Origin: Cyanobium sp. C1_MAG_00004
Lineage (GTDB): Bacteria; Cyanobacteriota; Cyanobacteriia; PCC-6307; Cyanobiaceae
Length of the DNA: 62,057 bases
NCBI GenBank assembly: GCA_027486935.1
Contig: JAIXOF010000032.1
Span: forward strand, 1-62,057
Direction of reading: 5' to 3'
The translations under genes were made by a program, and so were the position numbers. Below the pieces are notes generated by a model that did not search any database, was not told the origin of the DNA, and was given only the letters and a program-made list of their open reading frames with translations. Shown piece after piece: positions 1 through 62,057 of the stretch (positions are counted from its first letter, which is position 1; every line of letters starts with the position of its first letter).

Positions 1-686
1 ATGCGGCCCTTGCGTTGCTCCAGACGCGTTGGGTTCCAGGGAAGGTCGATGTTGATCAGGGTGCCGAGGCGCTGCAGGTTGAGGCCCTCAGAGGCAGCAT
101 CGGTTCCAAGCAGCAACTTGATCTCGCCCTTGCGCACCCGGTCTTTGAGCAGGGTGCGATCGCAGCGTTGGAAGCGGCCGCCTAGCCAGAAGCCGGAGCG
201 GTTGCTGCTGGCGTAGAGGCCGATCGTCAGATCGCTGGGAATGTCGGGGTGTTTGGCGAGCTGCTCGCCAACCCAGCGCACCGTGTCGTAGTACTGCGAG
301 AAGAGGATGCAACCCCGATTCACCCAGGGCTCGGTTGCATTGGGATTGGTGCCAAGCATGTAGCCAAGGATCGCTTCGAGCTTGGGGTCGAGGTTGCCGC
401 CCTGCTTGAGCAGGGTCAGGCAGCGCTCCAGGGAGGCGATTTCGTCGGTGGAGAAGTTGCGGAACTCGCTGTAGCCCTGCGGCTGCCCCTCGTTGCCGAA
501 GAGGCCTTCGTCGGCATCGTCCTCGTCTTCGTCGTCGCCGGTGTCAGGTGGGACGTTCAGCAGCAGGTTCCCGCCGTTGCTGCCGTTCTCCACAGTCCCG
601 CTCACCTGGGCCAGCAGTAGCGCCTCACCGGCGGACTGAGGCTCAGGGCTGCAGCCAGGCCTAGAGTTGGTCATCCAGATGGTCAT
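1..686 (-). pseudogene. SF2/SNF2-type helicase, C-terminal fragment (runs off left edge)
   Basis: The minus strand from an ATG at 686 is open to the window edge (about 228 codons). It contains helicase C-terminal motifs: GCILFSQYYDTVRW (motif IV region), LLLGTDAASEGLNLQ (motif V) and LPWNPTRLEQRKGR (start of motif VI). An acidic linker (GDDEDEDDADEG) precedes them. The Walker A and DEAD/DEAH motifs that should lie upstream are missing: a TAG stop directly precedes the ATG, and beyond it the DNA encodes a toxin-antitoxin pair on the other strand. The reading is therefore a 5'-truncated SNF2-like helicase, probably a remnant, whose C-terminus lies outside the window. Helicases of this style are common in accessory and defence loci, but that link is inference. 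A second possible start is the ATG at 674. Confidence 0.7.
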
Positions 687-693
687 CTAGATG
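672..693. promoter_or_regulatory. Putative toxin-antitoxin operator: two tandem palindromes
   Basis: CATCCAGATG (672-681, one mismatch from a palindrome) and CATCTAGATG (684-693, a perfect 10-bp palindrome) lie 12 bp apart, about one helical turn, and the second contains the antitoxin start codon. Phd/YefM-type antitoxins usually autorepress through such paired palindromes. No Shine-Dalgarno sequence precedes the ATG. Confidence 0.45.
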
Positions 694-927
694 CTTCAGG
701 TCAGTGTTGCCGAGGCCAAGGCCCGTTTGTCCAGCTTGCTCGACGCGGTCGAGGCGGGTGAGAGCGTGGTGATCACTCGCAGGGGCCGATCGGTCGCCCA
801 GTTGGTGCAGCAGCGTCCTGTGCAGGATCTGCTGCCCAGGCTGGAGGCCCTGCGTGGATCCCTGCCCCGGCAGGCCCAGTCCGGGGTGGAGGTGATGCGC
901 CAGTTGCGTAATGGCGAACGCGACTGA
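691..927 (+). CDS. Type II antitoxin, Phd/YefM family
   Basis: A 78-residue protein with the Phd/YefM DNA-binding N-terminus: MLQVSVAEAKARLSSLLDAV followed by GESVVITRRGRSVAQLV, the usual strand-helix-helix and wing pattern. The C-terminal tail (LRGSLPRQAQSGVEVMRQLR) would wrap the toxin. Its TGA overlaps the ATG of the toxin gene by one base, so the pair is translationally coupled. An in-frame TAG directly upstream fixes the start at 691. It presumably neutralises the PIN toxin and represses its own promoter through the palindromes around the start codon. The family call is firm and the exact subfamily is not. Confidence 0.85.
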   Translation: MLQVSVAEAKARLSSLLDAVEAGESVVITRRGRSVAQLVQQRPVQDLLPRLEALRGSLPRQAQSGVEVMRQLRNGERD

Positions 928-1352
928 TGCTCTACCTCGACACCTGTGTGTTGCTGGCGGTTCTGCTGCCAGAGGTGCATTCCGAGAGGGCTACCCATTT
1001 TTTGCAGGACGTTAACGATCCGTTGGCTATCAGCCCCTGGACGGGCACCGAGGTGCATTCCGCTCTCGGGGTGAAGGTGCGCACCGGTTCCCTGACCCGG
1101 GATCAGGCCGACAGGGTGCTGCAGACCTTTGAGCAGGAGGTGGCGCCGGCCCTGATGTTGCTGGAGCTGCAACCGGTTGATTTCCGCCATGCGGATGCCT
1201 GCCTGCGCGGCTGGACCACCAACCTGCGCGCTGCAGACGCCTTGCACCTGTCAATAGCGGCCGGGCGTGGCGCCTGCCTTTGCAGCCTGGATCGGCCGTT
1301 GGTGCAGGCGGCGCTGCACCTGGGGCTGGATGCCCGCTTGATTTCAGAATGA
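927..1352 (+). CDS. PIN-domain ribonuclease toxin (VapC-like)
   Basis: A 141-residue PIN-domain protein. The first acidic residue is in MLYLDTCVLLAVLLPE; further conserved acidic positions lie in the middle helix (TGTEVHSALG) and in LRAADALHLSIAA and CSLDRPL near the C-terminus, matching the four-acid Mg2+ site of VapC ribonucleases. VapC toxins cut specific tRNAs or rRNA; the target here is unknown. It pairs with the overlapping Phd-type antitoxin, a common hybrid Phd/PIN arrangement. It lies 24 bp from the convergent 3' end of acnB. Confidence 0.85.
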   Translation: MLYLDTCVLLAVLLPEVHSERATHFLQDVNDPLAISPWTGTEVHSALGVKVRTGSLTRDQADRVLQTFEQEVAPALMLLELQPVDFRHADACLRGWTTNLRAADALHLSIAAGRGACLCSLDRPLVQAALHLGLDARLISE

Positions 1353-1376
1353 GCGCGCTGACAAGGCGCCTGCCGT

Positions 1377-3995
1377 TTACACCCCCGCCAGTACCTGGGC
1401 TTCCTGCTCGGCGCTGACGACACGGCCGCTGTCTTCGAAGCCGGCGATCTGGTCGAAGTTGAGGTAGCGGTACAGCTCGTCGCCGAAGGGGTCGATCTTT
1501 TCGGCGGCGATGGCCAGGTACTCCTCTTTGGAGGGGATCCGGCCCAGCTGGGCGCACACCGCCGCCAGCTCGGCGCTGCCCAGGTACACCTGGGCGCCGT
1601 TGCCGAGACGGTTGTTGAAGTTGCGGGTGCTGGTGGAAAACACGGTGGTGTTGTCCTCCACCCGCGCCTGGTTGCCCATGCACAGCGAACAACCGGGCAG
1701 CTCCATGCGCGAGCCGGCCCCTTCGAAGATGGCGTAATAGCCCTCCTCTTTCAGCGTCTCCTCGTCCATGCGGGTGGGCGGGCAGACCCACAGGCGGGCG
1801 GCGTTGGCGCCCTGGCCTTTGAGCACGTTGGCGGCGGCGCGGTAATGGCCGATGTTGGTCATGCAGCTGCCGATGAACACCTCATCGATGCGGTCGCCGG
1901 CCACATCCGACAGCGTTTTGACGTTGTCGGGGTCGTTGGGGCAGGCCACGATCGGCTCGGTGATCGCATCGAGGTCGATCGTGATCACGGCCGCATACTC
2001 GGCGTCGGCGTCGGCCTCGAGCAGGACCGGGTTGGCCAGCCAGGCCTCCATCGCCTGGATGCGGCGGGCCAGGGTGCGGGCGTCGCCATAGCCGCGGGCG
2101 ATCATGTTTTTGAGCAGCGCCACGTTGCTGCGCAGGTACTCGCTGACGGTCTCGACGCTCAGCTTGATCGTGCTGCCGGCGCAGCTGCGCTCGGCGGTGG
2201 CGTCGGTCAGTTCAAAGGCCTGCTCGAGTTTGAGATCGGGCAGGCCCTCGATCTCCATGATGCGGCCGTTGAACACGTTCTCCTTGCCCTCTTTGGCGAC
2301 CGTCAGCAGGCCCTGCTGGATGGCCACATAGGGAATGGCGTTGACCACATCGCGCAGGGTCACACCCGGTTGCAGCGAGCCTGAAAATTTGACCAGCACC
2401 GACTCGGGCATGTCGAGCGGCATGGCGCCGATGGCGGCGGCAAAGGCCACCAGGCCCGAGCCGGCCGGGAAGCTGATGCCCAGGGGGAAGCGGGTGTGGC
2501 TGTCGCCGCCGGTGCCCACGGTGTCGGGCAGCAGCATGCGGTTGAGCCAGCTGTGGATGATGCCGTCGCCGGGCCGCAGGGCCACGCCGCCCCGGCTGCT
2601 GATGAACGCGGGCAGCTCGGCGTGGGTCTTGAGGTCGACCGGCTTGGGATAGGCGGCGGTGTGGCAGAAGCTCTGCATCACCAGGTCGGCGCTGAAGCCC
2701 AGGCAGGCCAGCTCCTTCATCTCGTCGCGGGTCATCGGCCCGGTGGTGTCCTGGCTGGCGACGGTGGTCATCAGCGGCTCGCGGCTGGTGCCGGGGCGCA
2801 CCCCCGCCAGGCCGCAGGCCTTGCCGACCATCTTCTGGGCCAGGGTGTAGCCCTTGCCGGTGTCGGCCGGGGCCGCCGGGCGAATGAACAGCGCGCTGGG
2901 CGCCAGTCCCAGCTGGGCGCGCACCTTGTCGGTGAGCGAGCGGCCGATCAGCAGGGGGATGCGGCCGCCGGCGCGCACCTCGTCGGCGATGGTGCTGGGC
3001 TTCAGGTCAAAGCGGGCGATCACCGTGCCGGCATCGGGTTCGCCGGCGGCGCGCTCGATCGTGCCGGCGTGGGGCCGGATTGTGATCACATCACCGGTCT
3101 TGAGGCCGGTGACGTCGCATTCAATCGGCAGGGCGCCCGAGTCTTCGGCGGTGTTGAAGAAGATCGGTGCGATCTTGCCCCCCAGGATCACGCCGCCACT
3201 GCGCTTGTTGGGCACGTGGGGAATGTCATTGCCGGTGTGCCACAGCACCGAGTTGATCGCCGATTTGCGCGAGCTGCCGGTGCCCACCACATCGCCCACA
3301 TAGGCGACCGGGTGGCCCTTGGCCTTGAGCTGCTCGATCTGCGCCAGGCCACCGGGCAGGCGGGTCTCGAGCATCGCGTTGGCATGCAGGGGAATGTCGG
3401 GCCGGGTGGTGGCGTGGGTGGCCGGCGACAGGTCGTCAGTGTTGGTCTCGCCCTCGACCTTGAACACCGTCACGGTGATCTCGGTGGGCAGTTCGGGCTT
3501 GGCGGTGAACCACTCGGCAGCGGCCCAGCTGTCGATCACCCGCTGGGCATGGGGGTTGGCGGCGGCCAGCTCGAGCACCTCGTTGTAGGCGTCGTAGACC
3601 AGCAGGGTGGTGCTGAGCCCTGTGGCGGCGGCGGCAGCGATCGCCTGGTCGCTGTGGCCCAGCAGCGTGATAAGGGCGCCGACGTTGTAGCCGCCGATCA
3701 TGGTGGCCAGCAGCCGCACGGCTGCCAATGGGGCGACCAGGGGACTGGTGGCCTCGCCCTGGGCCACCGCCAGCAGCCAGCTGGCTTTGACATAGGCGGC
3801 CTCATCGACCCCGGGGGGGATGCGCTCGCTCAGCAGCTCGAGCAGAGCGGCGTCCTCACCGGCGGGGGGCGCGGCCAGCAGCTCGGTCAGGGCGGCGGTC
3901 TGGCCGGCGTTCAGCGGCAGGGCCGGCACCCCCAGGGCGGCGCGCTCGGCGGCGGCGGCGCGGTAGTCGGCAAGGAAGGTGCTGGCGGCAGACAT
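1377..3995 (-). CDS. acnB: Aconitate hydratase B (bifunctional aconitase / 2-methylisocitrate dehydratase)
   Basis: 872 residues, the usual AcnB length. An N-terminal helical (HEAT-like) domain is followed by the swivel domain and the three catalytic domains, the AcnB order. The [4Fe-4S] ligands are visible as Cys711 (GSCMTN), Cys769 and Cys772 (PGCSLCMGN), close to the positions in the E. coli enzyme. It interconverts citrate and isocitrate in the cytoplasm, feeding 2-oxoglutarate, the carbon skeleton for ammonium assimilation. The frame stays open far upstream, across the antisense of aroF, but [20 protein letters not shown] at 3995 is the natural AcnB start. It diverges from the DAHP synthase gene across 144 bp. 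Confidence 0.95.
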
Positions 3996-4070
3996 GGGCA
4001 GGACTGGCGGTGCGGGACGGGTCCCGCTCGTGCGACGTGAGACCCATTGTTGATGGCCGGGGGTCCGCCT

Positions 4071-4099
4071 TTGGTGACAACGGCTGCACTCATTAGGGT
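4071..4099 (+). promoter_or_regulatory. Candidate sigma-70-type promoter for the DAHP synthase gene
   Basis: TTGGTG (4071-4076), a 17-bp spacer and TAGGGT (4094-4099) lie about 40 bp before the aroF start codon. The -35 matches the consensus only at TTG; the -10 fits the relaxed cyanobacterial TAnnnT pattern. Confidence 0.35.
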
Positions 4100-4139
4100 G
4101 GACCCCTGTTGTGCTGCGTTTCAGCGAGGCCTGAGCCCC

Positions 4140-5198
4140 ATGCAATCCACGTTCGATCTGCATGTGGTCGAGACCAGGCCTTTGGTGCCGCCGGCCCTGC
4201 TGCACCGCGATCTGCCCCTGAGCGAGGCCGGGGCGGCCACCGTGCGCCAGGCCCGCGAGCGCATTCAGGCGATCCTGCACGGCCGCGACGACCGCTTGCT
4301 GGTGATCGTGGGGCCCTGCTCGGTGCACGACACCGCCGCCGCCCAGGAGTACGCCACCGCCATCTCCCAGCTGCGCCACCAGCACCGTGAGCAGCTCGAG
4401 GTGGTGATGCGGGTCTATTTCGAGAAGCCCCGCACCACGGTGGGTTGGAAGGGTCTGATCAACGACCCCCATCTCGATGGCAGCTACGACATCAACACCG
4501 GCCTGCGCCTGGCCCGGGGCTTGCTGCTGCACCTGGCCGAGATGGGTCTGCCGGCGGCCACCGAGCTGCTGGACCCGGTGGTGCCCCAGTACATCGCCGA
4601 TCTGATCAGCTGGACCGCCATCGGTGCCCGCACCACCGAAAGCCAGACCCACCGCGAGATGGCCTCGGGCCTGTCGATGCCGATCGGCTTCAAGAACGGC
4701 ACCGACGGCAGTGTCACGACCGCCGTGAACGCGATCGAGGCCGCGGCCCGTCCCCACCATTTTCTGGGAATCAACGGACAGGGGGCAGCGGCGATCGTCA
4801 GCACCACCGGTAACCCCGACGGCCACCTGGTGCTGCGGGGTGGCAAAAGCGGCACCAATTACCACGCCGAAGCGATCACCAAGGCCTCAGAGTCCCTGGC
4901 CAAGGCTGGTGTGCCCCACCGGCTGATGGTCGACTGCAGCCACGGCAACTCCAACAAGGACTACCGCCGCCAGGGCGATGTCCTGGGCGAGCTGGCCGAG
5001 CAGGTGCGCGGCGGCGGTACGGCGGTGATGGGGGTGATGCTCGAGAGCCATCTGGTGGCCGGCAATCAGAAGATCCCTGCCGATCTTTCAGAGCTGACCT
5101 ACGGGCAGAGCATCACCGATGCCTGCATCGATCTAGCCACCACCACCGAGCTGTTGGCCCAGCTGGCGGCGGCTGTGGCGCAGGGGCAGGGGGCCTAG
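4140..5198 (+). CDS. aroF: 3-deoxy-7-phosphoheptulonate synthase (DAHP synthase, class I)
   Basis: A 352-residue protein of the AroF/AroG/AroH family, which condenses phosphoenolpyruvate and erythrose 4-phosphate in the first step of the shikimate pathway. Visible signatures are [62 protein letters not shown] and [12 protein letters not shown], covering the PEP and metal-binding loops. The frame is open upstream to 4047, but the ATG at 4140 gives a family-typical N-terminus. Which amino acid inhibits it cannot be read from sequence alone, so the symbol stands for the family. It converges on the phytol kinase gene with a 4-bp gap. Confidence 0.93.
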
Positions 5199-5202
5199 GG
5201 CC

Positions 5203-5895
5203 TCAACGCCAGCAGGACCACAGCCAGGCGCTGACGATCGGCACCGTCAGGTTGTCCAGCCCCAGCCAGGCCACCTGCTCCAGGGCGGTGGCCACCAGGG
5301 CGATCGTCAGCAGTGCGCCCCACCCCGGTGCCACCGGGGCGGCGGCGGCCACCAGGGCCAGGGCGGCCAGGCTGGCTGCGGCCATGGCGGTGGTGCCGAT
5401 CAGCGATTTGCGCTGCCCCCAGATCTGCCAGCTGGGCGAAGGGATCAGGGCGCCCAGGACGCCGGCCAGTCCATCGCCCAGCGCCATCACCAGCACCCCG
5501 GCGCAGACCGCATCGCGCTGATCGGGCCAGAACGTCAACAGCAGCAGCGTGATCGCGGCTCCATAGGCGATCGTGCCGTAGCTGTGGCGCCCCACATCCT
5601 CGATTGCCGGTAGCAGGCGCCGGCGGTGGTTGATCGCGGCCAGCACCGTGATCGCTGCGGCGGCAGGGATCGCGATCCAGCGGTCGACGTTCAGCAGCCA
5701 GGCCAGGGGCACCACCGCACCGGTGCCGATGTGCACCAGTTTGCGGCTCCATTCGCGACGGCCGCCATTGCCGTTGGCGCTGATGCGCCGCAGCTGCAGG
5801 GCAGCGGCCGCCAGCAGGGCCAGCCACAGGGCCACGGCGCCGACGCCGATGGCCTGCTGCAACCACCAGGAGGCCATCGGCGCCGGTGCAGCCAC
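5203..5895 (-). CDS. Phytol kinase-like membrane protein (SEC59/DGK1/VTE5 family)
   Basis: 230 residues, mostly hydrophobic with about six to seven membrane segments. The family motif is seen as REWSRKLVHIGTGAVVPLAW near residue 48, GRHSYGTIAYGAAI mid-protein and VLVMALGDGLAGVLG, which carries the Asp-Gly pair of CTP-dependent lipid kinases. In cyanobacteria and plants these enzymes phosphorylate phytol released from chlorophyll for tocopherol or chlorophyll recycling; dolichol or polyprenol kinase is the alternative. A second ATG seven codons in (MASWWLQQ) is also plausible. It follows the sigma-factor gene by 6 bp on the same strand, so the two may be co-transcribed. Confidence 0.8.
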   Translation of the reverse strand: MAAPAPMASWWLQQAIGVGAVALWLALLAAAALQLRRISANGNGGRREWSRKLVHIGTGAVVPLAWLLNVDRWIAIPAAAAITVLAAINHRRRLLPAIEDVGRHSYGTIAYGAAITLLLLTFWPDQRDAVCAGVLVMALGDGLAGVLGALIPSPSWQIWGQRKSLIGTTAMAAASLAALALVAAAAPVAPGWGALLTIALVATALEQVAWLGLDNLTVPIVSAWLWSCWR

Positions 5896-5901
5896 GGCCG
5901 C

Positions 5902-6882
5902 TCAGGCGGCCTGGCGGGTGTTGCTGAGCAGCCGCAGTTTCATGATCGCCTTGGCCTCCAGCTGGCGCACCCGCTCGCGCGAGACGTTGATCAGGCGTCC
6001 GATCTCGGCCAGGGTCAGGGGCTCGGAGCCCTCGAGGCCGAAGCGCAGCTTCAGGATCTGCTGTTCACGCTCATTGAGCTGGGACAGCCAGCCGCCGAGG
6101 TGCTCCTTCTGCAGGTGCCGATCCATCGAGTCGAAGTGCTCGTTGCTGTTGGGATCGGCGATCAGTTCACCCAGGGTGCTGCGGTCCTCTTCGCCGCGGG
6201 CATGGGCATCGAGCGAGGCACAGGGTGCGCTCTGGGCCATCAGCTCCTCAAGCTCCTCGGGGGTCATGTCGAGGGCATGGGACAGTTCCAGCCGGTTCGG
6301 CTGGCGGCCGAGCCGATGGGAGAGCTCACGGCTCACCCGCCGCATCTTTGACAGCTTTTCGCTGATGTGAATCGGCAGGCGAATCGTGCGGGCGCTGTTG
6401 TCGATGGCGCGGGTCATGCCCTGCCGGATCCACCAGTAGGCATAGGTCGAGAACTTGTAGCCCATGGCCGGATCGAACTTGTCGACCGCCCGCTCCAGTC
6501 CGATCGCCCCCTCCTGCACCAGATCGAGCAGTTCGAGGCCCTGGTTCTGATACTTCTTGGCGACGCTGACCACCAGCCTCAGGTTGGCGGCCATCATGCG
6601 ATCGCGTGCCCGCTGGCCCATGCGGATCTGCCGGCGCTGCTGTGGCGTGCGCTCGGCCGCAGGCTGGGCCTGCAACCGTTTGCCCGCCTGCACATGGTGG
6701 GCCAGTTCGATCTCTTCGGCTGGTGTCAGCAGCGGCACGCGGCCGATCGTGCTGAGGTACCAGCCGATCGAATCAGCGCTGACCCTGGAACTGGTGCGTG
6801 GACCTGTTGGTTTGGTCGCTGGTCTCTGCCCTCTGACGTTGCTGCGAACAACGTCGAGAGCGGATTGCAGAGGTGTCCCCAT
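5902..6882 (-). CDS. RNA polymerase sigma factor, group 2 sigma-70 type
   Basis: 326 residues with sigma regions 1.2 (SIGWYLSTIGRVPLLTPAEE), 2 (NLRLVVSVAKKYQNQGLELL, FDPAMGYKFSTYAYWWIRQ, RAIDNSARTIRLPIH), 3 and 4 (LSQLNEREQQILKLRFGLEG and the helix-turn-helix LAEIGRLINVSRERVRQLEA). It lacks the long acidic region 1.1 insertion of the primary sigma factor, so it is a non-essential SigB/C/D/E-class factor for stress, light or nitrogen responses; which one cannot be decided here. The frame is open upstream to 7035, but GGAGG sits 10 bp before the ATG at 6882, which I take as the start. It lies directly downstream of ppk. Confidence 0.93.
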   Translation of the reverse strand: MGTPLQSALDVVRSNVRGQRPATKPTGPRTSSRVSADSIGWYLSTIGRVPLLTPAEEIELAHHVQAGKRLQAQPAAERTPQQRRQIRMGQRARDRMMAANLRLVVSVAKKYQNQGLELLDLVQEGAIGLERAVDKFDPAMGYKFSTYAYWWIRQGMTRAIDNSARTIRLPIHISEKLSKMRRVSRELSHRLGRQPNRLELSHALDMTPEELEELMAQSAPCASLDAHARGEEDRSTLGELIADPNSNEHFDSMDRHLQKEHLGGWLSQLNEREQQILKLRFGLEGSEPLTLAEIGRLINVSRERVRQLEAKAIMKLRLLSNTRQAA

Positions 6883-6911
6883 CACCCCAGCCTCCGTATG
6901 GATTTGGCCGG

Positions 6912-6917
6912 AATGTA
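6912..6917 (-). promoter_or_regulatory. Candidate -10 element for the sigma-factor gene
   Basis: TACATT on the minus strand (TAnnnT pattern) lies 29 bp before the start codon. No good -35 box is seen 17 bp upstream, so the assignment is weak. Confidence 0.25.
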
Positions 6918-7000
6918 GCACTGCCCGTGCTCTGTGAACGTTAAAAAGCGGAAGTTTTCCTGTAGCGAATCTGACTAAATCATGAGCAGGGCTGCTGTGG

Positions 7001-9157
7001 CTACACAACCGAAGAGGTTGACGGCAACAATCCACCGCGCCAGCGGGCCATCAGTTCCTGCTGGGCGATCATGGGATCACCTTCGTTCTGCCGTTGCTGG
7101 TACCTGCCGTCGGCCTCCATGTGCCAGGCAGCGCTGTCATTGAGGTAAAGCTCAACCAGGCTTTCCAGCTGTGTCTTGAGTTGGACATCTTCAATCGGTG
7201 TGACCGCTTCGACACGCCGATCCAGGTTGCGGCCCATCCAGTCGGCACTGCCGATGAACAGCTCACTGGCGCCTGCATTGCCGAACCAGAAGATCCGGGA
7301 GTGCTCGAGAAAACGCCCGATCACGCTGATCACACTGATCGATTCACTCAGTCCCGGCACCCCCGGCCTCAGACAGCACATGCCGCGAATGATCAGTTCA
7401 ATCCGCACGCCTGCCTGGGAGGCCTCATAGAGCAGGGCGATGATCGCTGGATCCACCAGCGCATTCATTTTGGCTCTGATGTGCCCACCGCGCCCATTGT
7501 TGGCATGCTCGATTTCGCGGCGGATCAGGGCTTCCATGCCATTGCGCAGGGTGACCGGAGCCACCAGCAGCTTGCGGAAGTTCTGCTGCTTGGCAAAGCC
7601 CGTCAGGTAGTTGAACAGTTCGACCAGGTCTTCGCCGTAGTCGCTGCGGCAGGTGAGCAGGCCCAGATCGGTGTAGAGGCTGGAGGTCTTGGAGTTGTAA
7701 TTGCCGGTGCCGATGTGGACGTAGCTGTTGAGCCGGTCCTGTTCGCGCCGCACCACCAGGGCGATCTTGGTGTGGGTCTTGAGTCCCAGCACGCCATAGA
7801 CCACATGGACGCCCGAACTTTCGAGCTGCTTGGCCCACTGGATGTTGTTGTCCTCATCAAAGCGGGCTTTCAGTTCCACCAGGGCCATCACCTGCTTGCC
7901 GTTCTCGGCCGCGCGGATCAGGGCGCCCACCACCGGCGAATCCTTGGAGGTGCGGTAGAGAGTCATCTTGATGGCCAGCACCGCCGGATCGTCGGCCGCC
8001 TGATTCAGAAATTCCTCGACCGAGGTCGAGAACAGGTCGTAGGGGTGTTGCAGCAGCACATCGCCCCGGCGGATCACCGAGAAGATGCTCTCGAACTCTT
8101 CCGGTTTGAGTGAGCCCTCCTCCAGCTTGCTCTTCTGGGCCCGGGCCAGGGCGGGCACCGTGCGCCCCTTGTGGGGCTTGTCCTTGAGCCGGGGCAGCGG
8201 AATCGCCAGCAGGCCCATCAGATCGTCGAGTCCCAGGGGGCCATTGATCCGGTACAGGTCCTCGGGTTCGACATTCATGCCCTCCATCAGCAGCTGCACC
8301 ACGTCGTCGGGCATTTCATCGGCGACCTCGAGGCGCACCACCTCGCCGCCGCGCTGCCGTTTGCGCAGGCCCTCTTCGATCGCCTCCATCAGGTCATCGG
8401 CTTCGAGATCGCGCAGTTCCAGGTCGGCGTCGCGGGTGATCCTGAAGAAGTAGTGGCCTTCGATCTCCATTCCGGGGAACAGGAGTCCCAGGTTGAAGGC
8501 CACCACCTGCTCGAGCGGGATGGCAGTGAACACCGGTTCGGGATTGCGGCTGCTCAGCTCGGTCGGGATCTGCAGAAAGCGGGGCAGGATCTTCTGCGGC
8601 ACCTTGACGCGGGCAAACTCGCGCCGGCCGCTGAGCGGGTCGCGCACCAGCACCGCCACGTTGAGGCTCAGGTTGCTGATGAACGGGAACGGATGGGACG
8701 GATCGACCGCCAGGGGCGTCAGTACCGGAAAGATCGAGCGCTTGAACCGCCCATCAACCCACTCGCGCTGCTGCTGGTTGAGGTTGGTGTAATCGATCAG
8801 GTCAACCCCGTATTCGCGCAGATGGCGTTTGAGCGAATGGCGGTAGTGCTGCTGTTGCAGCTCCAGCAGCGGACGCAGTTTCTTCTGGATCGTCTCGAGC
8901 TGCTGCAGGGGGGTCAGCCCGTCGTCGCTGAGGGTGGTGATGCCGGCATCCTGCTGTGACTTCAGCGAAGCCACCCGCACCATGAAGAACTCGTCGAGGT
9001 TGTTGCTGAAGATGGCGCTGAACTTGGCCTGCTCCAGCAGCGGCGTGTGCTCGTTCAGTGCCGCAGCCAGCACCCTGTAGTTGAACTCGATCCAGCAGAC
9101 CTCCCGGTTGAGATACAGCTCCGGGGCGATCACGGCTTCGGCTGGACTGGCGACCAT
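7001..9157 (-). CDS. ppk: Polyphosphate kinase 1
   Basis: 718 residues, the normal PPK1 length. It transfers the ATP gamma-phosphate to a growing polyphosphate chain, the main phosphate store of cyanobacteria. The N-terminal domain begins YLNREVCWIEFNYRVLAAA; the head domain follows; the two PLD-like catalytic domains show VELKARFDEDNNIQWAK, LKTHTKIALV with the autophosphorylated His, HIGTGNYNSKTSSLYTDLGL, and later FWFGNAGASELFIGSADWM. The ATG at 9157 (MVASPAEAVIAPEL) is preferred over one 19 codons upstream because it matches the family N-terminus. Confidence 0.96.
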   Translation of the reverse strand: MVASPAEAVIAPELYLNREVCWIEFNYRVLAAALNEHTPLLEQAKFSAIFSNNLDEFFMVRVASLKSQQDAGITTLSDDGLTPLQQLETIQKKLRPLLELQQQHYRHSLKRHLREYGVDLIDYTNLNQQQREWVDGRFKRSIFPVLTPLAVDPSHPFPFISNLSLNVAVLVRDPLSGRREFARVKVPQKILPRFLQIPTELSSRNPEPVFTAIPLEQVVAFNLGLLFPGMEIEGHYFFRITRDADLELRDLEADDLMEAIEEGLRKRQRGGEVVRLEVADEMPDDVVQLLMEGMNVEPEDLYRINGPLGLDDLMGLLAIPLPRLKDKPHKGRTVPALARAQKSKLEEGSLKPEEFESIFSVIRRGDVLLQHPYDLFSTSVEEFLNQAADDPAVLAIKMTLYRTSKDSPVVGALIRAAENGKQVMALVELKARFDEDNNIQWAKQLESSGVHVVYGVLGLKTHTKIALVVRREQDRLNSYVHIGTGNYNSKTSSLYTDLGLLTCRSDYGEDLVELFNYLTGFAKQQNFRKLLVAPVTLRNGMEALIRREIEHANNGRGGHIRAKMNALVDPAIIALLYEASQAGVRIELIIRGMCCLRPGVPGLSESISVISVIGRFLEHSRIFWFGNAGASELFIGSADWMGRNLDRRVEAVTPIEDVQLKTQLESLVELYLNDSAAWHMEADGRYQQRQNEGDPMIAQQELMARWRGGLLPSTSSVV

Positions 9158-9245
9158 GGCGACTGAATCACGGCCGCCTGGGTGAACGGCGCCACCGCTA
9201 CCTCTGAGCAGCAACGTAGCAATGGTCCCCGCTGGGGGTGTGTGT

Positions 9246-10475
9246 TCAGCTTGCTTGACGCCCCGCCACCAGGGCGATTACGCCCGCCAGCATCAGGGCC
9301 GCCAGCCAGAACGGGCTCGTGGGTCCCAGGGTTTCGTAGGCCAGGCCGGCCAGCGGTGGACCGACAAAGCTGCCCAGGCTCTGCAGGCCCTGCAGGCTGC
9401 CCAGGGCCGAGCCCTGGCCGCTGCCGTCGAGCCGGCGCGACACCAGGGCCCGCAGGCACGGGGTGACCAGGCCCGTTCCCAGTGCCAGCAGCGATACCGC
9501 CGGAAACACCACCGCCTGGGCCGTGGTCTGGCTGGCGGTCGGAATCAGCAGGCAGCCGGCGATCACCAGGCCCAGTCCCGCCAGGCTCAGGCGCCATTCG
9601 CCGAACCGTTGCACCAGGGGGCCGATCAGGCCGCCTTGCACCACCGTGGCGACCACGCCGACCACCAGGAAGGCGGCACCGGCCAGGCCGGGCCCCCAGT
9701 CAAAGCGCTGCTTGAAATAGAGCACCAGGATGGCGGTGAAGCCGTTGAAGGCCAGAAAGAACAGCAGAAAGGCGGCGGACAGCCGCCTGACGCTTGGGTT
9801 GGCAAACACCCGGGCCAGCTGGTTGATCGGTTGCAGCTCCCGTTTGCGCGGCAGCTCGATCCGCGCTTCGGCCGGATGGGTCTCGGGCAGCAGGGTCAGC
9901 ACCAGCACCAGGTTGAGGGCGGCGATGCCGACGGCCACCAGCAGCGGCAGGGTGACGTTGATGCGGCCCAGCAGGCCGCCGGCTGCCGGGCCCAGGATGA
10001 ACCCCAGGCCAAAGGCCACGCCGATCAGCCCGAAGGCCTTGGCCCGCTTCTCGGGCGGTGAGATGTCGGCCAGCACGGCACCGGCGGTGGCGGCGGTCCC
10101 GCCGCTGACGCCATCGATCAGCCGGGCCACGAACAGCAGCACCAGGGGCAGGCCGGCGGCGCTGGCTGCCGGGGCCAGCTCCTGCCAGGGCAGGATCAGG
10201 GTCAGCGCGAACAATCCCAGCCCCAGCACCGAACCGGCGACGCAGGCGGCGATCACCGGTTTGCGCCCGTACCGGTCCGACAGGGCGCCGATCAGGGGAG
10301 TGAAGGCGAACTGGGCGACGGCGTAGCTGCCGGTGAGCAGGCCCAGCACCCGCCCGTCGCTGGTGAAGCTGGCCAGCAGAAACGGCAGCAGTGGAAAGAT
10401 CAGCGTCTCGCCCAGCCGGTCGTTCAGCAGGGTGAGAAAGGCGCAGAAATAGGTGGAGGGGCGCGAAAGGCGCAC
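9246..10475 (-). CDS. Major facilitator superfamily transporter (TetA-like drug/H+ antiporter type)
   Basis: A 409-residue protein with about twelve membrane segments. The MFS signature between helices 2 and 3 is seen as GALSDRYGRKPVI, and the exporter motif C region as GVAFGLGFILGPAAGGLLG; both resemble the TetA/Bcr drug exporter branch. Substrate cannot be deduced. The frame is open to 10592, but that would run into the divergent YbjQ gene, so a GTG start at 10475 is chosen. It faces the divergent gene across 82 bp that probably hold both promoters. Confidence 0.85.
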   Translation of the reverse strand: MRLSRPSTYFCAFLTLLNDRLGETLIFPLLPFLLASFTSDGRVLGLLTGSYAVAQFAFTPLIGALSDRYGRKPVIAACVAGSVLGLGLFALTLILPWQELAPAASAAGLPLVLLFVARLIDGVSGGTAATAGAVLADISPPEKRAKAFGLIGVAFGLGFILGPAAGGLLGRINVTLPLLVAVGIAALNLVLVLTLLPETHPAEARIELPRKRELQPINQLARVFANPSVRRLSAAFLLFFLAFNGFTAILVLYFKQRFDWGPGLAGAAFLVVGVVATVVQGGLIGPLVQRFGEWRLSLAGLGLVIAGCLLIPTASQTTAQAVVFPAVSLLALGTGLVTPCLRALVSRRLDGSGQGSALGSLQGLQSLGSFVGPPLAGLAYETLGPTSPFWLAALMLAGVIALVAGRQAS

Positions 10476-10557
10476 GGTGGGTTCCTGCTGTCTGCAGCCA
10501 GTTGAGCAAAGCGCGGGACGGGGCTGGCTAGAACGCACGCAGTACCCGGCGCGCGTG

Positions 10558-10944
10558 ATGGATCCACCGCTGTTCGTCACCACCACCTTCACGATCGAGG
10601 GCTACAGGATCTGCGCGTACAAGGGCCTGGTGCGGGGCATCGTCGTGCGCTCGCCCACCCTGGTGCAGGGGTTGTTGGGCAGCCTTAAGCAACTCGTCGG
10701 AGGCCGCATCGGTGCCTACACCGAGATGTGCGAGCAGACCCGCGAGGCCGCCTACAACCAGATGGTCGAGCACGCCCTGCTGCTGGGGGCGAACGCCATC
10801 GTCGGCACCCGTTACGACGGTTCCGACGTCACCAGCGGCAGCGGCGGTGCCACCGAGGTGCTCTGCTACGGCACCGCTGTGGTGGTGGAGCCGTTGGAGC
10901 AGGATCCAGAACCGCCAGCGCGACGGGGTTATCTGCCGGGCTGA
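10558..10944 (+). CDS. YbjQ family (UPF0145) protein, heavy-metal-binding-like domain
   Basis: 128 residues; the ATG at 10558 starts MDPPLFVTTTFTIEGYRICA. The family pattern is clear: YKGLVRGIVVRSP, then a glycine-rich linker, YTEMCEQTREAAYNQMVEHA, GANAIVGTRYDGSDV and a short C-terminal strand (CYGTAVVVEP). YbjQ proteins form pentamers; their role is unproven, with metal binding only proposed. The C-terminus overlaps the convergent narM gene by 16 bp. Confidence 0.85.
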   Translation: MDPPLFVTTTFTIEGYRICAYKGLVRGIVVRSPTLVQGLLGSLKQLVGGRIGAYTEMCEQTREAAYNQMVEHALLLGANAIVGTRYDGSDVTSGSGGATEVLCYGTAVVVEPLEQDPEPPARRGYLPG

Positions 10945-11399
10945 AGCAGCTGAAATTCGGCCAGGGCCCTGGGCAGGTTGCGGTGCTCATGGCCCGGATG
11001 GCTCAGTTTCACCAGGGCGAACCGCTGCAGCTCACTGAGCCTGCTCCAGCCCGCGGGGTCAGGTGCGAGGCCCAGCTGCCGGCAGGAGGTCAGCACTCTT
11101 TCAGGCCAGTCCTGCCCTTGTTGCCAGGGCTCATCTGCGGGTAGCGGCAGGGTGCCGGCCTGTCCGGCCGGCAGTTGGCGCGTGCGTGTGAGCAGATGCT
11201 CCCGCAGGTCGGCAACGGCCTCGGGGCTGTCGTCCCAGGCCAGCAGGTGCTGGCGCTCGGCTGCGGCGAGCTCGCTCCAGTGCATCAGCTTCAGCTTGAT
11301 GCCGGCCAGATCGAGCTTGCGGCGCACCGCCATCGGGATGCAACGCAGATCGGCCGTGAAATCGGCCTCGAAGGCAAAGCAGTCACAGTGCAGTGGCAT
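10929..11399 (-). CDS. narM: NarM-like nitrate reductase assembly protein (Nitr_red_assoc family)
   Basis: 156 residues from the ATG at 11399 (MPLHCDCFAFEADFTADLRC). The first half has IPMAVRRKLDLAGIKL and LMHWSELAAAERQHLLAW, and the end has WSRLSELQRFALVKLSHPGHEHRNL, the pattern I know from the cyanobacterial nitrate-reductase-associated family. In Synechococcus elongatus NarM is needed to form active NarB and has no homologues outside cyanobacteria with NarB. The location beside moaC fits. The family call rests on recognition of the pattern, not a search. The minus frame continues upstream to 11714 across moaC, which I treat as a shadow. Confidence 0.75.
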   Translation of the reverse strand: MPLHCDCFAFEADFTADLRCIPMAVRRKLDLAGIKLKLMHWSELAAAERQHLLAWDDSPEAVADLREHLLTRTRQLPAGQAGTLPLPADEPWQQGQDWPERVLTSCRQLGLAPDPAGWSRLSELQRFALVKLSHPGHEHRNLPRALAEFQLLQPGR

Positions 11400-11483
11400 G
11401 GTCTTGCCCAACGAGGCGCCGTCCTCCATCCCAGCACCGGCAGTTCCGTACGGCCATGCTGATGCCAACGACGCGGTGCGGCC

Positions 11484-11993
11484 ATGGCCGAGCTGACCCA
11501 TCTGAACGCTGACGGCGCGGTGCACATGGTCGAGGTGGGTGACCGCCCCAGCACCCGCCGCGAGGCCACGGCCGAGGGCCTGATCCAGATGGGGCCTCAG
11601 GTGCTGGCCCTGGTGTTGGCGGGCCAGGCGCCCAAAGGCGATGTGCTGGCCGTGGCCCGGGTGGCGGCGATTCAGGCGGCCAAGCGCACCTGGGAGCTGA
11701 TTCCGCTCTGTCATCCGATTGCCCTCAGCGGTGTCGAGGTGGCAATCGAGCCCAGCGCCGATGGTGCGGGCCTGCGCCTGCAGGCCACGGCCCGCACCAC
11801 CGGCAGCACCGGCGTCGAAATGGAGGCCCTGACGGCCGTCCAGGTCGGGCTGCTCACCCTCTACGACATGCTCAAATCAGCCGACCCGGCGATGACGATC
11901 ACCGGTGTGCGCCTGCTCAGCAAGAGCGGCGGCCGTCACGGCGACTGGCAGCGCGCCCAGGACAAGCCGCCACAGGACACCGGTGATGACTGA
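11484..11993 (+). CDS. moaC: Cyclic pyranopterin monophosphate synthase MoaC
   Basis: 169 residues. The second enzyme of molybdenum cofactor synthesis, rearranging the MoaA product to cyclic pyranopterin monophosphate. Signatures: [38 protein letters not shown] with the catalytic His and substrate-binding Lys/Arg region, [18 protein letters not shown] and [12 protein letters not shown]. The last eight bases overlap the start of moeA (ATG at 11986), so the two are coupled. The start lies 84 bp from the divergent narM start. Confidence 0.96.
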
Positions 11994-13221
11994 GCCCTAC
12001 GGACCCGAAGGCCTGCCCCTGGATGGGGCCCGCAGCCAGATCCTGGCGGCCGTGCAGCCCCTGGGGCTGCACGAGACCTTGCCACTGACGGCCGCTCTGG
12101 GGCGCACCACCGCTCTGGCGGTGTCGGCGCCGGCAGCGGTGCCGGGCTTCTATGCCTCGATGATGGATGGCTATGCCATTGCCGGTTCAGACCAGCCAGA
12201 GCCGGGGATCAGCTGGCGTCTGGTGGGTGTGTCAGCTGCCGGGGCTCCCTATGGCCCGGTCCTGGCAGCGGGCGAAGCGGTCCGCATCCTCACCGGCGCC
12301 GTGGTGCCCGCCGGCAGTGGGCGGGTGCTGCCCCAGGAGCTGGTGGTTGCCGATGGCGATCGGCTCGCGTTGGTCAAGCCCTGCGGGCCCAACCCCTGGA
12401 TCCGCCAACCCAGCGAAGAGGCCGCCCCCGGCCAGGAGCTGGTGCCGGCGGGCCAGCAGCTGGGTGTCGCCGATCTGGGGCGCCTGGCTGGCTGCGGGGT
12501 GCAGCAGCTGGCCGTGACGCGGCGACCTCGCGTTGGTTTGCTGATCAGCGGGGATGAGCTGCTGCCCCCCGGGGCCGAGCGGGGGCCGGGCCAGATCTGG
12601 GAGAGCAATTCGGCCCTGCTCGGCGCCCTGTTGGCGCGTTTGGGTTACGGGGTTGCCGATCGGCGGGTGGTCGTCGACCAGCCCGAGCCGTTGCGGGTTG
12701 CCTTGCGGGAGCTGGCGGCCCGCTGTGATGTGGTCGTGAGCACCGGTGGCGTCTCGGCCGGCGACAGCGACTGGATCCGGCCCTTGGTGGCCGAGCTGGG
12801 GGAGGTGCGCTTCTGGAAGCTGTTCCTCAAACCAGGACGTCCCTTTGCCTGGGGTCAGGTGGCGGGTGTGCCGTTCTTTGGCCTGCCGGGCAATCCGGTG
12901 GCGGCGGCGATCACGGCGCTGCAGCTGCTGTGGCCGGCGTTGCAGCGGCTCGAGGGGGCCCACATCCAGCAGTTGCCAAGGCTCAGGGTGCGGCTCGAGG
13001 CCCCCATGCGCCGCGGCGCCGGTCGGCCCGAACTGGCCCGGGCGCGGCTGGTGGTGGCTGCCGATGGCGCCCTGCTGGCGCGGGTCGAGGGCTCGCAGGC
13101 CTCCTCGCGCATCGGCTCGCTGCAGGGGGCCGATCTGCTGCTTGAGATCCCTGCTGAGCTGGGATCTCTGGAGGCGGGCAGCGAGCTGTGGGCGCAGCTG
13201 CTGCGCTTGCCGGTGCTGTAA
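11986..13221 (+). CDS. moeA: Molybdopterin molybdenumtransferase MoeA
   Basis: 411 residues. MoeA inserts molybdate into adenylated molybdopterin. Visible landmarks are [11 protein letters not shown] near residue 55, [11 protein letters not shown], the central domain [13 protein letters not shown] and [45 protein letters not shown] and [15 protein letters not shown], and the C-terminal beta domain. The ATG at 11986 overlaps the end of moaC. It presumably serves NarB, the only molybdoenzyme in the window. A toxin-antitoxin pair follows within 45 bp. Confidence 0.96.
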
Positions 13222-13231
13222 GCGTGCGGTT

Positions 13232-13266
13232 ATTCGCATGATTTAAAGGCTTGTAATTCGTACGAT
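13232..13266. promoter_or_regulatory. Candidate operator upstream of the second toxin-antitoxin pair
   Basis: ATTCGCATGAT (13232-13242) and ATTCGTACGAT (13256-13266) match at 9 of 11 positions and are spaced 24 bp apart, the second reaching into the antitoxin start codon. The stretch is AT-rich compared with its surroundings, so promoter and antitoxin operator are plausible. Confidence 0.35.
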
Positions 13267-13534
13267 GCAGATCCTTTCGGCCAATGAGCTGAAGACCGCG
13301 GGGGTCGGGGCGATCACGCGAGCCTTGGAGCATGGGCGGGTGGCTGGTGTGTCGGTGCGCGGCCGCCTCGCCTATGTGGTGATGGCTGCCGAAGAGTTTC
13401 AGCGGTTGCGGGATCTGGAGTTGGAGTTGGCCCTGCTGGAAACGCGCGCCGATGTGGCGGCAGGGCGTTGCATCGAGGAGTCCGTTGATGACCACTTGGT
13501 TCGGTTGGATGCCATGGCGTCCGAGTTGCCTTGA
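13265..13534 (+). CDS. Type II antitoxin, Phd/YefM-like (RelB role)
   Basis: 89 residues starting MQILSANELKTAGVGAITRA, then VAGVSVRGRLAYVVMAAEEF, which is the strand and wing pattern of the Phd/YefM fold. The C-terminal part (LELELALLETRADVAAGRCI) is helical and should bind the toxin. Its stop overlaps the TTG start of the RelE-like toxin gene by four bases. The pair is wedged between moeA and the convergent moaE gene inside the cofactor cluster, a sign of insertion into an otherwise conserved neighbourhood. Confidence 0.75.
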   Translation: MQILSANELKTAGVGAITRALEHGRVAGVSVRGRLAYVVMAAEEFQRLRDLELELALLETRADVAAGRCIEESVDDHLVRLDAMASELP

Positions 13535-13812
13535 GTTGGACCCTTCTTTTCACTGAGCGCTACAACCGCCGCGCCGCCCGTTTTCTGCGTCGCCACCCCG
13601 AGTTGCGCGATGCCTACCGCAAAACCCTGTTGCTGCTGGAGGCCAATCCGCATCACCCGTCGTTGCGGTTGTATGCCCTGAAGGGGCGGCTGCAAGGCAT
13701 GCATTCGGTGTCGATCAACATCAGTTACCGCATCACCCTGGAGCTGTTGATCGATGGTCAGCGGCTGATCCCGATTGACATCGGTAGCCACGACACCGTG
13801 TATCGGGGCTGA
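13531..13812 (+). CDS. RelE/ParE-superfamily toxin
   Basis: 93 residues with a probable TTG start inside the antitoxin stop (TTGA). The sequence has the RelE fold pattern: WTLLFTERYNRRAARFLRRH, helix LRDAYRKTLLLLEANPHHPS, then LYALKGRLQGMHSVSINISYRIT and a C-terminal strand IPIDIGSHDTVYR. The SYRIT and DIGSHDTVY ends match the YafQ/HigB-type mRNA interferase group. It likely cleaves mRNA or acts on gyrase if ParE-like; sequence alone does not decide. It converges on moaE with a 22-bp gap. Confidence 0.78.
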   Translation: MSWTLLFTERYNRRAARFLRRHPELRDAYRKTLLLLEANPHHPSLRLYALKGRLQGMHSVSINISYRITLELLIDGQRLIPIDIGSHDTVYRG

Positions 13813-13834
13813 GGGGTTGGTCGCGCTCGCCTGC

Positions 13835-14287
13835 TCACAGCGGCGTGTTGCCGGTGAGCCAGGCGCTGCTGCCATCGCGGCGCCATTCGCGCTTCCAGAA
13901 CGGCGCCTCGTGTTTGAGGGCTTCCAGCAGCTCCTGGCAGCAGCGCTGGGCGGGGCCGCGGCGGTCGGCGCCGATGGCCACCAGCACGATCGCCTCGCCG
14001 GGCAGCACCCGGCCGATGCGGTGCTGCACCAGGCAGCTGCTGGCCCCATGCCGTCGGCAGCAGGCCGTTGCCAGCTGCCGCAGCTGGCGTTCAGTCATGC
14101 CCGGATAGTGCTCCAGCTCCAGGGCCACCAGGGGTGCGCCATCCGCAGCTGCTGGGCGCACCCGACCGATGAACAGGCTCTCGGCGGCGCCGCCGTGGTG
14201 CCCCTGGACCGCAAGCCGGCGCTGCCACAGCTCCAGGCAGACCAGGGGTTCGAAGGCTGCTGCGTGCAGGTCGATCCTCAGCTGCAT
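13835..14287 (-). CDS. moaE: Molybdopterin synthase catalytic subunit MoaE
   Basis: 150 residues. MoaE adds the dithiolene sulfurs to cyclic pyranopterin monophosphate using thiocarboxylated MoaD. Seen are GAAESLFIGRVRP, LVALELEHYPGMTERQL, VQHRIGRVLPGEAIVLVAIGADRR and the active-site stretch HEAPFWKREW with its lysine. MoaD is encoded 10 bp upstream on the same strand, so the two subunits are made together. Confidence 0.95.
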   Translation of the reverse strand: MQLRIDLHAAAFEPLVCLELWQRRLAVQGHHGGAAESLFIGRVRPAAADGAPLVALELEHYPGMTERQLRQLATACCRRHGASSCLVQHRIGRVLPGEAIVLVAIGADRRGPAQRCCQELLEALKHEAPFWKREWRRDGSSAWLTGNTPL

Positions 14288-14297
14288 GGCGTCACCC

Positions 14298-14567
14298 TCA
14301 GCCCCCGCTGATCGGCGGCAGAAAGGCCAGTTCGTCGCCGGGCTGCAGGGGGGTGTCGGGCTCGGCGAACTGCTGGTTGATGGCGATGCGCACGCTGTCG
14401 AGCGGCCCTGGCAGCTGCAGGGCCTGCCAGAGCTGGCGCGGGGTCAGGGTCGTTGCTGTCGCCGCAGGCGCAGGCCAATGGCGCTCGCCCCACCCGGCCT
14501 GCTCGCGCAGGCCGGCAAATAGCAGGATCCTGATCCCGTCGACCGATGGTTCACCCATGGCAGTCAC
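14298..14567 (-). CDS. moaD: Molybdopterin synthase sulfur carrier subunit MoaD
   Basis: 89 residues or fewer; the alternative ATG at 14558 removes three residues. A ubiquitin-like sulfur carrier: IRILLFAGLREQAG, VRIAINQQFAE, PLQPGDELAFLPPISGG. The C-terminal Gly-Gly is the site of adenylation and thiocarboxylation. It lies directly before moaE on the same strand. Confidence 0.92.
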   Translation of the reverse strand: MTAMGEPSVDGIRILLFAGLREQAGWGERHWPAPAATATTLTPRQLWQALQLPGPLDSVRIAINQQFAEPDTPLQPGDELAFLPPISGG

Positions 14568-14626
14568 GGTAACCAGCGCGGCAGCTCCGCTTTTGGCACG
14601 ATGCCCCCACTGCCGGTTGCTCCGTC

Positions 14627-15133
14627 TTGAGCCTCGCCATTGCCCTGCTCACGGTCTCGGACACCCGCACCCTGGCGGACGACCGTTCTGGTGATGCGTT
14701 GCAGCAGCGCCTGCAGGCCGAAGGGCATCGGTTGGTTGATCGCCGTCTGGTTCCCGACAACCGCTACCAGATCCGCGCCGAACTGAGCCGTTGGATCGCC
14801 GATCCCGCCGTGCAGGTGGTGATCACCAGCGGTGGCACCGGCCTGACCGGTCGCGATGGCACCCCCGAGGCGGTGGCGCCCCTGCTCGACAAGACGATCG
14901 AGGGGTTCGGCGAGCTGTTTCGGGTGCTGTCGTTCGAGACGATCGGCACCAGCACCCTGCAGAGCCGCTGCCTGGCCGGCGTGGCCAACGGCACGATCAT
15001 CTTTGTGCTGCCGGGTTCGCTCGATGCGGTCGAAACCGCCTGGGATCGCCTGATCGCGGCCCAGCTCAACCCAGCCACACGCCCTTGCAACCTGGTGCAA
15101 TTGCTGCCGCGGCTCACGGAGCCGGCGGGCTGA
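14627..15133 (+). CDS. moaB: Molybdopterin adenylyltransferase-type protein MoaB
   Basis: 168 residues with a TTG start (14627), since no ATG fits. MoaB/Mog-family landmarks: IALLTVSDTRTLADDRSGDA, VVITSGGTGLTGRDGTPEAV, GFGELFRVLSFETIGTSTLQ, ANGTIIFVLPGS. The family adenylates molybdopterin before MoeA adds the metal; MoaB rather than Mog is favoured by length and the SFETIG motif. It is divergent from moaD across 59 bp. Confidence 0.92.
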   Translation: MSLAIALLTVSDTRTLADDRSGDALQQRLQAEGHRLVDRRLVPDNRYQIRAELSRWIADPAVQVVITSGGTGLTGRDGTPEAVAPLLDKTIEGFGELFRVLSFETIGTSTLQSRCLAGVANGTIIFVLPGSLDAVETAWDRLIAAQLNPATRPCNLVQLLPRLTEPAG

Positions 15134-15145
15134 GGCCTACGGCTG

Positions 15146-15901
15146 ATGAGCGTGCTGCTGATATCGGCCATGCCGGTGGCCCTGGCCGTGGTGGCCTTTC
15201 TCTATGCCTCAGTGGGCCATGCCGGCGCGTCCGGGTACATCGCTGTCCTGGCCCTGGCAGGGTTGCCGCCCGAGCAGATCAAACCGTTGGCCCTGCTGCT
15301 CAACACCGTGGTGGCCAGCGTGGGTTGTTGGAATTTTCTGCGGGCCGGCCACCTGCCCTGGCGCCGGATCTGGCCGGTGTACCTGCTGGCGGTTCCCGGC
15401 GCCTTTCTGGGTGGCTGGTTGAATCTGCCCGGGGTTTGGCTGCGGGGCCTGGTGGGTGCGGTGTTGCTGGTTTCAGCCTGGCGCCTGGGCAGTCGCCTGC
15501 AGGACCCGCCGCAGTTGCGGCAGCCCGCGCCCGGGGTGCTGTTGGCCGCCGGTGGCAGCCTGGGCCTGCTGGCAGGGCTGACCGGCACCGGTGGAGGGGT
15601 GTTTCTGACGCCGCTGCTGTTGCTTTGCCGCTGGTGCACCACCCGCCAGGCGGCGGCCGTCTCAGTGCTGTTCATCCTGCTCAATTCGATCGCCGGTCTG
15701 GCCGGCCTGGGGTTCGCGGGGTCGCCGTCGTTGCAGGCTCTGGTGCGGCCGGATCTGCCGGTGTGGCTGATGGCGGTGCTGCTGGCGGGCGGCCTCGGCT
15801 CGCGCCTGGGCAGCCGCCATTGGCCGGTGGCCTGGATTCGGCGAACCCTGGCGGTCGTGTTGCTGCTGGCCGCCTGGAAACTGCTGGGGGTCGGCGTCTG
15901 A
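15146..15901 (+). CDS. TauE/SafE-family membrane permease
   Basis: 251 residues, eight predicted membrane segments in two repeats of four. The repeated family motif appears as LYASVGHAGASGYIAVLAL near the start and GLLAGLTGTGGGVFLTPLLL mid-protein. TauE/SafE proteins export or import small anions such as sulfite, sulfoacetate or other organosulfur compounds; a role in this Moco/nitrate cluster is unknown. It begins 12 bp after moaB and converges on moaA. Confidence 0.85.
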   Translation: MSVLLISAMPVALAVVAFLYASVGHAGASGYIAVLALAGLPPEQIKPLALLLNTVVASVGCWNFLRAGHLPWRRIWPVYLLAVPGAFLGGWLNLPGVWLRGLVGAVLLVSAWRLGSRLQDPPQLRQPAPGVLLAAGGSLGLLAGLTGTGGGVFLTPLLLLCRWCTTRQAAAVSVLFILLNSIAGLAGLGFAGSPSLQALVRPDLPVWLMAVLLAGGLGSRLGSRHWPVAWIRRTLAVVLLLAAWKLLGVGV

Positions 15902-15911
15902 CGCCCTCTTG

Positions 15912-16970
15912 CTAACCGCCCAGGTAGGCCATCTCGGCGTGGGCCGGGGCCGGCTGCAGGCCCCGTGTGTGACGCTCTTCGCTGTAGCGGTCGGCCCGTC
16001 GCTGCCAGAGCGCGGCCATCACCTGCTGAAGCCGGTCCGGATCGCCGTCGTCGTGCAGCGACGGCTTCAGGTCGACGCCGCTGCCCGGTTCAGCGAACAG
16101 ACAGGTGTAGGCGATCCCATCGGCGGTGACCCGCAGCCGGTTGCAGTCGCCGCAGAACGGCTCGCTCACCGAGGCCACGATCGCGACTGCGCCGTTGCCA
16201 TCGCGGTAGCGCCAGCGGCTGGCGGTCCTGTGACCTGCCCGGCCCAGGGGTTCGAGCGGCCAGCGTGCGCTGATCGTGGTCACCATCTCGGCGGCTGGCA
16301 CCACCGCGGCCTGGCTCCAGCCGTTGCGGTTGCCCACATCCATGAATTCGATCAGGCGCAGCTCCAGACCCCGGTCCCGGGCCAGGGACGCCAGGGGCAG
16401 CAGCTGCTCGTCGTTGGCCGCTCGCTGGATCACGGCATTGAGCTTGAGCGCTCCTTGACCCGGGTCAAAGCCGGCGGCGCGGGCATGGTCGATCGCCGCC
16501 AGCACCTGGGACAGCAGCGCAGCACCGCGCCGTTCCCGCCCGTGGGCATCGCCCTGAGCCATGCCGGCCATGCGGGCCACAGCTGCTCCGGTGGTGCCGT
16601 CAAGACTCAGGGTGATCCGATCCAGCCCGGCGGCGCGCAGGGCCCGGGCCCGCGCGGCAGTCAGCAGGGCACCGTTGCTGGTCAGGGCGATCTCGCACAG
16701 GCCCCGGCTGCGCAGCGGCTGTACCGCTGCGATCAGCGCCTCCAGCTGGTGGTGCAGCAGGGGTTCGCCGCCGGTGAGCCGCAGGCTGTGAACCCCCAGG
16801 TCAACCGCCGCCGCGATCACCCGCAGCCGCTGCTGCAGGCTCAGCAGGCCCGGTGGCTCCTGGCCATCGGGCAGGCAGTAGGGGCAGGCCAGGTTGCAGC
16901 GCGCTGTCAGCGACAGTCGCAGCACACCCAGGGGGCGTCCGAGCTGGTCGAGGGGCCGCGGCACAACCAT
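15912..16970 (-). CDS. moaA: GTP 3',8-cyclase MoaA
   Basis: 352 residues. The radical SAM enzyme that starts Moco synthesis from GTP. The N-terminal SAM cluster is Cys25, Cys29 and Cys32 (RCNLACPYC), followed by LRLTGGEPLL; the second [4Fe-4S] site is in SEPFCGDCNRLRVTADG and TCLFAEPG. The family normally ends in a double glycine; here it is MAYLGG. The first 64 bases overlap the 3' end of mobA, so the two are tightly coupled. Confidence 0.95.
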   Translation of the reverse strand: MVVPRPLDQLGRPLGVLRLSLTARCNLACPYCLPDGQEPPGLLSLQQRLRVIAAAVDLGVHSLRLTGGEPLLHHQLEALIAAVQPLRSRGLCEIALTSNGALLTAARARALRAAGLDRITLSLDGTTGAAVARMAGMAQGDAHGRERRGAALLSQVLAAIDHARAAGFDPGQGALKLNAVIQRAANDEQLLPLASLARDRGLELRLIEFMDVGNRNGWSQAAVVPAAEMVTTISARWPLEPLGRAGHRTASRWRYRDGNGAVAIVASVSEPFCGDCNRLRVTADGIAYTCLFAEPGSGVDLKPSLHDDGDPDRLQQVMAALWQRRADRYSEERHTRGLQPAPAHAEMAYLGG

Positions 16971-17626
16971 GCCCGCAGGTTATGCAGCTCCTCGGGATCG
17001 TTGATGTTGCGCAGCGCGATCGGATCGAGGGCCACAGTCCGGCAGCACTCGCCGGCCAGCCACTGCTGCAGGCGGCGCTCGCCCGCCGTCAGCCGGCTGT
17101 CGATGCTGCGCCTCAGCGTATGGGTGCTCGGATAGATCCCCAGCAGCGGCTGGCTGCGCTGGCCGTCATGGGCCAGATGGATGGCGCCGGGCTCCTGCTG
17201 AGCAGCCAGCAACAGGGTCTCCAGTGCCGTCAGGGTCAGCTGGGGCATGTCGACCGGGCACAGCAGCAGGTGCTGATCCGGGTGCTGCTGCATCAGCCGC
17301 GCCAGCGCCGGCAGCGGGCCTTCGTGGGGCGGTGGTTCGGCCAGGGCGGTGTGGCCCAGGGACGCTGCCACCTCCAGGTGCCGGCGGTGGCGGCTCAGCA
17401 GGGTCACCGGTGCCTCCAGGCGGGCCAGCAGGTCCAGCGTGCGCTGCAACCAGGTGCCACCTTCAGGGTGGGGCAGCAGGGCCTTGTCCCGGCCCATGCG
17501 GCGGCTCTGCCCACCGCTCAGCAGGCAGCAGCGCAGCGGCAGCAGAGCGCCTCCGTTTGGTAGCAACCGCTGCCTGAAGGCACCCTGCTGCTCCGTAAGG
17601 TCTCGCCGCTCGTCCGTCTCTGCCAT
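16907..17626 (-). CDS. mobA: Molybdenum cofactor guanylyltransferase MobA
   Basis: 239 residues. It couples GMP to Mo-molybdopterin to give the bis-MGD cofactor that NarB needs. Motifs: [20 protein letters not shown] (GTP-binding loop), [10 protein letters not shown] and a C-terminal [10 protein letters not shown], all MobA signatures. The frame is open upstream to 17845, through the cyanase gene; the ATG at 17626 leaves a 30-residue leader before the GTP loop. That start codon shares the CATG of the divergent cynS start. The C-terminal tail of about 20 residues overlaps moaA and is probably not part of the fold. Confidence 0.9.
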
Positions 17627-18083
17627 GGCGCCCGCTGCCCACTCTTCTGTGCTGATCGCGGCCAAGCGGCGCGTGGGTCTCAGCTTCGCCCAGCTGGGCG
17701 AACGCCTGGGGGTTGACGAGGTGTGGCTGGCCAGCCTGCTGCACGGGCAGGCCACCGCCACCCCGGCCGAGGCCGGGGCCCTGCTGGAGGCACTGGAGCT
17801 GGCTGACGGGCCTGAGGCATCGGCGTTGCTCGAGGCGCTGACCACCTATCCGCTCAAGGGGGCCCTGGATCCCCAGGTCCCCACTGACCCCCTGCTGTAC
17901 CGGTTCCACGAGATCCTGCAGGTCTACGGCCTGCCGCTCAAGGATGTGATTCAGGAGAAGTTCGGCGACGGCATCATGTCGGCGATCGACTTCACCCTCA
18001 CGGTCGATCGCCAGAGCGATCCCAAGGGAGATCGGGTGGTGGTGACCATGAACGGCAAGTTTCTGCCCTACCGCAAGTGGTGA
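17625..18083 (+). CDS. cynS: Cyanate hydratase (cyanase)
   Basis: 152 residues. It converts cyanate plus bicarbonate to ammonium and CO2, giving nitrogen from cyanate and removing a toxic by-product of urea or carbamoyl phosphate. The catalytic triad is visible: Arg93 and Glu96 in [11 protein letters not shown], and Ser119 in [10 protein letters not shown]. It forms a decamer in the family. The ATG at 17625 lies in the same CATG as the mobA start. The 3' end overlaps narB by several bases. No cyanate transporter genes (cynABD) occur in the window. Confidence 0.95.
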
Positions 18084-20218
18084 GGCCTGCCCTGGCCCCG
18101 CCGGAACCGGCCAAGGCTCAGTGTCCCTATTGCGGCGTCGGCTGCGGGCTCGAGCTCAGGCCGGCCGTCGATGCTGCTGCTGCTGCCCCCCAGTGGTCCG
18201 TTCGCGGTGACCGCAGCCATCCGTCGTCACTGGGACAGGTCTGCATCAAGGGGGCCACGGTCGCTGAGACCCTGGATCGCAACCGCCTGACGACACCCCT
18301 GTGGCGTGAGCGTCTCGACCACCCGTTCACGCCGATCGGCTGGGAGCGGGCGTTCGCGCTGCTGGTGGAACGCATCCGCGCGACCCTGGCCGGCAAGGGC
18401 CCCCAGGCCCTGGCGATGTACGGCTCCGGTCAGTTTCTGAGTGAGGACTATTACGTCGCCAACAAGCTGTTCAAAGGGGCCCTGGGCAGCAACAACTTTG
18501 ATGCCAATTCGCGGCTGTGCATGAGCTCGGCTGTCGCCGGCTACAGCCGCAGCCTGGGCTCCGACGGACCTCCCTGCTGCTACGACGATCTGGATCTCGC
18601 CGATCTGGTGCTGCTGATCGGCACCAACACGGCCGAATGCCATCCGGTGCTGTTTCAGCGACTGCTGAAGCGCAAGCGCAGGCAGGGTTCAGCGTTTCGA
18701 CTGGTGGTTGTGGATCCCCGCGCCACAGCGACCTCGGCCGCGGCGGACCTGCATCTGCCGATCCGGCCTGGAACCGATGTGGCCCTGTTGTGCGGGGTTG
18801 GTCACCTGCTGGTCGAGCAGGGGGGGCTGGATCACCCCTTCATCGCGGAGCACACCGAAGGCTTCGGCGATCTGTTGGAGCTGTGGCACCGCTGGACGCC
18901 GGCCCAGGTGAGCCAACTGTGCGGGATTGTCGAATCGGACCTCAGACTGCTGGCTGATTGGTGGCTGGACGCAGCCGCTGCGCTCAGCCTCTGGTCGATG
19001 GGGGTGAACCAGAGCAGCGAGGGAACGGCCAAGGTTTCGGCGATCATCAACCTGCACCTGGTCACCGGTCAGATCGGCCGGCCCGGGTCCGGTCCCTTTT
19101 CGCTCACCGGCCAGCCCAATGCCATGGGCGGCCGCGAGGTGGGCGGTCTGGCCCAGCTGTTGCCCGGTTATCGATCGGTGGCAGATCCGCTGCACCGGTC
19201 CCAGGTCGAGCGGCATTGGGGTTTCGCGCCCGGGTCGATCGCGGCGGCTCCCGGCCTGTCGGTCTGGGAACAGATCGAGGCGATGGAGCGGGGCGACCTT
19301 GATCTGTGGTGGGTGGCCGCCACCAATCCGCTGGTCAGCATGCCATCGCTCGATCGGGTCAGGGTGGCGATGGCCCGCTGCCCGATGGTGGTGCTGAGCG
19401 AGGCCTATGCCGGCACCGAAACCGCCGCCATGGCCCACCTGCTGCTGCCTGCGGCCCAGTGGAGCGAGAAGGCCGGGGTGATGACCAACTCGGAGCGGCG
19501 AGTGACCCTTTGTCCTGCCTTTCGCCAGCCTCCCGGTGACGCCAGGCCAGATTGGGCTGTGTTTGCTGAACTTGGCCGTCGGCTCGGCTTTGTCGAGCAG
19601 TTCAGCTACGCCTCGGCCGCCGCTGTCTATGCCGAGTTCGCCGGGCTCACGACGGGTCGCGTCTGCGATGTGAGTGGTCTGAGCCATGGGCTTCTGGCGC
19701 AGCATGGCCCGCAGCAATGGCCCTTTCCAGCGGGGACAGAACCCGGCGGTGGTCAGGCGCGTCTGTATGGCAACCATCGCTTTGCAACGGCTTCAGGCCG
19801 GGCCCGCTTGCTGGCCGAGGCGCCCCTGGGTCTGGCCGAACCGCCCTGTGAGCAGTACCCCCTGGTGCTGACTGTGGGCCGCTATCTGGGCCACTGGCAT
19901 ACGATGACGCGCACCGCCCACGTGGCCCGGGTGGTGCAGCAGCACCCGGAACCCCTGCTCGAGGTCCATCCCGACGATGCGGGACGCCACGGGCTCAGCG
20001 ATGGCGCCATGGCCGAGGTGTGTTCCCGGCGGGGCAGCGTCAGGGCCCGGGTGCAGATCACCGCGGCGATCCGACCGGGCACCGTGTTTCTGCCGATGCA
20101 CTGGGGTGCCAGTCAGGAGCTGGCCTGCGAGGCCAATCGCCTGATGCACGAACAGGCCTGCGACCACTCGAAGCAGCCCGAACTGAAGGCGGCTGCAGTC
20201 ACGTTGAGGAGCTGCTGA
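18077..20218 (+). CDS. narB: Ferredoxin-dependent assimilatory nitrate reductase NarB
   Basis: 713 residues with a GTG start at 18077 or 18080. It reduces nitrate to nitrite with ferredoxin in the cytoplasm. The N-terminal [4Fe-4S] ligands are Cys16, Cys19, Cys23 and Cys56; the likely molybdenum ligand is Cys148 ([10 protein letters not shown]). Other MGD-family landmarks are [49 protein letters not shown] and the C-terminal [15 protein letters not shown]. No diaphorase or FAD domain is present, as expected for NarB. It is coupled to cynS and converges on nrtD. Confidence 0.96.
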
Positions 20219-20244
20219 ACAATCCTGATTCGCCAGGGTCCGCT

Positions 20245-21084
20245 TCAGTCGTCCTGATGCGCATAGCGTCGATAGAGAAAGTCGAGTGCGTGGTTGCGCA
20301 GTTGGCCGTACTCAGGATCGTTCTGGATCGCTTCGTAAGAGCGCGGCCTTGCAAAGGGCACCGCCATCAGTTCACCGATCGTGGCTGAAGGGCCGTTGGT
20401 CATCATCACGATGCGGTCGGCAAGAAACAGGGCTTCGTCAATGTCGTGCGTGATCATCAGCACGGTCGGTCTGTGTTCGCGCCAGATCGCCAGAAGTTCC
20501 TCCTGCAGTTCCTCTTTGGTGATGGCATCGAGGGCGCCGAACGGCTCATCGAGCACCAGAACCTCAGGCTGAACGGCCAGGGCTCTGGCGATTGCCACCC
20601 GTTGGCGCATGCCACCGGAGATCTCATTGGGTCGTTTGTGGCGAGCCTCGAGCAGGCCCACCATCTCCAGGTGATGATCGACGACGGCGAGCTGGTCCTG
20701 TGCCGTCAGTTCGGATCGGGCGGCTTTCACGGCCAGGGCCACGTTCTGCTCCACCGATTTCCAGGGCAGCAGTGAATAGTTCTGGAACACAACCATCCGG
20801 TCTGGTCCGGGACCCTGGATCGGTTGGTCGTTGAGCGTAACCCTGCCGTTGCTGGGGGTCAGAAAGCCGGACACCATGTTCAGCAGTGTGCTTTTGCCGC
20901 AACCGGAATGGCCGACAACGCAGATGAACTCACCTTTGGCCACCTGCAGATTGATGTCCCTCAAGGCCTCGAACGGGCCGTTCTTGGTCTGGAACACCTG
21001 CCCTACACCCTCAAAACACAGATAATCAGGGTCGCGCGCCAGATCGCGATCAAAGGTTTCGAGGCTGGATGAAAGGGTGGTCAT
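20245..21084 (-). CDS. nrtD: Nitrate ABC transporter ATP-binding protein NrtD
   Basis: 279 residues. ATPase subunit of the nitrate/nitrite importer: Walker A GHSGCGKSTLL, Q-loop VVFQNYSLLPW, signature ISGGMRQRVAIARAL, Walker B VLVLDEPFGALD and H-loop MITHDIDEALFL. It belongs to the NitT/TauT class. The ATG overlaps the nrtC stop by four bases. It is the last gene of nrtABCD. Confidence 0.95.
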   Translation of the reverse strand: MTTLSSSLETFDRDLARDPDYLCFEGVGQVFQTKNGPFEALRDINLQVAKGEFICVVGHSGCGKSTLLNMVSGFLTPSNGRVTLNDQPIQGPGPDRMVVFQNYSLLPWKSVEQNVALAVKAARSELTAQDQLAVVDHHLEMVGLLEARHKRPNEISGGMRQRVAIARALAVQPEVLVLDEPFGALDAITKEELQEELLAIWREHRPTVLMITHDIDEALFLADRIVMMTNGPSATIGELMAVPFARPRSYEAIQNDPEYGQLRNHALDFLYRRYAHQDD

Positions 21085-23132
21085 GACGCTGGGGTCTCCG
21101 TTGTCGTCGTGGCACGCCTGACGGCACCGCTCGGCAGCGGTGTCACGGCAATGGCTGTGTTGTGGTTGAAGGGGAGCGCTTCGAGATAGCTGAGCGGTTC
21201 GTCCTGGTCAAAGGGCCCGCCGCAGGCCAGCTCAATCGGGTACCGGTCCGGACTGAGGGCTGCCAGCCCCTCCTGTTCGAGTGCGGCGCTGCAGAAATCA
21301 TTGCGGTAGACCTGTCCGAGCAGTTCGAGCCGGTTGCGTGGAAACGGGTTCCACCCCCAGCGGCTGAACTGGGTCAGGATCCAGGCGCCTTCAGCACTGT
21401 TGGCCACATGGGCTCGGTCGCTGTGATAGCGATTGAGAGGCAGCAGGTTGGACGTGTTCTGCGCGTTGCCCAGGTTGAACTGCCGTTGCAGGGCGAGTGC
21501 GGCATCGATGCCGAGCCACTGCGGTCTGCTGAGCAGTCCAACCAGGTTGTCGTGGTTGCCTCCGTTTTCGCAGAATTGGCCCCCACGGATCAGAGCACTG
21601 CACACATCCAGCAGCAGCGATTCGTTGTTGGCAGCCCAGCCTTGATGGCAGGTCAGAACTTTTTCGGGGTGACCGCTCCAGATGTCGAGGTCGGTGGCCA
21701 GCACATAGCCCAGGCCGGTTTCCATCGCCTTGGCAACGCGATAGCGGCCGGCGATGAAGCCGTCGATCTCGCCATTGCGCAACGCCGACTGAATGGCCAG
21801 TGGCGACAGGACCTGGAAATCAACGGCTTGGTCAGGGTTGATGCCACCGCTGGCCAGCCAGTGACGCAGCAGCAGGTCCTGCATGCTCCCCTTCTGGCCG
21901 ACGGCCAGGCGCAGGCGCTCGTCACGGGCGTTCAGCAGTGCCGCCAGATCCGGCAGGGTGTGGACATTCAGGTCGCGAAAACGCTGTGCCAGGCAGATCG
22001 CGTTGCCGCTGCGGGTCACCGTCATCGGTGTGATCGCCGGCCAGCTGGGCTGGCCGTGCAATCCCAGGGTCAGGGCGAGGGGGGTGCTGGCCGAGGTGAT
22101 CGCCAGTTGCAGGTCACCGGCCCGGAGCTGTTCCTCCATCTGCTGCCAGCGGTGAAACACCACAGGAATCAGCTGGATGTTGCGGTCGCTGAAGAAGCCC
22201 CGGTCGAGGGCCACAGCCATCGGCGCGATATCCAGTCCGGGCAGGTAGCCGATGCGCACCGTGCGCTGGGCCATGGCCACAGCGTCGGAAGCAGGTTGCG
22301 GGACTGACGGGCTCGGCAGGCTGGTGCTGAGCGGCTGGCGGTTCTGCTTGAGGCGTCGCTGCTGCTGCAGGAAATTGATCAGTTCACCGCGCAGCCGGTA
22401 GTAGTCGGGGTGTTCCATCACCTCGAGCCTCTCCCGAGGGCGCGGCAGGGACACCTTGAGGATCTGGCCGATGCCTGCCGCGGGGCCATTGGTGAGGCAG
22501 ACCACCCGGTCAGACAGCAGCAGCGCTTCATCGACCGAATGGGTCACCATCACGGTGGTGACACCAGCCTGTTGGCAGATCTGCATGAGCTGTTGCTGCA
22601 GATTGCCGCGGGTGAGGGCATCGAGGGCGCCGAACGGCTCATCCAGAAGCAGCAGCCTGGGTCGGATCGCCAGGGCGCGGGCAATGGCTACCCGTTGCTT
22701 CATGCCGCCCGAAAGTTCGGCAGGCAATTTGTCGGCAGCGTGGCCCAGGCCCACCAACGCAATGCTCTGTTCAACGCGCTCGTGACGCTCGGCCTGGCTG
22801 GACTCGCGCATCACGTTGTTGACCGCCAGGGCAATGTTCTGGCGCACGCTCTGCCAGGGCAGCAGCGAGTAGTTCTGGAACACCACCATGCGGTCGGGAC
22901 CTGGATCAGTCACCTGCCGGCTGTCCATCAGGATGCCGCCTGTGTTCGCCTGATCGAGCCCTGCCATCAGGTTCAGCAGGGTGGATTTGCCGCAGCCAGA
23001 ATGCCCGATCAGAGAGATGAACTCGCCTTCGGCAATGTTGAGGTTGATGTCTTTCAGCGCGACATAGGTGCCGCCCTTGGGTAGGTCGAAAGATCGCGTG
23101 ACGTTGTCAACTGTGACCATGGCCCTGTCCAT
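21081..23132 (-). CDS. nrtC: Nitrate ABC transporter NrtC: ATPase fused to an NrtA-like domain
   Basis: 683 residues. Residues 1 to about 255 are an ABC ATPase (GHSGCGKSTLL, LSGGMKQRVAIARAL, LLLLDEPFGALD, VTHSVDEALLL). After a polar linker, residues from about 288 form a periplasmic-binding-protein-like domain homologous to NrtA (VRIGYLPGLDIAPMAVALD, VGQKGSMQDLLLRHWL). In cyanobacteria this domain mediates inhibition of uptake by ammonium. The ATG at 23132 overlaps the nrtB stop; a GTG one codon upstream and an ATG at 23120 are alternatives. Confidence 0.95.
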   Translation of the reverse strand: MDRAMVTVDNVTRSFDLPKGGTYVALKDINLNIAEGEFISLIGHSGCGKSTLLNLMAGLDQANTGGILMDSRQVTDPGPDRMVVFQNYSLLPWQSVRQNIALAVNNVMRESSQAERHERVEQSIALVGLGHAADKLPAELSGGMKQRVAIARALAIRPRLLLLDEPFGALDALTRGNLQQQLMQICQQAGVTTVMVTHSVDEALLLSDRVVCLTNGPAAGIGQILKVSLPRPRERLEVMEHPDYYRLRGELINFLQQQRRLKQNRQPLSTSLPSPSVPQPASDAVAMAQRTVRIGYLPGLDIAPMAVALDRGFFSDRNIQLIPVVFHRWQQMEEQLRAGDLQLAITSASTPLALTLGLHGQPSWPAITPMTVTRSGNAICLAQRFRDLNVHTLPDLAALLNARDERLRLAVGQKGSMQDLLLRHWLASGGINPDQAVDFQVLSPLAIQSALRNGEIDGFIAGRYRVAKAMETGLGYVLATDLDIWSGHPEKVLTCHQGWAANNESLLLDVCSALIRGGQFCENGGNHDNLVGLLSRPQWLGIDAALALQRQFNLGNAQNTSNLLPLNRYHSDRAHVANSAEGAWILTQFSRWGWNPFPRNRLELLGQVYRNDFCSAALEQEGLAALSPDRYPIELACGGPFDQDEPLSYLEALPFNHNTAIAVTPLPSGAVRRATTTTETPAS

Positions 23133-23974
23133 CACTTGCCCCCCTTGGCCACCAGGGTGCCGACGGCGCCCACCAGGCGATCGAGGGCCAGACCCACCAG
23201 GCCGATCACCACAATCGCCAGAATGATCTGACTGGTACTTGTATCGCCACCGGCGTTGTACGCGTCCCAGATGAAAAAGCCGATGCCGCCATCGGCTTTG
23301 AGCATTTCAGCGGCCACGATTGCGAGCCAGGCAAGGCCGATGGCAATGCGTAGACCGGTGAACACATAAGGGGCTGTGGCCGGCATTAAAATGTCGCCCA
23401 GGTAGCTGCGTTTTCTCAGTCGCAACACACGGGCAACGTTGGTGTAATCCTGTGGGATTTCATTGATGCCAACGGCCGTGTTGATCACGATCGGCCACAC
23501 CGCGGTGATGAAGATGACAAAGATGGCTGCTGAGTCTGCCTGTTGAAATAGCAACAGTGAGATCGGCAACCAGGCCAGTGGCGGCACCGTGCGCAGCACC
23601 TGAATCAGCGGATCAAAGCCCCGGCGCAGAAAACGGTTCAGGCCGATAGCCAGACCAGCGGCGATGCCGATTACAGCGGCCAGGCTGTAACCAACGGCCA
23701 CCCGTTGCAGCGATATCAGCAGCTGCAGCCCCAGCCCCTTGGACGTGCCGCCATCGTCGAAGAAGGGATTGATGATGTAAGGGTCCCAGGTCTGGCTGAT
23801 CACCTGAATCGGCCCTGGAAAGCCTTCGCTGTTGAATTGTGCAAGGAATTGCCACAGGACCAGAGTTAGGCCGATGCAGACCACTGGAGCCTTGATCTGG
23901 TTGGCCAGGGGTGAACGCAGCCAGCTGGCCGTAGGGCGGCGTTTGCTGCGGGAGGTGGCAGAAAGGCTGGTCAT
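23132..23974 (-). CDS. nrtB: Nitrate ABC transporter permease NrtB
   Basis: 280 residues with about six membrane segments. The NitT/TauT permease loop is visible as RVLRLRKRSYLGDILMPATA and LAWLAIVAAEMLKADGGIG. The N-terminus is basic (SRSKRRPTASWLRSPLANQ). The ATG at 23974 is preferred to a TTG ten codons upstream. It forms the channel of the importer with NrtC and NrtD. A hairpin in the 129-bp gap separates it from nrtA. Confidence 0.94.
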   Translation of the reverse strand: MTSLSATSRSKRRPTASWLRSPLANQIKAPVVCIGLTLVLWQFLAQFNSEGFPGPIQVISQTWDPYIINPFFDDGGTSKGLGLQLLISLQRVAVGYSLAAVIGIAAGLAIGLNRFLRRGFDPLIQVLRTVPPLAWLPISLLLFQQADSAAIFVIFITAVWPIVINTAVGINEIPQDYTNVARVLRLRKRSYLGDILMPATAPYVFTGLRIAIGLAWLAIVAAEMLKADGGIGFFIWDAYNAGGDTSTSQIILAIVVIGLVGLALDRLVGAVGTLVAKGGK

Positions 23975-24011
23975 GGATCGGCGCAGCTGGTGGGCAATGA
24001 GCAAAGAAGAT

Positions 24012-24037
24012 GGGCGGTGAGGATCGGTTCACCGCCC
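24012..24037 (-). terminator. Hairpin between nrtA and nrtB, possible attenuating terminator
   Basis: A perfect 9-bp GC-rich stem, GGGCGGTGA with TCACCGCCC, and an 8-nt loop. On the transcript strand it is followed by ATCTTCTTTG, only partly U-rich. It could stop part of the transcripts or protect the nrtA mRNA end, so that binding protein is made in excess of permease. Confidence 0.5.
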
Positions 24038-24103
24038 AGGGGCAATCAGGCTTCCGCGAATCGAGGGCGGTCGTGCTGGGTGTTGCAGCTTCCGCCCGCC
24101 GAC

Positions 24104-25399
24104 TCATTTCATTGCCTTGATTTTCACGGTGTTCAGATAGGCCTTGGGATTGTTGGCATCAAACCTGACTCCGTCGAAGAACACCTCGACCCCGCGTGAG
24201 TCACCGGCGGGTCCATTGCCATAGCCGTTGGCTTTGGCAGCCTGGCGCCACAGGTCGCTGCGGTTCACCTTGTTGACCAGGCCTTTGATATCGGTTCCTT
24301 TGGGCAGATAACCCCAGCGGATGTCCTCGGTCACGAACCAGGTGTCGTGGCTCTTGTAAGGGAACGAGGCATTGTTGGCCCAGAACTTCATCTTGTAGGG
24401 CGAGTTCTTGACGATGCGCCCGTCGCCGTAATCGACGGTTCCCTGCAGGCGAGGCAGCAGGTCAGCCACGCTGGCCTTGACATACTTGTCCTGGGCCAGG
24501 ATGGTTGCCAGTTCGGTGGTGTTGGCGGGGTTGTCAGCCCACTTCTGGGCCTGTTGAACCGCCATCAGCAGCCGCAGAGTGGCGTTCGGGTTCTTCTTGA
24601 CCCAGTCGGCCCGCATCGAGAAGGCCTTCTCGGGATGCTCCTTCCACAGTTCGCCGGTCTGCAGGGCGGTGTAGCCCAGTTTCTTGTTGACCAGGCGCTC
24701 GTTCCAGGGCTCACCCACGCAGAAGGTGTCCATGGTGCCGGACTGCATGTTGGCCACCATCTGCGGCGGGGGGATCACCACCAGATCGGCCTGCTTGTTG
24801 GGGTCGATGCCATTGGCGGCCAGCCAGTAGCGCATCCACAGGTCATGGGTGCCGCCCGGGAAGGTGACGGCAGCCTTGAACTTGTCGCCGCTGCTGTTCT
24901 TCTTGGCGACCACCTGCGGCAGGTTGGCCGACTTGACCTTGAGTTTGGCGGCCAGGAAGTCCTTGGACACAGAAATGCCCTGGCCCTGGGTGTTGAGGCG
25001 CGCCAGAAGCACCATCGGCACCGGTTTCTTGCTCTTGCTGATCGCACCGGTGGTCAGCAGGTAGGGCATCGGCGAGAGAATGTGGGCGCCGTCAATGCCG
25101 CCACGGGCACCCCCCAGTTCGAGGTTGTCACGGGTGACCGCCCAGGAGGTCTGCTTCTTGAGCTCGACCCCGGTCATGCCCTGTTTGGCGAAGAAGCCCT
25201 TTTCCTTAGCAACAATCAGGGGGGCGGCATCGGTCAGGGCAATGAACCCCAGCTCCACACTGGTGGTTTCCGGTTTGCCCGGGGCGGCCTGAACCGGGCC
25301 GGCGCTCAGCAGGCTGGCGATGCCGCCGAACTGAACGACGACACCGCTGGCGACGGTGAGTCCGGTGAGCAGTGCTTGGCGTCGGGTGAGGTTGGACAT
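24104..25399 (-). CDS. nrtA: Nitrate/nitrite-binding protein NrtA
   Basis: 431 residues. High-affinity substrate-binding protein of the nitrate importer. A twin-arginine signal is seen (TRRQALLTG, hydrophobic stretch, then an Ala-rich GPVQA cleavage region near residue 38). The mature part has ELGFIALTDAAPLIVAKEKG, FPGGTHDLWMRYWLAANGID, MDTFCVGEPWNERLV and VTEDIRWGYLP, all NrtA landmarks. The lipobox cysteine that anchors NrtA in the Synechococcus elongatus type is absent from the signal region. It is the first gene of nrtABCD. Confidence 0.95.
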   Translation of the reverse strand: MSNLTRRQALLTGLTVASGVVVQFGGIASLLSAGPVQAAPGKPETTSVELGFIALTDAAPLIVAKEKGFFAKQGMTGVELKKQTSWAVTRDNLELGGARGGIDGAHILSPMPYLLTTGAISKSKKPVPMVLLARLNTQGQGISVSKDFLAAKLKVKSANLPQVVAKKNSSGDKFKAAVTFPGGTHDLWMRYWLAANGIDPNKQADLVVIPPPQMVANMQSGTMDTFCVGEPWNERLVNKKLGYTALQTGELWKEHPEKAFSMRADWVKKNPNATLRLLMAVQQAQKWADNPANTTELATILAQDKYVKASVADLLPRLQGTVDYGDGRIVKNSPYKMKFWANNASFPYKSHDTWFVTEDIRWGYLPKGTDIKGLVNKVNRSDLWRQAAKANGYGNGPAGDSRGVEVFFDGVRFDANNPKAYLNTVKIKAMK

Positions 25400-25625
25400 G
25401 GGAATGGCAACAGGTGGATCAGGGCGTGGCCCGCATCGCGGGGATGCACCACGTCGAATGTCTTTGGGGCGCGGTGGCTGAACGCCGGGTGTTGCAGCGG
25501 TTGACGATGCGCCGCTTGCAACGGGCCGTGTTGGCGCTCAGGCTGACCAACGGGGCTAAGAACACCACGCTGCTGGAGCCCTGCTCCGTCGCCGTCGTTA
25601 CCAAATGGCAGACCCGGGGGTTGGC
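25400..25625. promoter_or_regulatory. Upstream region of nrtA
   Basis: This 226-bp gap holds no convincing gene. On the minus strand GTAACGACGGCGAC near 25592-25605 has the GTA-N8-GAC form, one base from the NtcA consensus GTA-N8-TAC, but no TAnnnT box lies 22 bp downstream. A small inverted repeat, GGAGC-CCT-GCTCC, is at 25576-25588. NtcA control is expected for this operon, but the site is uncertain. Confidence 0.25.
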
Positions 25626-26717
25626 TCAGCGGCGCAACCGTTCCAGTTGCTGGTGTCCTGTGCGGGCCTGCAGCAGCGCCCGGGCCTGGGCCAGGCCGGC
25701 GCTCAGGCTGTCCAACGCTCCCGCCTGCCACAGATAGGCCCCGAGGTTCCACAGCAGGGCGGTGGCCAGGGGCCCCTCTCCCTGCAGGGCCTGCAGGGCG
25801 TGCTCCCGCCATGTCTCGATGGAGGTGAACGCCTGTTCCTCGGCCTCAAGGCCGTGGTCGCGCGGGTGCAATAGCAACCGCTCGGGTTCGCCCCCCCGCA
25901 GCCTGGAGCAGATGCCGGCCCTGGTTGTGGGCAGATCTGTTGAGCCCTCCAGGCCCTTGACCATCAACACATCGGCTTCGCCGGCGGCTCGCAGCGCGTC
26001 CCAGGCGCGGGCCTCGGTTGGCGGGTGCACAAAGCCGCTCACCAGCAGGTGCGGGCCCTGGTGGGGCGTCCACAGCAGTTCCAGGCTGGCGATCGGTGGA
26101 CGTTTACCGATCTCCGCCCTGATCGGAATCAGCCTTGCGGCCGCCTGGAAATGGGTCGGCAGGTGGGCGAGGGCCAGGCCGTGGCGATCCAGGTGCTCCT
26201 GCACCGCCGTCAGCTCGAGCGTGCACCAGTCGACGCCAAGACTGGCGAACAGCTCGGCCAGGGTGACGCCGTACTTGACCGGCATCGGCACCCCTCCGTG
26301 CAGCACCACGGGCACTCCGGCGGCGCTCAGCAGCAGGGCCAGCAGCGGTAGCAGCGGTGCCGTGCGCGTGCGTCCGTCGTAGGGCACGCCGAAGCACAGT
26401 GGCCGACGACCGATGCTGTGCAGCCGGGGCCCGTGCTGGTTGTAGCTGTCCAGCATGCCGGTCAGCTCGAGCGGCGCCGGCCGCCGGATGCGGTGGGCGA
26501 TCAGAAAAGCCCCCAGCTGGGCATCCGTGGCCTGCCCGCCCAGCATCAGGTCCATCGCTTCGCGGGCTTCTTCGCGGCTCAGGCCCGTGCTGGTGTGTTC
26601 GCCACTGCCCACCTTGCCGATCAGCTCCCGGAAGCGTCGCTGCCCGGGCGGAATCTCCGGAGCCCGGCTCGGATTCAGTAGCGATGGCGACACGCGGGGG
26701 GGCCGGTCGTTCAGCAC
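25626..26717 (-). CDS. Anthranilate phosphoribosyltransferase-like protein (TrpD2/YbiB type)
   Basis: 363 residues. The N-terminal helical domain (REEAREAMDLMLGGQATDAQ, LGAFLIAHRIRRP) and the alpha/beta domain are those of glycosyltransferase family 3. The TrpD glycine-rich PRPP loop (GTGGD...N) is replaced by GVPYDGRTRTAP, and GGVPMPVKYGVTLAELFASL stands where TrpD has its HGNR region, so true TrpD activity is doubtful. E. coli YbiB, of the same divergent group, binds nucleic acids. Such genes often neighbour nirA in picocyanobacteria, as I recall. It is divergent from nirA with only 29 bp between starts. Confidence 0.75.
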   Translation of the reverse strand: MLNDRPPRVSPSLLNPSRAPEIPPGQRRFRELIGKVGSGEHTSTGLSREEAREAMDLMLGGQATDAQLGAFLIAHRIRRPAPLELTGMLDSYNQHGPRLHSIGRRPLCFGVPYDGRTRTAPLLPLLALLLSAAGVPVVLHGGVPMPVKYGVTLAELFASLGVDWCTLELTAVQEHLDRHGLALAHLPTHFQAAARLIPIRAEIGKRPPIASLELLWTPHQGPHLLVSGFVHPPTEARAWDALRAAGEADVLMVKGLEGSTDLPTTRAGICSRLRGGEPERLLLHPRDHGLEAEEQAFTSIETWREHALQALQGEGPLATALLWNLGAYLWQAGALDSLSAGLAQARALLQARTGHQQLERLRR

Positions 26718-26746
26718 ATTCTCAACGTTGCCGATCCCCCATCACC

Positions 26747-28252
26747 ATGACCCCGACCCTCAGCAGGATCGAGCAGGCCAAGGCTGAGCGTTGTGGGCTG
26801 GACCTGGCAGCCGAACTGCCTGCGCTGGCCGCCGGCGGCTGGGAGAATCTCGATGAGGACGATCTGACGATCCGGCTCAAGTGGCTGGGCATCTTCTTCC
26901 GGCCCGTGACACCGGGTCGATTCATGGTTCGTCTGCGTCTGCCCAACGGGGTGATCCAGGCCGATCAGCTGGAGGTGCTCGCCGAGGCGGTCGACCGTTG
27001 CGGCAGCGACGGTTCGGCTGACATCACCACCCGTCAGAACCTGCAGTTGCGCGGGCTGCTGCTCGAGGACATGGCGCCGTTGCTCCAGGCGATGGAGGCG
27101 GTGGGGCTCACCAGCCGTCAGTCCGGCCACGACAATCCCCGCAACATCACCGGGAACCCCCTGGCGGGCATCGATCCGGAGGAAATCGTCGACACCCGTC
27201 CGTTGGTGGCGGCGATCCAGACCCGTCTGCTGGCCGCTGATGCGCCCCGCAACCTGCCGCGCAAGTTCAACATCGCGGTCGGTGGAGCTCCCGACAGCTT
27301 TCTGTTGCACAACGATCTGGCCTATCTGCCGGCCCTCCGCGACGGTCAGCCGGGCTTCACCGTGATGGTCGGGGGGTTCTTTTCGGCCCAGCGCAATGCG
27401 CTGGCGATTCCGCTGCATCTGTGGCTGAGGGCCGAACAGCTGCCCGGCTTCAGCCTGGCGGTGCTGCGTCATTTCGAGCGCAGCGGCAACCGTCAGGCCC
27501 GCAACAAGAGCCGTCTGATGTACCTGGTCGAGGCGCTCGGCCTGGACGGCTACCGCGACGCCGTCCTCGCCGAATTCAGCACCCTCGGTGGGGAGGCCTT
27601 CCCCCATGACGGACACCATCTGGTCACCCGGGCCCCCCGCTCGGCACTGGGTGTGAACGCCCAGAGTCAGCCGGGTCTGCACTGGGTGGGGCTGGGCGTG
27701 CCGATGGGGCGCCTCGATGCCGCCGGCATGGCCGAGCTGGCGCAGCTGGCGCGCCGCCATGGCAGCGGCGAGTTGCGTCTCACCGAAGCCCAGAACGTGC
27801 TAATCGTCGATGTGCCAGAGGCGGCGATGCCCGATCTGTTGGCCGAACCCCTGCTGCAGCGGTTCAGCCCCGAGCCCGGGGCCCTGATGGCTGAGGCCGT
27901 CAGCTGCACCGGCAGCCGCTACTGCAGCTTTGCCCTGATTCCCACCAAGACCACGGCCCAGTCGGTGGTCGAAGAGCTGGAGCGGCGGCTCGAGCTGCCC
28001 CACCCCGTGCGCACCCACTGGACCGGATGCCCCAACGCCTGCGGTCAGCCCTACATGGGCGAGATCGGCCTGATGGGTGCCAAGGCCCGCCATGAGGGTC
28101 AGATGGTCGAGGCGGCCAAGGTGTTTGTGGGTGGCGATATGGGCAGCGACCCGCGCCTGGCAGAGCTCCACGACAAGGGTGTGCCCCTCAGCCAGTTGGC
28201 TGATGCCCTCGAAGAGCTACTGGTTGTGCGCTTCGGCGCCCGGCGCCGGTGA
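26747..28252 (+). CDS. nirA: Ferredoxin-nitrite reductase NirA
   Basis: 501 residues. It reduces nitrite to ammonium with six electrons from ferredoxin, using siroheme and a [4Fe-4S] cluster. The cluster ligands are in SCTGSRYCSF and TGCPNACGQPYMGEIGLMG. Also seen are DITTRQNLQLRG (siroheme arginines), RNITGNPLAG and LPRKFNIAVGG. The frame is open upstream to 26357, but MTPTLSRIEQAKAERCGLD at 26747 fits. GTA-N8-GAC at 26678-26691 resembles an NtcA site but lies inside the divergent gene and lacks a good -10. It overlaps the next gene by four bases. Confidence 0.96.
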   Translation: MTPTLSRIEQAKAERCGLDLAAELPALAAGGWENLDEDDLTIRLKWLGIFFRPVTPGRFMVRLRLPNGVIQADQLEVLAEAVDRCGSDGSADITTRQNLQLRGLLLEDMAPLLQAMEAVGLTSRQSGHDNPRNITGNPLAGIDPEEIVDTRPLVAAIQTRLLAADAPRNLPRKFNIAVGGAPDSFLLHNDLAYLPALRDGQPGFTVMVGGFFSAQRNALAIPLHLWLRAEQLPGFSLAVLRHFERSGNRQARNKSRLMYLVEALGLDGYRDAVLAEFSTLGGEAFPHDGHHLVTRAPRSALGVNAQSQPGLHWVGLGVPMGRLDAAGMAELAQLARRHGSGELRLTEAQNVLIVDVPEAAMPDLLAEPLLQRFSPEPGALMAEAVSCTGSRYCSFALIPTKTTAQSVVEELERRLELPHPVRTHWTGCPNACGQPYMGEIGLMGAKARHEGQMVEAAKVFVGGDMGSDPRLAELHDKGVPLSQLADALEELLVVRFGARRR

Positions 28253-29793
28253 TCAGTCCGCCAGCGCCCATCCAGCCCCAGGACGGGGTCAGCCACCGGC
28301 GCCCTGCCAGGGTGGATGCACATCCAGCCGCCGCAGGGGTGCCCACGCAACCGCGGAGATCCGACCTCACCGTTGACCTGGCAGAACCCGGCAGCGAGCG
28401 CCGCTGGCAGCAACTGCAGCAGCTGCGCCGCGGGCTGGTGGACGCCGATGCCTGGCTTCAGGCGCTGGCCGATGGATCGCTGGCACCTGAGCCCGATCTT
28501 CTGGCGGCGCTGATCCCAGGTCTCGACCGGTCCAGGGTCGAAGCCCTGCTGGCCAGTGAGCTTGCCGCCGAGCCTGGCCTCCTGGTGAAGGCTGCGCTGC
28601 CGGACTGGCCTGCCCGTGCCGTTCAGCCAGCCTGTCGTGAGGCCTGGCTCGAGCCGTTGCTGCACCACGTCGCTGTTGCCGATTCGGTGCACCAACTGGG
28701 TTGGTTGCCGCTTCTGGGTCTGTTTCGTGAGGCCAAGGTGGCCCGGTTGCTGCGTGAGACGGTTCATCGCCATCTCACGGCCGAGGCGGCCTGGGGCCTG
28801 CTGCCCCTGCTGGGTCTGCAGCGCCAACCCCAGGACGGTGCCTTGCTGGTGCGTCTGGCTGTGGAGCCAGGGCCTCTGCAACGGCGCCACCAGGCCCTGG
28901 AGGGGTTGGCACTGGGGCTTTCGGCCTGGCCACAGGCGGTGTTGGTGCCGGGGCTCAGCGCGCTGGTGACGGACCTGGATCCGGCGGTGGCCGCCAAAGC
29001 CGTTGATCTGCTGGCGCGGCTGCCGGTAGGGGCGGTTGCGCTGCGCCAGGGCCTGACCAGGGCCCTGGATCCTGAGATCCTGGCCAGGGTGCAGCGACGG
29101 TTGCGCTGCAGCCCGTTGGTGCTGCTGGTGCACGGCCGCCATGGCGGACACATTCCAGACGAGCTGCAACAGCTGGCTGCCGACGTGGCCGCCCGCCGTG
29201 GTGCTCCGGTTCTGTTGCAGGCGCTGACCGCTGCCCAGTCGACCCCGGACCCCGAGGTCTGGCCCGCAGCCCGGCGGGCCCGCGCCCTCACCCTGGTGCC
29301 CCTGCTGTTGTTGCCGGGCGGGCACGTGCGCAGCGACCTGCCGCGCCTGGCCAGCCAGTGGCAGGTAGCCACCCGTGCCCAGGGTGTGGCCCTGCGGCGG
29401 CGACCGTTTCTGGGGGCCTGGCCCGCCTGGCAAGCCGCCCTGGCCCAGGCGCTGGCACGCCGCCAGGAGCTTGACCAGCGCCGGGCGCTGTGGCTGCACC
29501 ACCCGCTGCAGGGCGCACTCGCCCGACGTTTTGTGGGCCATCTCAGCGCTGTATTGGGCTGCCCGGCGGTCAGCACCCCCTACGAATCGCCCCTGCGCGG
29601 GCTTGCGGATCAGCCGCTGGAGCGGACGTTGTTGCTGCCCCTGACCCTGGCCGCCAATCGCCTGAGTGAGACCCTGGATCTGGAGTTGCAGTCGGCCACC
29701 ATGGCCCAGGATCAACCTGAGGTGCTGCCACCGTTGCTCGGCTGGACCGATCTGCGCCGATTCCTTTTGACCACCCTGGTGCAGCTGCCATGA
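28249..29793 (+). CDS. CbiX/SirB-like sirohydrochlorin chelatase with an N-terminal helical-repeat domain
   Basis: 514 residues from a GTG in the nirA stop (GTGA). Residues about 45-285 are leucine/alanine-rich amphipathic helices resembling HEAT repeats (LPLLGLFREAKVARLLRETV, GLLPLLGLQRQPQDGALLV). From residue 288 a CbiX-type domain follows: LVLLVHGRHGGHIPDELQQL, then LTLVPLLLLPGGHVRSDLPR with the conserved His359, and a second half near PFLGAWPAWQAALAQALARR. Such enzymes insert iron or cobalt into sirohydrochlorin. Between nirA and cobA, the obvious job is siroheme formation for nitrite reductase. The function of the repeat domain is unknown. Confidence 0.75.
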   Translation: MISPPAPIQPQDGVSHRRPARVDAHPAAAGVPTQPRRSDLTVDLAEPGSERRWQQLQQLRRGLVDADAWLQALADGSLAPEPDLLAALIPGLDRSRVEALLASELAAEPGLLVKAALPDWPARAVQPACREAWLEPLLHHVAVADSVHQLGWLPLLGLFREAKVARLLRETVHRHLTAEAAWGLLPLLGLQRQPQDGALLVRLAVEPGPLQRRHQALEGLALGLSAWPQAVLVPGLSALVTDLDPAVAAKAVDLLARLPVGAVALRQGLTRALDPEILARVQRRLRCSPLVLLVHGRHGGHIPDELQQLAADVAARRGAPVLLQALTAAQSTPDPEVWPAARRARALTLVPLLLLPGGHVRSDLPRLASQWQVATRAQGVALRRRPFLGAWPAWQAALAQALARRQELDQRRALWLHHPLQGALARRFVGHLSAVLGCPAVSTPYESPLRGLADQPLERTLLLPLTLAANRLSETLDLELQSATMAQDQPEVLPPLLGWTDLRRFLLTTLVQLP

Positions 29794-30569
29794 CCCCCCC
29801 CGGCACCGTCTACCTGGTGGGAGCCGGTCCCGGCGATCCTGACCTGCTGACGGTTAAGGCCCAGCGGCTGCTGGGCCAGTGCGATGCCCTGGTCTACGAC
29901 TCGCTGGTGCCGCGCCAGGTGCTCGAGCTGGTGCCCGAGGCGGCCGAGAGGCATTTCGTGGGTAAACGCCGCGGCCACCATTCGGTGCCCCAGCCCAGCA
30001 CCAATGCGGTGCTGGTCGAGCTGGCCGGCCGTTGCCGCTGTGTGGTGCGGCTCAAAGGCGGAGATCCCTTTCTGTTCGGCCGCGGTGGCGAAGAGGCCGC
30101 CCATCTGGCCCGCCATGGGGTGCCGGTTGAGGTGGTCCCCGGGGTCACCGCCGGCATCGCCGCACCCGCCTATGTGGGGATTCCGGTGACCCATCGCCGC
30201 GCCGGCAGTTCGGTGACCTTTGTCACCGGCCACGAGGAGATCGACAAGGGGCGACCCGGGGTCGACTGGCGCGGCCTGGCCCGCTGCTCGGACGGGCTGG
30301 TGATCTACATGGGCCTGCACAACCTGGCCCACATCTGCGCCGAGCTGATCGCCGGCGGCCTCGACGGCACCACCCCGGCCGCGGTGGTGCAACAGGGCAC
30401 CGTGCAGGGCCAGCGCCAGCTGGTCGCGCCGCTGGTCCAGCTGGCCGAACAGGCGGCGGTGGCGGGTTTTGCCTCGCCGTCGATCGTGGTGATCGGCGAG
30501 GTGGTCAACCAGCGGGTCGAGGCCTGTGCGCCCGAGCCGGCCGCGGTGGAGATGCCGATTCCGTTCTGA
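29790..30569 (+). CDS. cobA: Uroporphyrinogen-III C-methyltransferase
   Basis: 259 residues. It methylates uroporphyrinogen III at C2 and C7 to precorrin-2, the entry to siroheme and cobalamin. Motifs: VYLVGAGPGDPDLLTVKA, LVYDSLVP, VRLKGGDPFLFGRGGEEA, VVPGVTAGIAAPAYVGIPVTHR, and VIYMGLHNL. It overlaps the chelatase gene by four bases, completing a nirA-chelatase-cobA operon; the intermediate precorrin-2 dehydrogenase is not in the window. Confidence 0.96.
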   Translation: MTPPGTVYLVGAGPGDPDLLTVKAQRLLGQCDALVYDSLVPRQVLELVPEAAERHFVGKRRGHHSVPQPSTNAVLVELAGRCRCVVRLKGGDPFLFGRGGEEAAHLARHGVPVEVVPGVTAGIAAPAYVGIPVTHRRAGSSVTFVTGHEEIDKGRPGVDWRGLARCSDGLVIYMGLHNLAHICAELIAGGLDGTTPAAVVQQGTVQGQRQLVAPLVQLAEQAAVAGFASPSIVVIGEVVNQRVEACAPEPAAVEMPIPF

Positions 30570-30751
30570 GGGCGCCGTCCTGGCGTGGTTGGCAATCAAT
30601 GGGCGAAGCGGTCTGTGGAAAGCCCGGTTCGGTAACTCATGACACGGCTGGTTCGGTTGAACAGAAGCTTCACTGAGCACCCACTTTCTGCTGTGCCATT
30701 GCGTTCCGCCCTGGCCGCTGACCGTCATGTCCACCTCGCAGCTTCACGCCG
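30570..30751. other. Intergenic region after cobA
   Basis: No gene, terminator or convincing promoter was recognised between cobA and the short ORF that follows. The motif GGTTCGGT occurs twice (around 30627 and 30652) without an evident role. Confidence 0.3.
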
Positions 30752-30874
30752 ATGTTTGAACTGATCCCCTGCGAGAAGTTTCGCGATACTCCCGCAGTTC
30801 GCTTCTTTGATATCACCGTCGCCGCGTCGAATGCGCGCGATCTGGTGATTCCTCAGGGACCTGGACGGTTCTGA
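30752..30874 (+). CDS. Short ORF of 40 codons, unknown (possible gene remnant)
   Basis: ATG at 30752, TGA at 30872. The peptide begins MFELIPCEKFRDTPAVRFFD and continues with ITVAASNARDLVIP, which looks like the ordered start of a larger globular protein rather than random reading. The last 22 bases overlap the 3' end of the convergent EAL gene, and the frame stops there, so it may be the N-terminal remnant of a gene cut by rearrangement. No Shine-Dalgarno sequence is clear. Function unknown. Confidence 0.35.
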   Translation: MFELIPCEKFRDTPAVRFFDITVAASNARDLVIPQGPGRF

Positions 30875-32142
30875 TGGCGCAGGTAGTCGATGGCGCCCGC
30901 AACGCTCAGGGGTTCGCTGAACAGGTACCCCTGGGCCTGGTCGATGCCGTGTTCCAGCAACCATTGCCGCTGCTGTTCCGTTTCCACCCCCTCGGCCGTG
31001 AGCCTGATCTTCAGGTCGCTGCCGATCGCCACCAGCATGTCCAGCAGATGGTTGCTGGGCTTGCCTGGGGCGTTGATGCGTTGCACAAAGCTGCGGTCCA
31101 CCTTGATGGCATCGATCGGCAGGTTGTGCAGACGGCTCAAGGACGAGTAGCCGGTGCCGAAGTCATCGATGGCGATCTGCACATGGCGATCGGCCAGATG
31201 CTGCAGCAGATCCTCAAGGCCTGGATCGGCTTCATTGAGAGCTTCTTCGAGCAGTTCCAGCTGCAGGTTCACGCCGTGGGGCAGCGGATGGTGGCTGATC
31301 AGGTCCAGCAAGCGGCGCTGGCATGGCTCACTGTCCACCAACTGGGCCGACAGGTTTGCCGACAGCAACAGGGTCTGTCCCGGGCCCAGGGCTTCGGCCA
31401 GGGGTTGGGCGGCCCTGAGACTGGCTTGTAGCACCTGCAGGTCAACGGCGGCGGTGAGGCCGGCATCGTGGGCCTGGGCCAGAAAATGGCTGGGTGTGAG
31501 CATGCTGCCGTCGGCGCGGATCCAGCGGGCCAGGCATTCAAAACCGACCACCTGGCGGTTGCGCAGGTTGATGATCGGCTGCAGATAGGCCGTCAGCTGT
31601 TGCTCTTCCAGGGCAACCACCAACTCGGCTTCCTGCTGATATTGGGTCTCGGCCTGAACCTGCAGCGTCGGTGTGGCGATCACCACCTGGTGCCCCGCCC
31701 GCGTCTGGGCGGCATGCATGGCCAGACGGGCCCGGCTCAGCAATTCGCCGGCGCTGGATCCGGGTCGGGTTTCGGTCGTCGCTGCACCGATCGCCATTGT
31801 CAGCAGCAGCGGCGGGCCGGTCGGTCGGGTGACAACCGTGCAGCGGTGGTTCAGTTGCTGCGCCAGGGCCAGCAGTTCGGCGTCATGGCCGGTGCCCAGC
31901 GGCAGCAACAGGGCCAGTTCAGCCGGGCCAGTGCGCAGGATCGTGGTGCCGGTGGGAGCCTGCTGTTCCAGGGTGTTCAGGCCTGCGGCGATCAGTTCTT
32001 CGGCCAGGGCGTGCCCGTAGAGCGCCTCAAAGCGGTGGTAATGGCGAAAGGTGCAGCACAACAGGCCATAGGGGCTTGCTCCTTGGCCGCGGTTCTGCAG
32101 CAGGGTCAGCAGGGTGGCCGGGTCGTCGTTGCGTGGATGCAA
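30853..32142 (-). CDS. Degenerate GGDEF plus EAL domain protein (likely cyclic-di-GMP phosphodiesterase)
   Basis: 429 residues. Residues about 25-160 have a GGDEF-like fold in which the active motif is replaced by TGPAE (71-75), so cyclase activity is unlikely. From residue 175 an EAL domain follows: ECLARW (202-207, the ExLxR site), LSANLSAQLV, LELLEEAL, IAIDDFGTGYSSLSRL, IKVDRSFV, AEGVETEQQ and QGYLFSEPL. Most metal and catalytic residues are present, suggesting hydrolysis of cyclic di-GMP. No sensor or membrane segment is seen. Its target in the cell is unknown. Confidence 0.85.
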   Translation of the reverse strand: MHPRNDDPATLLTLLQNRGQGASPYGLLCCTFRHYHRFEALYGHALAEELIAAGLNTLEQQAPTGTTILRTGPAELALLLPLGTGHDAELLALAQQLNHRCTVVTRPTGPPLLLTMAIGAATTETRPGSSAGELLSRARLAMHAAQTRAGHQVVIATPTLQVQAETQYQQEAELVVALEEQQLTAYLQPIINLRNRQVVGFECLARWIRADGSMLTPSHFLAQAHDAGLTAAVDLQVLQASLRAAQPLAEALGPGQTLLLSANLSAQLVDSEPCQRRLLDLISHHPLPHGVNLQLELLEEALNEADPGLEDLLQHLADRHVQIAIDDFGTGYSSLSRLHNLPIDAIKVDRSFVQRINAPGKPSNHLLDMLVAIGSDLKIRLTAEGVETEQQRQWLLEHGIDQAQGYLFSEPLSVAGAIDYLRHQNRPGP

Positions 32143-32188
32143 GGGCCGTCGGTCCCGTCAGCCGCCAGAACCAAATCTATCGATGTTT

Positions 32189-33058
32189 TCAGGCTGTGCA
32201 GGCCTCGAGCACCTGGGCGTCAATGCTCCAGTCGAGGCTGCTGGTGACCCCAGCTGGCCCCGAAAAACTGCCGGTGATCGCTGCTGTCAGATCGGGTTTC
32301 GACGAGGTGGCCAGGGTGATGTAGCGATCGTCGATGCTGCCCATGCCGCTGGGGTCGAAGCCGCGCCAGCCGGCACCGGGCAGGTACACCTCGGCCCAGC
32401 CGTGCAGGTCGTAGCGCTCGGGTTTCGGATCCACCAGGTGATAACCGCTGACGAAGCGGGCCGGCAGGCCCACGCAGCGGCAGGCCTCGACCATCAGCAT
32501 CGCCAGATCCCGGCAGGAGCCGACCCGTTCCTTGAGGGTGCGGCCGGCGGGCCAGGCCGGCCCCACGTGGCGCTGGGTGTACTTGACCCGGTCCTGGATG
32601 ATCTCCACCAGCTGTTGCAGGAACATCAGCGCGCGCTGGTCGCTGCCCATCAGCGCTTCCTGGGCCACATCCACCGCCGCAGGATCGTGCTGGCCGTTGG
32701 GCAGCCAGCCCTGCAGCGAACCCATCAGATCGCTGTTGAGATGCCCCAGCGGATAGGGCAGCTGGGGCTCATTCTCTTCGAGGCAGGCCTGCAGCAGGGG
32801 TGCCGGCTGGGTTTCCACCTCGCTGATGGCCTGCACCACAAACAGGTCCGTCTCGCCGCTGAAGCGACCCCGCAGAATCTCGTCACCGCTGGCCGCCACC
32901 AGGGGGTACAGCCGTGAGGGCTCGGGGCTGATCGCCAGATCGAAAGCGATCAGTTGTTGAAACCCGTGGCCCCGTGGTTTCAGGCAGAAACGGTGAGGGC
33001 CCAGCAGCACCGGCGCGCTGTAGCGGTAGGTGAAGGTGTGGGTTACGCGAGCGCGCAT
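32189..33058 (-). CDS. Transglutaminase-like protein (BTLCP/SCP type)
   Basis: 289 residues from the ATG at 33058. An N-terminal beta domain (MRARVTHTFTYRYSAPVLLG) is followed by the papain-like transglutaminase core: the Cys in GSCRDLAMLMVEACR, the His in YDLHGWAEVYLPGAGW and the Asp in FDPSG. The family is usually found with alpha-E and circularly permuted ATP-grasp proteins, exactly as here, and has been predicted to act in peptide or amide bond formation or cleavage. It overlaps the alpha-E gene by 16 bp. Confidence 0.88.
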   Translation of the reverse strand: MRARVTHTFTYRYSAPVLLGPHRFCLKPRGHGFQQLIAFDLAISPEPSRLYPLVAASGDEILRGRFSGETDLFVVQAISEVETQPAPLLQACLEENEPQLPYPLGHLNSDLMGSLQGWLPNGQHDPAAVDVAQEALMGSDQRALMFLQQLVEIIQDRVKYTQRHVGPAWPAGRTLKERVGSCRDLAMLMVEACRCVGLPARFVSGYHLVDPKPERYDLHGWAEVYLPGAGWRGFDPSGMGSIDDRYITLATSSKPDLTAAITGSFSGPAGVTSSLDWSIDAQVLEACTA

Positions 33059-34026
33059 GCCGGAAAGGGGTCGAAGGGTTCGGCAGTGCTGGCCACGAAG
33101 TATCGCGTTTCGATCAACCTGTGAAGCTGATTGAGGTCGCTTTGCAGCGCATCGATGGATTCGTGCAGTCCGCCGGCGATCAGGGCGTCGATCGGGGTGT
33201 AGCTCCAGCGGGCCAGGGTCAGTCCCGCCAGGCACTCGAGCGCATCGGGGGTGCCGGGCACGGCACTGCCACGGATGATCCGCAGCGTCTCGTTGATGCG
33301 CTCGAGGCAGTAGCGCACCGACCGGGGAAAGATCGGATCGAGCAGCAGAAAGGCGGCCACCGCCTTCGGTTCGATCGCCTGCTGGCGGGACTGGCGAAAC
33401 ATCTGGTACGCCCCGGCGCTGCGCAGCAGTGAGATCCACTGCAGTTCGTCAAGCACCCCCCCCACTTCGTCGGTGGACGGCAGCAGCAGGAAGTACTTCA
33501 CATCGAGGATGCGGGTGGTCTTGTCGGCGCGCTCGAGCAATCGACCCAGGCGGCTGAACTGCCAGGACAGATCCCGGCTCAACGTGGCATCGGTGATCCC
33601 ATAGAACAACTGGCAGGCCCTGCGGATGTCGCGCAACTGCTCCTGGGGCGGCTGGTTCCAGAAGCTGTCGTCGTCCTGCAGGGTCCAGTGGAGGTCATTG
33701 AGCTGTTCCCACATCTCGGTGGTGATCACCTCGCGGATCTGGCGGGCGTTTTCGCGGGCGACCCCCACACAGTTGACGATGCTGCTCGGATTGCGGGTCT
33801 CGCGCACCAGAAACTGCACGACGTCATCCGGGTTGCCGTTGGGATAGAGCTGGTCGAACAGCTCCCGGTCGCCACTGGCATCGATCAGGGGCAACCAGGG
33901 TTCGGCGCTGCCGGGCGGGCAGTCGAGCGCCATGGCTTCGCTGACCTCGACAAAGCGGGACAGGTTCTCGGCCCGCTCCACGTACCGGTTGATCCAGTAA
34001 AGCGAGTCGGCGACGCGGCTCAGCAT
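33043..34026 (-). CDS. Alpha-E domain protein (DUF403)
   Basis: 327 residues, all helical. The characteristic start MLSRVADSLYWINRYVERAE, then NARQIREVITTEMWEQLND, SWQFSRLGRLLERADKTTRI and CLERINETLRIIRG mark the alpha-E family. Its function is not known; the family is nearly always encoded between an ATP-grasp and a transglutaminase gene. It overlaps both neighbours here by several bases, so the three proteins are made as one unit. Confidence 0.9.
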   Translation of the reverse strand: MLSRVADSLYWINRYVERAENLSRFVEVSEAMALDCPPGSAEPWLPLIDASGDRELFDQLYPNGNPDDVVQFLVRETRNPSSIVNCVGVARENARQIREVITTEMWEQLNDLHWTLQDDDSFWNQPPQEQLRDIRRACQLFYGITDATLSRDLSWQFSRLGRLLERADKTTRILDVKYFLLLPSTDEVGGVLDELQWISLLRSAGAYQMFRQSRQQAIEPKAVAAFLLLDPIFPRSVRYCLERINETLRIIRGSAVPGTPDALECLAGLTLARWSYTPIDALIAGGLHESIDALQSDLNQLHRLIETRYFVASTAEPFDPFPACALA

Positions 34027-35477
34027 GGGACCGCCTCCGGGCAGGGCTGTTCATCGACGATCCAGGTGTCCTTGCAGCCACCCCCCTGGGACGAGTTGAC
34101 CACCAACGAGCCGCGGCGCAGGGCCACCCGGGTCAGGCCGCCGGGGCTGACCCAGGCCCCTTTGCCGCGCAGCACATAGGGGCGCAGGTCGACGTGGCAG
34201 GGGAACAGTTCGCCTTCGCTCAGCGAGGGGACCGTCGACAGCTCCAGGGTGGGCTGGGCGATGTAATTGCGCGGATTGGCGCGGATCTTGTCGGCAAATC
34301 CGGCGATCTCGCCGGCGCTGGCATGGGGCCCGATCAACATGCCGTAGCCCCCCGCTTCGGCCACGGCCTTGACCACCAGTTCACCCAGGTGCTCGAGCAC
34401 GTAGGCCCGGTCGTCGGGCTTGGCGCACAAATAGGTGGGCACGTTCTCGATCACCGGCTCCTGACCGAGGTAGTAGCGGATCATCTCCGGCACGTAGGCA
34501 TAGATCAGCTTGTCGTCGGCCACGCCGGTGCCTGGGGCATTGGCGATGGCGACCCGACCGGCGGCGTAGACCTCCATCAGCCCCCGCACCCCCAGCATCG
34601 AATCGCTGCGGAACACGGCTGGATCGAGAAAGTCATCGTCGATCCGGCGGTAGATCACATCGACCGGTTCCAGTCCCGCGGTGCTGCGCATCCTGACCCG
34701 CTGGTCGTGACAGACCAGATCGCGACCCTCCACCAGCTGAATGCCCATCTGCTGGGCCAGGTAGCTGTGCTCGAAGTAGGCGCTGTTGAACACCCCGGGG
34801 GTCAGCAGCACCACCTTGGGGGTTTCGGTCCACGGGGCCAGGTCCCGCAGGGTCTGCAGCAGGTGCGAGGGGTAGTCGTCGATCGGTTGGACCGTGCGGC
34901 CGGCGAACAGGCTGGGGAACATCCGCTTCATCACCCGCCGGTTCTCGAGGAAATAGGCCACCCCCGAGGGGCAGCGCAGGTTGTCCTCGAGCACGCGCCA
35001 GGTGCCCTGACCGTCGCGCACCAGGTCCAGGCCCGAGATGTGGCACCACCTGCCCAGCGGCGGCTTGAAGCCCTGCAACTGGGGACGCCAGCCCTGGGAG
35101 CTGACCACGCCCTCGCGGGGGATCACGGCGTCAGCCAGGATCTTCTGATCGCCGTAGACGTCGGCCAGAAACAGGTCGATCGCCTCAAGACGCTGGATCA
35201 GGCCCGCTTCGAGGTGTTGCCAGTCGGCCTGGCTGATCAGCCGGGGCAGGGGATCAAAGGGCAGGATCCGCTCGACGCCCTTGTTGCCCGAATCGTTGAG
35301 CCGAAAGGTGGCGCCTAACCGTTTGAGCAGCATGCCGGCGGCGGTGTGGTTGCGGTTGAGCTCTTCGAGGCCGAGCTTGCCGAGGGAGGACAGCAGCGGC
35401 TGCAGGCTCAGCCTGGGTTGCTCCGGTCCCTGGAAATATTCGTCGTAACCGCGGTTCGGCCGGTAGTCGGTGAACAT
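34020..35477 (-). CDS. Circularly permuted ATP-grasp type 2 protein (DUF404/DUF407)
   Basis: 485 residues. Landmarks of the family: MFTDYRPNRGYDEYFQG at the start, IDLFLADVYGDQKIL, the nucleotide-binding RVLEDNLRCPSGVAYFLENR, VDVIYRRIDDDFLDP and VVKAVAEAGGYGMLIGPHAS. ATP-grasp enzymes join a carboxylate to an amine through an acyl phosphate; the substrates of this branch are not established. It is the first gene of the three-gene operon and lies 77 bp from the end of ureC. Confidence 0.88.
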   Translation of the reverse strand: MFTDYRPNRGYDEYFQGPEQPRLSLQPLLSSLGKLGLEELNRNHTAAGMLLKRLGATFRLNDSGNKGVERILPFDPLPRLISQADWQHLEAGLIQRLEAIDLFLADVYGDQKILADAVIPREGVVSSQGWRPQLQGFKPPLGRWCHISGLDLVRDGQGTWRVLEDNLRCPSGVAYFLENRRVMKRMFPSLFAGRTVQPIDDYPSHLLQTLRDLAPWTETPKVVLLTPGVFNSAYFEHSYLAQQMGIQLVEGRDLVCHDQRVRMRSTAGLEPVDVIYRRIDDDFLDPAVFRSDSMLGVRGLMEVYAAGRVAIANAPGTGVADDKLIYAYVPEMIRYYLGQEPVIENVPTYLCAKPDDRAYVLEHLGELVVKAVAEAGGYGMLIGPHASAGEIAGFADKIRANPRNYIAQPTLELSTVPSLSEGELFPCHVDLRPYVLRGKGAWVSPGGLTRVALRRGSLVVNSSQGGGCKDTWIVDEQPCPEAVPC

Positions 35478-35554
35478 CGCTGCTGACCTCGTGCTGCCGC
35501 GATCCTGCAGAGCACCAGAGCCTTCTCAAGTGGTGGTTGCTACGGAATGGCCAT

Positions 35555-37267
35555 TCAGAGCAGGAAGTAGCGCTGGGCCATCGGCAGCACTTCGGCGGGC
35601 TCGCAGGTGAGTAGCTGGCCGTCGGCAAAGACCTCGTAGGTCTGGGGGTCCACCGCCATGACCGGCATGGCGCTGTTGTTCTTCATCGCCGCCTTGCCGA
35701 TGCCGCCGCGGGTGTTCTGCACCGGCACGCAGGCCCGTTTGAGGCCCAGCCTGCGGGGCACGTCGGCGTCAAGGGCCGCCTGGCTGACAAAGGTCAGGCA
35801 GCTGGGGGCCAGGGCTGCGCCATAGGCCGCGAACATCGGTCGGCCGTGCACGGGGCCGGGGGTGGGGATCGAGGCGTTGGCGTCGCCCATCTGGGCCCAG
35901 ACGATCGAACCGCCCTTGAGCACCAGTTCGGGCTTGACGCCAAAGAAGCCCGGCTTCCACAGCACCAGATCGGCCAGCTTGCCCACCTCGATCGAGCCGA
36001 TCTGGCTGTCAAGGCCGTGGGCAATGGCCGGGTTGATGGTGGTCTTGGCGATGTAGCGCTTGATCCGGGTGTTGTCGTTGCGGCTGCTGTCGCCCGCCAG
36101 CGGACCCCGCTGCACCTTCATCTTGTGGGCGGTCTGGAAGGTGCGGATGATCACCTCGCCCACCCGGCCCATGGCCTGGGAGTCGCTGGCGATGATCGAG
36201 AACGCCCCCAGGTCGTGCAGGATGTCCTCGGCGGCGATCGTTTCGCGGCGGATGCGCGACTCGGCGAAGGCCACATCCTCTGGGATGCGTGGGTCCAGGT
36301 GGTGGCACACCATCAGCATGTCGAGGTGTTCCTCGAGCGTGTTGCGGGTGTAAGGACGGGTCGGGTTGGTGCTGCTGGGCAGGACATTGGCCTCGCCGCA
36401 GATTTTGATGATGTCGGGGGCGTGACCCCCACCGGCTCCTTCGGTGTGGAAGGTGTGGATCGTGCGGCCGCCGATCGCCCGGATCGTGTCCTCGACGAAA
36501 CCCGCTTCGTTGAGGGTGTCGGTGTGGATGCAGACCTGCACGTCGTGCTGGTCGGCCACGGTCAGGCAGCAGTCGATCGCCGCCGGTGTGGTGCCCCAGT
36601 CTTCGTGCAGCTTGAGGCCGCAGGCCCCGGCCACGATCTGTTCCTCGATCGCCTCGGGTGTTGAGGCATTGCCCTTGCCGAAGAAGCCCAGGTTCACCGG
36701 CAGGCCCTCGGCGGCCTGCAGCATGCGGCCGATGTGAAACGCCCCCGGGGTGCAGGTGGTGGCGTTGGTGCCGGTGGCCGGGCCGGTGCCGCCGCCCAGC
36801 AGGGTGGTGACACCACTGGCCAGGGCGGTTTCGATCTGCTGCGGGCAGATGAAGTGCACGTGGGTGTCGATCGCACCGGCGGTGACGATGTGCCCTTCGC
36901 CGGCGATCGCCTCGGTGCCGGGGCCCACCACGATCGTCACCCCCTGCTGGGTGTCGGGGTTGCCCGCCTTGCCGATGGCGACGATGCGGCCGTCCCGCAG
37001 GCCGATGTCGGCCTTGACGATGCCCCACCAATCCAGGATCAGCGCGTTGGTGATCACCGTGTCGACGGCGCCTTCGGCCCGGGTGGTCTGGGCCTGTCCC
37101 ATGCCGTCGCGGATCACCTTGCCGCCCCCGAACTTCACCTCGTCGCCATAGACGGTGAAGTCCTGCTCGACCTCCAGGATCAGCTCGGTGTCGGCCAGCC
37201 GCAACCGGTCGCCGGTGGTTGGGCCATAGGTCTCGGCGTAGGCGCGGCGGGAGATGCGGTACGGCAT
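35555..37267 (-). CDS. ureC: Urease alpha subunit
   Basis: 570 residues, the standard length. It hydrolyses urea to ammonium and carbamate at a nickel pair. Metal and active-site elements: [13 protein letters not shown] (two His), [10 protein letters not shown] (carbamylated Lys), [43 protein letters not shown] (mobile flap His) and [14 protein letters not shown]. It follows ureB by 5 bp on the minus strand. Confidence 0.97.
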
Positions 37268-37272
37268 GGGTC

Positions 37273-37590
37273 TTAATCGAGCGGGCCGTTGATCAGGCCG
37301 TTGAAACCGAACACCCGGCGTTCGCCGGCGAAGGGCACCAGATTCACGCTGCGGCTGTCGCCAGGTTCGAAGCGGATCGCCGTGCCGGCCGGGATGTCGA
37401 GCCGCAGGCCGCGGGCCGCCTCCCGGTCGAACTGCAGGGCGCTGTTCGCTTCATGAAAGTGGTAATGCGAGCCCACCTGCACGGGACGATCGCCGCTGTT
37501 GGACACCTCGAGAGTGGTCACGGGCCGGCCGGCATTGAGCTCGAGCTCGCCGGGTTCGCTGAGCAGTTCGCCGGGGATCAGGGGAGTCAT
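37273..37590 (-). CDS. ureB: Urease beta subunit
   Basis: 105 residues, all-beta structural subunit of urease: [78 protein letters not shown]. It overlaps ureA by four bases and precedes ureC. Confidence 0.96.
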
Positions 37591-37889
37591 CGAATGGGTT
37601 CGTGCAGGGTGACGAGCTTGGTGCCATCCGGGAAGACCGCCTCGATCTGGACGTCGTGCACCAGCTCGGCCACGCCCTCCATCACCTGGTCGCGGCCGAG
37701 CCAGGTGCTGCCCTCGGCCATGAGCTCGGCGACGCTTTTGCCGTCGCGGGCGCCCTCGAGCACCTGGAAGCTGAGCCAGGCCACCGCTTCGGGGTGATTG
37801 AGCCGCAGGCCGCGGCCCAGACGCCGCTCCGCCAGCAGGGCGGCGGTGACGATCAGCAGCTTGTCTTTTTCCTGAGGAGTCAGGTGCAT
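37587..37889 (-). CDS. ureA: Urease gamma subunit
   Basis: 100 residues, the small structural subunit: [40 protein letters not shown], and [20 protein letters not shown]. It lies 4 bp after ureD and overlaps ureB, giving an ureD-ureA-ureB-ureC operon. Confidence 0.96.
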
Positions 37890-37893
37890 GCGT

Positions 37894-38898
37894 TCACTCT
37901 GCCAGCGCCTGGCCGCACTGGCCGTTCAGGTTGAACCCCTCTGCAGCCCGGCGCCCCTCGTCTAGCCAGGGGTTCTCCTGGAACGGCCAGACCCGGGGCA
38001 GGACCGGCCGCTGCTGACCCTGGTGCTGGCGCAGCAGGCCCCAGAGGCGGCAAAACCAGAACCGGGCCATCTGGGTCGAGTCGCCCCGGTAGCGGGCGAT
38101 CAGCCCCTGTTCGAGCCGGCCGAGGGCCATCGCGCCATCGAGGCCCTGCCGCAGTTGCCGTCCCTCGGCCACCAGGGCGTCCAGGGCTGGGGCCCCGGTG
38201 CCGTCGGGTGCGGCCCACACCAGTGTGCCCAGCACGGGTTGGCCGTCCATGCCGTGCTGCCGTTGCAGCGCATGACGGTCCAGGCTCAGCCGGTCCACCA
38301 GCTCCCAGCGGTCGCCGGCGGCGGGGTCCCGGCGGCGGATCGTCAGGCTGGAGCGCCAGCAGCCCTGGCCCAGCCCTTCGCCGGCGGCGCTGCGTCCCAG
38401 CCGCACCACATCGGTGCCCAGCCAGGAGCAGCCCGCTTCGAGCTCCACCGTCAGCTCCTGCTGCAGCAGGCCGTCGCCGTAGAGCACCAGCTCCTGGGGC
38501 AGCCACTCAAGCGCGGCCTGGTCCCGCAGCCGGATCACCACGTTCTGGTGCGCCCAGCGGGGCGTGTCGTCCTGGCGAAAGCGGCCCAGCGAGCCGTAGA
38601 CCTTTTGGGCGGCGACGGTCGTCAGCAGGGCCTGGCTGTCGCCAGAGGCCGTGATGGCGACCTGCAGACGATCGCCCCCCACCAGCCCGCCGGCGGTGTG
38701 CAGCAGCGGCAGTTCCCGGTAGCCATCGCCGCGGTCGTAGCTGCGCAGCCACTTGAGCGGTGCCGTGGCCCCCGCCTGATGTCCGCTGCCCTGGCCCGCC
38801 AGGGTGAGCCAGGCCTGGGCGCTCCAGCCACTGGGTTCTGCCGTCACGCTGATCTGCCTTCGCTGGAAGACAATTCTCGAAGGCCCGGAGACCGCCAT
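37894..38898 (-). CDS. ureD: Urease accessory protein UreD
   Basis: 334 residues. Scaffold for nickel insertion with UreF and UreG. Seen: [56 protein letters not shown] and [12 protein letters not shown], all UreD hallmarks. The ATG at 38898 shares its CATG with the divergent ureE start. A GTG at 38847 (VTAEPSGW) preceded by a purine-rich stretch would leave a 49-bp gap and still keep the conserved beta start, so it is a serious alternative. Confidence 0.94.
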
Positions 38899-39343
38899 GA
38901 CGCAACTCGTCCTGTGTCGTCGTCAGGCGGGCCCCCCGCCGATCGGGGCCGAACGCCTGCAACTGGCCCTGACCGCCGAGGAGCGCACCCGCCTGCGCGG
39001 GCGCCGGCAGACCCTGGGCGGCGAGGCGGTGTTGCTGCAGCTGCCCCGCAGTGAGCCGTTGCAGCCCGGCGAGTGGCTCAGGCCGGCCGAGGGTCCGGCC
39101 TGGGTCGAGGTGGTGGCCGCGGCCGAACCCCTGCTCGAGGTGCGGGCCGATGACGGCCTGGCCCTGCTGCAGGCGGCCTATCACCTGGGCAACCGGCACG
39201 TGGCGGTCGAGATCGGCACCGAGGGCCTGCGGCTGCTCGACGATCCGGTGTTGGCCCATCTGCTCGAGCACCGCGGCCTGCGCCTGGGCCGGCTGGCGGC
39301 ACCCTTTTACCCCGAGGCCGGCGCCTACGGCCATGGGCACTGA
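38897..39343 (+). CDS. ureE: Urease accessory protein UreE (nickel metallochaperone)
   Basis: 148 residues. It delivers nickel to the apo-urease complex. The N-terminal part matches the UreE peptide-binding domain (LQLALTAEERTRLRGRRQTL, LLQLPRSEPLQPGEWL); the metal-binding domain shows LLQAAYHLGNRHVAVEIG and ends GAYGHGH, a short rather than long histidine tail. GGAG lies 6-9 bp before the ATG. It overlaps ureF by 11 bp. Confidence 0.94.
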   Translation: MTQLVLCRRQAGPPPIGAERLQLALTAEERTRLRGRRQTLGGEAVLLQLPRSEPLQPGEWLRPAEGPAWVEVVAAAEPLLEVRADDGLALLQAAYHLGNRHVAVEIGTEGLRLLDDPVLAHLLEHRGLRLGRLAAPFYPEAGAYGHGH

Positions 39344-40004
39344 ACTGCTGCATCTGCTGCAGCTCACCAGTCCGGCGCTGCCGGTGGGGGCGTTCAGTTA
39401 CTCAGAAGGGCTCGAGGTGCTGGTCCAGCACCAGCACCTCAGCGGGCCCGAGCCGCTGAACGCCTGGTTGCAGGACGAGCTCAGGGCCGGTCTGGTGGCC
39501 ATCGAGGCTGCGGCGCTGGCTCCCTTGATGGATGCCTTGCGCGCCGGCGATGCAGCGGTGCTGCACGAGCTGGACGGTTGGTTGCTGGCCCAGCGCGAAG
39601 CTCCCGAGCTGCGGGCCCAGCAGCGGCAGATGGGCCGCGCCCTGCAGCAGTTGCTGGCCGATCTGGGCTGGCCCCTGCCCCCGCCGCTCGCAGCCTCGGG
39701 AACCCTGTTGTCCTGGCCGGCAGCCTTTGCCTGGGCGTCCGTCTGCCTGGCGATCGGTTCGCCCCAGCTGCAACAGGCCTATCTGTACAGCTGGGTCGCC
39801 AACCAGATCAGTGCGGCCGTGCGCCTGGTGCCGCTCGGTGCCACCGAGGGGCAGCGGTTGCAGGGGCAGCTCGCGCCCCTGTTGGTGGAACGGGGCTGCC
39901 AACTGGCCCAGGCCGATCCCCGCACGCTCTGGAGCGCGGGGGTGGGTGCGGGCCTGGCCCAGCTTCAGCATGCTGAGCTGTACTCGCGTCTGTTCCGCAG
40001 TTGA
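39333..40004 (+). CDS. ureF: Urease accessory protein UreF
   Basis: 223 residues, helical. It bridges UreD and UreG during nickel loading. Family start LLHLLQLTSPALPVGAFSYS and later FAWASVCLAIGSPQLQQAYL, YSWVANQISAAVRLVPLGAT. The ATG at 39333 lies within ureE, and the stop overlaps the TTG start of the next gene (TTGA). Confidence 0.95.
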   Translation: MGTELLHLLQLTSPALPVGAFSYSEGLEVLVQHQHLSGPEPLNAWLQDELRAGLVAIEAAALAPLMDALRAGDAAVLHELDGWLLAQREAPELRAQQRQMGRALQQLLADLGWPLPPPLAASGTLLSWPAAFAWASVCLAIGSPQLQQAYLYSWVANQISAAVRLVPLGATEGQRLQGQLAPLLVERGCQLAQADPRTLWSAGVGAGLAQLQHAELYSRLFRS

Positions 40005-41038
40005 CCCTCAGCCGTCGCTCTGGATTGCGGTTGCTTGGCGGGGCAGCCGCTGCCGCTGCGCTGGCACCGTTGCTGGCCTGCCGCCGCCAACCCCAGCCTG
40101 GCGAGGCCGGCCTGCGGCGGGTGGGCCTGCTGCAATACCAGGAGTCGCCACCGGTACGGGCCACCCGTCAGGCCCTGTTGGCCAGCCTGGCTGCGCAGGG
40201 CTATGGCATCGATCGCCAGATCCAGCTGCTGCAGCGGGACGCCGGCGGCCGGGCGGCCCGCAGCCGGCAGCTGGCCGCCGAACTGGTGGCTTCGCGGCTC
40301 GATCTGCTGCTGGCGATCGGCACACCCTCGCTGTTGGCCGCCATGGCCGAAGCGCCCGGGGACCTGCCGATCGTCTTCTGTTTCTGCTCCAACCCCTGGG
40401 GGGCGGGGGCGGGCCAGAGCGCCGGCCAGCACCGGCCCCATGTGACCGGTACGGTCACCACCAACCCGGTGGGTGAGCAGCTGCAGCTGGCCCGGACCCT
40501 GGTGACGGGCCTCAACCGGGTGGGCCTGCTGTACAACCCCGCTGAACCGAACGCCAGCTTCGAAGCCGAGCTGCTGGCCCAGGCCGCGGCTGACCAGCGG
40601 GTGCAGTTGCTGCGGGAGCCGGTCTCCAGCGCCGGCGATCTGGCCCAGGCCTGGCAGCGTCTGCAGCTGGGTGAGCCGCAGGCCCTGCTGCAGGTGGGCG
40701 ATTACGTCACCCAGCAGGGGTTTACCCAGCTGGCGCAGCTGGCCCTGGCTGCCCGGATGCCGTTGTTCGGCGTCGACCCGGCCTATGCCGCCATGCCGGG
40801 CTGCCTGGCTGTGGTGGGGTGGGATCCCTGCCGGGATGGCCGGCAGGCTGGTGTGCTGGCGGCGCGGGTGCTAGCCGGGACGCCACCGGCCCGGTTGCCG
40901 TTTGAACGGCCCGGGATCCCTCAGACCTGGCTCAACCCGCTCACCGCCCGCCGGCTGGGCCTGACCCTGCCGGTGGCGGTGTTGGCCCGCTCGACGGTGG
41001 TGCAGGGTCCAGCAGCCGCAGCAACCAGCTGCGGCTGA
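40001..41038 (+). CDS. ABC-type substrate-binding lipoprotein (ABC_sub_bind / TrpX-like family)
   Basis: 345 residues with a TTG start. A basic N-terminus with twin arginines (SRRSGLRLL), an Ala-rich hydrophobic stretch and the lipobox LLAC indicate an exported lipoprotein. The body fits the two-lobed ABC_sub_bind family: RRVGLLQYQESPPVRATRQA, LAAELVASRLDLLLAIGTPS, VTGTVTTNPVGEQLQLARTL and RVGLLYNPAEPNASFEAELL. These usually bind amino acids or unknown ligands. No cognate permease or ATPase is adjacent. It is fused to the urease operon by overlap with ureF. Its last 98 bases overlap the convergent MlaD-like gene. Confidence 0.8.
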   Translation: MTLSRRSGLRLLGGAAAAAALAPLLACRRQPQPGEAGLRRVGLLQYQESPPVRATRQALLASLAAQGYGIDRQIQLLQRDAGGRAARSRQLAAELVASRLDLLLAIGTPSLLAAMAEAPGDLPIVFCFCSNPWGAGAGQSAGQHRPHVTGTVTTNPVGEQLQLARTLVTGLNRVGLLYNPAEPNASFEAELLAQAAADQRVQLLREPVSSAGDLAQAWQRLQLGEPQALLQVGDYVTQQGFTQLAQLALAARMPLFGVDPAYAAMPGCLAVVGWDPCRDGRQAGVLAARVLAGTPPARLPFERPGIPQTWLNPLTARRLGLTLPVAVLARSTVVQGPAAAATSCG

Positions 41039-41771
41039 GGCTCTGCAGCAGGGCATTGCTGCTGCGGGCCAGGGCCTGGATCTCGCCCAGGGTGGTCTGG
41101 ACGCTGGCCAGGGTGGTCTCGAGCTTGCCGGTCGCCGCGTCGACGCCGGACTCGAGGCGGTTGGCCCGTCCCACCAGTTCCCGTTCGAGGCCGTTGGCCA
41201 GCCGTTCACCACTGCCCAGGGTGCGATCCAGTTGATCGAGCGTGCGGGGCATCCGCTGCTCGACCAGTTGGGCTGAGCTGGTCATGACCTGCTGCAGGGG
41301 GATCCGGCTGGCGGCCAGATCCTTGATCAGGCTGGCCATGCTTGGGCTGGGTTCGTAGAGCAGGGTTTCGCTTGTGGCCACCCCGTCCCGGCGCCCCAGG
41401 TTGTGCAAGTCCGGGGTGATCGCGATGTACGGGCTGGTCAACAGGCTGTCCTGCGCCAGGGTGGCCCGGCTGCGGGGGCCAATCATCGGCTGCTGGGCTT
41501 TGGCCACCTGCAGGGTCACCTGCACCTGGGCGTCGTTGAGCAGGCGGATCCGTTGCACCTGGCCCACCGGGTAGCCCGAGATCATGACCGCCATGCCAGG
41601 TTTGAGCCCGGCGGCGCTGTAAGTGCGAAAGCTCAGTTCCAGCCTGGGCGACCACCAGTTGCGGGGCGCGCCCATGCCCGCCACCAGCAACAACAGCATC
41701 AGCAGGCTGCCGGTCAGCCAGCCCCGGTGCTCCAGGTCGCTCTCACGCAGGCGTTTGCGGATGCCGGCCAT
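40941..41771 (-). CDS. MlaD/MCE-domain lipid-transport protein
   Basis: 276 residues. A basic N-terminus (MAGIRKRLRESDLEHRG), one membrane helix (LLMLLLLVAGMGAP), then the MCE domain: LSFRTYSAAGLKPGMAVMIS, GYPVGQVQRIRL and a coiled-coil-like tail from about residue 140 (LDQLDRTLGSGERLANGLER). MCE proteins form hexameric rings that carry lipids between membranes. It precedes nothing of the urease pathway and is encoded against it. The proline-rich C-terminus overlaps the convergent lipoprotein gene. Confidence 0.85.
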   Translation of the reverse strand: MAGIRKRLRESDLEHRGWLTGSLLMLLLLVAGMGAPRNWWSPRLELSFRTYSAAGLKPGMAVMISGYPVGQVQRIRLLNDAQVQVTLQVAKAQQPMIGPRSRATLAQDSLLTSPYIAITPDLHNLGRRDGVATSETLLYEPSPSMASLIKDLAASRIPLQQVMTSSAQLVEQRMPRTLDQLDRTLGSGERLANGLERELVGRANRLESGVDAATGKLETTLASVQTTLGEIQALARSSNALLQSLSRSWLLRLLDPAPPSSGPTPPPAGSGPAGGR

Positions 41772-41774
41772 GGC

Positions 41775-42401
41775 TCAGCTCACTCCGATGCTGATCAGGG
41801 GCGTAATCAGCAAGGCCCAGATCAGGTCCAGCATCAGCACCACACCTAGTGTGATGCTGATGGCCCGCGACAGCCCGGCCGTCTGTGGCAGTTCCAGGCG
41901 GCGGGCCCGGGCCCCCTGGTCGAGGGCGATCCAGAGGGTCAGCCCGGCGAACAGGGCGGTCTTCAGCAGGCTGAAGCCCAGCAACAGCGGATCCAGGTTG
42001 CCCACCAGAAAGCGCAGCTCATCGAGACTGTCCAGCTCGGGCCGGGTCAGCGTCGCCGCCACCAGCGCGGCGACCAGCATGTAAGGCACCTGGGCCAGGG
42101 CGCCCAGGATCAGGCCGGCGGCCTGCTGGCGCCAGACCTGGCGCAACCAGCTGGCTCGCCGGCGGGCGAACCGGGCCCCCAGCTTCACCATCAGCGGCCC
42201 GTCGCGCAGCAGCATCAGCAGGCTGATGAGCACCGGTGCCACCAGCGCTGTGGTCCTGATCGACAGCACCTGCACGCTCAGGTTGGCGACCTGCTCAAGC
42301 GGTCCGGCCAACAGCTGAATGAACCCCATGCTGACGGCGGCACCGGCCAGCAGGGTCAGTGCGACGTTGCCGAAATCAAGCCGGTTCAGCCTGTTGACCA
42401 T
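41775..42401 (-). CDS. Diverged MlaE-family ABC permease
   Basis: 208 residues from the ATG at 42401, somewhat short for the family (about 250). Four to five membrane segments. The MlaE C-terminal pattern is visible in diverged form: [20 protein letters not shown], then [20 protein letters not shown], while the glycine-rich cytoplasmic segment between them is altered ([17 protein letters not shown]). It sits 3 bp before the MlaD-like gene, so the two form a small lipid-transport operon. No MlaF-type ATPase is in the window. Confidence 0.72.
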
Positions 42402-42471
42402 GGCCCTGCGCTCGGCGCCGATCGCCGCCAGGATGGCAGGACTGGGGTCCCCCGGCACGGGGTGTTGCGCG

Positions 42472-43074
42472 ATGAGTCGCTTGCGGGTTGGCGTGGCCGG
42501 GCCGGTGGGCTCGGGCAAGACCGCGCTGGTTGAGGTGCTGTGCCGGCGGCTGCGCGATCGCCTGCAGCTGGCCGTGGTGACCAATGACATCTACACCCAG
42601 GAGGACGCCCAGTTCCTGACACGGGCGGGGGCTCTGGAGCCCGAGCGCATCCGCGGCGTCGAGACCGGCGGCTGCCCCCACACCGCCATCCGCGAGGACT
42701 GCTCGATCAATCGGGCGGCGGTGGCCGAGCTCGAGGCAGCCTTTCCTGATCTTGATCTGGTGCTGGTCGAGAGCGGCGGCGACAATCTGGCAGCCAGCTT
42801 CAGCCCCGAGCTGGTGGATCTGTGCATCTACGTGATCGATGTGGCTGCCGGCGACAAGATCCCCCGCAAAGGGGGGCCGGGCATTACCCGTTCGGACCTG
42901 CTGGTGATCAACAAGATCGACCTGGCGCCCATGGTGGGGGCCAGCCTGGCGGTGATGGAGGCCGACACCGTGCGCATGCGGGCCGGGCGTCCGTGGTGCT
43001 TCACCAACATCCGCAGCGGCCAAGGGGTGGAGCAGGTGGAGGCATTCCTGCTGCAGCAATTGCCCGTTCTGTAG
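42472..43074 (+). CDS. ureG: Urease accessory GTPase UreG
   Basis: 200 residues. A SIMIBI GTPase that drives nickel insertion. P-loop [12 protein letters not shown], the metal-binding [17 protein letters not shown] (Cys-Pro-His), [18 protein letters not shown], and [11 protein letters not shown]. It is separated from the other plus-strand urease genes by the minus-strand Mla pair, and precedes urtA by 168 bp. Confidence 0.97.
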
Positions 43075-43153
43075 CAACCGTCACAGCGCAAAGGATGGGC
43101 AGTGATCCGGCTGATGGCTTGTGCCGCAATGAGTCTCATTGTTCGGCAAAACG

Positions 43154-43195
43154 GTCGCAACCGCTACCAAAGGCGCCCAGGTCGCCCGATACGGT
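43154..43195 (+). promoter_or_regulatory. NtcA-activated promoter of urtA
   Basis: GTC-N8-TAC (43154-43167) is one base from the NtcA consensus GTA-N8-TAC. Exactly 22 bp further is TACGGT (43190-43195), matching the TAnnnT -10 box. This is the class II NtcA promoter geometry, with no -35 box needed. The expected start point is near 43202, about 40 bp before the urtA ATG. Confidence 0.7.
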
Positions 43196-43242
43196 CCGAC
43201 AACCGCTGAACGGCGGAAGCCCTTTTCGTGCTCGTACAACCC

Positions 43243-44535
43243 ATGACCTTCCCCCTGCAGCGGAAGACCCTCCTGCCTCTGGTCAGTGGTGTCACCCTGG
43301 TCGCCACCTCGATTTCACTGGTGGCTTGCGGTGGTGGCGATCAGGCCGGCGGCAAGTTTGATGGCGAAGTGAAGGTCGGCATCCTTCATTCCCGTTCGGG
43401 AACCATGGCTATCTCCGAGAACACGGTGGCCGAAGCCGAGTTGATGGCCATTGATGAGATCAATGCCAAAGGTGGCATCACCATCGACGGCAAGAAGCTC
43501 AAGATCGTGCCTGTCGAGGAAGATGGTGCCTCCGACTGGCCCACCTTCGCCGAGAAGGCGAAGAAACTGATCGATCAGGACCAGGTCGCCGTCGTCTTCG
43601 GCGGTTGGACCTCGGCCAGCCGCAAGGCGATGCTGCCGGTGTTCGAAGCCAAGGACCACTTCCTCTTCTACCCGATTCAGTACGAAGGTCAGGAGTGCTC
43701 CAAGAACATCTTTTACAGCGGCGCTGCTCCCAACCAGCAGGCTGAGCCCGCCGTCGACTGGCTGCTCAAGAACAAGGGCAAGGACTTCTTCCTGGTTGGT
43801 TCGGATTACGTCTATCCGCGTACCGCCAACACGATCATGAAGGAGCAGCTCAAGGCGAGCGGCGGCAAGGTCGTGGGTGAGGACTACCTGCCCCTCGGCA
43901 ACACCGAGGTGGCTCCGATCATTGCCAAGATCAAGCAGGCTCTGCCCAAGGGCGGTGTGATCGTCAACACCCTCAATGGCGACAGCAACGTGGCCTTCTT
44001 CAAGCAGATGAAGGCTGCGGGCATCACCCCCGCCAACGGCTACTCGATCATGAGCTTCTCGATCGCCGAAGAGGAGATCGCGGCCATCGGTCCTGAGTAT
44101 CTCGAGGGCACCTACGCGGCCTGGAACTTCTTCCAGAGCCTCGACACCCCCGCCTCCAAGGAGTTCACCAAGAACTTCAAGGCCAAGTACGGCGACAAGC
44201 GCGTCACCAATGACCCCGCTGAAGCCGCCTACATGATGGTCTATCTGTGGGCTGCGGCCGCAGAGAAGGCCAACAGTGTCGATGACAACAAGGTGCGCGA
44301 ATCCCTGATCGGCGTGAGCTTCGAAGCTCCCGAAGGCAAGGTGACCGTGATGCCCAACCACCACGTCGAGAAGCGCGTGCTGATCGGTGAGGTGCAGAAG
44401 GACGGCATGTTCAAGATTCTTCAGGACAAGGGCTTCGTCAAGCCCGTGGCCTGGAACCAGTACGTGCCTGAGACCAAGGGTTACACCTGCGATTGGACCC
44501 AGAAGCGTCCTGACGCCGGCAAGTTCAAGATGTGA
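43243..44535 (+). CDS. urtA: Urea ABC transporter substrate-binding protein UrtA
   Basis: 430 residues. A lipoprotein signal ends in LVAC near residue 29, followed by GGGDQAGGKF. The mature protein is a type I periplasmic binding protein of the HAAT family: VKVGILHSRSGTMAISENTV, VVFGGWTSASRKAMLPVFEA, FYPIQYEGQECSKNIFYSGA, FLVGSDYVYPRTAN, all UrtA-specific. The ATG at 43243 is chosen over a GTG five codons upstream. Codon use here is more A/G-third-base biased (many AAG and GAG) than neighbours, as expected for a highly expressed gene. Confidence 0.96.
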   Translation: MTFPLQRKTLLPLVSGVTLVATSISLVACGGGDQAGGKFDGEVKVGILHSRSGTMAISENTVAEAELMAIDEINAKGGITIDGKKLKIVPVEEDGASDWPTFAEKAKKLIDQDQVAVVFGGWTSASRKAMLPVFEAKDHFLFYPIQYEGQECSKNIFYSGAAPNQQAEPAVDWLLKNKGKDFFLVGSDYVYPRTANTIMKEQLKASGGKVVGEDYLPLGNTEVAPIIAKIKQALPKGGVIVNTLNGDSNVAFFKQMKAAGITPANGYSIMSFSIAEEEIAAIGPEYLEGTYAAWNFFQSLDTPASKEFTKNFKAKYGDKRVTNDPAEAAYMMVYLWAAAAEKANSVDDNKVRESLIGVSFEAPEGKVTVMPNHHVEKRVLIGEVQKDGMFKILQDKGFVKPVAWNQYVPETKGYTCDWTQKRPDAGKFKM

Positions 44536-44551
44536 TCGCCTTCTGGCGATC
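44534..44551 (+). other. Perfect hairpin at the urtA stop codon
   Basis: GATCGCC-TTCT-GGCGATC forms a 7-bp perfect stem with a 4-nt loop that begins inside the urtA stop codon. It has no U-tract. It may stabilise the urtA mRNA 3' end. Confidence 0.45.
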
Positions 44552-44581
44552 CTGACCTGGCGCTGTAATGGCGTTGTTTCT

Positions 44582-44606
44582 GGGGGGATTCATTCCCCCC
44601 TTTTTT
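44582..44606 (+). terminator. Intrinsic terminator between urtA and urtB
   Basis: GGGGGGA-TTCAT-TTCCCCCC region: a 7-bp stem (six G-C pairs and one A-T), 5-nt loop, then TTTTTT and further pyrimidines. This is the clearest intrinsic terminator in the window. Partial read-through would give much more binding protein UrtA than permease subunits. Confidence 0.8.
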
Positions 44607-44623
44607 CTCTTTTGCCGGTCCTG

Positions 44624-45781
44624 ATGGATCTTCTTTACGACACATTGTTCAACGGCCTGGCCATCGGCTCGGTGCTGGTCCTTGCCGCCCTGGGCCTCGC
44701 CGTGGTCTTCGGTCTGATGGGGGTCATCAACATGGCCCACGGTGAATTGATGATGCTGGGTGCGTACACCACGTTTGTGGTGCAGAACCTGTTCAAGGAT
44801 GGCCCCCTTGAAGCCCTGTTTCCCGTTTACATCCTGATTGCGATTCCGGTGGCCTTTCTGGTCAGCGGCCTGGCCGGGCTGCTGTTGGAAAAGACCGTGA
44901 TCCGCCGTCTGTATGGCCGTCCGCTCGAGACCCTGCTCGCCACCTGGGGCGTGAGCCTGATCCTGCAGCAGTTCGTGCGTTCGGTCAGCAGCGCTTTTGC
45001 GATCGGCCTGATCGTGGCGGTGGCCCTGGGGCTGCTCTTTCCCCGTTTCACCCCCCCATCCCTGTGGCGGCAGCGTTGGAGTCCTGTGCTGGGGGTGGGC
45101 AGCTGGGTCGCTGCCGGTCTGATCGGTGTCGTTCTGGCCTCCGTGTTGGGCGGCGTGCGCGTGCTCGACCAGCCCTGGTTCAGCGCCCGCAACATCGATG
45201 TGACGGCGCCCCAGTGGTTGCGGGGCTCGATTGATCTCGGCGCGTTGAACATGCCGACCGCGCGCCTGTTCATCATTGCCCTCACCGCCATTGCGCTGGG
45301 GGCGGTGACCTGGTTTCTGCAGAAGAGCGTCTGGGGCATGCGCATCCGTGCCGTGACCCAGAACCGCTCGATGAGCGATTGCCTGGGCATCCCCACCGAG
45401 ACCGTCGATGCTCTGACCTTTCTGGTGGGCTCGGGCCTGGCCGGTGTGGCCGGCGTGGCGGTGACCCTGCTGGGTTCTGTGGGGCCGAACCTGGGCGGCA
45501 ATTACATCGTCGACTGCTTCATGGTCGTCGTGCTCGGCGGTGTCGGCAAGCTGGCCGGCACGGTGGTGGCGGCCCTGGGCATCGGCGTGCTCAGTTACAT
45601 CGTCGGTTCGGGTTCCCTGCTGCTGGTCTGGCCCGCCATGCCGCCTGCGCTGAACGAACTGGTGACCTTCTTTGCCACCACTTCGATGGCCAAGGTGCTC
45701 GTCTTTGCCCTGATCGTCGTCTTCCTGCAGTTCAGACCCGCGGGTCTGTTCCCGCAGAAGGGACGCCTGGTGGAGGCCTGA
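44624..45781 (+). CDS. urtB: Urea ABC transporter permease UrtB
   Basis: 385 residues, LivH-like, with eight or more membrane segments. Start MDLLYDTLFNGLAIGSVLVL; family motifs GLMGVINMAHGELMMLGAYT, LLATWGVSLILQQFVR, RAVTQNRSMSDCLGIPTETV and YIVDCFMVVVLGGVGKLAGT. An insertion of about 90 residues in the middle (from FPRFTPPSLWRQ to the IDLGALNMP region) is common in UrtB. It lies behind the urtA terminator and is followed by urtC after 3 bp. Confidence 0.95.
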   Translation: MDLLYDTLFNGLAIGSVLVLAALGLAVVFGLMGVINMAHGELMMLGAYTTFVVQNLFKDGPLEALFPVYILIAIPVAFLVSGLAGLLLEKTVIRRLYGRPLETLLATWGVSLILQQFVRSVSSAFAIGLIVAVALGLLFPRFTPPSLWRQRWSPVLGVGSWVAAGLIGVVLASVLGGVRVLDQPWFSARNIDVTAPQWLRGSIDLGALNMPTARLFIIALTAIALGAVTWFLQKSVWGMRIRAVTQNRSMSDCLGIPTETVDALTFLVGSGLAGVAGVAVTLLGSVGPNLGGNYIVDCFMVVVLGGVGKLAGTVVAALGIGVLSYIVGSGSLLLVWPAMPPALNELVTFFATTSMAKVLVFALIVVFLQFRPAGLFPQKGRLVEA

Positions 45782-45784
45782 GCG

Positions 45785-46930
45785 ATGGCGGATCTGTTGT
45801 CGGCCCGCAACCTGCGGCGCGCGATCCCCTGGCTGTTGATCGTGATCGCGGCTCTTGTGCTGCCGGTGGTGCTGCCCCCGTTCCGGCTCAACCTTCTGGG
45901 TCGCTTCCTCTCGCTGGGGATCGTCGCCCTGGGCATCGATCTGATCTGGGGCTTCACCGGCCTGCTGAGCCTGGGGCAGGGGATCTTCTTTGCCCTCGGC
46001 GGCTATGCCCTGGGCATGCACCTGCAGCTGGGCTCCCTGGCTCCGGGGGAACTGCCTGAATTCTTCGGTCTCTATGGCGTTAAGGCCCTGCCGGCGTTCT
46101 GGCAGCCCTTCACCTCGCCGCTGTTCACCCTGCTCTGCATCTGGGTGCTGCCGGCGCTGGTGGCCGGGGTCCTCGGTTATCTGGTGTTCCGCAACCGCAT
46201 CAAGGGGGTCTATTTCTCGATCCTGACCCAGGCGGCCCTGCTGGTCTTTTTCAACTTCTTCAACGGCCAGCAGAAGCTGATCAACGGCACCAATGGCCTC
46301 AAGACCGACACCGCCCAGCTCTTGGGTCAGCTGGTCGGCAGTGATGCGATGCAACGCAACCTGTTCTGGCTGACGGTGGTGCTGGCGGTCGGTGCCTATC
46401 TGCTGTGCCGCTGGCTGACCCGGGGTCGCTTTGGTGATGCCCTGATCGCCATTCGGGACGACGAGCCGCGGCTGCGGTTCACCGGTTACAACACCACCGT
46501 CTACAAGACCCTGGTGTTTGCGGTTGCCGGCGCCATGGCCGGTGTCAGCGGGGCGCTCTACACCGTGCAGTCGGGCATCGTCAGTCCCCAGTTCATGGCG
46601 GTGCCGTTCTCGATCGAAATGGTGATCTGGGTGGCGGTGGGGGGCCGCGGCACCCTGATCGGCGCGGTGCTCGGCGCCGTTCTGATCAACTACGCCAAGA
46701 GCCTGGTCAGCGAGGCCTTGCCCGAAACCTGGCTGTTCATTCAGGGCGGCCTGTTCCTGCTGGTGGTGACGGCCCTGCCTGACGGCTTGGTCGGCTGGTG
46801 GCGCAGCGGCGGCCCCGGTCGGATCAGGGCCATGTTTAGCTCGCCCCCGGCCGTGGCCACCTACCCCGATCTGGAGCTCGATCCCGCTGTGCAGGCCGAA
46901 AAAGCGAAGCTCGAAGGAGGTGCCCAATGA
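45785..46930 (+). CDS. urtC: Urea ABC transporter permease UrtC
   Basis: 381 residues, LivM-like. Motifs: GIVALGIDLIWGFTGLLSLG, GIFFALGGYALGMHLQL, YFSILTQAALLVFFNFFNGQ, ALIAIRDDEPRLRFTGYNTT and VWVAVGGRGTLIGAVLGAVL. It pairs with UrtB to form the channel. It overlaps urtD by four bases. Confidence 0.95.
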   Translation: MADLLSARNLRRAIPWLLIVIAALVLPVVLPPFRLNLLGRFLSLGIVALGIDLIWGFTGLLSLGQGIFFALGGYALGMHLQLGSLAPGELPEFFGLYGVKALPAFWQPFTSPLFTLLCIWVLPALVAGVLGYLVFRNRIKGVYFSILTQAALLVFFNFFNGQQKLINGTNGLKTDTAQLLGQLVGSDAMQRNLFWLTVVLAVGAYLLCRWLTRGRFGDALIAIRDDEPRLRFTGYNTTVYKTLVFAVAGAMAGVSGALYTVQSGIVSPQFMAVPFSIEMVIWVAVGGRGTLIGAVLGAVLINYAKSLVSEALPETWLFIQGGLFLLVVTALPDGLVGWWRSGGPGRIRAMFSSPPAVATYPDLELDPAVQAEKAKLEGGAQ

Positions 46931-47727
46931 ACACCAGCAACGCCACAAACCCCCCAACGATTGCCGGTGGTGCGCCCCTGCTCGAGCTGCGCAGTGTCAG
47001 CGTCTCGTTTGATGGCTTCTGGGCCCTCAATGACCTCAACCTGCGGCTTGTTCCCGGGGAACTGCGGGCGGTGATCGGTCCCAACGGGGCCGGCAAGACC
47101 ACGTTTTTGGATGTGATCACCGGCAAAGTGCGTCCCACCCAAGGCGATGTGCTGTTCAAAGGGCGTTCGCTGGTCGGCATCGCCGAGCACCGCATCGCCC
47201 GGCTGGGCATCGGCCGCAAGTTCCAGACCCCGCGGGTGATCCAGAACCTCAGCGTGCGCCGCAACCTCGAACTGGCGGTCAACGGCAGCCATGATCCGTT
47301 GACCCTGCTGTTCGGCAGGCTCAGCCATCCGCAGCGACAGCGGGTCCAAGAGCTGCTGGCGGTGGTGGGCCTTGAGGCCCTCGCCGCCCAGCAGGCCGGG
47401 AGCCTCTCCCACGGTCAGAAGCAGTGGCTCGAGATCGCCATGCTGCTGGCCCAGGACCCTGAACTGCTGCTGGTGGACGAGCCGGTGGCTGGTCTCTCCG
47501 ATGAGGAGACCGAACGCACCGGCACCTTGCTGCGCAGCCTGGCGGGGGATCACACCGTGCTGGTGATCGAGCACGACATGGAGTTCATCCGCGAACTGCA
47601 GGCTCCGGTCACGGTGCTGCATGAAGGCCATGTCCTCTGCGAGGGATCCATGGACGCGGTGCAGAACGATCCGCGGGTGATCGAGGTCTACCTGGGTACC
47701 GAAACAGAAGGGGAATTCAACGGATGA
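46927..47727 (+). CDS. urtD: Urea ABC transporter ATP-binding protein UrtD
   Basis: 266 residues, LivG-like ATPase: Walker A GPNGAGKTTFLDVITGK, LGIGRKFQTPRVIQNLSVRR, signature LSHGQKQWLEIAMLLAQ, Walker B LLLVDEPVAGLSDEE, and VIEHDMEFI. The SHGQKQ form of the signature is typical for UrtD. It overlaps urtE by four bases. Confidence 0.95.
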   Translation: MNTSNATNPPTIAGGAPLLELRSVSVSFDGFWALNDLNLRLVPGELRAVIGPNGAGKTTFLDVITGKVRPTQGDVLFKGRSLVGIAEHRIARLGIGRKFQTPRVIQNLSVRRNLELAVNGSHDPLTLLFGRLSHPQRQRVQELLAVVGLEALAAQQAGSLSHGQKQWLEIAMLLAQDPELLLVDEPVAGLSDEETERTGTLLRSLAGDHTVLVIEHDMEFIRELQAPVTVLHEGHVLCEGSMDAVQNDPRVIEVYLGTETEGEFNG

Positions 47728-48437
47728 CTGACACTGTTCTGCAGGTCCGCGCTCTCAACGTCTATTACGGCGAGAGCCATATCCTGCGCAACGTCGATCT
47801 CTCGATCGCTCCTGGCCAGATGGCCTGTCTGATCGGGCTCAACGGCGTTGGCAAGACCACCCTGCTGAAGACGATCATCGGCCTGTTGCGTCAGCGCAGC
47901 GGCAGTCTCCAGCTGGCGGGCGAGGAGATCTCGGCGATGGCGCCCCATCGACGCGCCCGTGGGGGGATCGGCTACGTCCCCCAGGGGCGGGAGATCATTC
48001 CCCAGTTGACGGTGCGCGAAAACCTGCTGCTGGGCCTTGAGGCTCTGCCGGGTGGGCTGGCGCGCAACCGCCACATCGATCCGCTGGTGTTCGAGCTGTT
48101 TCCGGTCTTGGAGTCGTTTCTGAACCGACGTGGTGGTGACCTTTCGGGCGGTCAGCAGCAACAGCTGGCGATCGCCCGTGCCTTGCTGGGCAAGCCGCGG
48201 CTGCTGTTGCTCGATGAACCCACCGAGGGGATCCAGCCCTCGGTGGTGCTCGACATCCAACGGGCAGTGGCGAGGATTCTGCGCGAGACGTCGATCGGGG
48301 TGCTGCTGGTGGAGCACCACGCCAGCTTCGTGCGCCAGTCCGACTGCTATTACGCCATGCAGAAGGGGGGTGTCGTCGCCAGTGGCTCCACCCGTGATCT
48401 CAGCCCCGAGATGCTGCAGCGCTTCCTCAGCGTCTGA
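47724..48437 (+). CDS. urtE: Urea ABC transporter ATP-binding protein UrtE
   Basis: 237 residues, LivF-like ATPase: Walker A GLNGVGKTTLLKTIIGL, GIGYVPQGREIIPQLTVREN, signature LSGGQQQQLAIARALL, Walker B LLLLDEPTEGIQPSVV, LLVEHHASFVRQSD. Last gene of urtABCDE. Confidence 0.95.
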   Translation: MTDTVLQVRALNVYYGESHILRNVDLSIAPGQMACLIGLNGVGKTTLLKTIIGLLRQRSGSLQLAGEEISAMAPHRRARGGIGYVPQGREIIPQLTVRENLLLGLEALPGGLARNRHIDPLVFELFPVLESFLNRRGGDLSGGQQQQLAIARALLGKPRLLLLDEPTEGIQPSVVLDIQRAVARILRETSIGVLLVEHHASFVRQSDCYYAMQKGGVVASGSTRDLSPEMLQRFLSV

Positions 48438-48524
48438 GGCCCAGCGCGCCCGTCGATCAACGTCTGTAACTGCTGTGCTCGGGGATGGGCCGTTGCCTGG
48501 AACAGCTGCTATGGGTTAGTCCGC

Positions 48525-49019
48525 TTGCTCTTGTCGATCGTGCGTTCTTCCTTCTCTTCACTGCTGGTTGCCGGTCTGCTGGCGGGCCTGGCGGGCAGCG
48601 CCGCGGCCCCTGCCCTGGCCCAGGGCCGCTGTGAGTTTCTGCAGCCCGTCGGCGGCAACGGCGTGACGCCGATCATCACCAAGACGATCAGTGTGGCCAA
48701 CCCGTTCGGTCGTCCGAACTGGAACACCGACTTTTACGTCACCAAGCCCTACAACAGCTACAAGTTCTTCTTCACCGCCAACTCGTCGGTCAGCGCCACC
48801 TACCCGGTCCAGGGCTATCTCAAGTTCACCGACGGCAGCAACATGGAGGTGATCAACGATCCCTCGTTCGCCCCGCCGATGGGCACCGGCAAAATGTGGG
48901 GTCCCTTCCCGGCCTATCCCGGCAAGACCGTCACCCAGCTGAACTTCAAGATCGGCGCCTCGGCTGATCAGGCGGCCACCGGTTTCACCTACCGCATCTC
49001 CACCCAGGGCTGCTTCTGA
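48525..49019 (+). CDS. Small exported protein of unknown function
   Basis: 164 residues from a TTG (48525) or 159 from a GTG (48540); no ATG fits. A Sec signal peptide is clear: SFSSLLVAGLLAGLAGSAAA then APALAQ with cleavage near GRCEF. The mature part of about 130 residues is rich in Phe, Tyr, Thr and Pro, likely all-beta, with one Cys at its start (GRCEF) and one at its end (QGCF) that could form a disulfide. No catalytic motif or known family recognised. It lies 87 bp after urtE on the same strand and converges on pabC. Confidence 0.75.
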   Translation: MLLSIVRSSFSSLLVAGLLAGLAGSAAAPALAQGRCEFLQPVGGNGVTPIITKTISVANPFGRPNWNTDFYVTKPYNSYKFFFTANSSVSATYPVQGYLKFTDGSNMEVINDPSFAPPMGTGKMWGPFPAYPGKTVTQLNFKIGASADQAATGFTYRISTQGCF

Positions 49020-49023
49020 GGCT

Positions 49024-49914
49024 CTAGAGCAACTGTCGCCAGAGCAGTTCGGCCTGCTCTGGGCTGACCGTGGCCCGGGGGCCGACCCTCGGGCCGCTCT
49101 CGGTGCCGCAGCCGCTGATGCTGCTGATGCTCTCGTTGTCGGCGTCGGCTCTGATCGGCCGGCAGCCCAGGCTGTTGAGCAGCACCGCCCCCGGGCTGGC
49201 CAGCAGGTCAGCTGTGGTGATCACCCGTTCGTGGGCCAGACCCCTGGCGATCGCCTGCCGGCGCATGATGCCCGGCAGGCAGCCGCTGCTTAGGGGCGGC
49301 GTCAGCCAGCCGCCGTCGCCCTGGATCAGCAGGTTGGCTGCGGTGCTGCAGCACAGGCCGCCGGCGCTGCTGGTCAGCAGGGCGTCGTCGGCCTGTGCTG
49401 CGCTGGCCTGGCGGCGGGCGATCAGGGCGCTGCCGTAGCCGAAGCTCTTGCACTGGCTCAGCAGGCTGGCGGCCAGGCGCTGTTCGCTTGGGCTGATGAT
49501 CACCGTCTGCGGTTTAAAGCTGGGCGCCATGGGGCTCAGCTGCAGCCAGAACAGCACCGCTGAATCGCCGGGATCGGTCGGCGCCAGCCCGCGGGGGCCG
49601 CTGCCCCGGCACCAGTTGAGCCGCAGGGCACCGGTGTCGATGCCGCTGCGGTCAATCGCCTGCTGCACCAGCGGTTCGATGTGCGCCGCCGCTGGGGGCG
49701 GCGCCAGTCCCAGCACGGCGGCACCCCGTTGCCAGCGCTGCAGGTGCGCCTCCAGCAGCTGCGGGTGCCCTTTCAGCAGCAGCACGGTCTCGAACACCCC
49801 CTCGGCCAGCAGCAGGCCGCGGGCATCGGCGGGCAAGGCCAGGGCGTCGGGCGCTCCCCAACGGCCACCCTCGCCGCTGCTGATCCAGGCGATGCTGGCG
49901 GCGGTGCTGCTCAT
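49024..49914 (-). CDS. pabC: Aminotransferase class IV, probable 4-amino-4-deoxychorismate lyase
   Basis: 296 residues. PLP-dependent fold-type IV protein: ARGLLLAEGVFETVLLLKGH (start of the family core), LRLNWCRGSGPRGLA, the probable PLP lysine in SQCKSFGYGSALIARRQA, and LLIQGDGGWLTPPLSSGCLP with GIMRRQAI. Together with the overlapping pabB it would make p-aminobenzoate for folate. The frame continues upstream through pabB as a shadow; the ATG at 49914 overlaps the pabB stop. Confidence 0.85.
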   Translation of the reverse strand: MSSTAASIAWISSGEGGRWGAPDALALPADARGLLLAEGVFETVLLLKGHPQLLEAHLQRWQRGAAVLGLAPPPAAAHIEPLVQQAIDRSGIDTGALRLNWCRGSGPRGLAPTDPGDSAVLFWLQLSPMAPSFKPQTVIISPSEQRLAASLLSQCKSFGYGSALIARRQASAAQADDALLTSSAGGLCCSTAANLLIQGDGGWLTPPLSSGCLPGIMRRQAIARGLAHERVITTADLLASPGAVLLNSLGCRPIRADADNESISSISGCGTESGPRVGPRATVSPEQAELLWRQLL

Positions 49915-51275
49915 GCCAGGGCCTGCAGCAGGGGGTTCAGCTTCCAGCCCAGCTCGGCAGCTTCGGCGGCGGGATCCGAATCGGCGACGATGCCGCAACC
50001 CGCATGGGCCCTGAGGGTGCGGTCCTTGAGCATCAGCGAGCGGATCACGATGTTGCTGTCCAGGCTGCCATCGCCCCCCAAGCGAAACAGGCTGCCGCAG
50101 TAGGGGCCCCGCGGCACGGGCTCCAGTTCGCCCAGGCGCTGGCAGGCCCGGATCTTGGGAGCGCCGCTGATCGAGCCCCCCGGCCAGCAGGCCGTCAGCA
50201 GCGCCGCGTTGCTGACGGCAGGGTCCAGTCGCCCTTCGATCACCGAGGTCAGATGGTGCACCTGGCGGTAGCTCTCCAGGCCCACCAGCTGGGGCACCTG
50301 AACCGATCCCGGCCGGCAGACCCGGCCCAGATCGTTGCGCAGCAGGTCGACGATCATCACGTTTTCGGCCCGGTCCTTGGGGCTGCTGACCAGCTGGGCC
50401 GCTGCATCGGCATCGGCCAGGGGGTCGTCGCTGCGGGGGCGGGTGCCCTTGATCGGGCGGGTTTCGACCAGGCCCTCCCCATCTCGCCGTAGAAAGCGTT
50501 CGGGCGAACTGCACAGCAGGGCCTCGCCGGCGGCGCCGCCTGTGCCGATCGCCAGGCCGGCAAACGGGGCCGGGCAGCGGCGGCGCAGCCGGCCGTACAG
50601 CGCCAGGGCCGCCTGGGGCCCGGAGGGGGCGCCGGCCGGCAGGGTCGTCTGGCAGCAAGCCGTCAGGTTGGCCTGAAACAGATCGCCCGCCGCGATCCAG
50701 TCGCGGATCTGCTGCACCTGGACGGTAAAGCGGGCGGGGTCCGTGTGCCAGTGCCAGTCCTGCAGGGGCAGCCGCAGCCCATCAGCGGGCTCTGCTGCCG
50801 CCGGCTGCTCCTGGGGAAGGCTGCTGATCAGGTCATGCAGCATGGCGGCCAGGGGCCGGCCCTGATCTGGTCTGGTGGCAAGCCAAAGTTGCTGCTGCTG
50901 CAGGTCAAACACCAGCTCGTGGCTGTAGCGGGCTGCCCACAGCAGGGCCATCGGCGGTTCGCGCCAGTGGGCGGCGGGCTCGACCCAGGCGCCGGCCTCG
51001 TAGGCCAGCCAGCCCATCCAGCTGCCGCCGCCGTCAGGCAGCTCCAGGTCGGCCAGGGCTGAAAACGGGTCCTGGCCGCCAGCGCTGCCGGGCAGCCCCC
51101 GGCAGCAGACGCTCTGCAGAGGGTTGAACCCCAGCCGCGCCCAGCGCCCCAGGTCGCTGCCGTCGCCGTCGAGCCAGACCAGGCCCTCGGCGCCCAGCTC
51201 GGCGGCGATGGCTTCCACCACCTGCCACGGGTCGCGCCAGGGCAGGTCATGAAGATCGGTGTGGCCAGGGCCCAT
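49911..51275 (-). CDS. pabB: Aminodeoxychorismate synthase component I (PabB)
   Basis: 454 residues. Chorismate-utilising family: IRDWIAAGDLFQANLTACCQ, LLCSSPERFLRRDGEGLVET, RPIKGTRPR, AENVMIVDLLRNDLGRVC, VHHLTSVIEGRLDP and WPGGSISGAPKIRA. The PIKGT lysine distinguishes PabB from anthranilate synthase TrpE (PIAGT). It makes 4-amino-4-deoxychorismate with a glutamine amidotransferase encoded elsewhere. It lies 4 bp after queC and overlaps pabC. Confidence 0.93.
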   Translation of the reverse strand: MGPGHTDLHDLPWRDPWQVVEAIAAELGAEGLVWLDGDGSDLGRWARLGFNPLQSVCCRGLPGSAGGQDPFSALADLELPDGGGSWMGWLAYEAGAWVEPAAHWREPPMALLWAARYSHELVFDLQQQQLWLATRPDQGRPLAAMLHDLISSLPQEQPAAAEPADGLRLPLQDWHWHTDPARFTVQVQQIRDWIAAGDLFQANLTACCQTTLPAGAPSGPQAALALYGRLRRRCPAPFAGLAIGTGGAAGEALLCSSPERFLRRDGEGLVETRPIKGTRPRSDDPLADADAAAQLVSSPKDRAENVMIVDLLRNDLGRVCRPGSVQVPQLVGLESYRQVHHLTSVIEGRLDPAVSNAALLTACWPGGSISGAPKIRACQRLGELEPVPRGPYCGSLFRLGGDGSLDSNIVIRSLMLKDRTLRAHAGCGIVADSDPAAEAAELGWKLNPLLQALA

Positions 51276-51279
51276 CGGC

Positions 51280-51981
51280 TCAACCCCTGGGGCTGCTGGC
51301 CAGATCGGGCCGGCCCGCCTCGATCAGCGCCGCATCGCGGATGCGGCAGCTGTCGCACACACCACAGGGCGCTTCGCCGCCGCTGTAGCAGCTCCAGGTG
51401 GCGTCGATCGGGACGCCCAGGCGCAGGGCCTGGCGCACGATTTCGGTCTTGCTCCAGGTCACCAGCGGCGCCCACAGCCTGGGCCCATGGCCCTCGCGGC
51501 CGGCTTTGGTGGCCAGGTCGGCCAGGGTCTGAAACGCGGCCAGATAGTCGGGCCGGCAGTCCGGATAGCCCGAGTAGTCGACGGCGTTGACGCCCAGCAC
51601 CAGGGTCCGGGCCCCGCGGGCTTCGGCCAGGCTGAGGCCCAGGGCGATGAACACCGTGTTGCGGCCCGGCACGTAGGTGCTGGGGATCACCCCGTTGTCG
51701 ACCCCGCCGGTCGGCACGGCGATGCTGGCATCGGTCAGGGCCGAGCCCCCCCAGGCCGCCAGATTCACCGGCAGGGTGTGATGCTCGACGATGCCCAGGG
51801 CGTCGGCCACGGTGGCGGCGGCCTGCAGCTCGCGCCGGTGCCGCTGGCCGTAGTCCAGCGACAGGGCGATCACCCGGTGGCCCGTCTCGATCGCCAGGGC
51901 GGTGGCAGTGGCCGAATCGAGGCCCCCCGACAGCAGGGCGATGGCCACCGGCTGGGCCGGGTCAGTGCTGGAAGCGGTCAT
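51280..51981 (-). CDS. queC: 7-cyano-7-deazaguanine synthase QueC
   Basis: 233 residues. It makes preQ0 for queuosine in tRNA. ATP-binding loop [65 protein letters not shown], and the zinc site [15 protein letters not shown] with four cysteines. The frame continues upstream to 52953 as a shadow of the ecotin and queE genes. The start is the ATG at 51981, divergent from the ecotin gene. Confidence 0.95.
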
Positions 51982-52008
51982 GGGCCAAGGCTGGCAGATC
52001 TGAGCAAC

Positions 52009-52554
52009 ATGGGTCCAGTCCCTGCTCCAGCCGCCATGGCGTTGATCCGGCCCGTTGTCGTTGCCGCCACTGCGGCCGTGGGCCTGGCGGCGCTGCCGGC
52101 CGCGGCCATCCCCCGGCTCGACCTGTCGGGCTATCCGGCGCCGGCCGCCGGCGAGCGCCGTTGGGTGATCCAGCTGCCGGGGGTGCTGCCGCCCACCCGG
52201 GATCCGGCTCTGTCGCCCGATCCAGGTGACTGGCGGGTGCAGCTGATCGTCGGTCAGATGGCCCTGGTCGACTGCAACCAGCACAGCTTTGCGGCCCGGC
52301 TGCGCCACTGGCGCCAGGCCGATGACAAGCCGATGGTGTTTCGGGTCGACAACGTTGGCCCGATGGCCTCGACCCGCATGGCCTGCCCGCCGGATCAGCC
52401 CCGGCGCCAGGCGTTCGTGACCATGGCCGGCAAGCCCTACGTGGTGCCCTATGCGGTCAGCCAGCCGATCGTTGTCTACGCCCCAGCAGCGCTGCAGCTG
52501 CGCTGGCGCCTGTGGAAGGCCGAGCGCCAGAGCCGCGACGCCCTGGCGCTCTGA
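52009..52554 (+). CDS. eco: Ecotin-like periplasmic serine protease inhibitor
   Basis: 181 residues (172 from the ATG at 52036, which gives a cleaner signal peptide: [20 protein letters not shown] then PAAA). The mature part follows E. coli ecotin closely in pattern: [51 protein letters not shown] and RWRLWKAE. Both disulfide cysteines are present (VDCN and MACP). The reactive site that is STMM in E. coli reads STRM here, so P1 is Arg and trypsin-like proteases are the expected targets. It lies on the plus strand between queC and queE. Confidence 0.88.
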
Positions 52555-52558
52555 TAGC

Positions 52559-53215
52559 TCAGCGGATCGCCAGCCACTTGTGGGTCTGCAGGCTGAGGCG
52601 CCAGGTGCTGTGGCTGCGCACGTGCTGCAGGCACAGCTGCAGGGCCTCCTCGTTGCCCCAGACCGGTTGCAGCAGCAGGGCCGGCCCTGGTGTGCCCGGG
52701 GGGCGGTGGCTGGCGGCGGCGCGGGCCATGGCCGCGGCAAAGGCGAGGTCGGCCGCCGCGGTGACCACCAGCTTGAGCTCGTCGCAGCGGGCCAGCAGTT
52801 CGGCGGTGGGCGGCCGGTGCGGCTTGGGGGAGAGGGTGATCCAGTCGAAGCGCCCGCTGAGCGGGTCGACGCCGCTGGTTTCCAGATGCAGCGGCAGGCC
52901 TGCGGGCTGCAGGGCCCGGCAGAGCGGGCCCAGGTCGTGGTGCAACGGTTCACCGCCGGTCACCACCACAAAGGCGGCCCCGGCGCTGTTGGCGGCCTCG
53001 ACCTCGGCCGCCAGCTCGTCCAGGGGCCGCTGGGGGTGCCGCTCGGCCGGCCACGAGTGTTTGGTGTCGCACCAGCTGCAGCCGACGCTGCAGCCCCCCA
53101 GGCGAATGAACAGGGCGCTGCGGCCGGCATGGAGACCCTCGCCCTGGAGCGAGTGAAAGGTCTCCACCACCGGCAGCCTCAGCGTTTCCTGGCTCGGGTC
53201 GGGAGCGGGCGGCAC
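52559..53215 (-). CDS. queE: 7-carboxy-7-deazaguanine synthase QueE
   Basis: 218 residues. Radical SAM enzyme of queuosine precursor synthesis. [20 protein letters not shown], the cluster motif [41 protein letters not shown] and ITLSPKPH. The cysteine pattern is CxxxCxxC, as in the canonical branch. It precedes the ecotin and queC genes but is separated from queC by the oppositely oriented inhibitor gene. Confidence 0.93.
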
Positions 53216-53240
53216 GGTCGGTCGTCGCCGATCAACAACA

Positions 53241-53915
53241 TCAAGCAGTCTGGGCCAGGTTGAGCCGCTGCCGCAGGCGGCGGCTGAAGCCCAGGGCTAC
53301 GCCCGCCCCCAGCACCGGCAGCGGGCCCGGCACCGCTTGGCTGATCGGGTCGGTGATCGTGGTGCTGCCCGAGCCGGCCCGGATCCCCTGCACCCGCGCC
53401 GCCGAGTAGACGCCGGTCACTGGGCTGCCGGGGTTGTTGGTGGTCAGAAAGTCTTCTGGGGTCAGACCGGTGCCATTGATCGTGAAGCGGGCGGTGTCAG
53501 TGCCCTGAAAGCGGTTTTTGTTATTGGGAATCGGCAGGTTGATTGCCAGATCGAGCCCCTGGATGCCGTTGGCAAAGTTGTTCTTGGGCAATTTGTTGAA
53601 CTCCTGCTCAACACTGGTGGAGCTGCAGGTGATGTCGCTGCTGTCGCAGCTCCAGCTGAGGTTCTGAATTTCGTTCTTCAGGTTGAAACCAACCGAACGG
53701 ATGAATTCCTGGGAGTCCTGCAGATTGCCGGTCAGGTCGATCGTGACGCCGTTGCCGCCGGCCTTGGGGCCGATCACAGTGCGCAGCCACCAGGGGCTGC
53801 CAGCCGGGGGGACGGTGCCAGAGTTGATGTCAAAATCATATTGGTAGATGTTGGTGCCGATTTGGACCGGTGCGGCCAGGGCGGCGTTGGGTTGGATGGC
53901 AACAGCAGCCAGCAT
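53241..53915 (-). CDS. PEP-CTERM-type exported protein, N-terminus split by a frameshift tract
   Basis: 224 residues from the ATG at 53915. The C-terminus has AVPGPLPVLGAGVALGFSRR, the cyanobacterial PEP-CTERM variant: a PGPLP motif, one membrane helix and a basic tail, which directs exosortase-type processing to the cell surface. The middle is Asn/Thr/Gly-rich and likely beta. The start MLAAVAIQPNAALAA is only the second half of a signal peptide. Read upstream in the same frame, the sequence gives PKLPKSAQPALWAAAGLGA, the missing basic and hydrophobic part, but no start codon; one is found in another frame at 54013 (MIRQLLH). The two frames meet at a C8 tract. Confidence 0.75.
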   Translation of the reverse strand: MLAAVAIQPNAALAAPVQIGTNIYQYDFDINSGTVPPAGSPWWLRTVIGPKAGGNGVTIDLTGNLQDSQEFIRSVGFNLKNEIQNLSWSCDSSDITCSSTSVEQEFNKLPKNNFANGIQGLDLAINLPIPNNKNRFQGTDTARFTINGTGLTPEDFLTTNNPGSPVTGVYSAARVQGIRAGSGSTTITDPISQAVPGPLPVLGAGVALGFSRRLRQRLNLAQTA

Positions 53916-53985
53916 TGCGCCCAGGCCGGCTGCGGCCCAGAGGGCGGGTTGGGCCGACTTGGGCAGTTTGGGCCGGCGGTGTTCA

Positions 53986-53993
53986 GGGGGGGG
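53986..53993. repeat. G8/C8 homopolymer tract at the frame junction of the PEP-CTERM gene
   Basis: Eight G on the plus strand (eight C in the gene). One more or two fewer would join the ATG at 54013 (MIRQLLHPP) to the signal peptide and the rest of the gene. It could be a slippage tract or a sequencing error. Confidence 0.6.
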
Positions 53994-54013
53994 TGAAGCA
54001 GTTGTCGAATCAT

Positions 54014-54262
54014 GGTGTTGGGGCGATGGAATGGATGGCCTCGGGGTTGTTGATCCAGACCCTGCGCAGGTTGGAAGCGGGGTCCGCCCAGCAGGCTAGA
54101 GAGCAGAACTGACGCCGCTGATCTGTCAGCGCGGCTCCGCATCTGGGTGATTTTGTTATTAATCAGCCCTGCTGCATGCTGCTGCACTTCTTCAGCAGAA
54201 AGCCCTGAATGACGTGTTGATCGTTAGTTTTCGGCAGCTGGGATCCCGCTTTGGTTCAGTGC
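54014..54262. promoter_or_regulatory. Divergent promoter region, AT-rich
   Basis: No gene is seen in these 249 bp. A stretch around 54148-54165 (GATTTTGTTATTAATCAG) is much more AT-rich than anything nearby and could serve the exporter gene, the PEP-CTERM gene or both. CTGCTG and CAGCAG copies near 54170-54201 can form weak hairpins. Confidence 0.35.
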
Positions 54263-56050
54263 ATGGTGAACGGCTCTGCCAGTTCGGCGGTCAACCGTCT
54301 GGTCATTCAGACAGCGCGGTCCAACTGGCTCCTGCTGGCTGGTAGCGCCGGACTCAATCTTTTGGAAGCCCTTAACGAGGGCCTGAGCCTGGCGCTGATC
54401 TTTGTCGCCGTGCGCCTGTTAAGCGGTGCCGCGCCGCCCCCCTTGCTGGCGCTGGTGCCATTGCAGCCGCGGCAGCAGTTTCTGCTGCTGATCGCGCTGG
54501 CGGTCCTGCTGCAGGGCCTGCAGAGCCTGATGCGTTACGGCAATGCGGTGGCGGTGGGTTTGTTTGCGGCCCGGTGCCGGGCCCGCGTCACCGCGGCACT
54601 GCACCGGCAGATCCTGCGTTTCAGCTTTGCCTGCGCCAGCCGTTACCGGGTGGGTGATCTGGTCAGCCATGCGACCCAGGGGCCCGAGGCGGTCGAGAAG
54701 CAGATCACCACCGGCGCCCAGCTGCTGGTGAACCTGTTGATGGCCATCGCCTATCTGGTGGTGATGGTGCTGCTCTCGCCCTGGCTGCTGCTGGGGGCCC
54801 TGCTGATGGGCGGTGTGCTGGCGGCGGTGCAGCGGCAGTTGCTGCCCCGTCTGCGGCAACGGGCCCACCAGTTGTCGGCCGCGATGGTGGCGGTGGTCAG
54901 CCGCATCAGCGAAGACGTGCAGGGCCTGCGGCTGCTGCACAGCCTGGGCCAGCTCGAGCGGGCTGAACGCTCCCTGCATCAGCTCACCGCGCAGATGGAG
55001 CAGGCCCTGAGCCATCAGATCCGCCTGGTCGAGCTCACCGCCCCGATTGGCAGCTTTTTACCGGTGCTCAGTTTTGGCTTGCTCGCCTGTCTGAGCGTGG
55101 TGTTGCTGCACGGTCAGCAGGGGCTTGTGCTGCCCAGCCTGGCCACGTTTCTGCTGGCGCTGCAGCGGCTTAACCAGCGCCTCAGCGGCATTGCGGTCAA
55201 CGCCAACAGTTTTGGTCGCAACGCCGGTGAGTTGGCTCGCCTGCAGCACCTGCTCGATGGAACCGACAAGCAGTATCGGCGCTTGGACGGTCGTCCCTTT
55301 GGGGTCTTGCGCCAGGGCATCGAGCTGCAGCAGGTGTGCCTGCGCTATTCGCCCGGCCAACCCCTGGCCCTGGATCACGTGGACCTGGTGCTGCCCCGCG
55401 GCAGCACCACGGCTCTGGTGGGTCCCAGCGGTGCCGGCAAGAGCTCGATCGCCGATCTGCTGATCGGGCTGTACACGCCCGAGTCGGGGCGAGTGCTGGT
55501 CGATGGCGTTGACCTGCGTCAGGTGCAGCTCAGCAGCTGGCAGCAGCGGCTGGGGGTGGTCAGTCAGGACACGTTCCTGTTCAACGCCAGCGTGGCCGAC
55601 AACATCCGGGCCGGGCGACCCGGCATCGGGCAACGCGAGCTTGAGGCCGCCGCCGGCCGGGCCCAGATCCTGGAGTTGATCGAACGCCTGCCCCAGGGGT
55701 TCGACACCCTGGTGGGCGAGCGGGGCTACCGGCTCAGTGGCGGGCAACGGCAGCGTCTGTCCCTGGCCCGCGCCTTGCTCAGCCCCTGCGATCTGCTGAT
55801 CCTCGACGAGGCCACCAGCGCCCTCGACAGCGACAACGAAGCCCTGGTGCAGCTGGCGATTCAGCAGCTCGGCGCCAGCTCGACCGTGCTGGTGATCGCC
55901 CATCGGCTCAGCACCGTGCGCCATGCCGACCAGATCGTCGTGCTCGAGGCGGGCCGGCGGGTCGAGCAGGGTGACCACACGACCCTGCTGCAGGGCAATG
56001 GCCGCTATGCCGGCCTCTGGCGCCGCCAACTGCAGGGGTTGGCGGCATGA
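54263..56050 (+). CDS. ABC exporter, MsbA/PglK-like (lipid or lipid-linked glycan flippase)
   Basis: 595 residues from the ATG at 54263 (a TTG four codons upstream is possible). Residues about 20-320 contain six membrane segments, and the rest is an ATPase: Walker A GPSGAGKSSIADLLIGLY, Q-loop VVSQDTFLFNASVADNI, signature LSGGQRQRLSLARALL, Walker B LLILDEATSALD and H-loop VLVIAHRLSTVRHADQIVVL. As the first gene of a glycan cluster, overlapping the aminotransferase by four bases, it probably flips a lipid-linked sugar or exports a surface component. Peptide or drug export cannot be excluded. Confidence 0.85.
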   Translation: MVNGSASSAVNRLVIQTARSNWLLLAGSAGLNLLEALNEGLSLALIFVAVRLLSGAAPPPLLALVPLQPRQQFLLLIALAVLLQGLQSLMRYGNAVAVGLFAARCRARVTAALHRQILRFSFACASRYRVGDLVSHATQGPEAVEKQITTGAQLLVNLLMAIAYLVVMVLLSPWLLLGALLMGGVLAAVQRQLLPRLRQRAHQLSAAMVAVVSRISEDVQGLRLLHSLGQLERAERSLHQLTAQMEQALSHQIRLVELTAPIGSFLPVLSFGLLACLSVVLLHGQQGLVLPSLATFLLALQRLNQRLSGIAVNANSFGRNAGELARLQHLLDGTDKQYRRLDGRPFGVLRQGIELQQVCLRYSPGQPLALDHVDLVLPRGSTTALVGPSGAGKSSIADLLIGLYTPESGRVLVDGVDLRQVQLSSWQQRLGVVSQDTFLFNASVADNIRAGRPGIGQRELEAAAGRAQILELIERLPQGFDTLVGERGYRLSGGQRQRLSLARALLSPCDLLILDEATSALDSDNEALVQLAIQQLGASSTVLVIAHRLSTVRHADQIVVLEAGRRVEQGDHTTLLQGNGRYAGLWRRQLQGLAA

Positions 56051-57174
56051 AGGCGTTTCATGTCGGGGCACCCAACCTGGCCCCCTGGGGCGAGTTTGCC
56101 CGCCTGGCCCGGGGTTCGTTCGCCCGGCGCTGGCTCACCAACCGCGGCCCCCTGGTGCAGCAGCTCGAGGCTGAGCTGCAACGGCGCCTGGGTGTGCAGC
56201 ACGTGATCCTGTGCGCCAACGGCACCGTCGCCCTGGAGCTGGCGGCCCGCGCCGCCGGCCTGTCGGGCGAGGTCATCCTGCCTTCATTCACGTTCGTGGC
56301 CACCGCCCATGCCCTCCAGTGGCAGGGCATCCGGCCGGTGTTCGCCGACGTCGATCCGTTCACCTACAACCTCGATCCGCGGTCGGTGGAGGCATTGATC
56401 ACCCCCGCCACCAGCGCCATCGTCGGGGTGCACCTTTACGGCCGACCCTGTGCGATCGGCCCCTTGCAGGCCCTGGCTGATCGCCATGGGCTGCCGCTGC
56501 TGTTCGATGCCGCCCATGCCTTTGGCTGCGCCGACGGCGGACGGCCAATCGGCGGCCATGGACTCTGTGAGGTGTTCAGTTTCCATGCCACCAAGGTGTT
56601 CAACACCGGTGAGGGAGGTGCGATCAGCACCGATGACGGCGCCTTTGCCGAGCGGGTGCGGTTGCTGCAGAACTTCGGTTTTGCCGGCGAGGACCGGGTC
56701 GTGGCCCTGGGTCTCAACGGCAAGATGGGCGAGCTGAACGCGGCATTAGGGCTGGCCAACCTGCGGCACCTGCCCCGGTTCGTGGCCACCAACCGCCGCA
56801 ATCTTGAGCTGTACCGCCAGGGATTGGCCGCCGAGCCGGGCCTGCGGTTGATCGATTTTTCGGGTCAGTCAGCCAGCAACTATCACTACGCGATCGTCGA
56901 GGTGGATGGGGATGGCTTCGGCACCGGTCGCGATCAGCTGCGCGACCATCTGGCCGCCCAGGGGGTGCTGGCGCGCCGTTATTTCACCCCGGGCTGCCAT
57001 CGCCAGCCGCCCTACAACAGCCAGGGCAATGGTCGCTCGTTGCCCCAGACCGAGCGTCTGAGCGGACGGCTGCTGGCGCTGCCCAACGGCATGCAGCTGG
57101 GTGCGGGCGATGTGCGCCGCATCTGCCGCCTGATCCGTTCGTGCCCCCGCGGCGCCATCAGCGTCGGGGCCTGA
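56047..57174 (+). CDS. DegT/DnrJ/EryC1-family nucleotide-sugar aminotransferase
   Basis: 375 residues. PLP-dependent enzymes of this family aminate keto-sugars on nucleotides. Landmarks: FARRWLTNRGPLVQQLEAEL, ANGTVALELAARAAGL, ILPSFTFVATAHALQWQGIR, VFADVDPFTYNLDP, FDAAHAFGC, the PLP-lysine segment SFHATKVFNTGEGGAISTDD, and GLNGKMGELNAALGLANL. It is coupled to the ABC exporter and followed by an acetyltransferase likely to modify the new amino group. The dehydratase that would make its substrate is not in the window. Confidence 0.9.
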   Translation: MKAFHVGAPNLAPWGEFARLARGSFARRWLTNRGPLVQQLEAELQRRLGVQHVILCANGTVALELAARAAGLSGEVILPSFTFVATAHALQWQGIRPVFADVDPFTYNLDPRSVEALITPATSAIVGVHLYGRPCAIGPLQALADRHGLPLLFDAAHAFGCADGGRPIGGHGLCEVFSFHATKVFNTGEGGAISTDDGAFAERVRLLQNFGFAGEDRVVALGLNGKMGELNAALGLANLRHLPRFVATNRRNLELYRQGLAAEPGLRLIDFSGQSASNYHYAIVEVDGDGFGTGRDQLRDHLAAQGVLARRYFTPGCHRQPPYNSQGNGRSLPQTERLSGRLLALPNGMQLGAGDVRRICRLIRSCPRGAISVGA

Positions 57175-57194
57175 GACGGTCTGCCCCGGTTGTG

Positions 57195-57860
57195 ATGGTT
57201 GAGCGTCTGTTGATCGTTGGAGCTTCAGGTCATGCCCATGCGGTGCTGGCCCTGCTGCGGCGGTTGGGCACCCACCGGGTGATGGGCCTGATCGATGACA
57301 CCAGACCTGCCGGCGGCCTGGTGCACGGCCTGCCGGTGCTGGGCGGGGTGGCCGATCTGCCCCAGCTCTGCGCGGCCTATGACTTCGATCAGGTGGTGAT
57401 CGCCATCGGCGACAACGGGCGCCGTCAGCTGATCACTGATCAGCTGCGCCGCCGCCTGCCCCAGCTGCGCTGGCCGGTGCTGGTCGATCCCACGGCGGTG
57501 GTGGCCGAGCCGGCCCGCCTGGGCGAGGGCACGGTGATCCTGCCGCTGGCCCATGTGGGTCCCGGGGCGCGGCTGGGGCCCGGCTGCCTGCTCAACACCC
57601 GCAGCTCCCTTGACCATGACGGCCAGATGGAGCCGTTCTCGAGCCTGGCCCCCGGCGTGCACTGCGGCGGCCTGGTGCAGATCGGTGAACGGGCAGCGGT
57701 GGGCCTGGGTGCCAGCGTGGTGCAGCACGTCAGGGTCGGTGCCGACACCGTCGTCGGCGCCGGGGCTGTGGTGCTCGACTCGCTCCCCCCACAGGTGGTC
57801 GCCCATGGGGTGCCTGCCCGGGTGGTGCGCAGCCGTTCGCCGCTGGAGGCCTACCTGTGA
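57195..57860 (+). CDS. NeuD/PglD-like sugar O- or N-acyltransferase
   Basis: 221 residues. An N-terminal Rossmann-like domain (VERLLIVGASGHAHAVLALL) precedes a left-handed beta helix of hexapeptide repeats (VILPLAHVGPGARLGPGCLL, VVQHVRVGADTVVGAGAVVL). The catalytic base His is in NTRSSLDHDGQM, in the position used by PglD to acetylate UDP-4-amino sugars. Next to the DegT aminotransferase, N-acetylation of a 4-amino sugar is the natural guess. A GTG one codon upstream is an alternative start. It overlaps the next gene by four bases. Confidence 0.88.
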   Translation: MVERLLIVGASGHAHAVLALLRRLGTHRVMGLIDDTRPAGGLVHGLPVLGGVADLPQLCAAYDFDQVVIAIGDNGRRQLITDQLRRRLPQLRWPVLVDPTAVVAEPARLGEGTVILPLAHVGPGARLGPGCLLNTRSSLDHDGQMEPFSSLAPGVHCGGLVQIGERAAVGLGASVVQHVRVGADTVVGAGAVVLDSLPPQVVAHGVPARVVRSRSPLEAYL

Positions 57861-58795
57861 GCGGCCTGGTGAGCACCATCATTCCGGTCTTCAACCGGCC
57901 TGAGATGGTGCGGCGCGCCACCCTGAGCGTGCTGCAGCAGACCCACCGGCCGATCGAGATCCTGCTGGTGGATGACGGTTCCACCGATCACACCCCGGCG
58001 GTGCTGGCCGACCTGCAGCGCCGGCACCCTGCTGAGATCCGGGTGCTGCGCCAGGCCAACGCCGGCCCCGGTGCTGCCCGCGAGCGGGGCCGCCTGGTGG
58101 CCCGGGGTGCCTACATCCAGTACCTCGACAGCGACGACTGGTTGCTGCCCAACAAATTCGCCGATCAGGTGGCCGCCCTCGAGGCCAGCCCCGATTGCTG
58201 CATCGCCTACGGCACGGCCCGGCTGGTGGCTCCCGACGGCACTGTGCTGGCCGAACCCAGCCGCCGCACCGCCGAGCTGCACACCGGGCTGTTTCCACTG
58301 CTGCTGGTCGAGCGCTGGTGGCACACCCACACGCCGTTGTTTCGGCGCAGCATCAGTGATGCCGCCGGCCCCTGGCCCAGGTTCAGGCCCGAGGACTGGG
58401 ATCTGGAGGCTCGCATGGGGGCCCTGGGGGCGCGGCTGGTGCACTGCGGCAGCACCGTCTCGTGCCAGCTCGAGCACGACAGCCCCCAGCGGGTCAGCCG
58501 CGGGTCCCAGCGCTCCTACCTGCTGGATGAAGCCCGTTTTCTGCCGCGGCTGTATGCCTGCGGGCTGCTGGCCGGCGTGCCGCCCGAGGCGAGCCAGTGG
58601 CAGCACCTGGCCCGTTGGTGCTTTCTGCGGGCCCGTCAGCTGCACGGCATCGGCGCTGTGGCCCAGGGGGACCGGTTGCTGGCCCTCAGCCGCCATCTGT
58701 CGGACCGCCTGCCGCCGCGGCTGTACCAGCTGGCCCGCCAGGGTCTCGGTGCCGGTGCGGCGGCGCAGTTGGCCGGTTCGCTGCGGGCAGCCTGA
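57857..58795 (+). CDS. Glycosyltransferase family 2 (A)
   Basis: 312 residues, GTG start. GT-A fold: VSTIIPVFNRPEMVRRATLS, ILLVDDGSTDHTP (first Asp pair), NAGPGAARERGRLVARGAYI, and the DXD site YLDSDDWLLPNKF. RPEDWDLEARMGALG is the acceptor-side EDW motif. Donor and acceptor sugars unknown. It is coupled to the acetyltransferase upstream and to the next glycosyltransferase downstream. Confidence 0.9.
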   Translation: MSGLVSTIIPVFNRPEMVRRATLSVLQQTHRPIEILLVDDGSTDHTPAVLADLQRRHPAEIRVLRQANAGPGAARERGRLVARGAYIQYLDSDDWLLPNKFADQVAALEASPDCCIAYGTARLVAPDGTVLAEPSRRTAELHTGLFPLLLVERWWHTHTPLFRRSISDAAGPWPRFRPEDWDLEARMGALGARLVHCGSTVSCQLEHDSPQRVSRGSQRSYLLDEARFLPRLYACGLLAGVPPEASQWQHLARWCFLRARQLHGIGAVAQGDRLLALSRHLSDRLPPRLYQLARQGLGAGAAAQLAGSLRAA

Positions 58796-59733
58796 TGGCC
58801 GCCACACCGCGGGTGTCGGTGCTGATGCTGACCCGCAACCACGGGGACTTCATCGCCCAGGCCATCGCCTCGGTGCAGGCCCAGAGCCTGTGGCCGCAGC
58901 TGGAGCTGCTGATCGGCGAGGACGGCTCCAGCGACTGCACCGGCCAGCAGGTTGCCGCCGCGGCCCGGCAGCATCCCCAGCGCATCCGGGCGTGGACCAG
59001 CCCCGGCGGCGCCCTGGGCTTTCAGCGCAACTTTGCCCGCCTGCTGGCGGCGGTCCGGGCTCCCTATGTGGCTTTTCTGGAGGGGGATGACTGGTGGTCG
59101 GATCCCCACAAGCTGGCGCGCCAGTTGGCGGTGCTCGAGCAGGACCCCAGCCTGGCGCTGTGCGGCTGCCGCACCCGCCTTGAGCCGGGCGGGTCGCTGA
59201 TCGGACCGCCGCCGGGTGTCTGTCGGCTGGGATTCGCCGAGCTGGTGCGGGCCTACAGCTTTCATTTTTCGGCCGTGGTGATCCGCCGCCCCGCGATCGA
59301 GTTGCCGGCCTGGATCTTCGACCAGTACTGCCTCGATCGGCCCCTGTATCTGCTGGCGGCCCGCCACGGCGATGCGGGCGTGGTCGACGCGGTGATGTCG
59401 GTGTACCGGCAGCACCCGGGCGGGGTCTGGTCGAGCCTGGCGCCGCTGCAGCAGGCCCGTCGCAGCGCTGCGCTGTTCACCACCTTTGAGCGGGCCTTTG
59501 CGCCGGACCTGACGCCGTTGTTCCTCCAGGCCCTGTTGCCGATCCTCGGCAGTTACCTCGAGCAGGCCCTGCGGCACAGGCGTCGCCGCCAGGCCCTCGC
59601 CATCGCCCTGCTGATCGCCCGTCGCACGGTGCACGTGGGTGTTTGCCGTGATCCGGCTGCCGTGGTCACGGGGCTGCACTGGGCCCTGGCGGTGTTGCGG
59701 CGGTTGCTGGTGCCGCTGCCGGTGTGGCCATGA
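58795..59733 (+). CDS. Glycosyltransferase family 2 (B)
   Basis: 312 residues from the ATG at 58795, which overlaps the previous stop (TGATG). Start VSVLMLTRNHGDFIAQAIAS, nucleotide-binding LLIGEDGSSDCTGQQ, DXD-type FLEGDDWWSDPHKLARQLAV, and FHFSAVVIRRPAIELPAW. The C-terminal 60 residues are basic and helical (RHRRRRQALAIALLIARR), which may associate with the membrane. Substrates unknown. Confidence 0.88.
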   Translation: MAATPRVSVLMLTRNHGDFIAQAIASVQAQSLWPQLELLIGEDGSSDCTGQQVAAAARQHPQRIRAWTSPGGALGFQRNFARLLAAVRAPYVAFLEGDDWWSDPHKLARQLAVLEQDPSLALCGCRTRLEPGGSLIGPPPGVCRLGFAELVRAYSFHFSAVVIRRPAIELPAWIFDQYCLDRPLYLLAARHGDAGVVDAVMSVYRQHPGGVWSSLAPLQQARRSAALFTTFERAFAPDLTPLFLQALLPILGSYLEQALRHRRRRQALAIALLIARRTVHVGVCRDPAAVVTGLHWALAVLRRLLVPLPVWP

Positions 59734-60749
59734 GGCCGCCACGGCGCCCCCAGGTGTCGGTGGTCCTGGGCTTTGCCCAGGCCCCGCTCGAGCGGTTGCT
59801 GGACAGCCTGGACTCGGTGCTGGCCCAGCAGGGGGTGGTGCTCGAGTGCGTGGCAGTGGCCGACGGTTGGCCCGGGGCTGGGGTGTTGCAGGCCCTGCAT
59901 GCCCTGCGCCGCCGCGACCCGCGCCTGCGGCTGGTGCTGCAGCCCCACGGCGGCCTGACCCGGGCCCTGCGGCGCGGATGCCGGCTGGCTCGGGGCGAGG
60001 CGATCGCCCGCATCGATGTGGGTGATCGCATGCTCCCCGGGCGCCTGCAGCGGCAGTGGCAGCTGCTGCAGGACTATCCCGATTGCGTGCTGGTGACCTG
60101 CGGGGTCGCCCGCTATGGCCCGGTCTGGGAACCACTTGACCCCTGCCTGCCCAATCCCTGCCCGGCCGCCCCCAGCGACCTGTCGACTGCAGCGCCCCTG
60201 GTGCCCCGCTGGGTCAACACGTTGCCGCCGGCCGCGGGGATCGCAGCCGATGTGCCCCACCACGGCTCGGTGCTGCTGCGCCGCTGGGCCTACCGCCGGG
60301 CCGGCGGGTACCGCGCGGCTTTCTATTACGCCCAGGACTGGGATCTCTGGTATCGGCTGGCGCAGCTGGGCAGCTTTGGCCATTGCCCGCAGACGCTGTA
60401 CGCCTGCCGTCTGTTCGACGGCGGCCTCTCATCGCGGCACTGGCGTGAACAGCGGCGTCTGGGTGCCCTGGCCCTGCAGTTGTATGGCGCCCGCGCGGTG
60501 GGTCAAAGCGAGCGTTCCGGGCTCGAGCGGGCCCGGCGCATCCGGCCGCGCCCACGCTCGCTTGGGGGTCTGGCCTGGCCGCGCTGGCCCGATCAGCGCC
60601 GCGCCGAAGGGGCCTATTTCATCGGCGAGCGGCTGCGGCGCCTCGGGGATCCCCGCAGCCGCAGCTATCTGCGGCAGGCTCTGCGGCAGGCGCCCTGGCT
60701 GGTCAAGGGCTGGGTCCGGCTGCTGCAGGCTGCCGTGGCCCTGCCCTAA
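59730..60749 (+). CDS. Glycosyltransferase family 2 (C), degenerate metal site
   Basis: 339 residues from the ATG in the ATGA overlap. The fold is GT2 (VSVVLGFAQAPLERLLDSLD, VAVADGWPGAGVLQAL, RGCRLARGEAIARIDVGDRM), and YYAQDWDLWYRLAQLGSFGH is the acceptor-side motif. The first nucleotide-binding Asp motif (DDGS) reads ADGWPG and the DXD reads DVGD, so donor binding may differ. A long C-terminal extension is Arg/Leu-rich and helical. Function uncertain but a glycosyltransferase is the best reading. Confidence 0.82.
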   Translation: MRPPRRPQVSVVLGFAQAPLERLLDSLDSVLAQQGVVLECVAVADGWPGAGVLQALHALRRRDPRLRLVLQPHGGLTRALRRGCRLARGEAIARIDVGDRMLPGRLQRQWQLLQDYPDCVLVTCGVARYGPVWEPLDPCLPNPCPAAPSDLSTAAPLVPRWVNTLPPAAGIAADVPHHGSVLLRRWAYRRAGGYRAAFYYAQDWDLWYRLAQLGSFGHCPQTLYACRLFDGGLSSRHWREQRRLGALALQLYGARAVGQSERSGLERARRIRPRPRSLGGLAWPRWPDQRRAEGAYFIGERLRRLGDPRSRSYLRQALRQAPWLVKGWVRLLQAAVALP

Positions 60750-60787
60750 ATCGGCCGCACAAGCGCCCGGGTCAGCCCGCCGGGACC

Positions 60788-61990
60788 GTGGTGTCGGTCA
60801 GGGTCGCGGTGCATCAGCAGACGCAACGCTTGAGCAGCCCCAGCACCGCCGGTCTGGTGGTGGTTCAGAACCGGGAGACCCAGTTCGATGCCCCCCTGTT
60901 CCGCCGCCTCGTCGACGGGCGCATCTGTCGCCTCTGGGTGATCTACAGCCAGGAGCGATGCGGCATCGATCCCGAGCTGGGCTTCGCCCCCAGCTGGGAC
61001 CATCTGCGGCCCGGCAGCTATCCCGCCCAGACCCTGGAGGGGCGCGGCCTGGCCGGGTTGTGGCGGTTGGCCCAGGCGATCGAGCGCTTTGACCCGGCCC
61101 TGGTCATCCTTTGCGGCTATTACCCCCGCAGCCATCTGCTGCTGGCCCTGCTGCTGCGGTTGCGGGGGGTGCGCATCGGCCTGCGTTCTGACAACACCCT
61201 GCAGCACAGCCCTGTCGGCGGCCTGCTGGCCTGGCCACGGCGGCGGTGCATCGGCGTCCTGCAGCGTCTGTTCGACAGCTGGCACCCCGTCGGCGAGCAG
61301 GCCCACGCCTACCTGCGCCAGCTCTCGGGCGTGCAGCGACCCAGCTTTGCCTTCCCCTATGCCGTTGACAACGCCTGGTTCGCGGAGCGCTGCGGCCGCG
61401 AACGGCGGCGGCGTCACCAGCAGCTGGCGGCCCGCGGCTGGCCGCCCGATGCCTTTGTGGTGCTGGCGGTCATCAAATGGACCCCCCGCGAGGACCCCCT
61501 GACCCTGGTGCGGGCCTTTGCCCTGGCGGCGGGCCGCTGCCGCCGGCTGCGCCTGCTGCTGCTGGGTGATGGGCCGCAACGGTCCCAGGTGCGGGCGGCC
61601 CTGGCGCCCCTGACGGGCCGCAGCCATTGCCCGGGCTTTGTCGCCTACGGAGACCTGCCGGGCTGGTACGCCCTGGCCGATGTGTTCGTGCACCCGGCGG
61701 TGAACGAGCCCTGGGGGGTCTCGGTCAATGAGGCGATGGCCTGCGGCCTGCCGGTGCTGGCGGCGGCGGGCGTCGGCGCGGCCGATGAACTGCTGGCCGA
61801 TGGCCGGGGTGGCCTGCGGTTCGCCAGCGGCGATGCGGCAGCCCTGGCGGCCCAGCTGCAACTGCTGGCGAGCTCGCCGGGGCTGTGCTGGAGCCTGGCC
61901 GGCGAGGCCCGCCGCAGTGTGGCCGGCTGGAGCCACGAGCGCACCATCAGCAACCTGCAAAAGGCCCTGGCGCCATGCTCTCGCTCGTGA
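60788..61990 (+). CDS. Glycosyltransferase family 1 / GT-B type
   Basis: 400 residues with a GTG start. The N-terminal half is a variable acceptor domain (FDAPLFRRLVDGRICRLWVI, LVILCGYYPRSHLLLALLLR). The C-terminal half has the GT4 donor pattern: VVLAVIKWTPREDPLTLVRA, LRLLLLGDGPQRSQV, FVAYGDLPGWYALADVFVHP and NEPWGVSVNEAMACGLPVLA (the EX7E motif region). It lies 38 bp after the previous gene. Confidence 0.9.
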   Translation: MVSVRVAVHQQTQRLSSPSTAGLVVVQNRETQFDAPLFRRLVDGRICRLWVIYSQERCGIDPELGFAPSWDHLRPGSYPAQTLEGRGLAGLWRLAQAIERFDPALVILCGYYPRSHLLLALLLRLRGVRIGLRSDNTLQHSPVGGLLAWPRRRCIGVLQRLFDSWHPVGEQAHAYLRQLSGVQRPSFAFPYAVDNAWFAERCGRERRRRHQQLAARGWPPDAFVVLAVIKWTPREDPLTLVRAFALAAGRCRRLRLLLLGDGPQRSQVRAALAPLTGRSHCPGFVAYGDLPGWYALADVFVHPAVNEPWGVSVNEAMACGLPVLAAAGVGAADELLADGRGGLRFASGDAAALAAQLQLLASSPGLCWSLAGEARRSVAGWSHERTISNLQKALAPCSRS

Positions 61991-62057
61991 TCCCCACCTA
62001 CGGGCGCGAGCAGGTGCTGGTCGACACCATCGCCGCGCTCGAACCCCAGCGCCGGGC
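61975..62057 (+). CDS. Glycosyltransferase family 2 (D), 5' end only
   Basis: The ATG at 61975 lies inside the 3' end of the previous gene (16-bp overlap). The 27 codons before the window edge read MLSLVIPTYGREQVLVDTIA, the standard start of a GT2 enzyme. The remainder is outside the window. Confidence 0.7.
   Translation, partial: MLSLVIPTYGREQVLVDTIAALEPQRR

Follow-up and report, generated by a model that had tools for sequence, protein, structure and literature searches.

The window, a 62,057-nt stretch of DNA from Cyanobium sp. C1_MAG_00004, carries on its minus strand a gene whose product is probably an exported, exosortase-sorted (PEP-CTERM-like) surface protein and whose probable start is one register off from the remaining gene. 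The frame break in the assembly most probably sits at a run of eight C residues (C8; 53986–53993). Our best reading, which we put at just short of an even chance, is an incidental slippage indel at C8 and not an evolved switch; assembly error, an evolved switch, an unusual start codon and frameshifting follow in that order. We observed the frame break, an intact orthologue, an intact and constrained gene body and an exosortase gene in the genome. The incidental indel is supported by the break without an in-frame start, by the orthologue and the body, and by C8 being the sole nearby run of at least 7, and further by the lack of a second tract break in the assembly, by broken relatives without tracts and by an unrecognisable MutL.

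The sequence-only reading had proposed that the start and the signal peptide lie in different frames that meet at C8, and that adding one base or losing two would rejoin them. Both points were confirmed when the frames were read on the minus strand across the tract (53993–53986). The frame of the ATG at 54013–54011 reads MIRQLLHPPLNTAGPNCP..., opening with MIRQLLHPP and then entering C8, whereas the frame that holds the signal peptide and the PEP-CTERM-like tail (to 53241) reads ...SPPPEHRRPKLPKSAQPALWAAAGLGAMLAAVAIQPNAALAAP... and is shifted by one. The signal-peptide coding stretch, EHRRPKLPKSAQPALWAAAGLGAMLAAVAIQPNAALAA (53871–53984, minus strand, judged by eye), lies in the frame of the tail without an in-frame start: no ATG, GTG or TTG occurs in the 60 open codons of this frame upstream of 53915, which is the first such codon after a stop. 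From that first in-frame ATG, an open frame of 224 aa (53241–53915, minus strand; orthologue L002/L103) encodes the end of the signal peptide, a beta-rich body and the tail. A start at 53915 was rejected as a complete export form; it leaves MLAAVAIQPNAALAA, which lacks a basic n-region and so would probably not function in export. Codon usage indicated coding in the signal-peptide frame from ~53980 to 53261 and nothing coding-like upstream. Because the nine codons that follow ATG 54013 carry no coding signal of their own, this ATG is a probable rather than a proven native start. C8 was the sole run of at least 7 near the gene start, and the probability of a C8/G8 run by chance within the ~96 nt from 54013 to 53918 was ~0.002, a post hoc figure. 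Lying between ATG 54013 and the signal peptide, C8 has the form expected in a phase-variable gene, namely a tract of at least 7 G/C whose change in length alters the frame. The signal peptide in frame with a start codon, which is expected of a PEP-CTERM protein, was lacking in the assembly and present in the orthologue.

This orthologue, the best relative found, is syntenic, shares 58–59% identity with the window gene and lies on a MAG contig of the same genus (G005; matches CAMDVN010000007.1), where it adjoins a similar divergent ABC transporter (by eye). Its start is uninterrupted and in frame with the signal peptide (MTRNTRSPWRPVLVAAATGVALTALTLGSTTAQAAP). Because the orthologue has this ordinary start and signal peptide, the window gene looks broken at its 5′ end. 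The sequence-only reading had suggested comparing tract length among relatives; in the only close orthologue found, the coding start is free of C tracts, which counts against switching. The body of the window gene contains no stop, and dN/dS relative to the orthologue was ~0.19, a rough value at a dS of ~2. The body thus appears to be intact and to have been under purifying selection, which, together with the shifted start, points to a constrained gene with its start in the wrong register.

Both genes share an upstream block, TCTCTAGCCT (54093–54102, minus strand), a putative promoter part. The distance from the block to the ATG is 79 nt in the window gene (54013) and 73 nt in the orthologue, and this resemblance favours ATG 54013 as the native start. 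It also bears on the quite improbable case that the gene is whole and starts at a codon other than ATG, GTG or TTG in the signal-peptide frame. CTG 53966, for example, would yield a normal-length signal peptide and lies close to the orthologue's ATG in the protein alignment, but the distance from the conserved block fits 54013 better. Starts other than ATG, GTG and TTG are very rare in bacteria, which also counts against CTG 53966. We consider it still less likely, indeed very improbable, that slippage on the C run, either by the ribosome (−1) or in the transcript, yields some full-length protein. The ATG frame does read CAC CCC CCC CTG, an all-C heptamer of the X XXY YYZ type on which a −1 slip would give the right frame, but RNA structure downstream of the tract was not notable (z −1.3; 23 of 200 shuffles were as good) and frameshifting is neither present nor needed in the orthologue.

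In the incidental-indel reading, ATG 54013 would most likely be the native start of the surface-protein gene, and an insertion or deletion in C8, a few codons downstream, would shift it out of the signal-peptide frame. The indel would most likely have arisen by replication slippage as an incidental mutation, and it could revert by slippage. With start and signal peptide in different frames, the sequenced genome would make the protein without a working signal peptide or not make it, and export would presumably be lost.

Mismatch repair was relevant to slippage. MutS was present in the window's genome. MutL was not recognisable at the family cut-off in any of the 25 family members (the window's genome and 24 sampled relatives) and was present in all 15 sampled genomes from other families of the class. 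In a published survey, several Prochlorococcus marinus strains lacked mutL (PMC5101192); its absence across the window's family may be wider than these published cases. Because MutL was unrecognisable and mismatch repair may therefore be weak, tracts may slip more, and a C8 switch is possible.

The same break could have been produced in assembly or consensus, with a true tract of nine C (or seven) and a whole gene, an explanation that we hold to be unlikely but the strongest of the competitors. The assembly is a draft of 239 contigs, the break coincides exactly with the region's longest homopolymer, and the gene body is intact. Against this, 45 of the 58 distinct tracts of at least 8 C/G surveyed were contained in gene-like frames, and we saw no gene broken at any other tract. 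Frame changes suspected at L051, L074, window position 29794 and L069 proved to be gene junctions or overlapping gene ends. Because the assembly showed no second tract with a clear frame break, errors at such tracts appear to be uncommon; one assembly error among ~60 tracts is quite possible.

The survey of tracts also bears on evolved phase variation, in which production of the surface protein is turned on or off by changes in C8 length and the assembly represents the off state. We regard this as improbable, more so than assembly error. In its favour, C8 is in the classic place, directly behind the start of a surface-protein gene; at least 8 G/C is long enough in Campylobacter (PMC6321876); and MutL was unrecognisable throughout the sampled family. 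On the other hand, the orthologue lacks the tract, and no such tract occurs near the starts of the four paralogues with VPGPLP tails in the same genome, all of which have ordinary ATG starts. Related PEP-CTERM genes likewise showed no enrichment of tracts at their starts (6/69 versus 5/106 flanking genes; Fisher p = 0.35). Equally long tracts occur in frame in core genes, and in the window the C8 runs at 29794–29801 and 33456–33463 are in frame. The whole genome contained 112 overlapping C/G 8-mers, C8/G8 runs occurred about once per 50 kb, and the in-frame tracts included the first codons of cobA (window position 29794) and miaA homologues as well as purA and radA homologues, the names being assigned by eye from N-termini. 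Runs were depleted rather than enriched, since the window holds 3 C8/G8 runs versus 13 expected from dinucleotide shuffles, fewer than composition predicts. A genome-wide set of phase-variable genes was rejected because most tracts of at least 8 were in frame in ordinary genes. The proposal of a phase-variable PEP-CTERM protein therefore held in part: the signal peptide, the tail, the exosortase and the break at C8 were all found, whereas switching was not supported, given the paralogue starts without a tract, the many housekeeping genes that hold tracts of this length in frame, and the orthologue. On these data, switching is no better an explanation than an incidental indel or an assembly error.

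Homologues elsewhere were broken by nonsense mutations (L114, L176) or a frameshift (L130) with no tract at the break, indicating that decay without switching happens in this gene family. A protein search of genome contigs yielded no conspecific, and a variable-gap pattern search of viral contigs yielded no match.

Other tracts were also recorded. In other picocyanobacteria, runs of C8–C9 or G9 lie 10–20 nt upstream of PEP-CTERM-like starts (L112:1360-1368, L117:1440-1447, L140:1453-1461); they were not commoner than at flanking genes. That PEP-CTERM genes in general carry a 5′ tract had at first looked likely (L112, L117, L140, L147, L162, L177) but was rejected because flanking genes showed a similar rate. 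A G14 run (L048:1503-1516; G000:C4:14502-14515) lies ~40 nt upstream of the probable ATG of a histidine-kinase-like gene. Apart from runs at contig ends it was the longest C/G run found, and it makes a stronger candidate than the C8 locus for promoter-type phase variation. Runs of C17 and more lie <80 bases from contig ends (L102:47-63 on G000:C49; G000:C111:56-76), as if the assembly had stopped near very long C/G runs.

That the gene encodes an exported PEP-CTERM-like protein was supported by the signal peptide, the tail and the exosortase. The sorting-like tail VPGPLPVLGAGVALGFSRRLRQRLNLAQTA (53244–53333, minus strand) comprises a motif, a hydrophobic stretch and a basic cluster, arranged by eye as VPGPLP, helix and RRLRQR, and the paralogues are alike. 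TIGR04155 scored 14–17 bits against the tail (cut-off 21.6) and PF07589 did not match the window protein, so the PEP-CTERM assignment rests on the layout and on the company of the gene in the genome. The same genome encodes an exosortase (PF09721, 81.8 bits; TIGR04178 above cut-off) that is nearest to cyanoexosortase A, yet under that model's cut-off, and whose neighbours are glycosyltransferase-like and Wzc-like genes (by eye). Contigs C75 and C109 encode at least four more proteins whose C-termini carry VPGPLP followed by a hydrophobic stretch and a basic cluster, and the genome thus has the exosortase and several PEP-CTERM proteins expected of a sorting system. One contig carries three PEP-CTERM-like genes, two of them adjoining each other (L096; G000:C109:7500-18500). 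The protein body had no Pfam match and its AlphaFold model was poor (mean pLDDT 59.5), with weak structural matches to CBM3-type beta-sandwich modules (best E 1e-3, TM <0.5).

As it stands, the locus is one broken or misassembled accessory gene. If switching were true, C8 would act as a contingency locus for a surface protein of picocyanobacteria, cells whose surfaces are exposed to phages and grazers, and the lack of a recognisable MutL across the family would offer a cause. Our literature search found no report of phase variation by homopolymers in cyanobacteria. The intact C8 tracts in core genes and the pattern of mutL absence are useful by-products of the analysis.

The window gene can be compared with three known situations. 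With PEP-CTERM/exosortase sorting (PMC1569441; cyanoexosortase B of Nostoc punctiforme, PMC12188702) it shares the signal peptide, a diverse body and a C-terminal motif, helix and basic cluster, as well as the presence of several such proteins and an exosortase in one genome. It differs in having VPGPLP instead of PEP, a sub-cut-off TIGR04155 score, no PF07589 match and a start out of frame. With translational phase variation in Campylobacter, where poly-G/C tracts are counted from at least 7 G/C and lengths 9 and 10 predominate (PMC6321876), it shares a C8 tract early in a surface-protein gene and a frame that a one-base change would restore. Unlike in Campylobacter, with its peak at 9–10, the tract is not conserved, the genome has no set of such genes, and the case is known from the sequence of one assembly, in which no variation was seen. 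Ordinary decay of accessory genes likewise leaves a single frame break in an otherwise intact gene, and other members of this family are broken elsewhere. The window gene differs from such decay in that its break coincides with a C8 run, and it should therefore revert more readily than a nonsense mutation.
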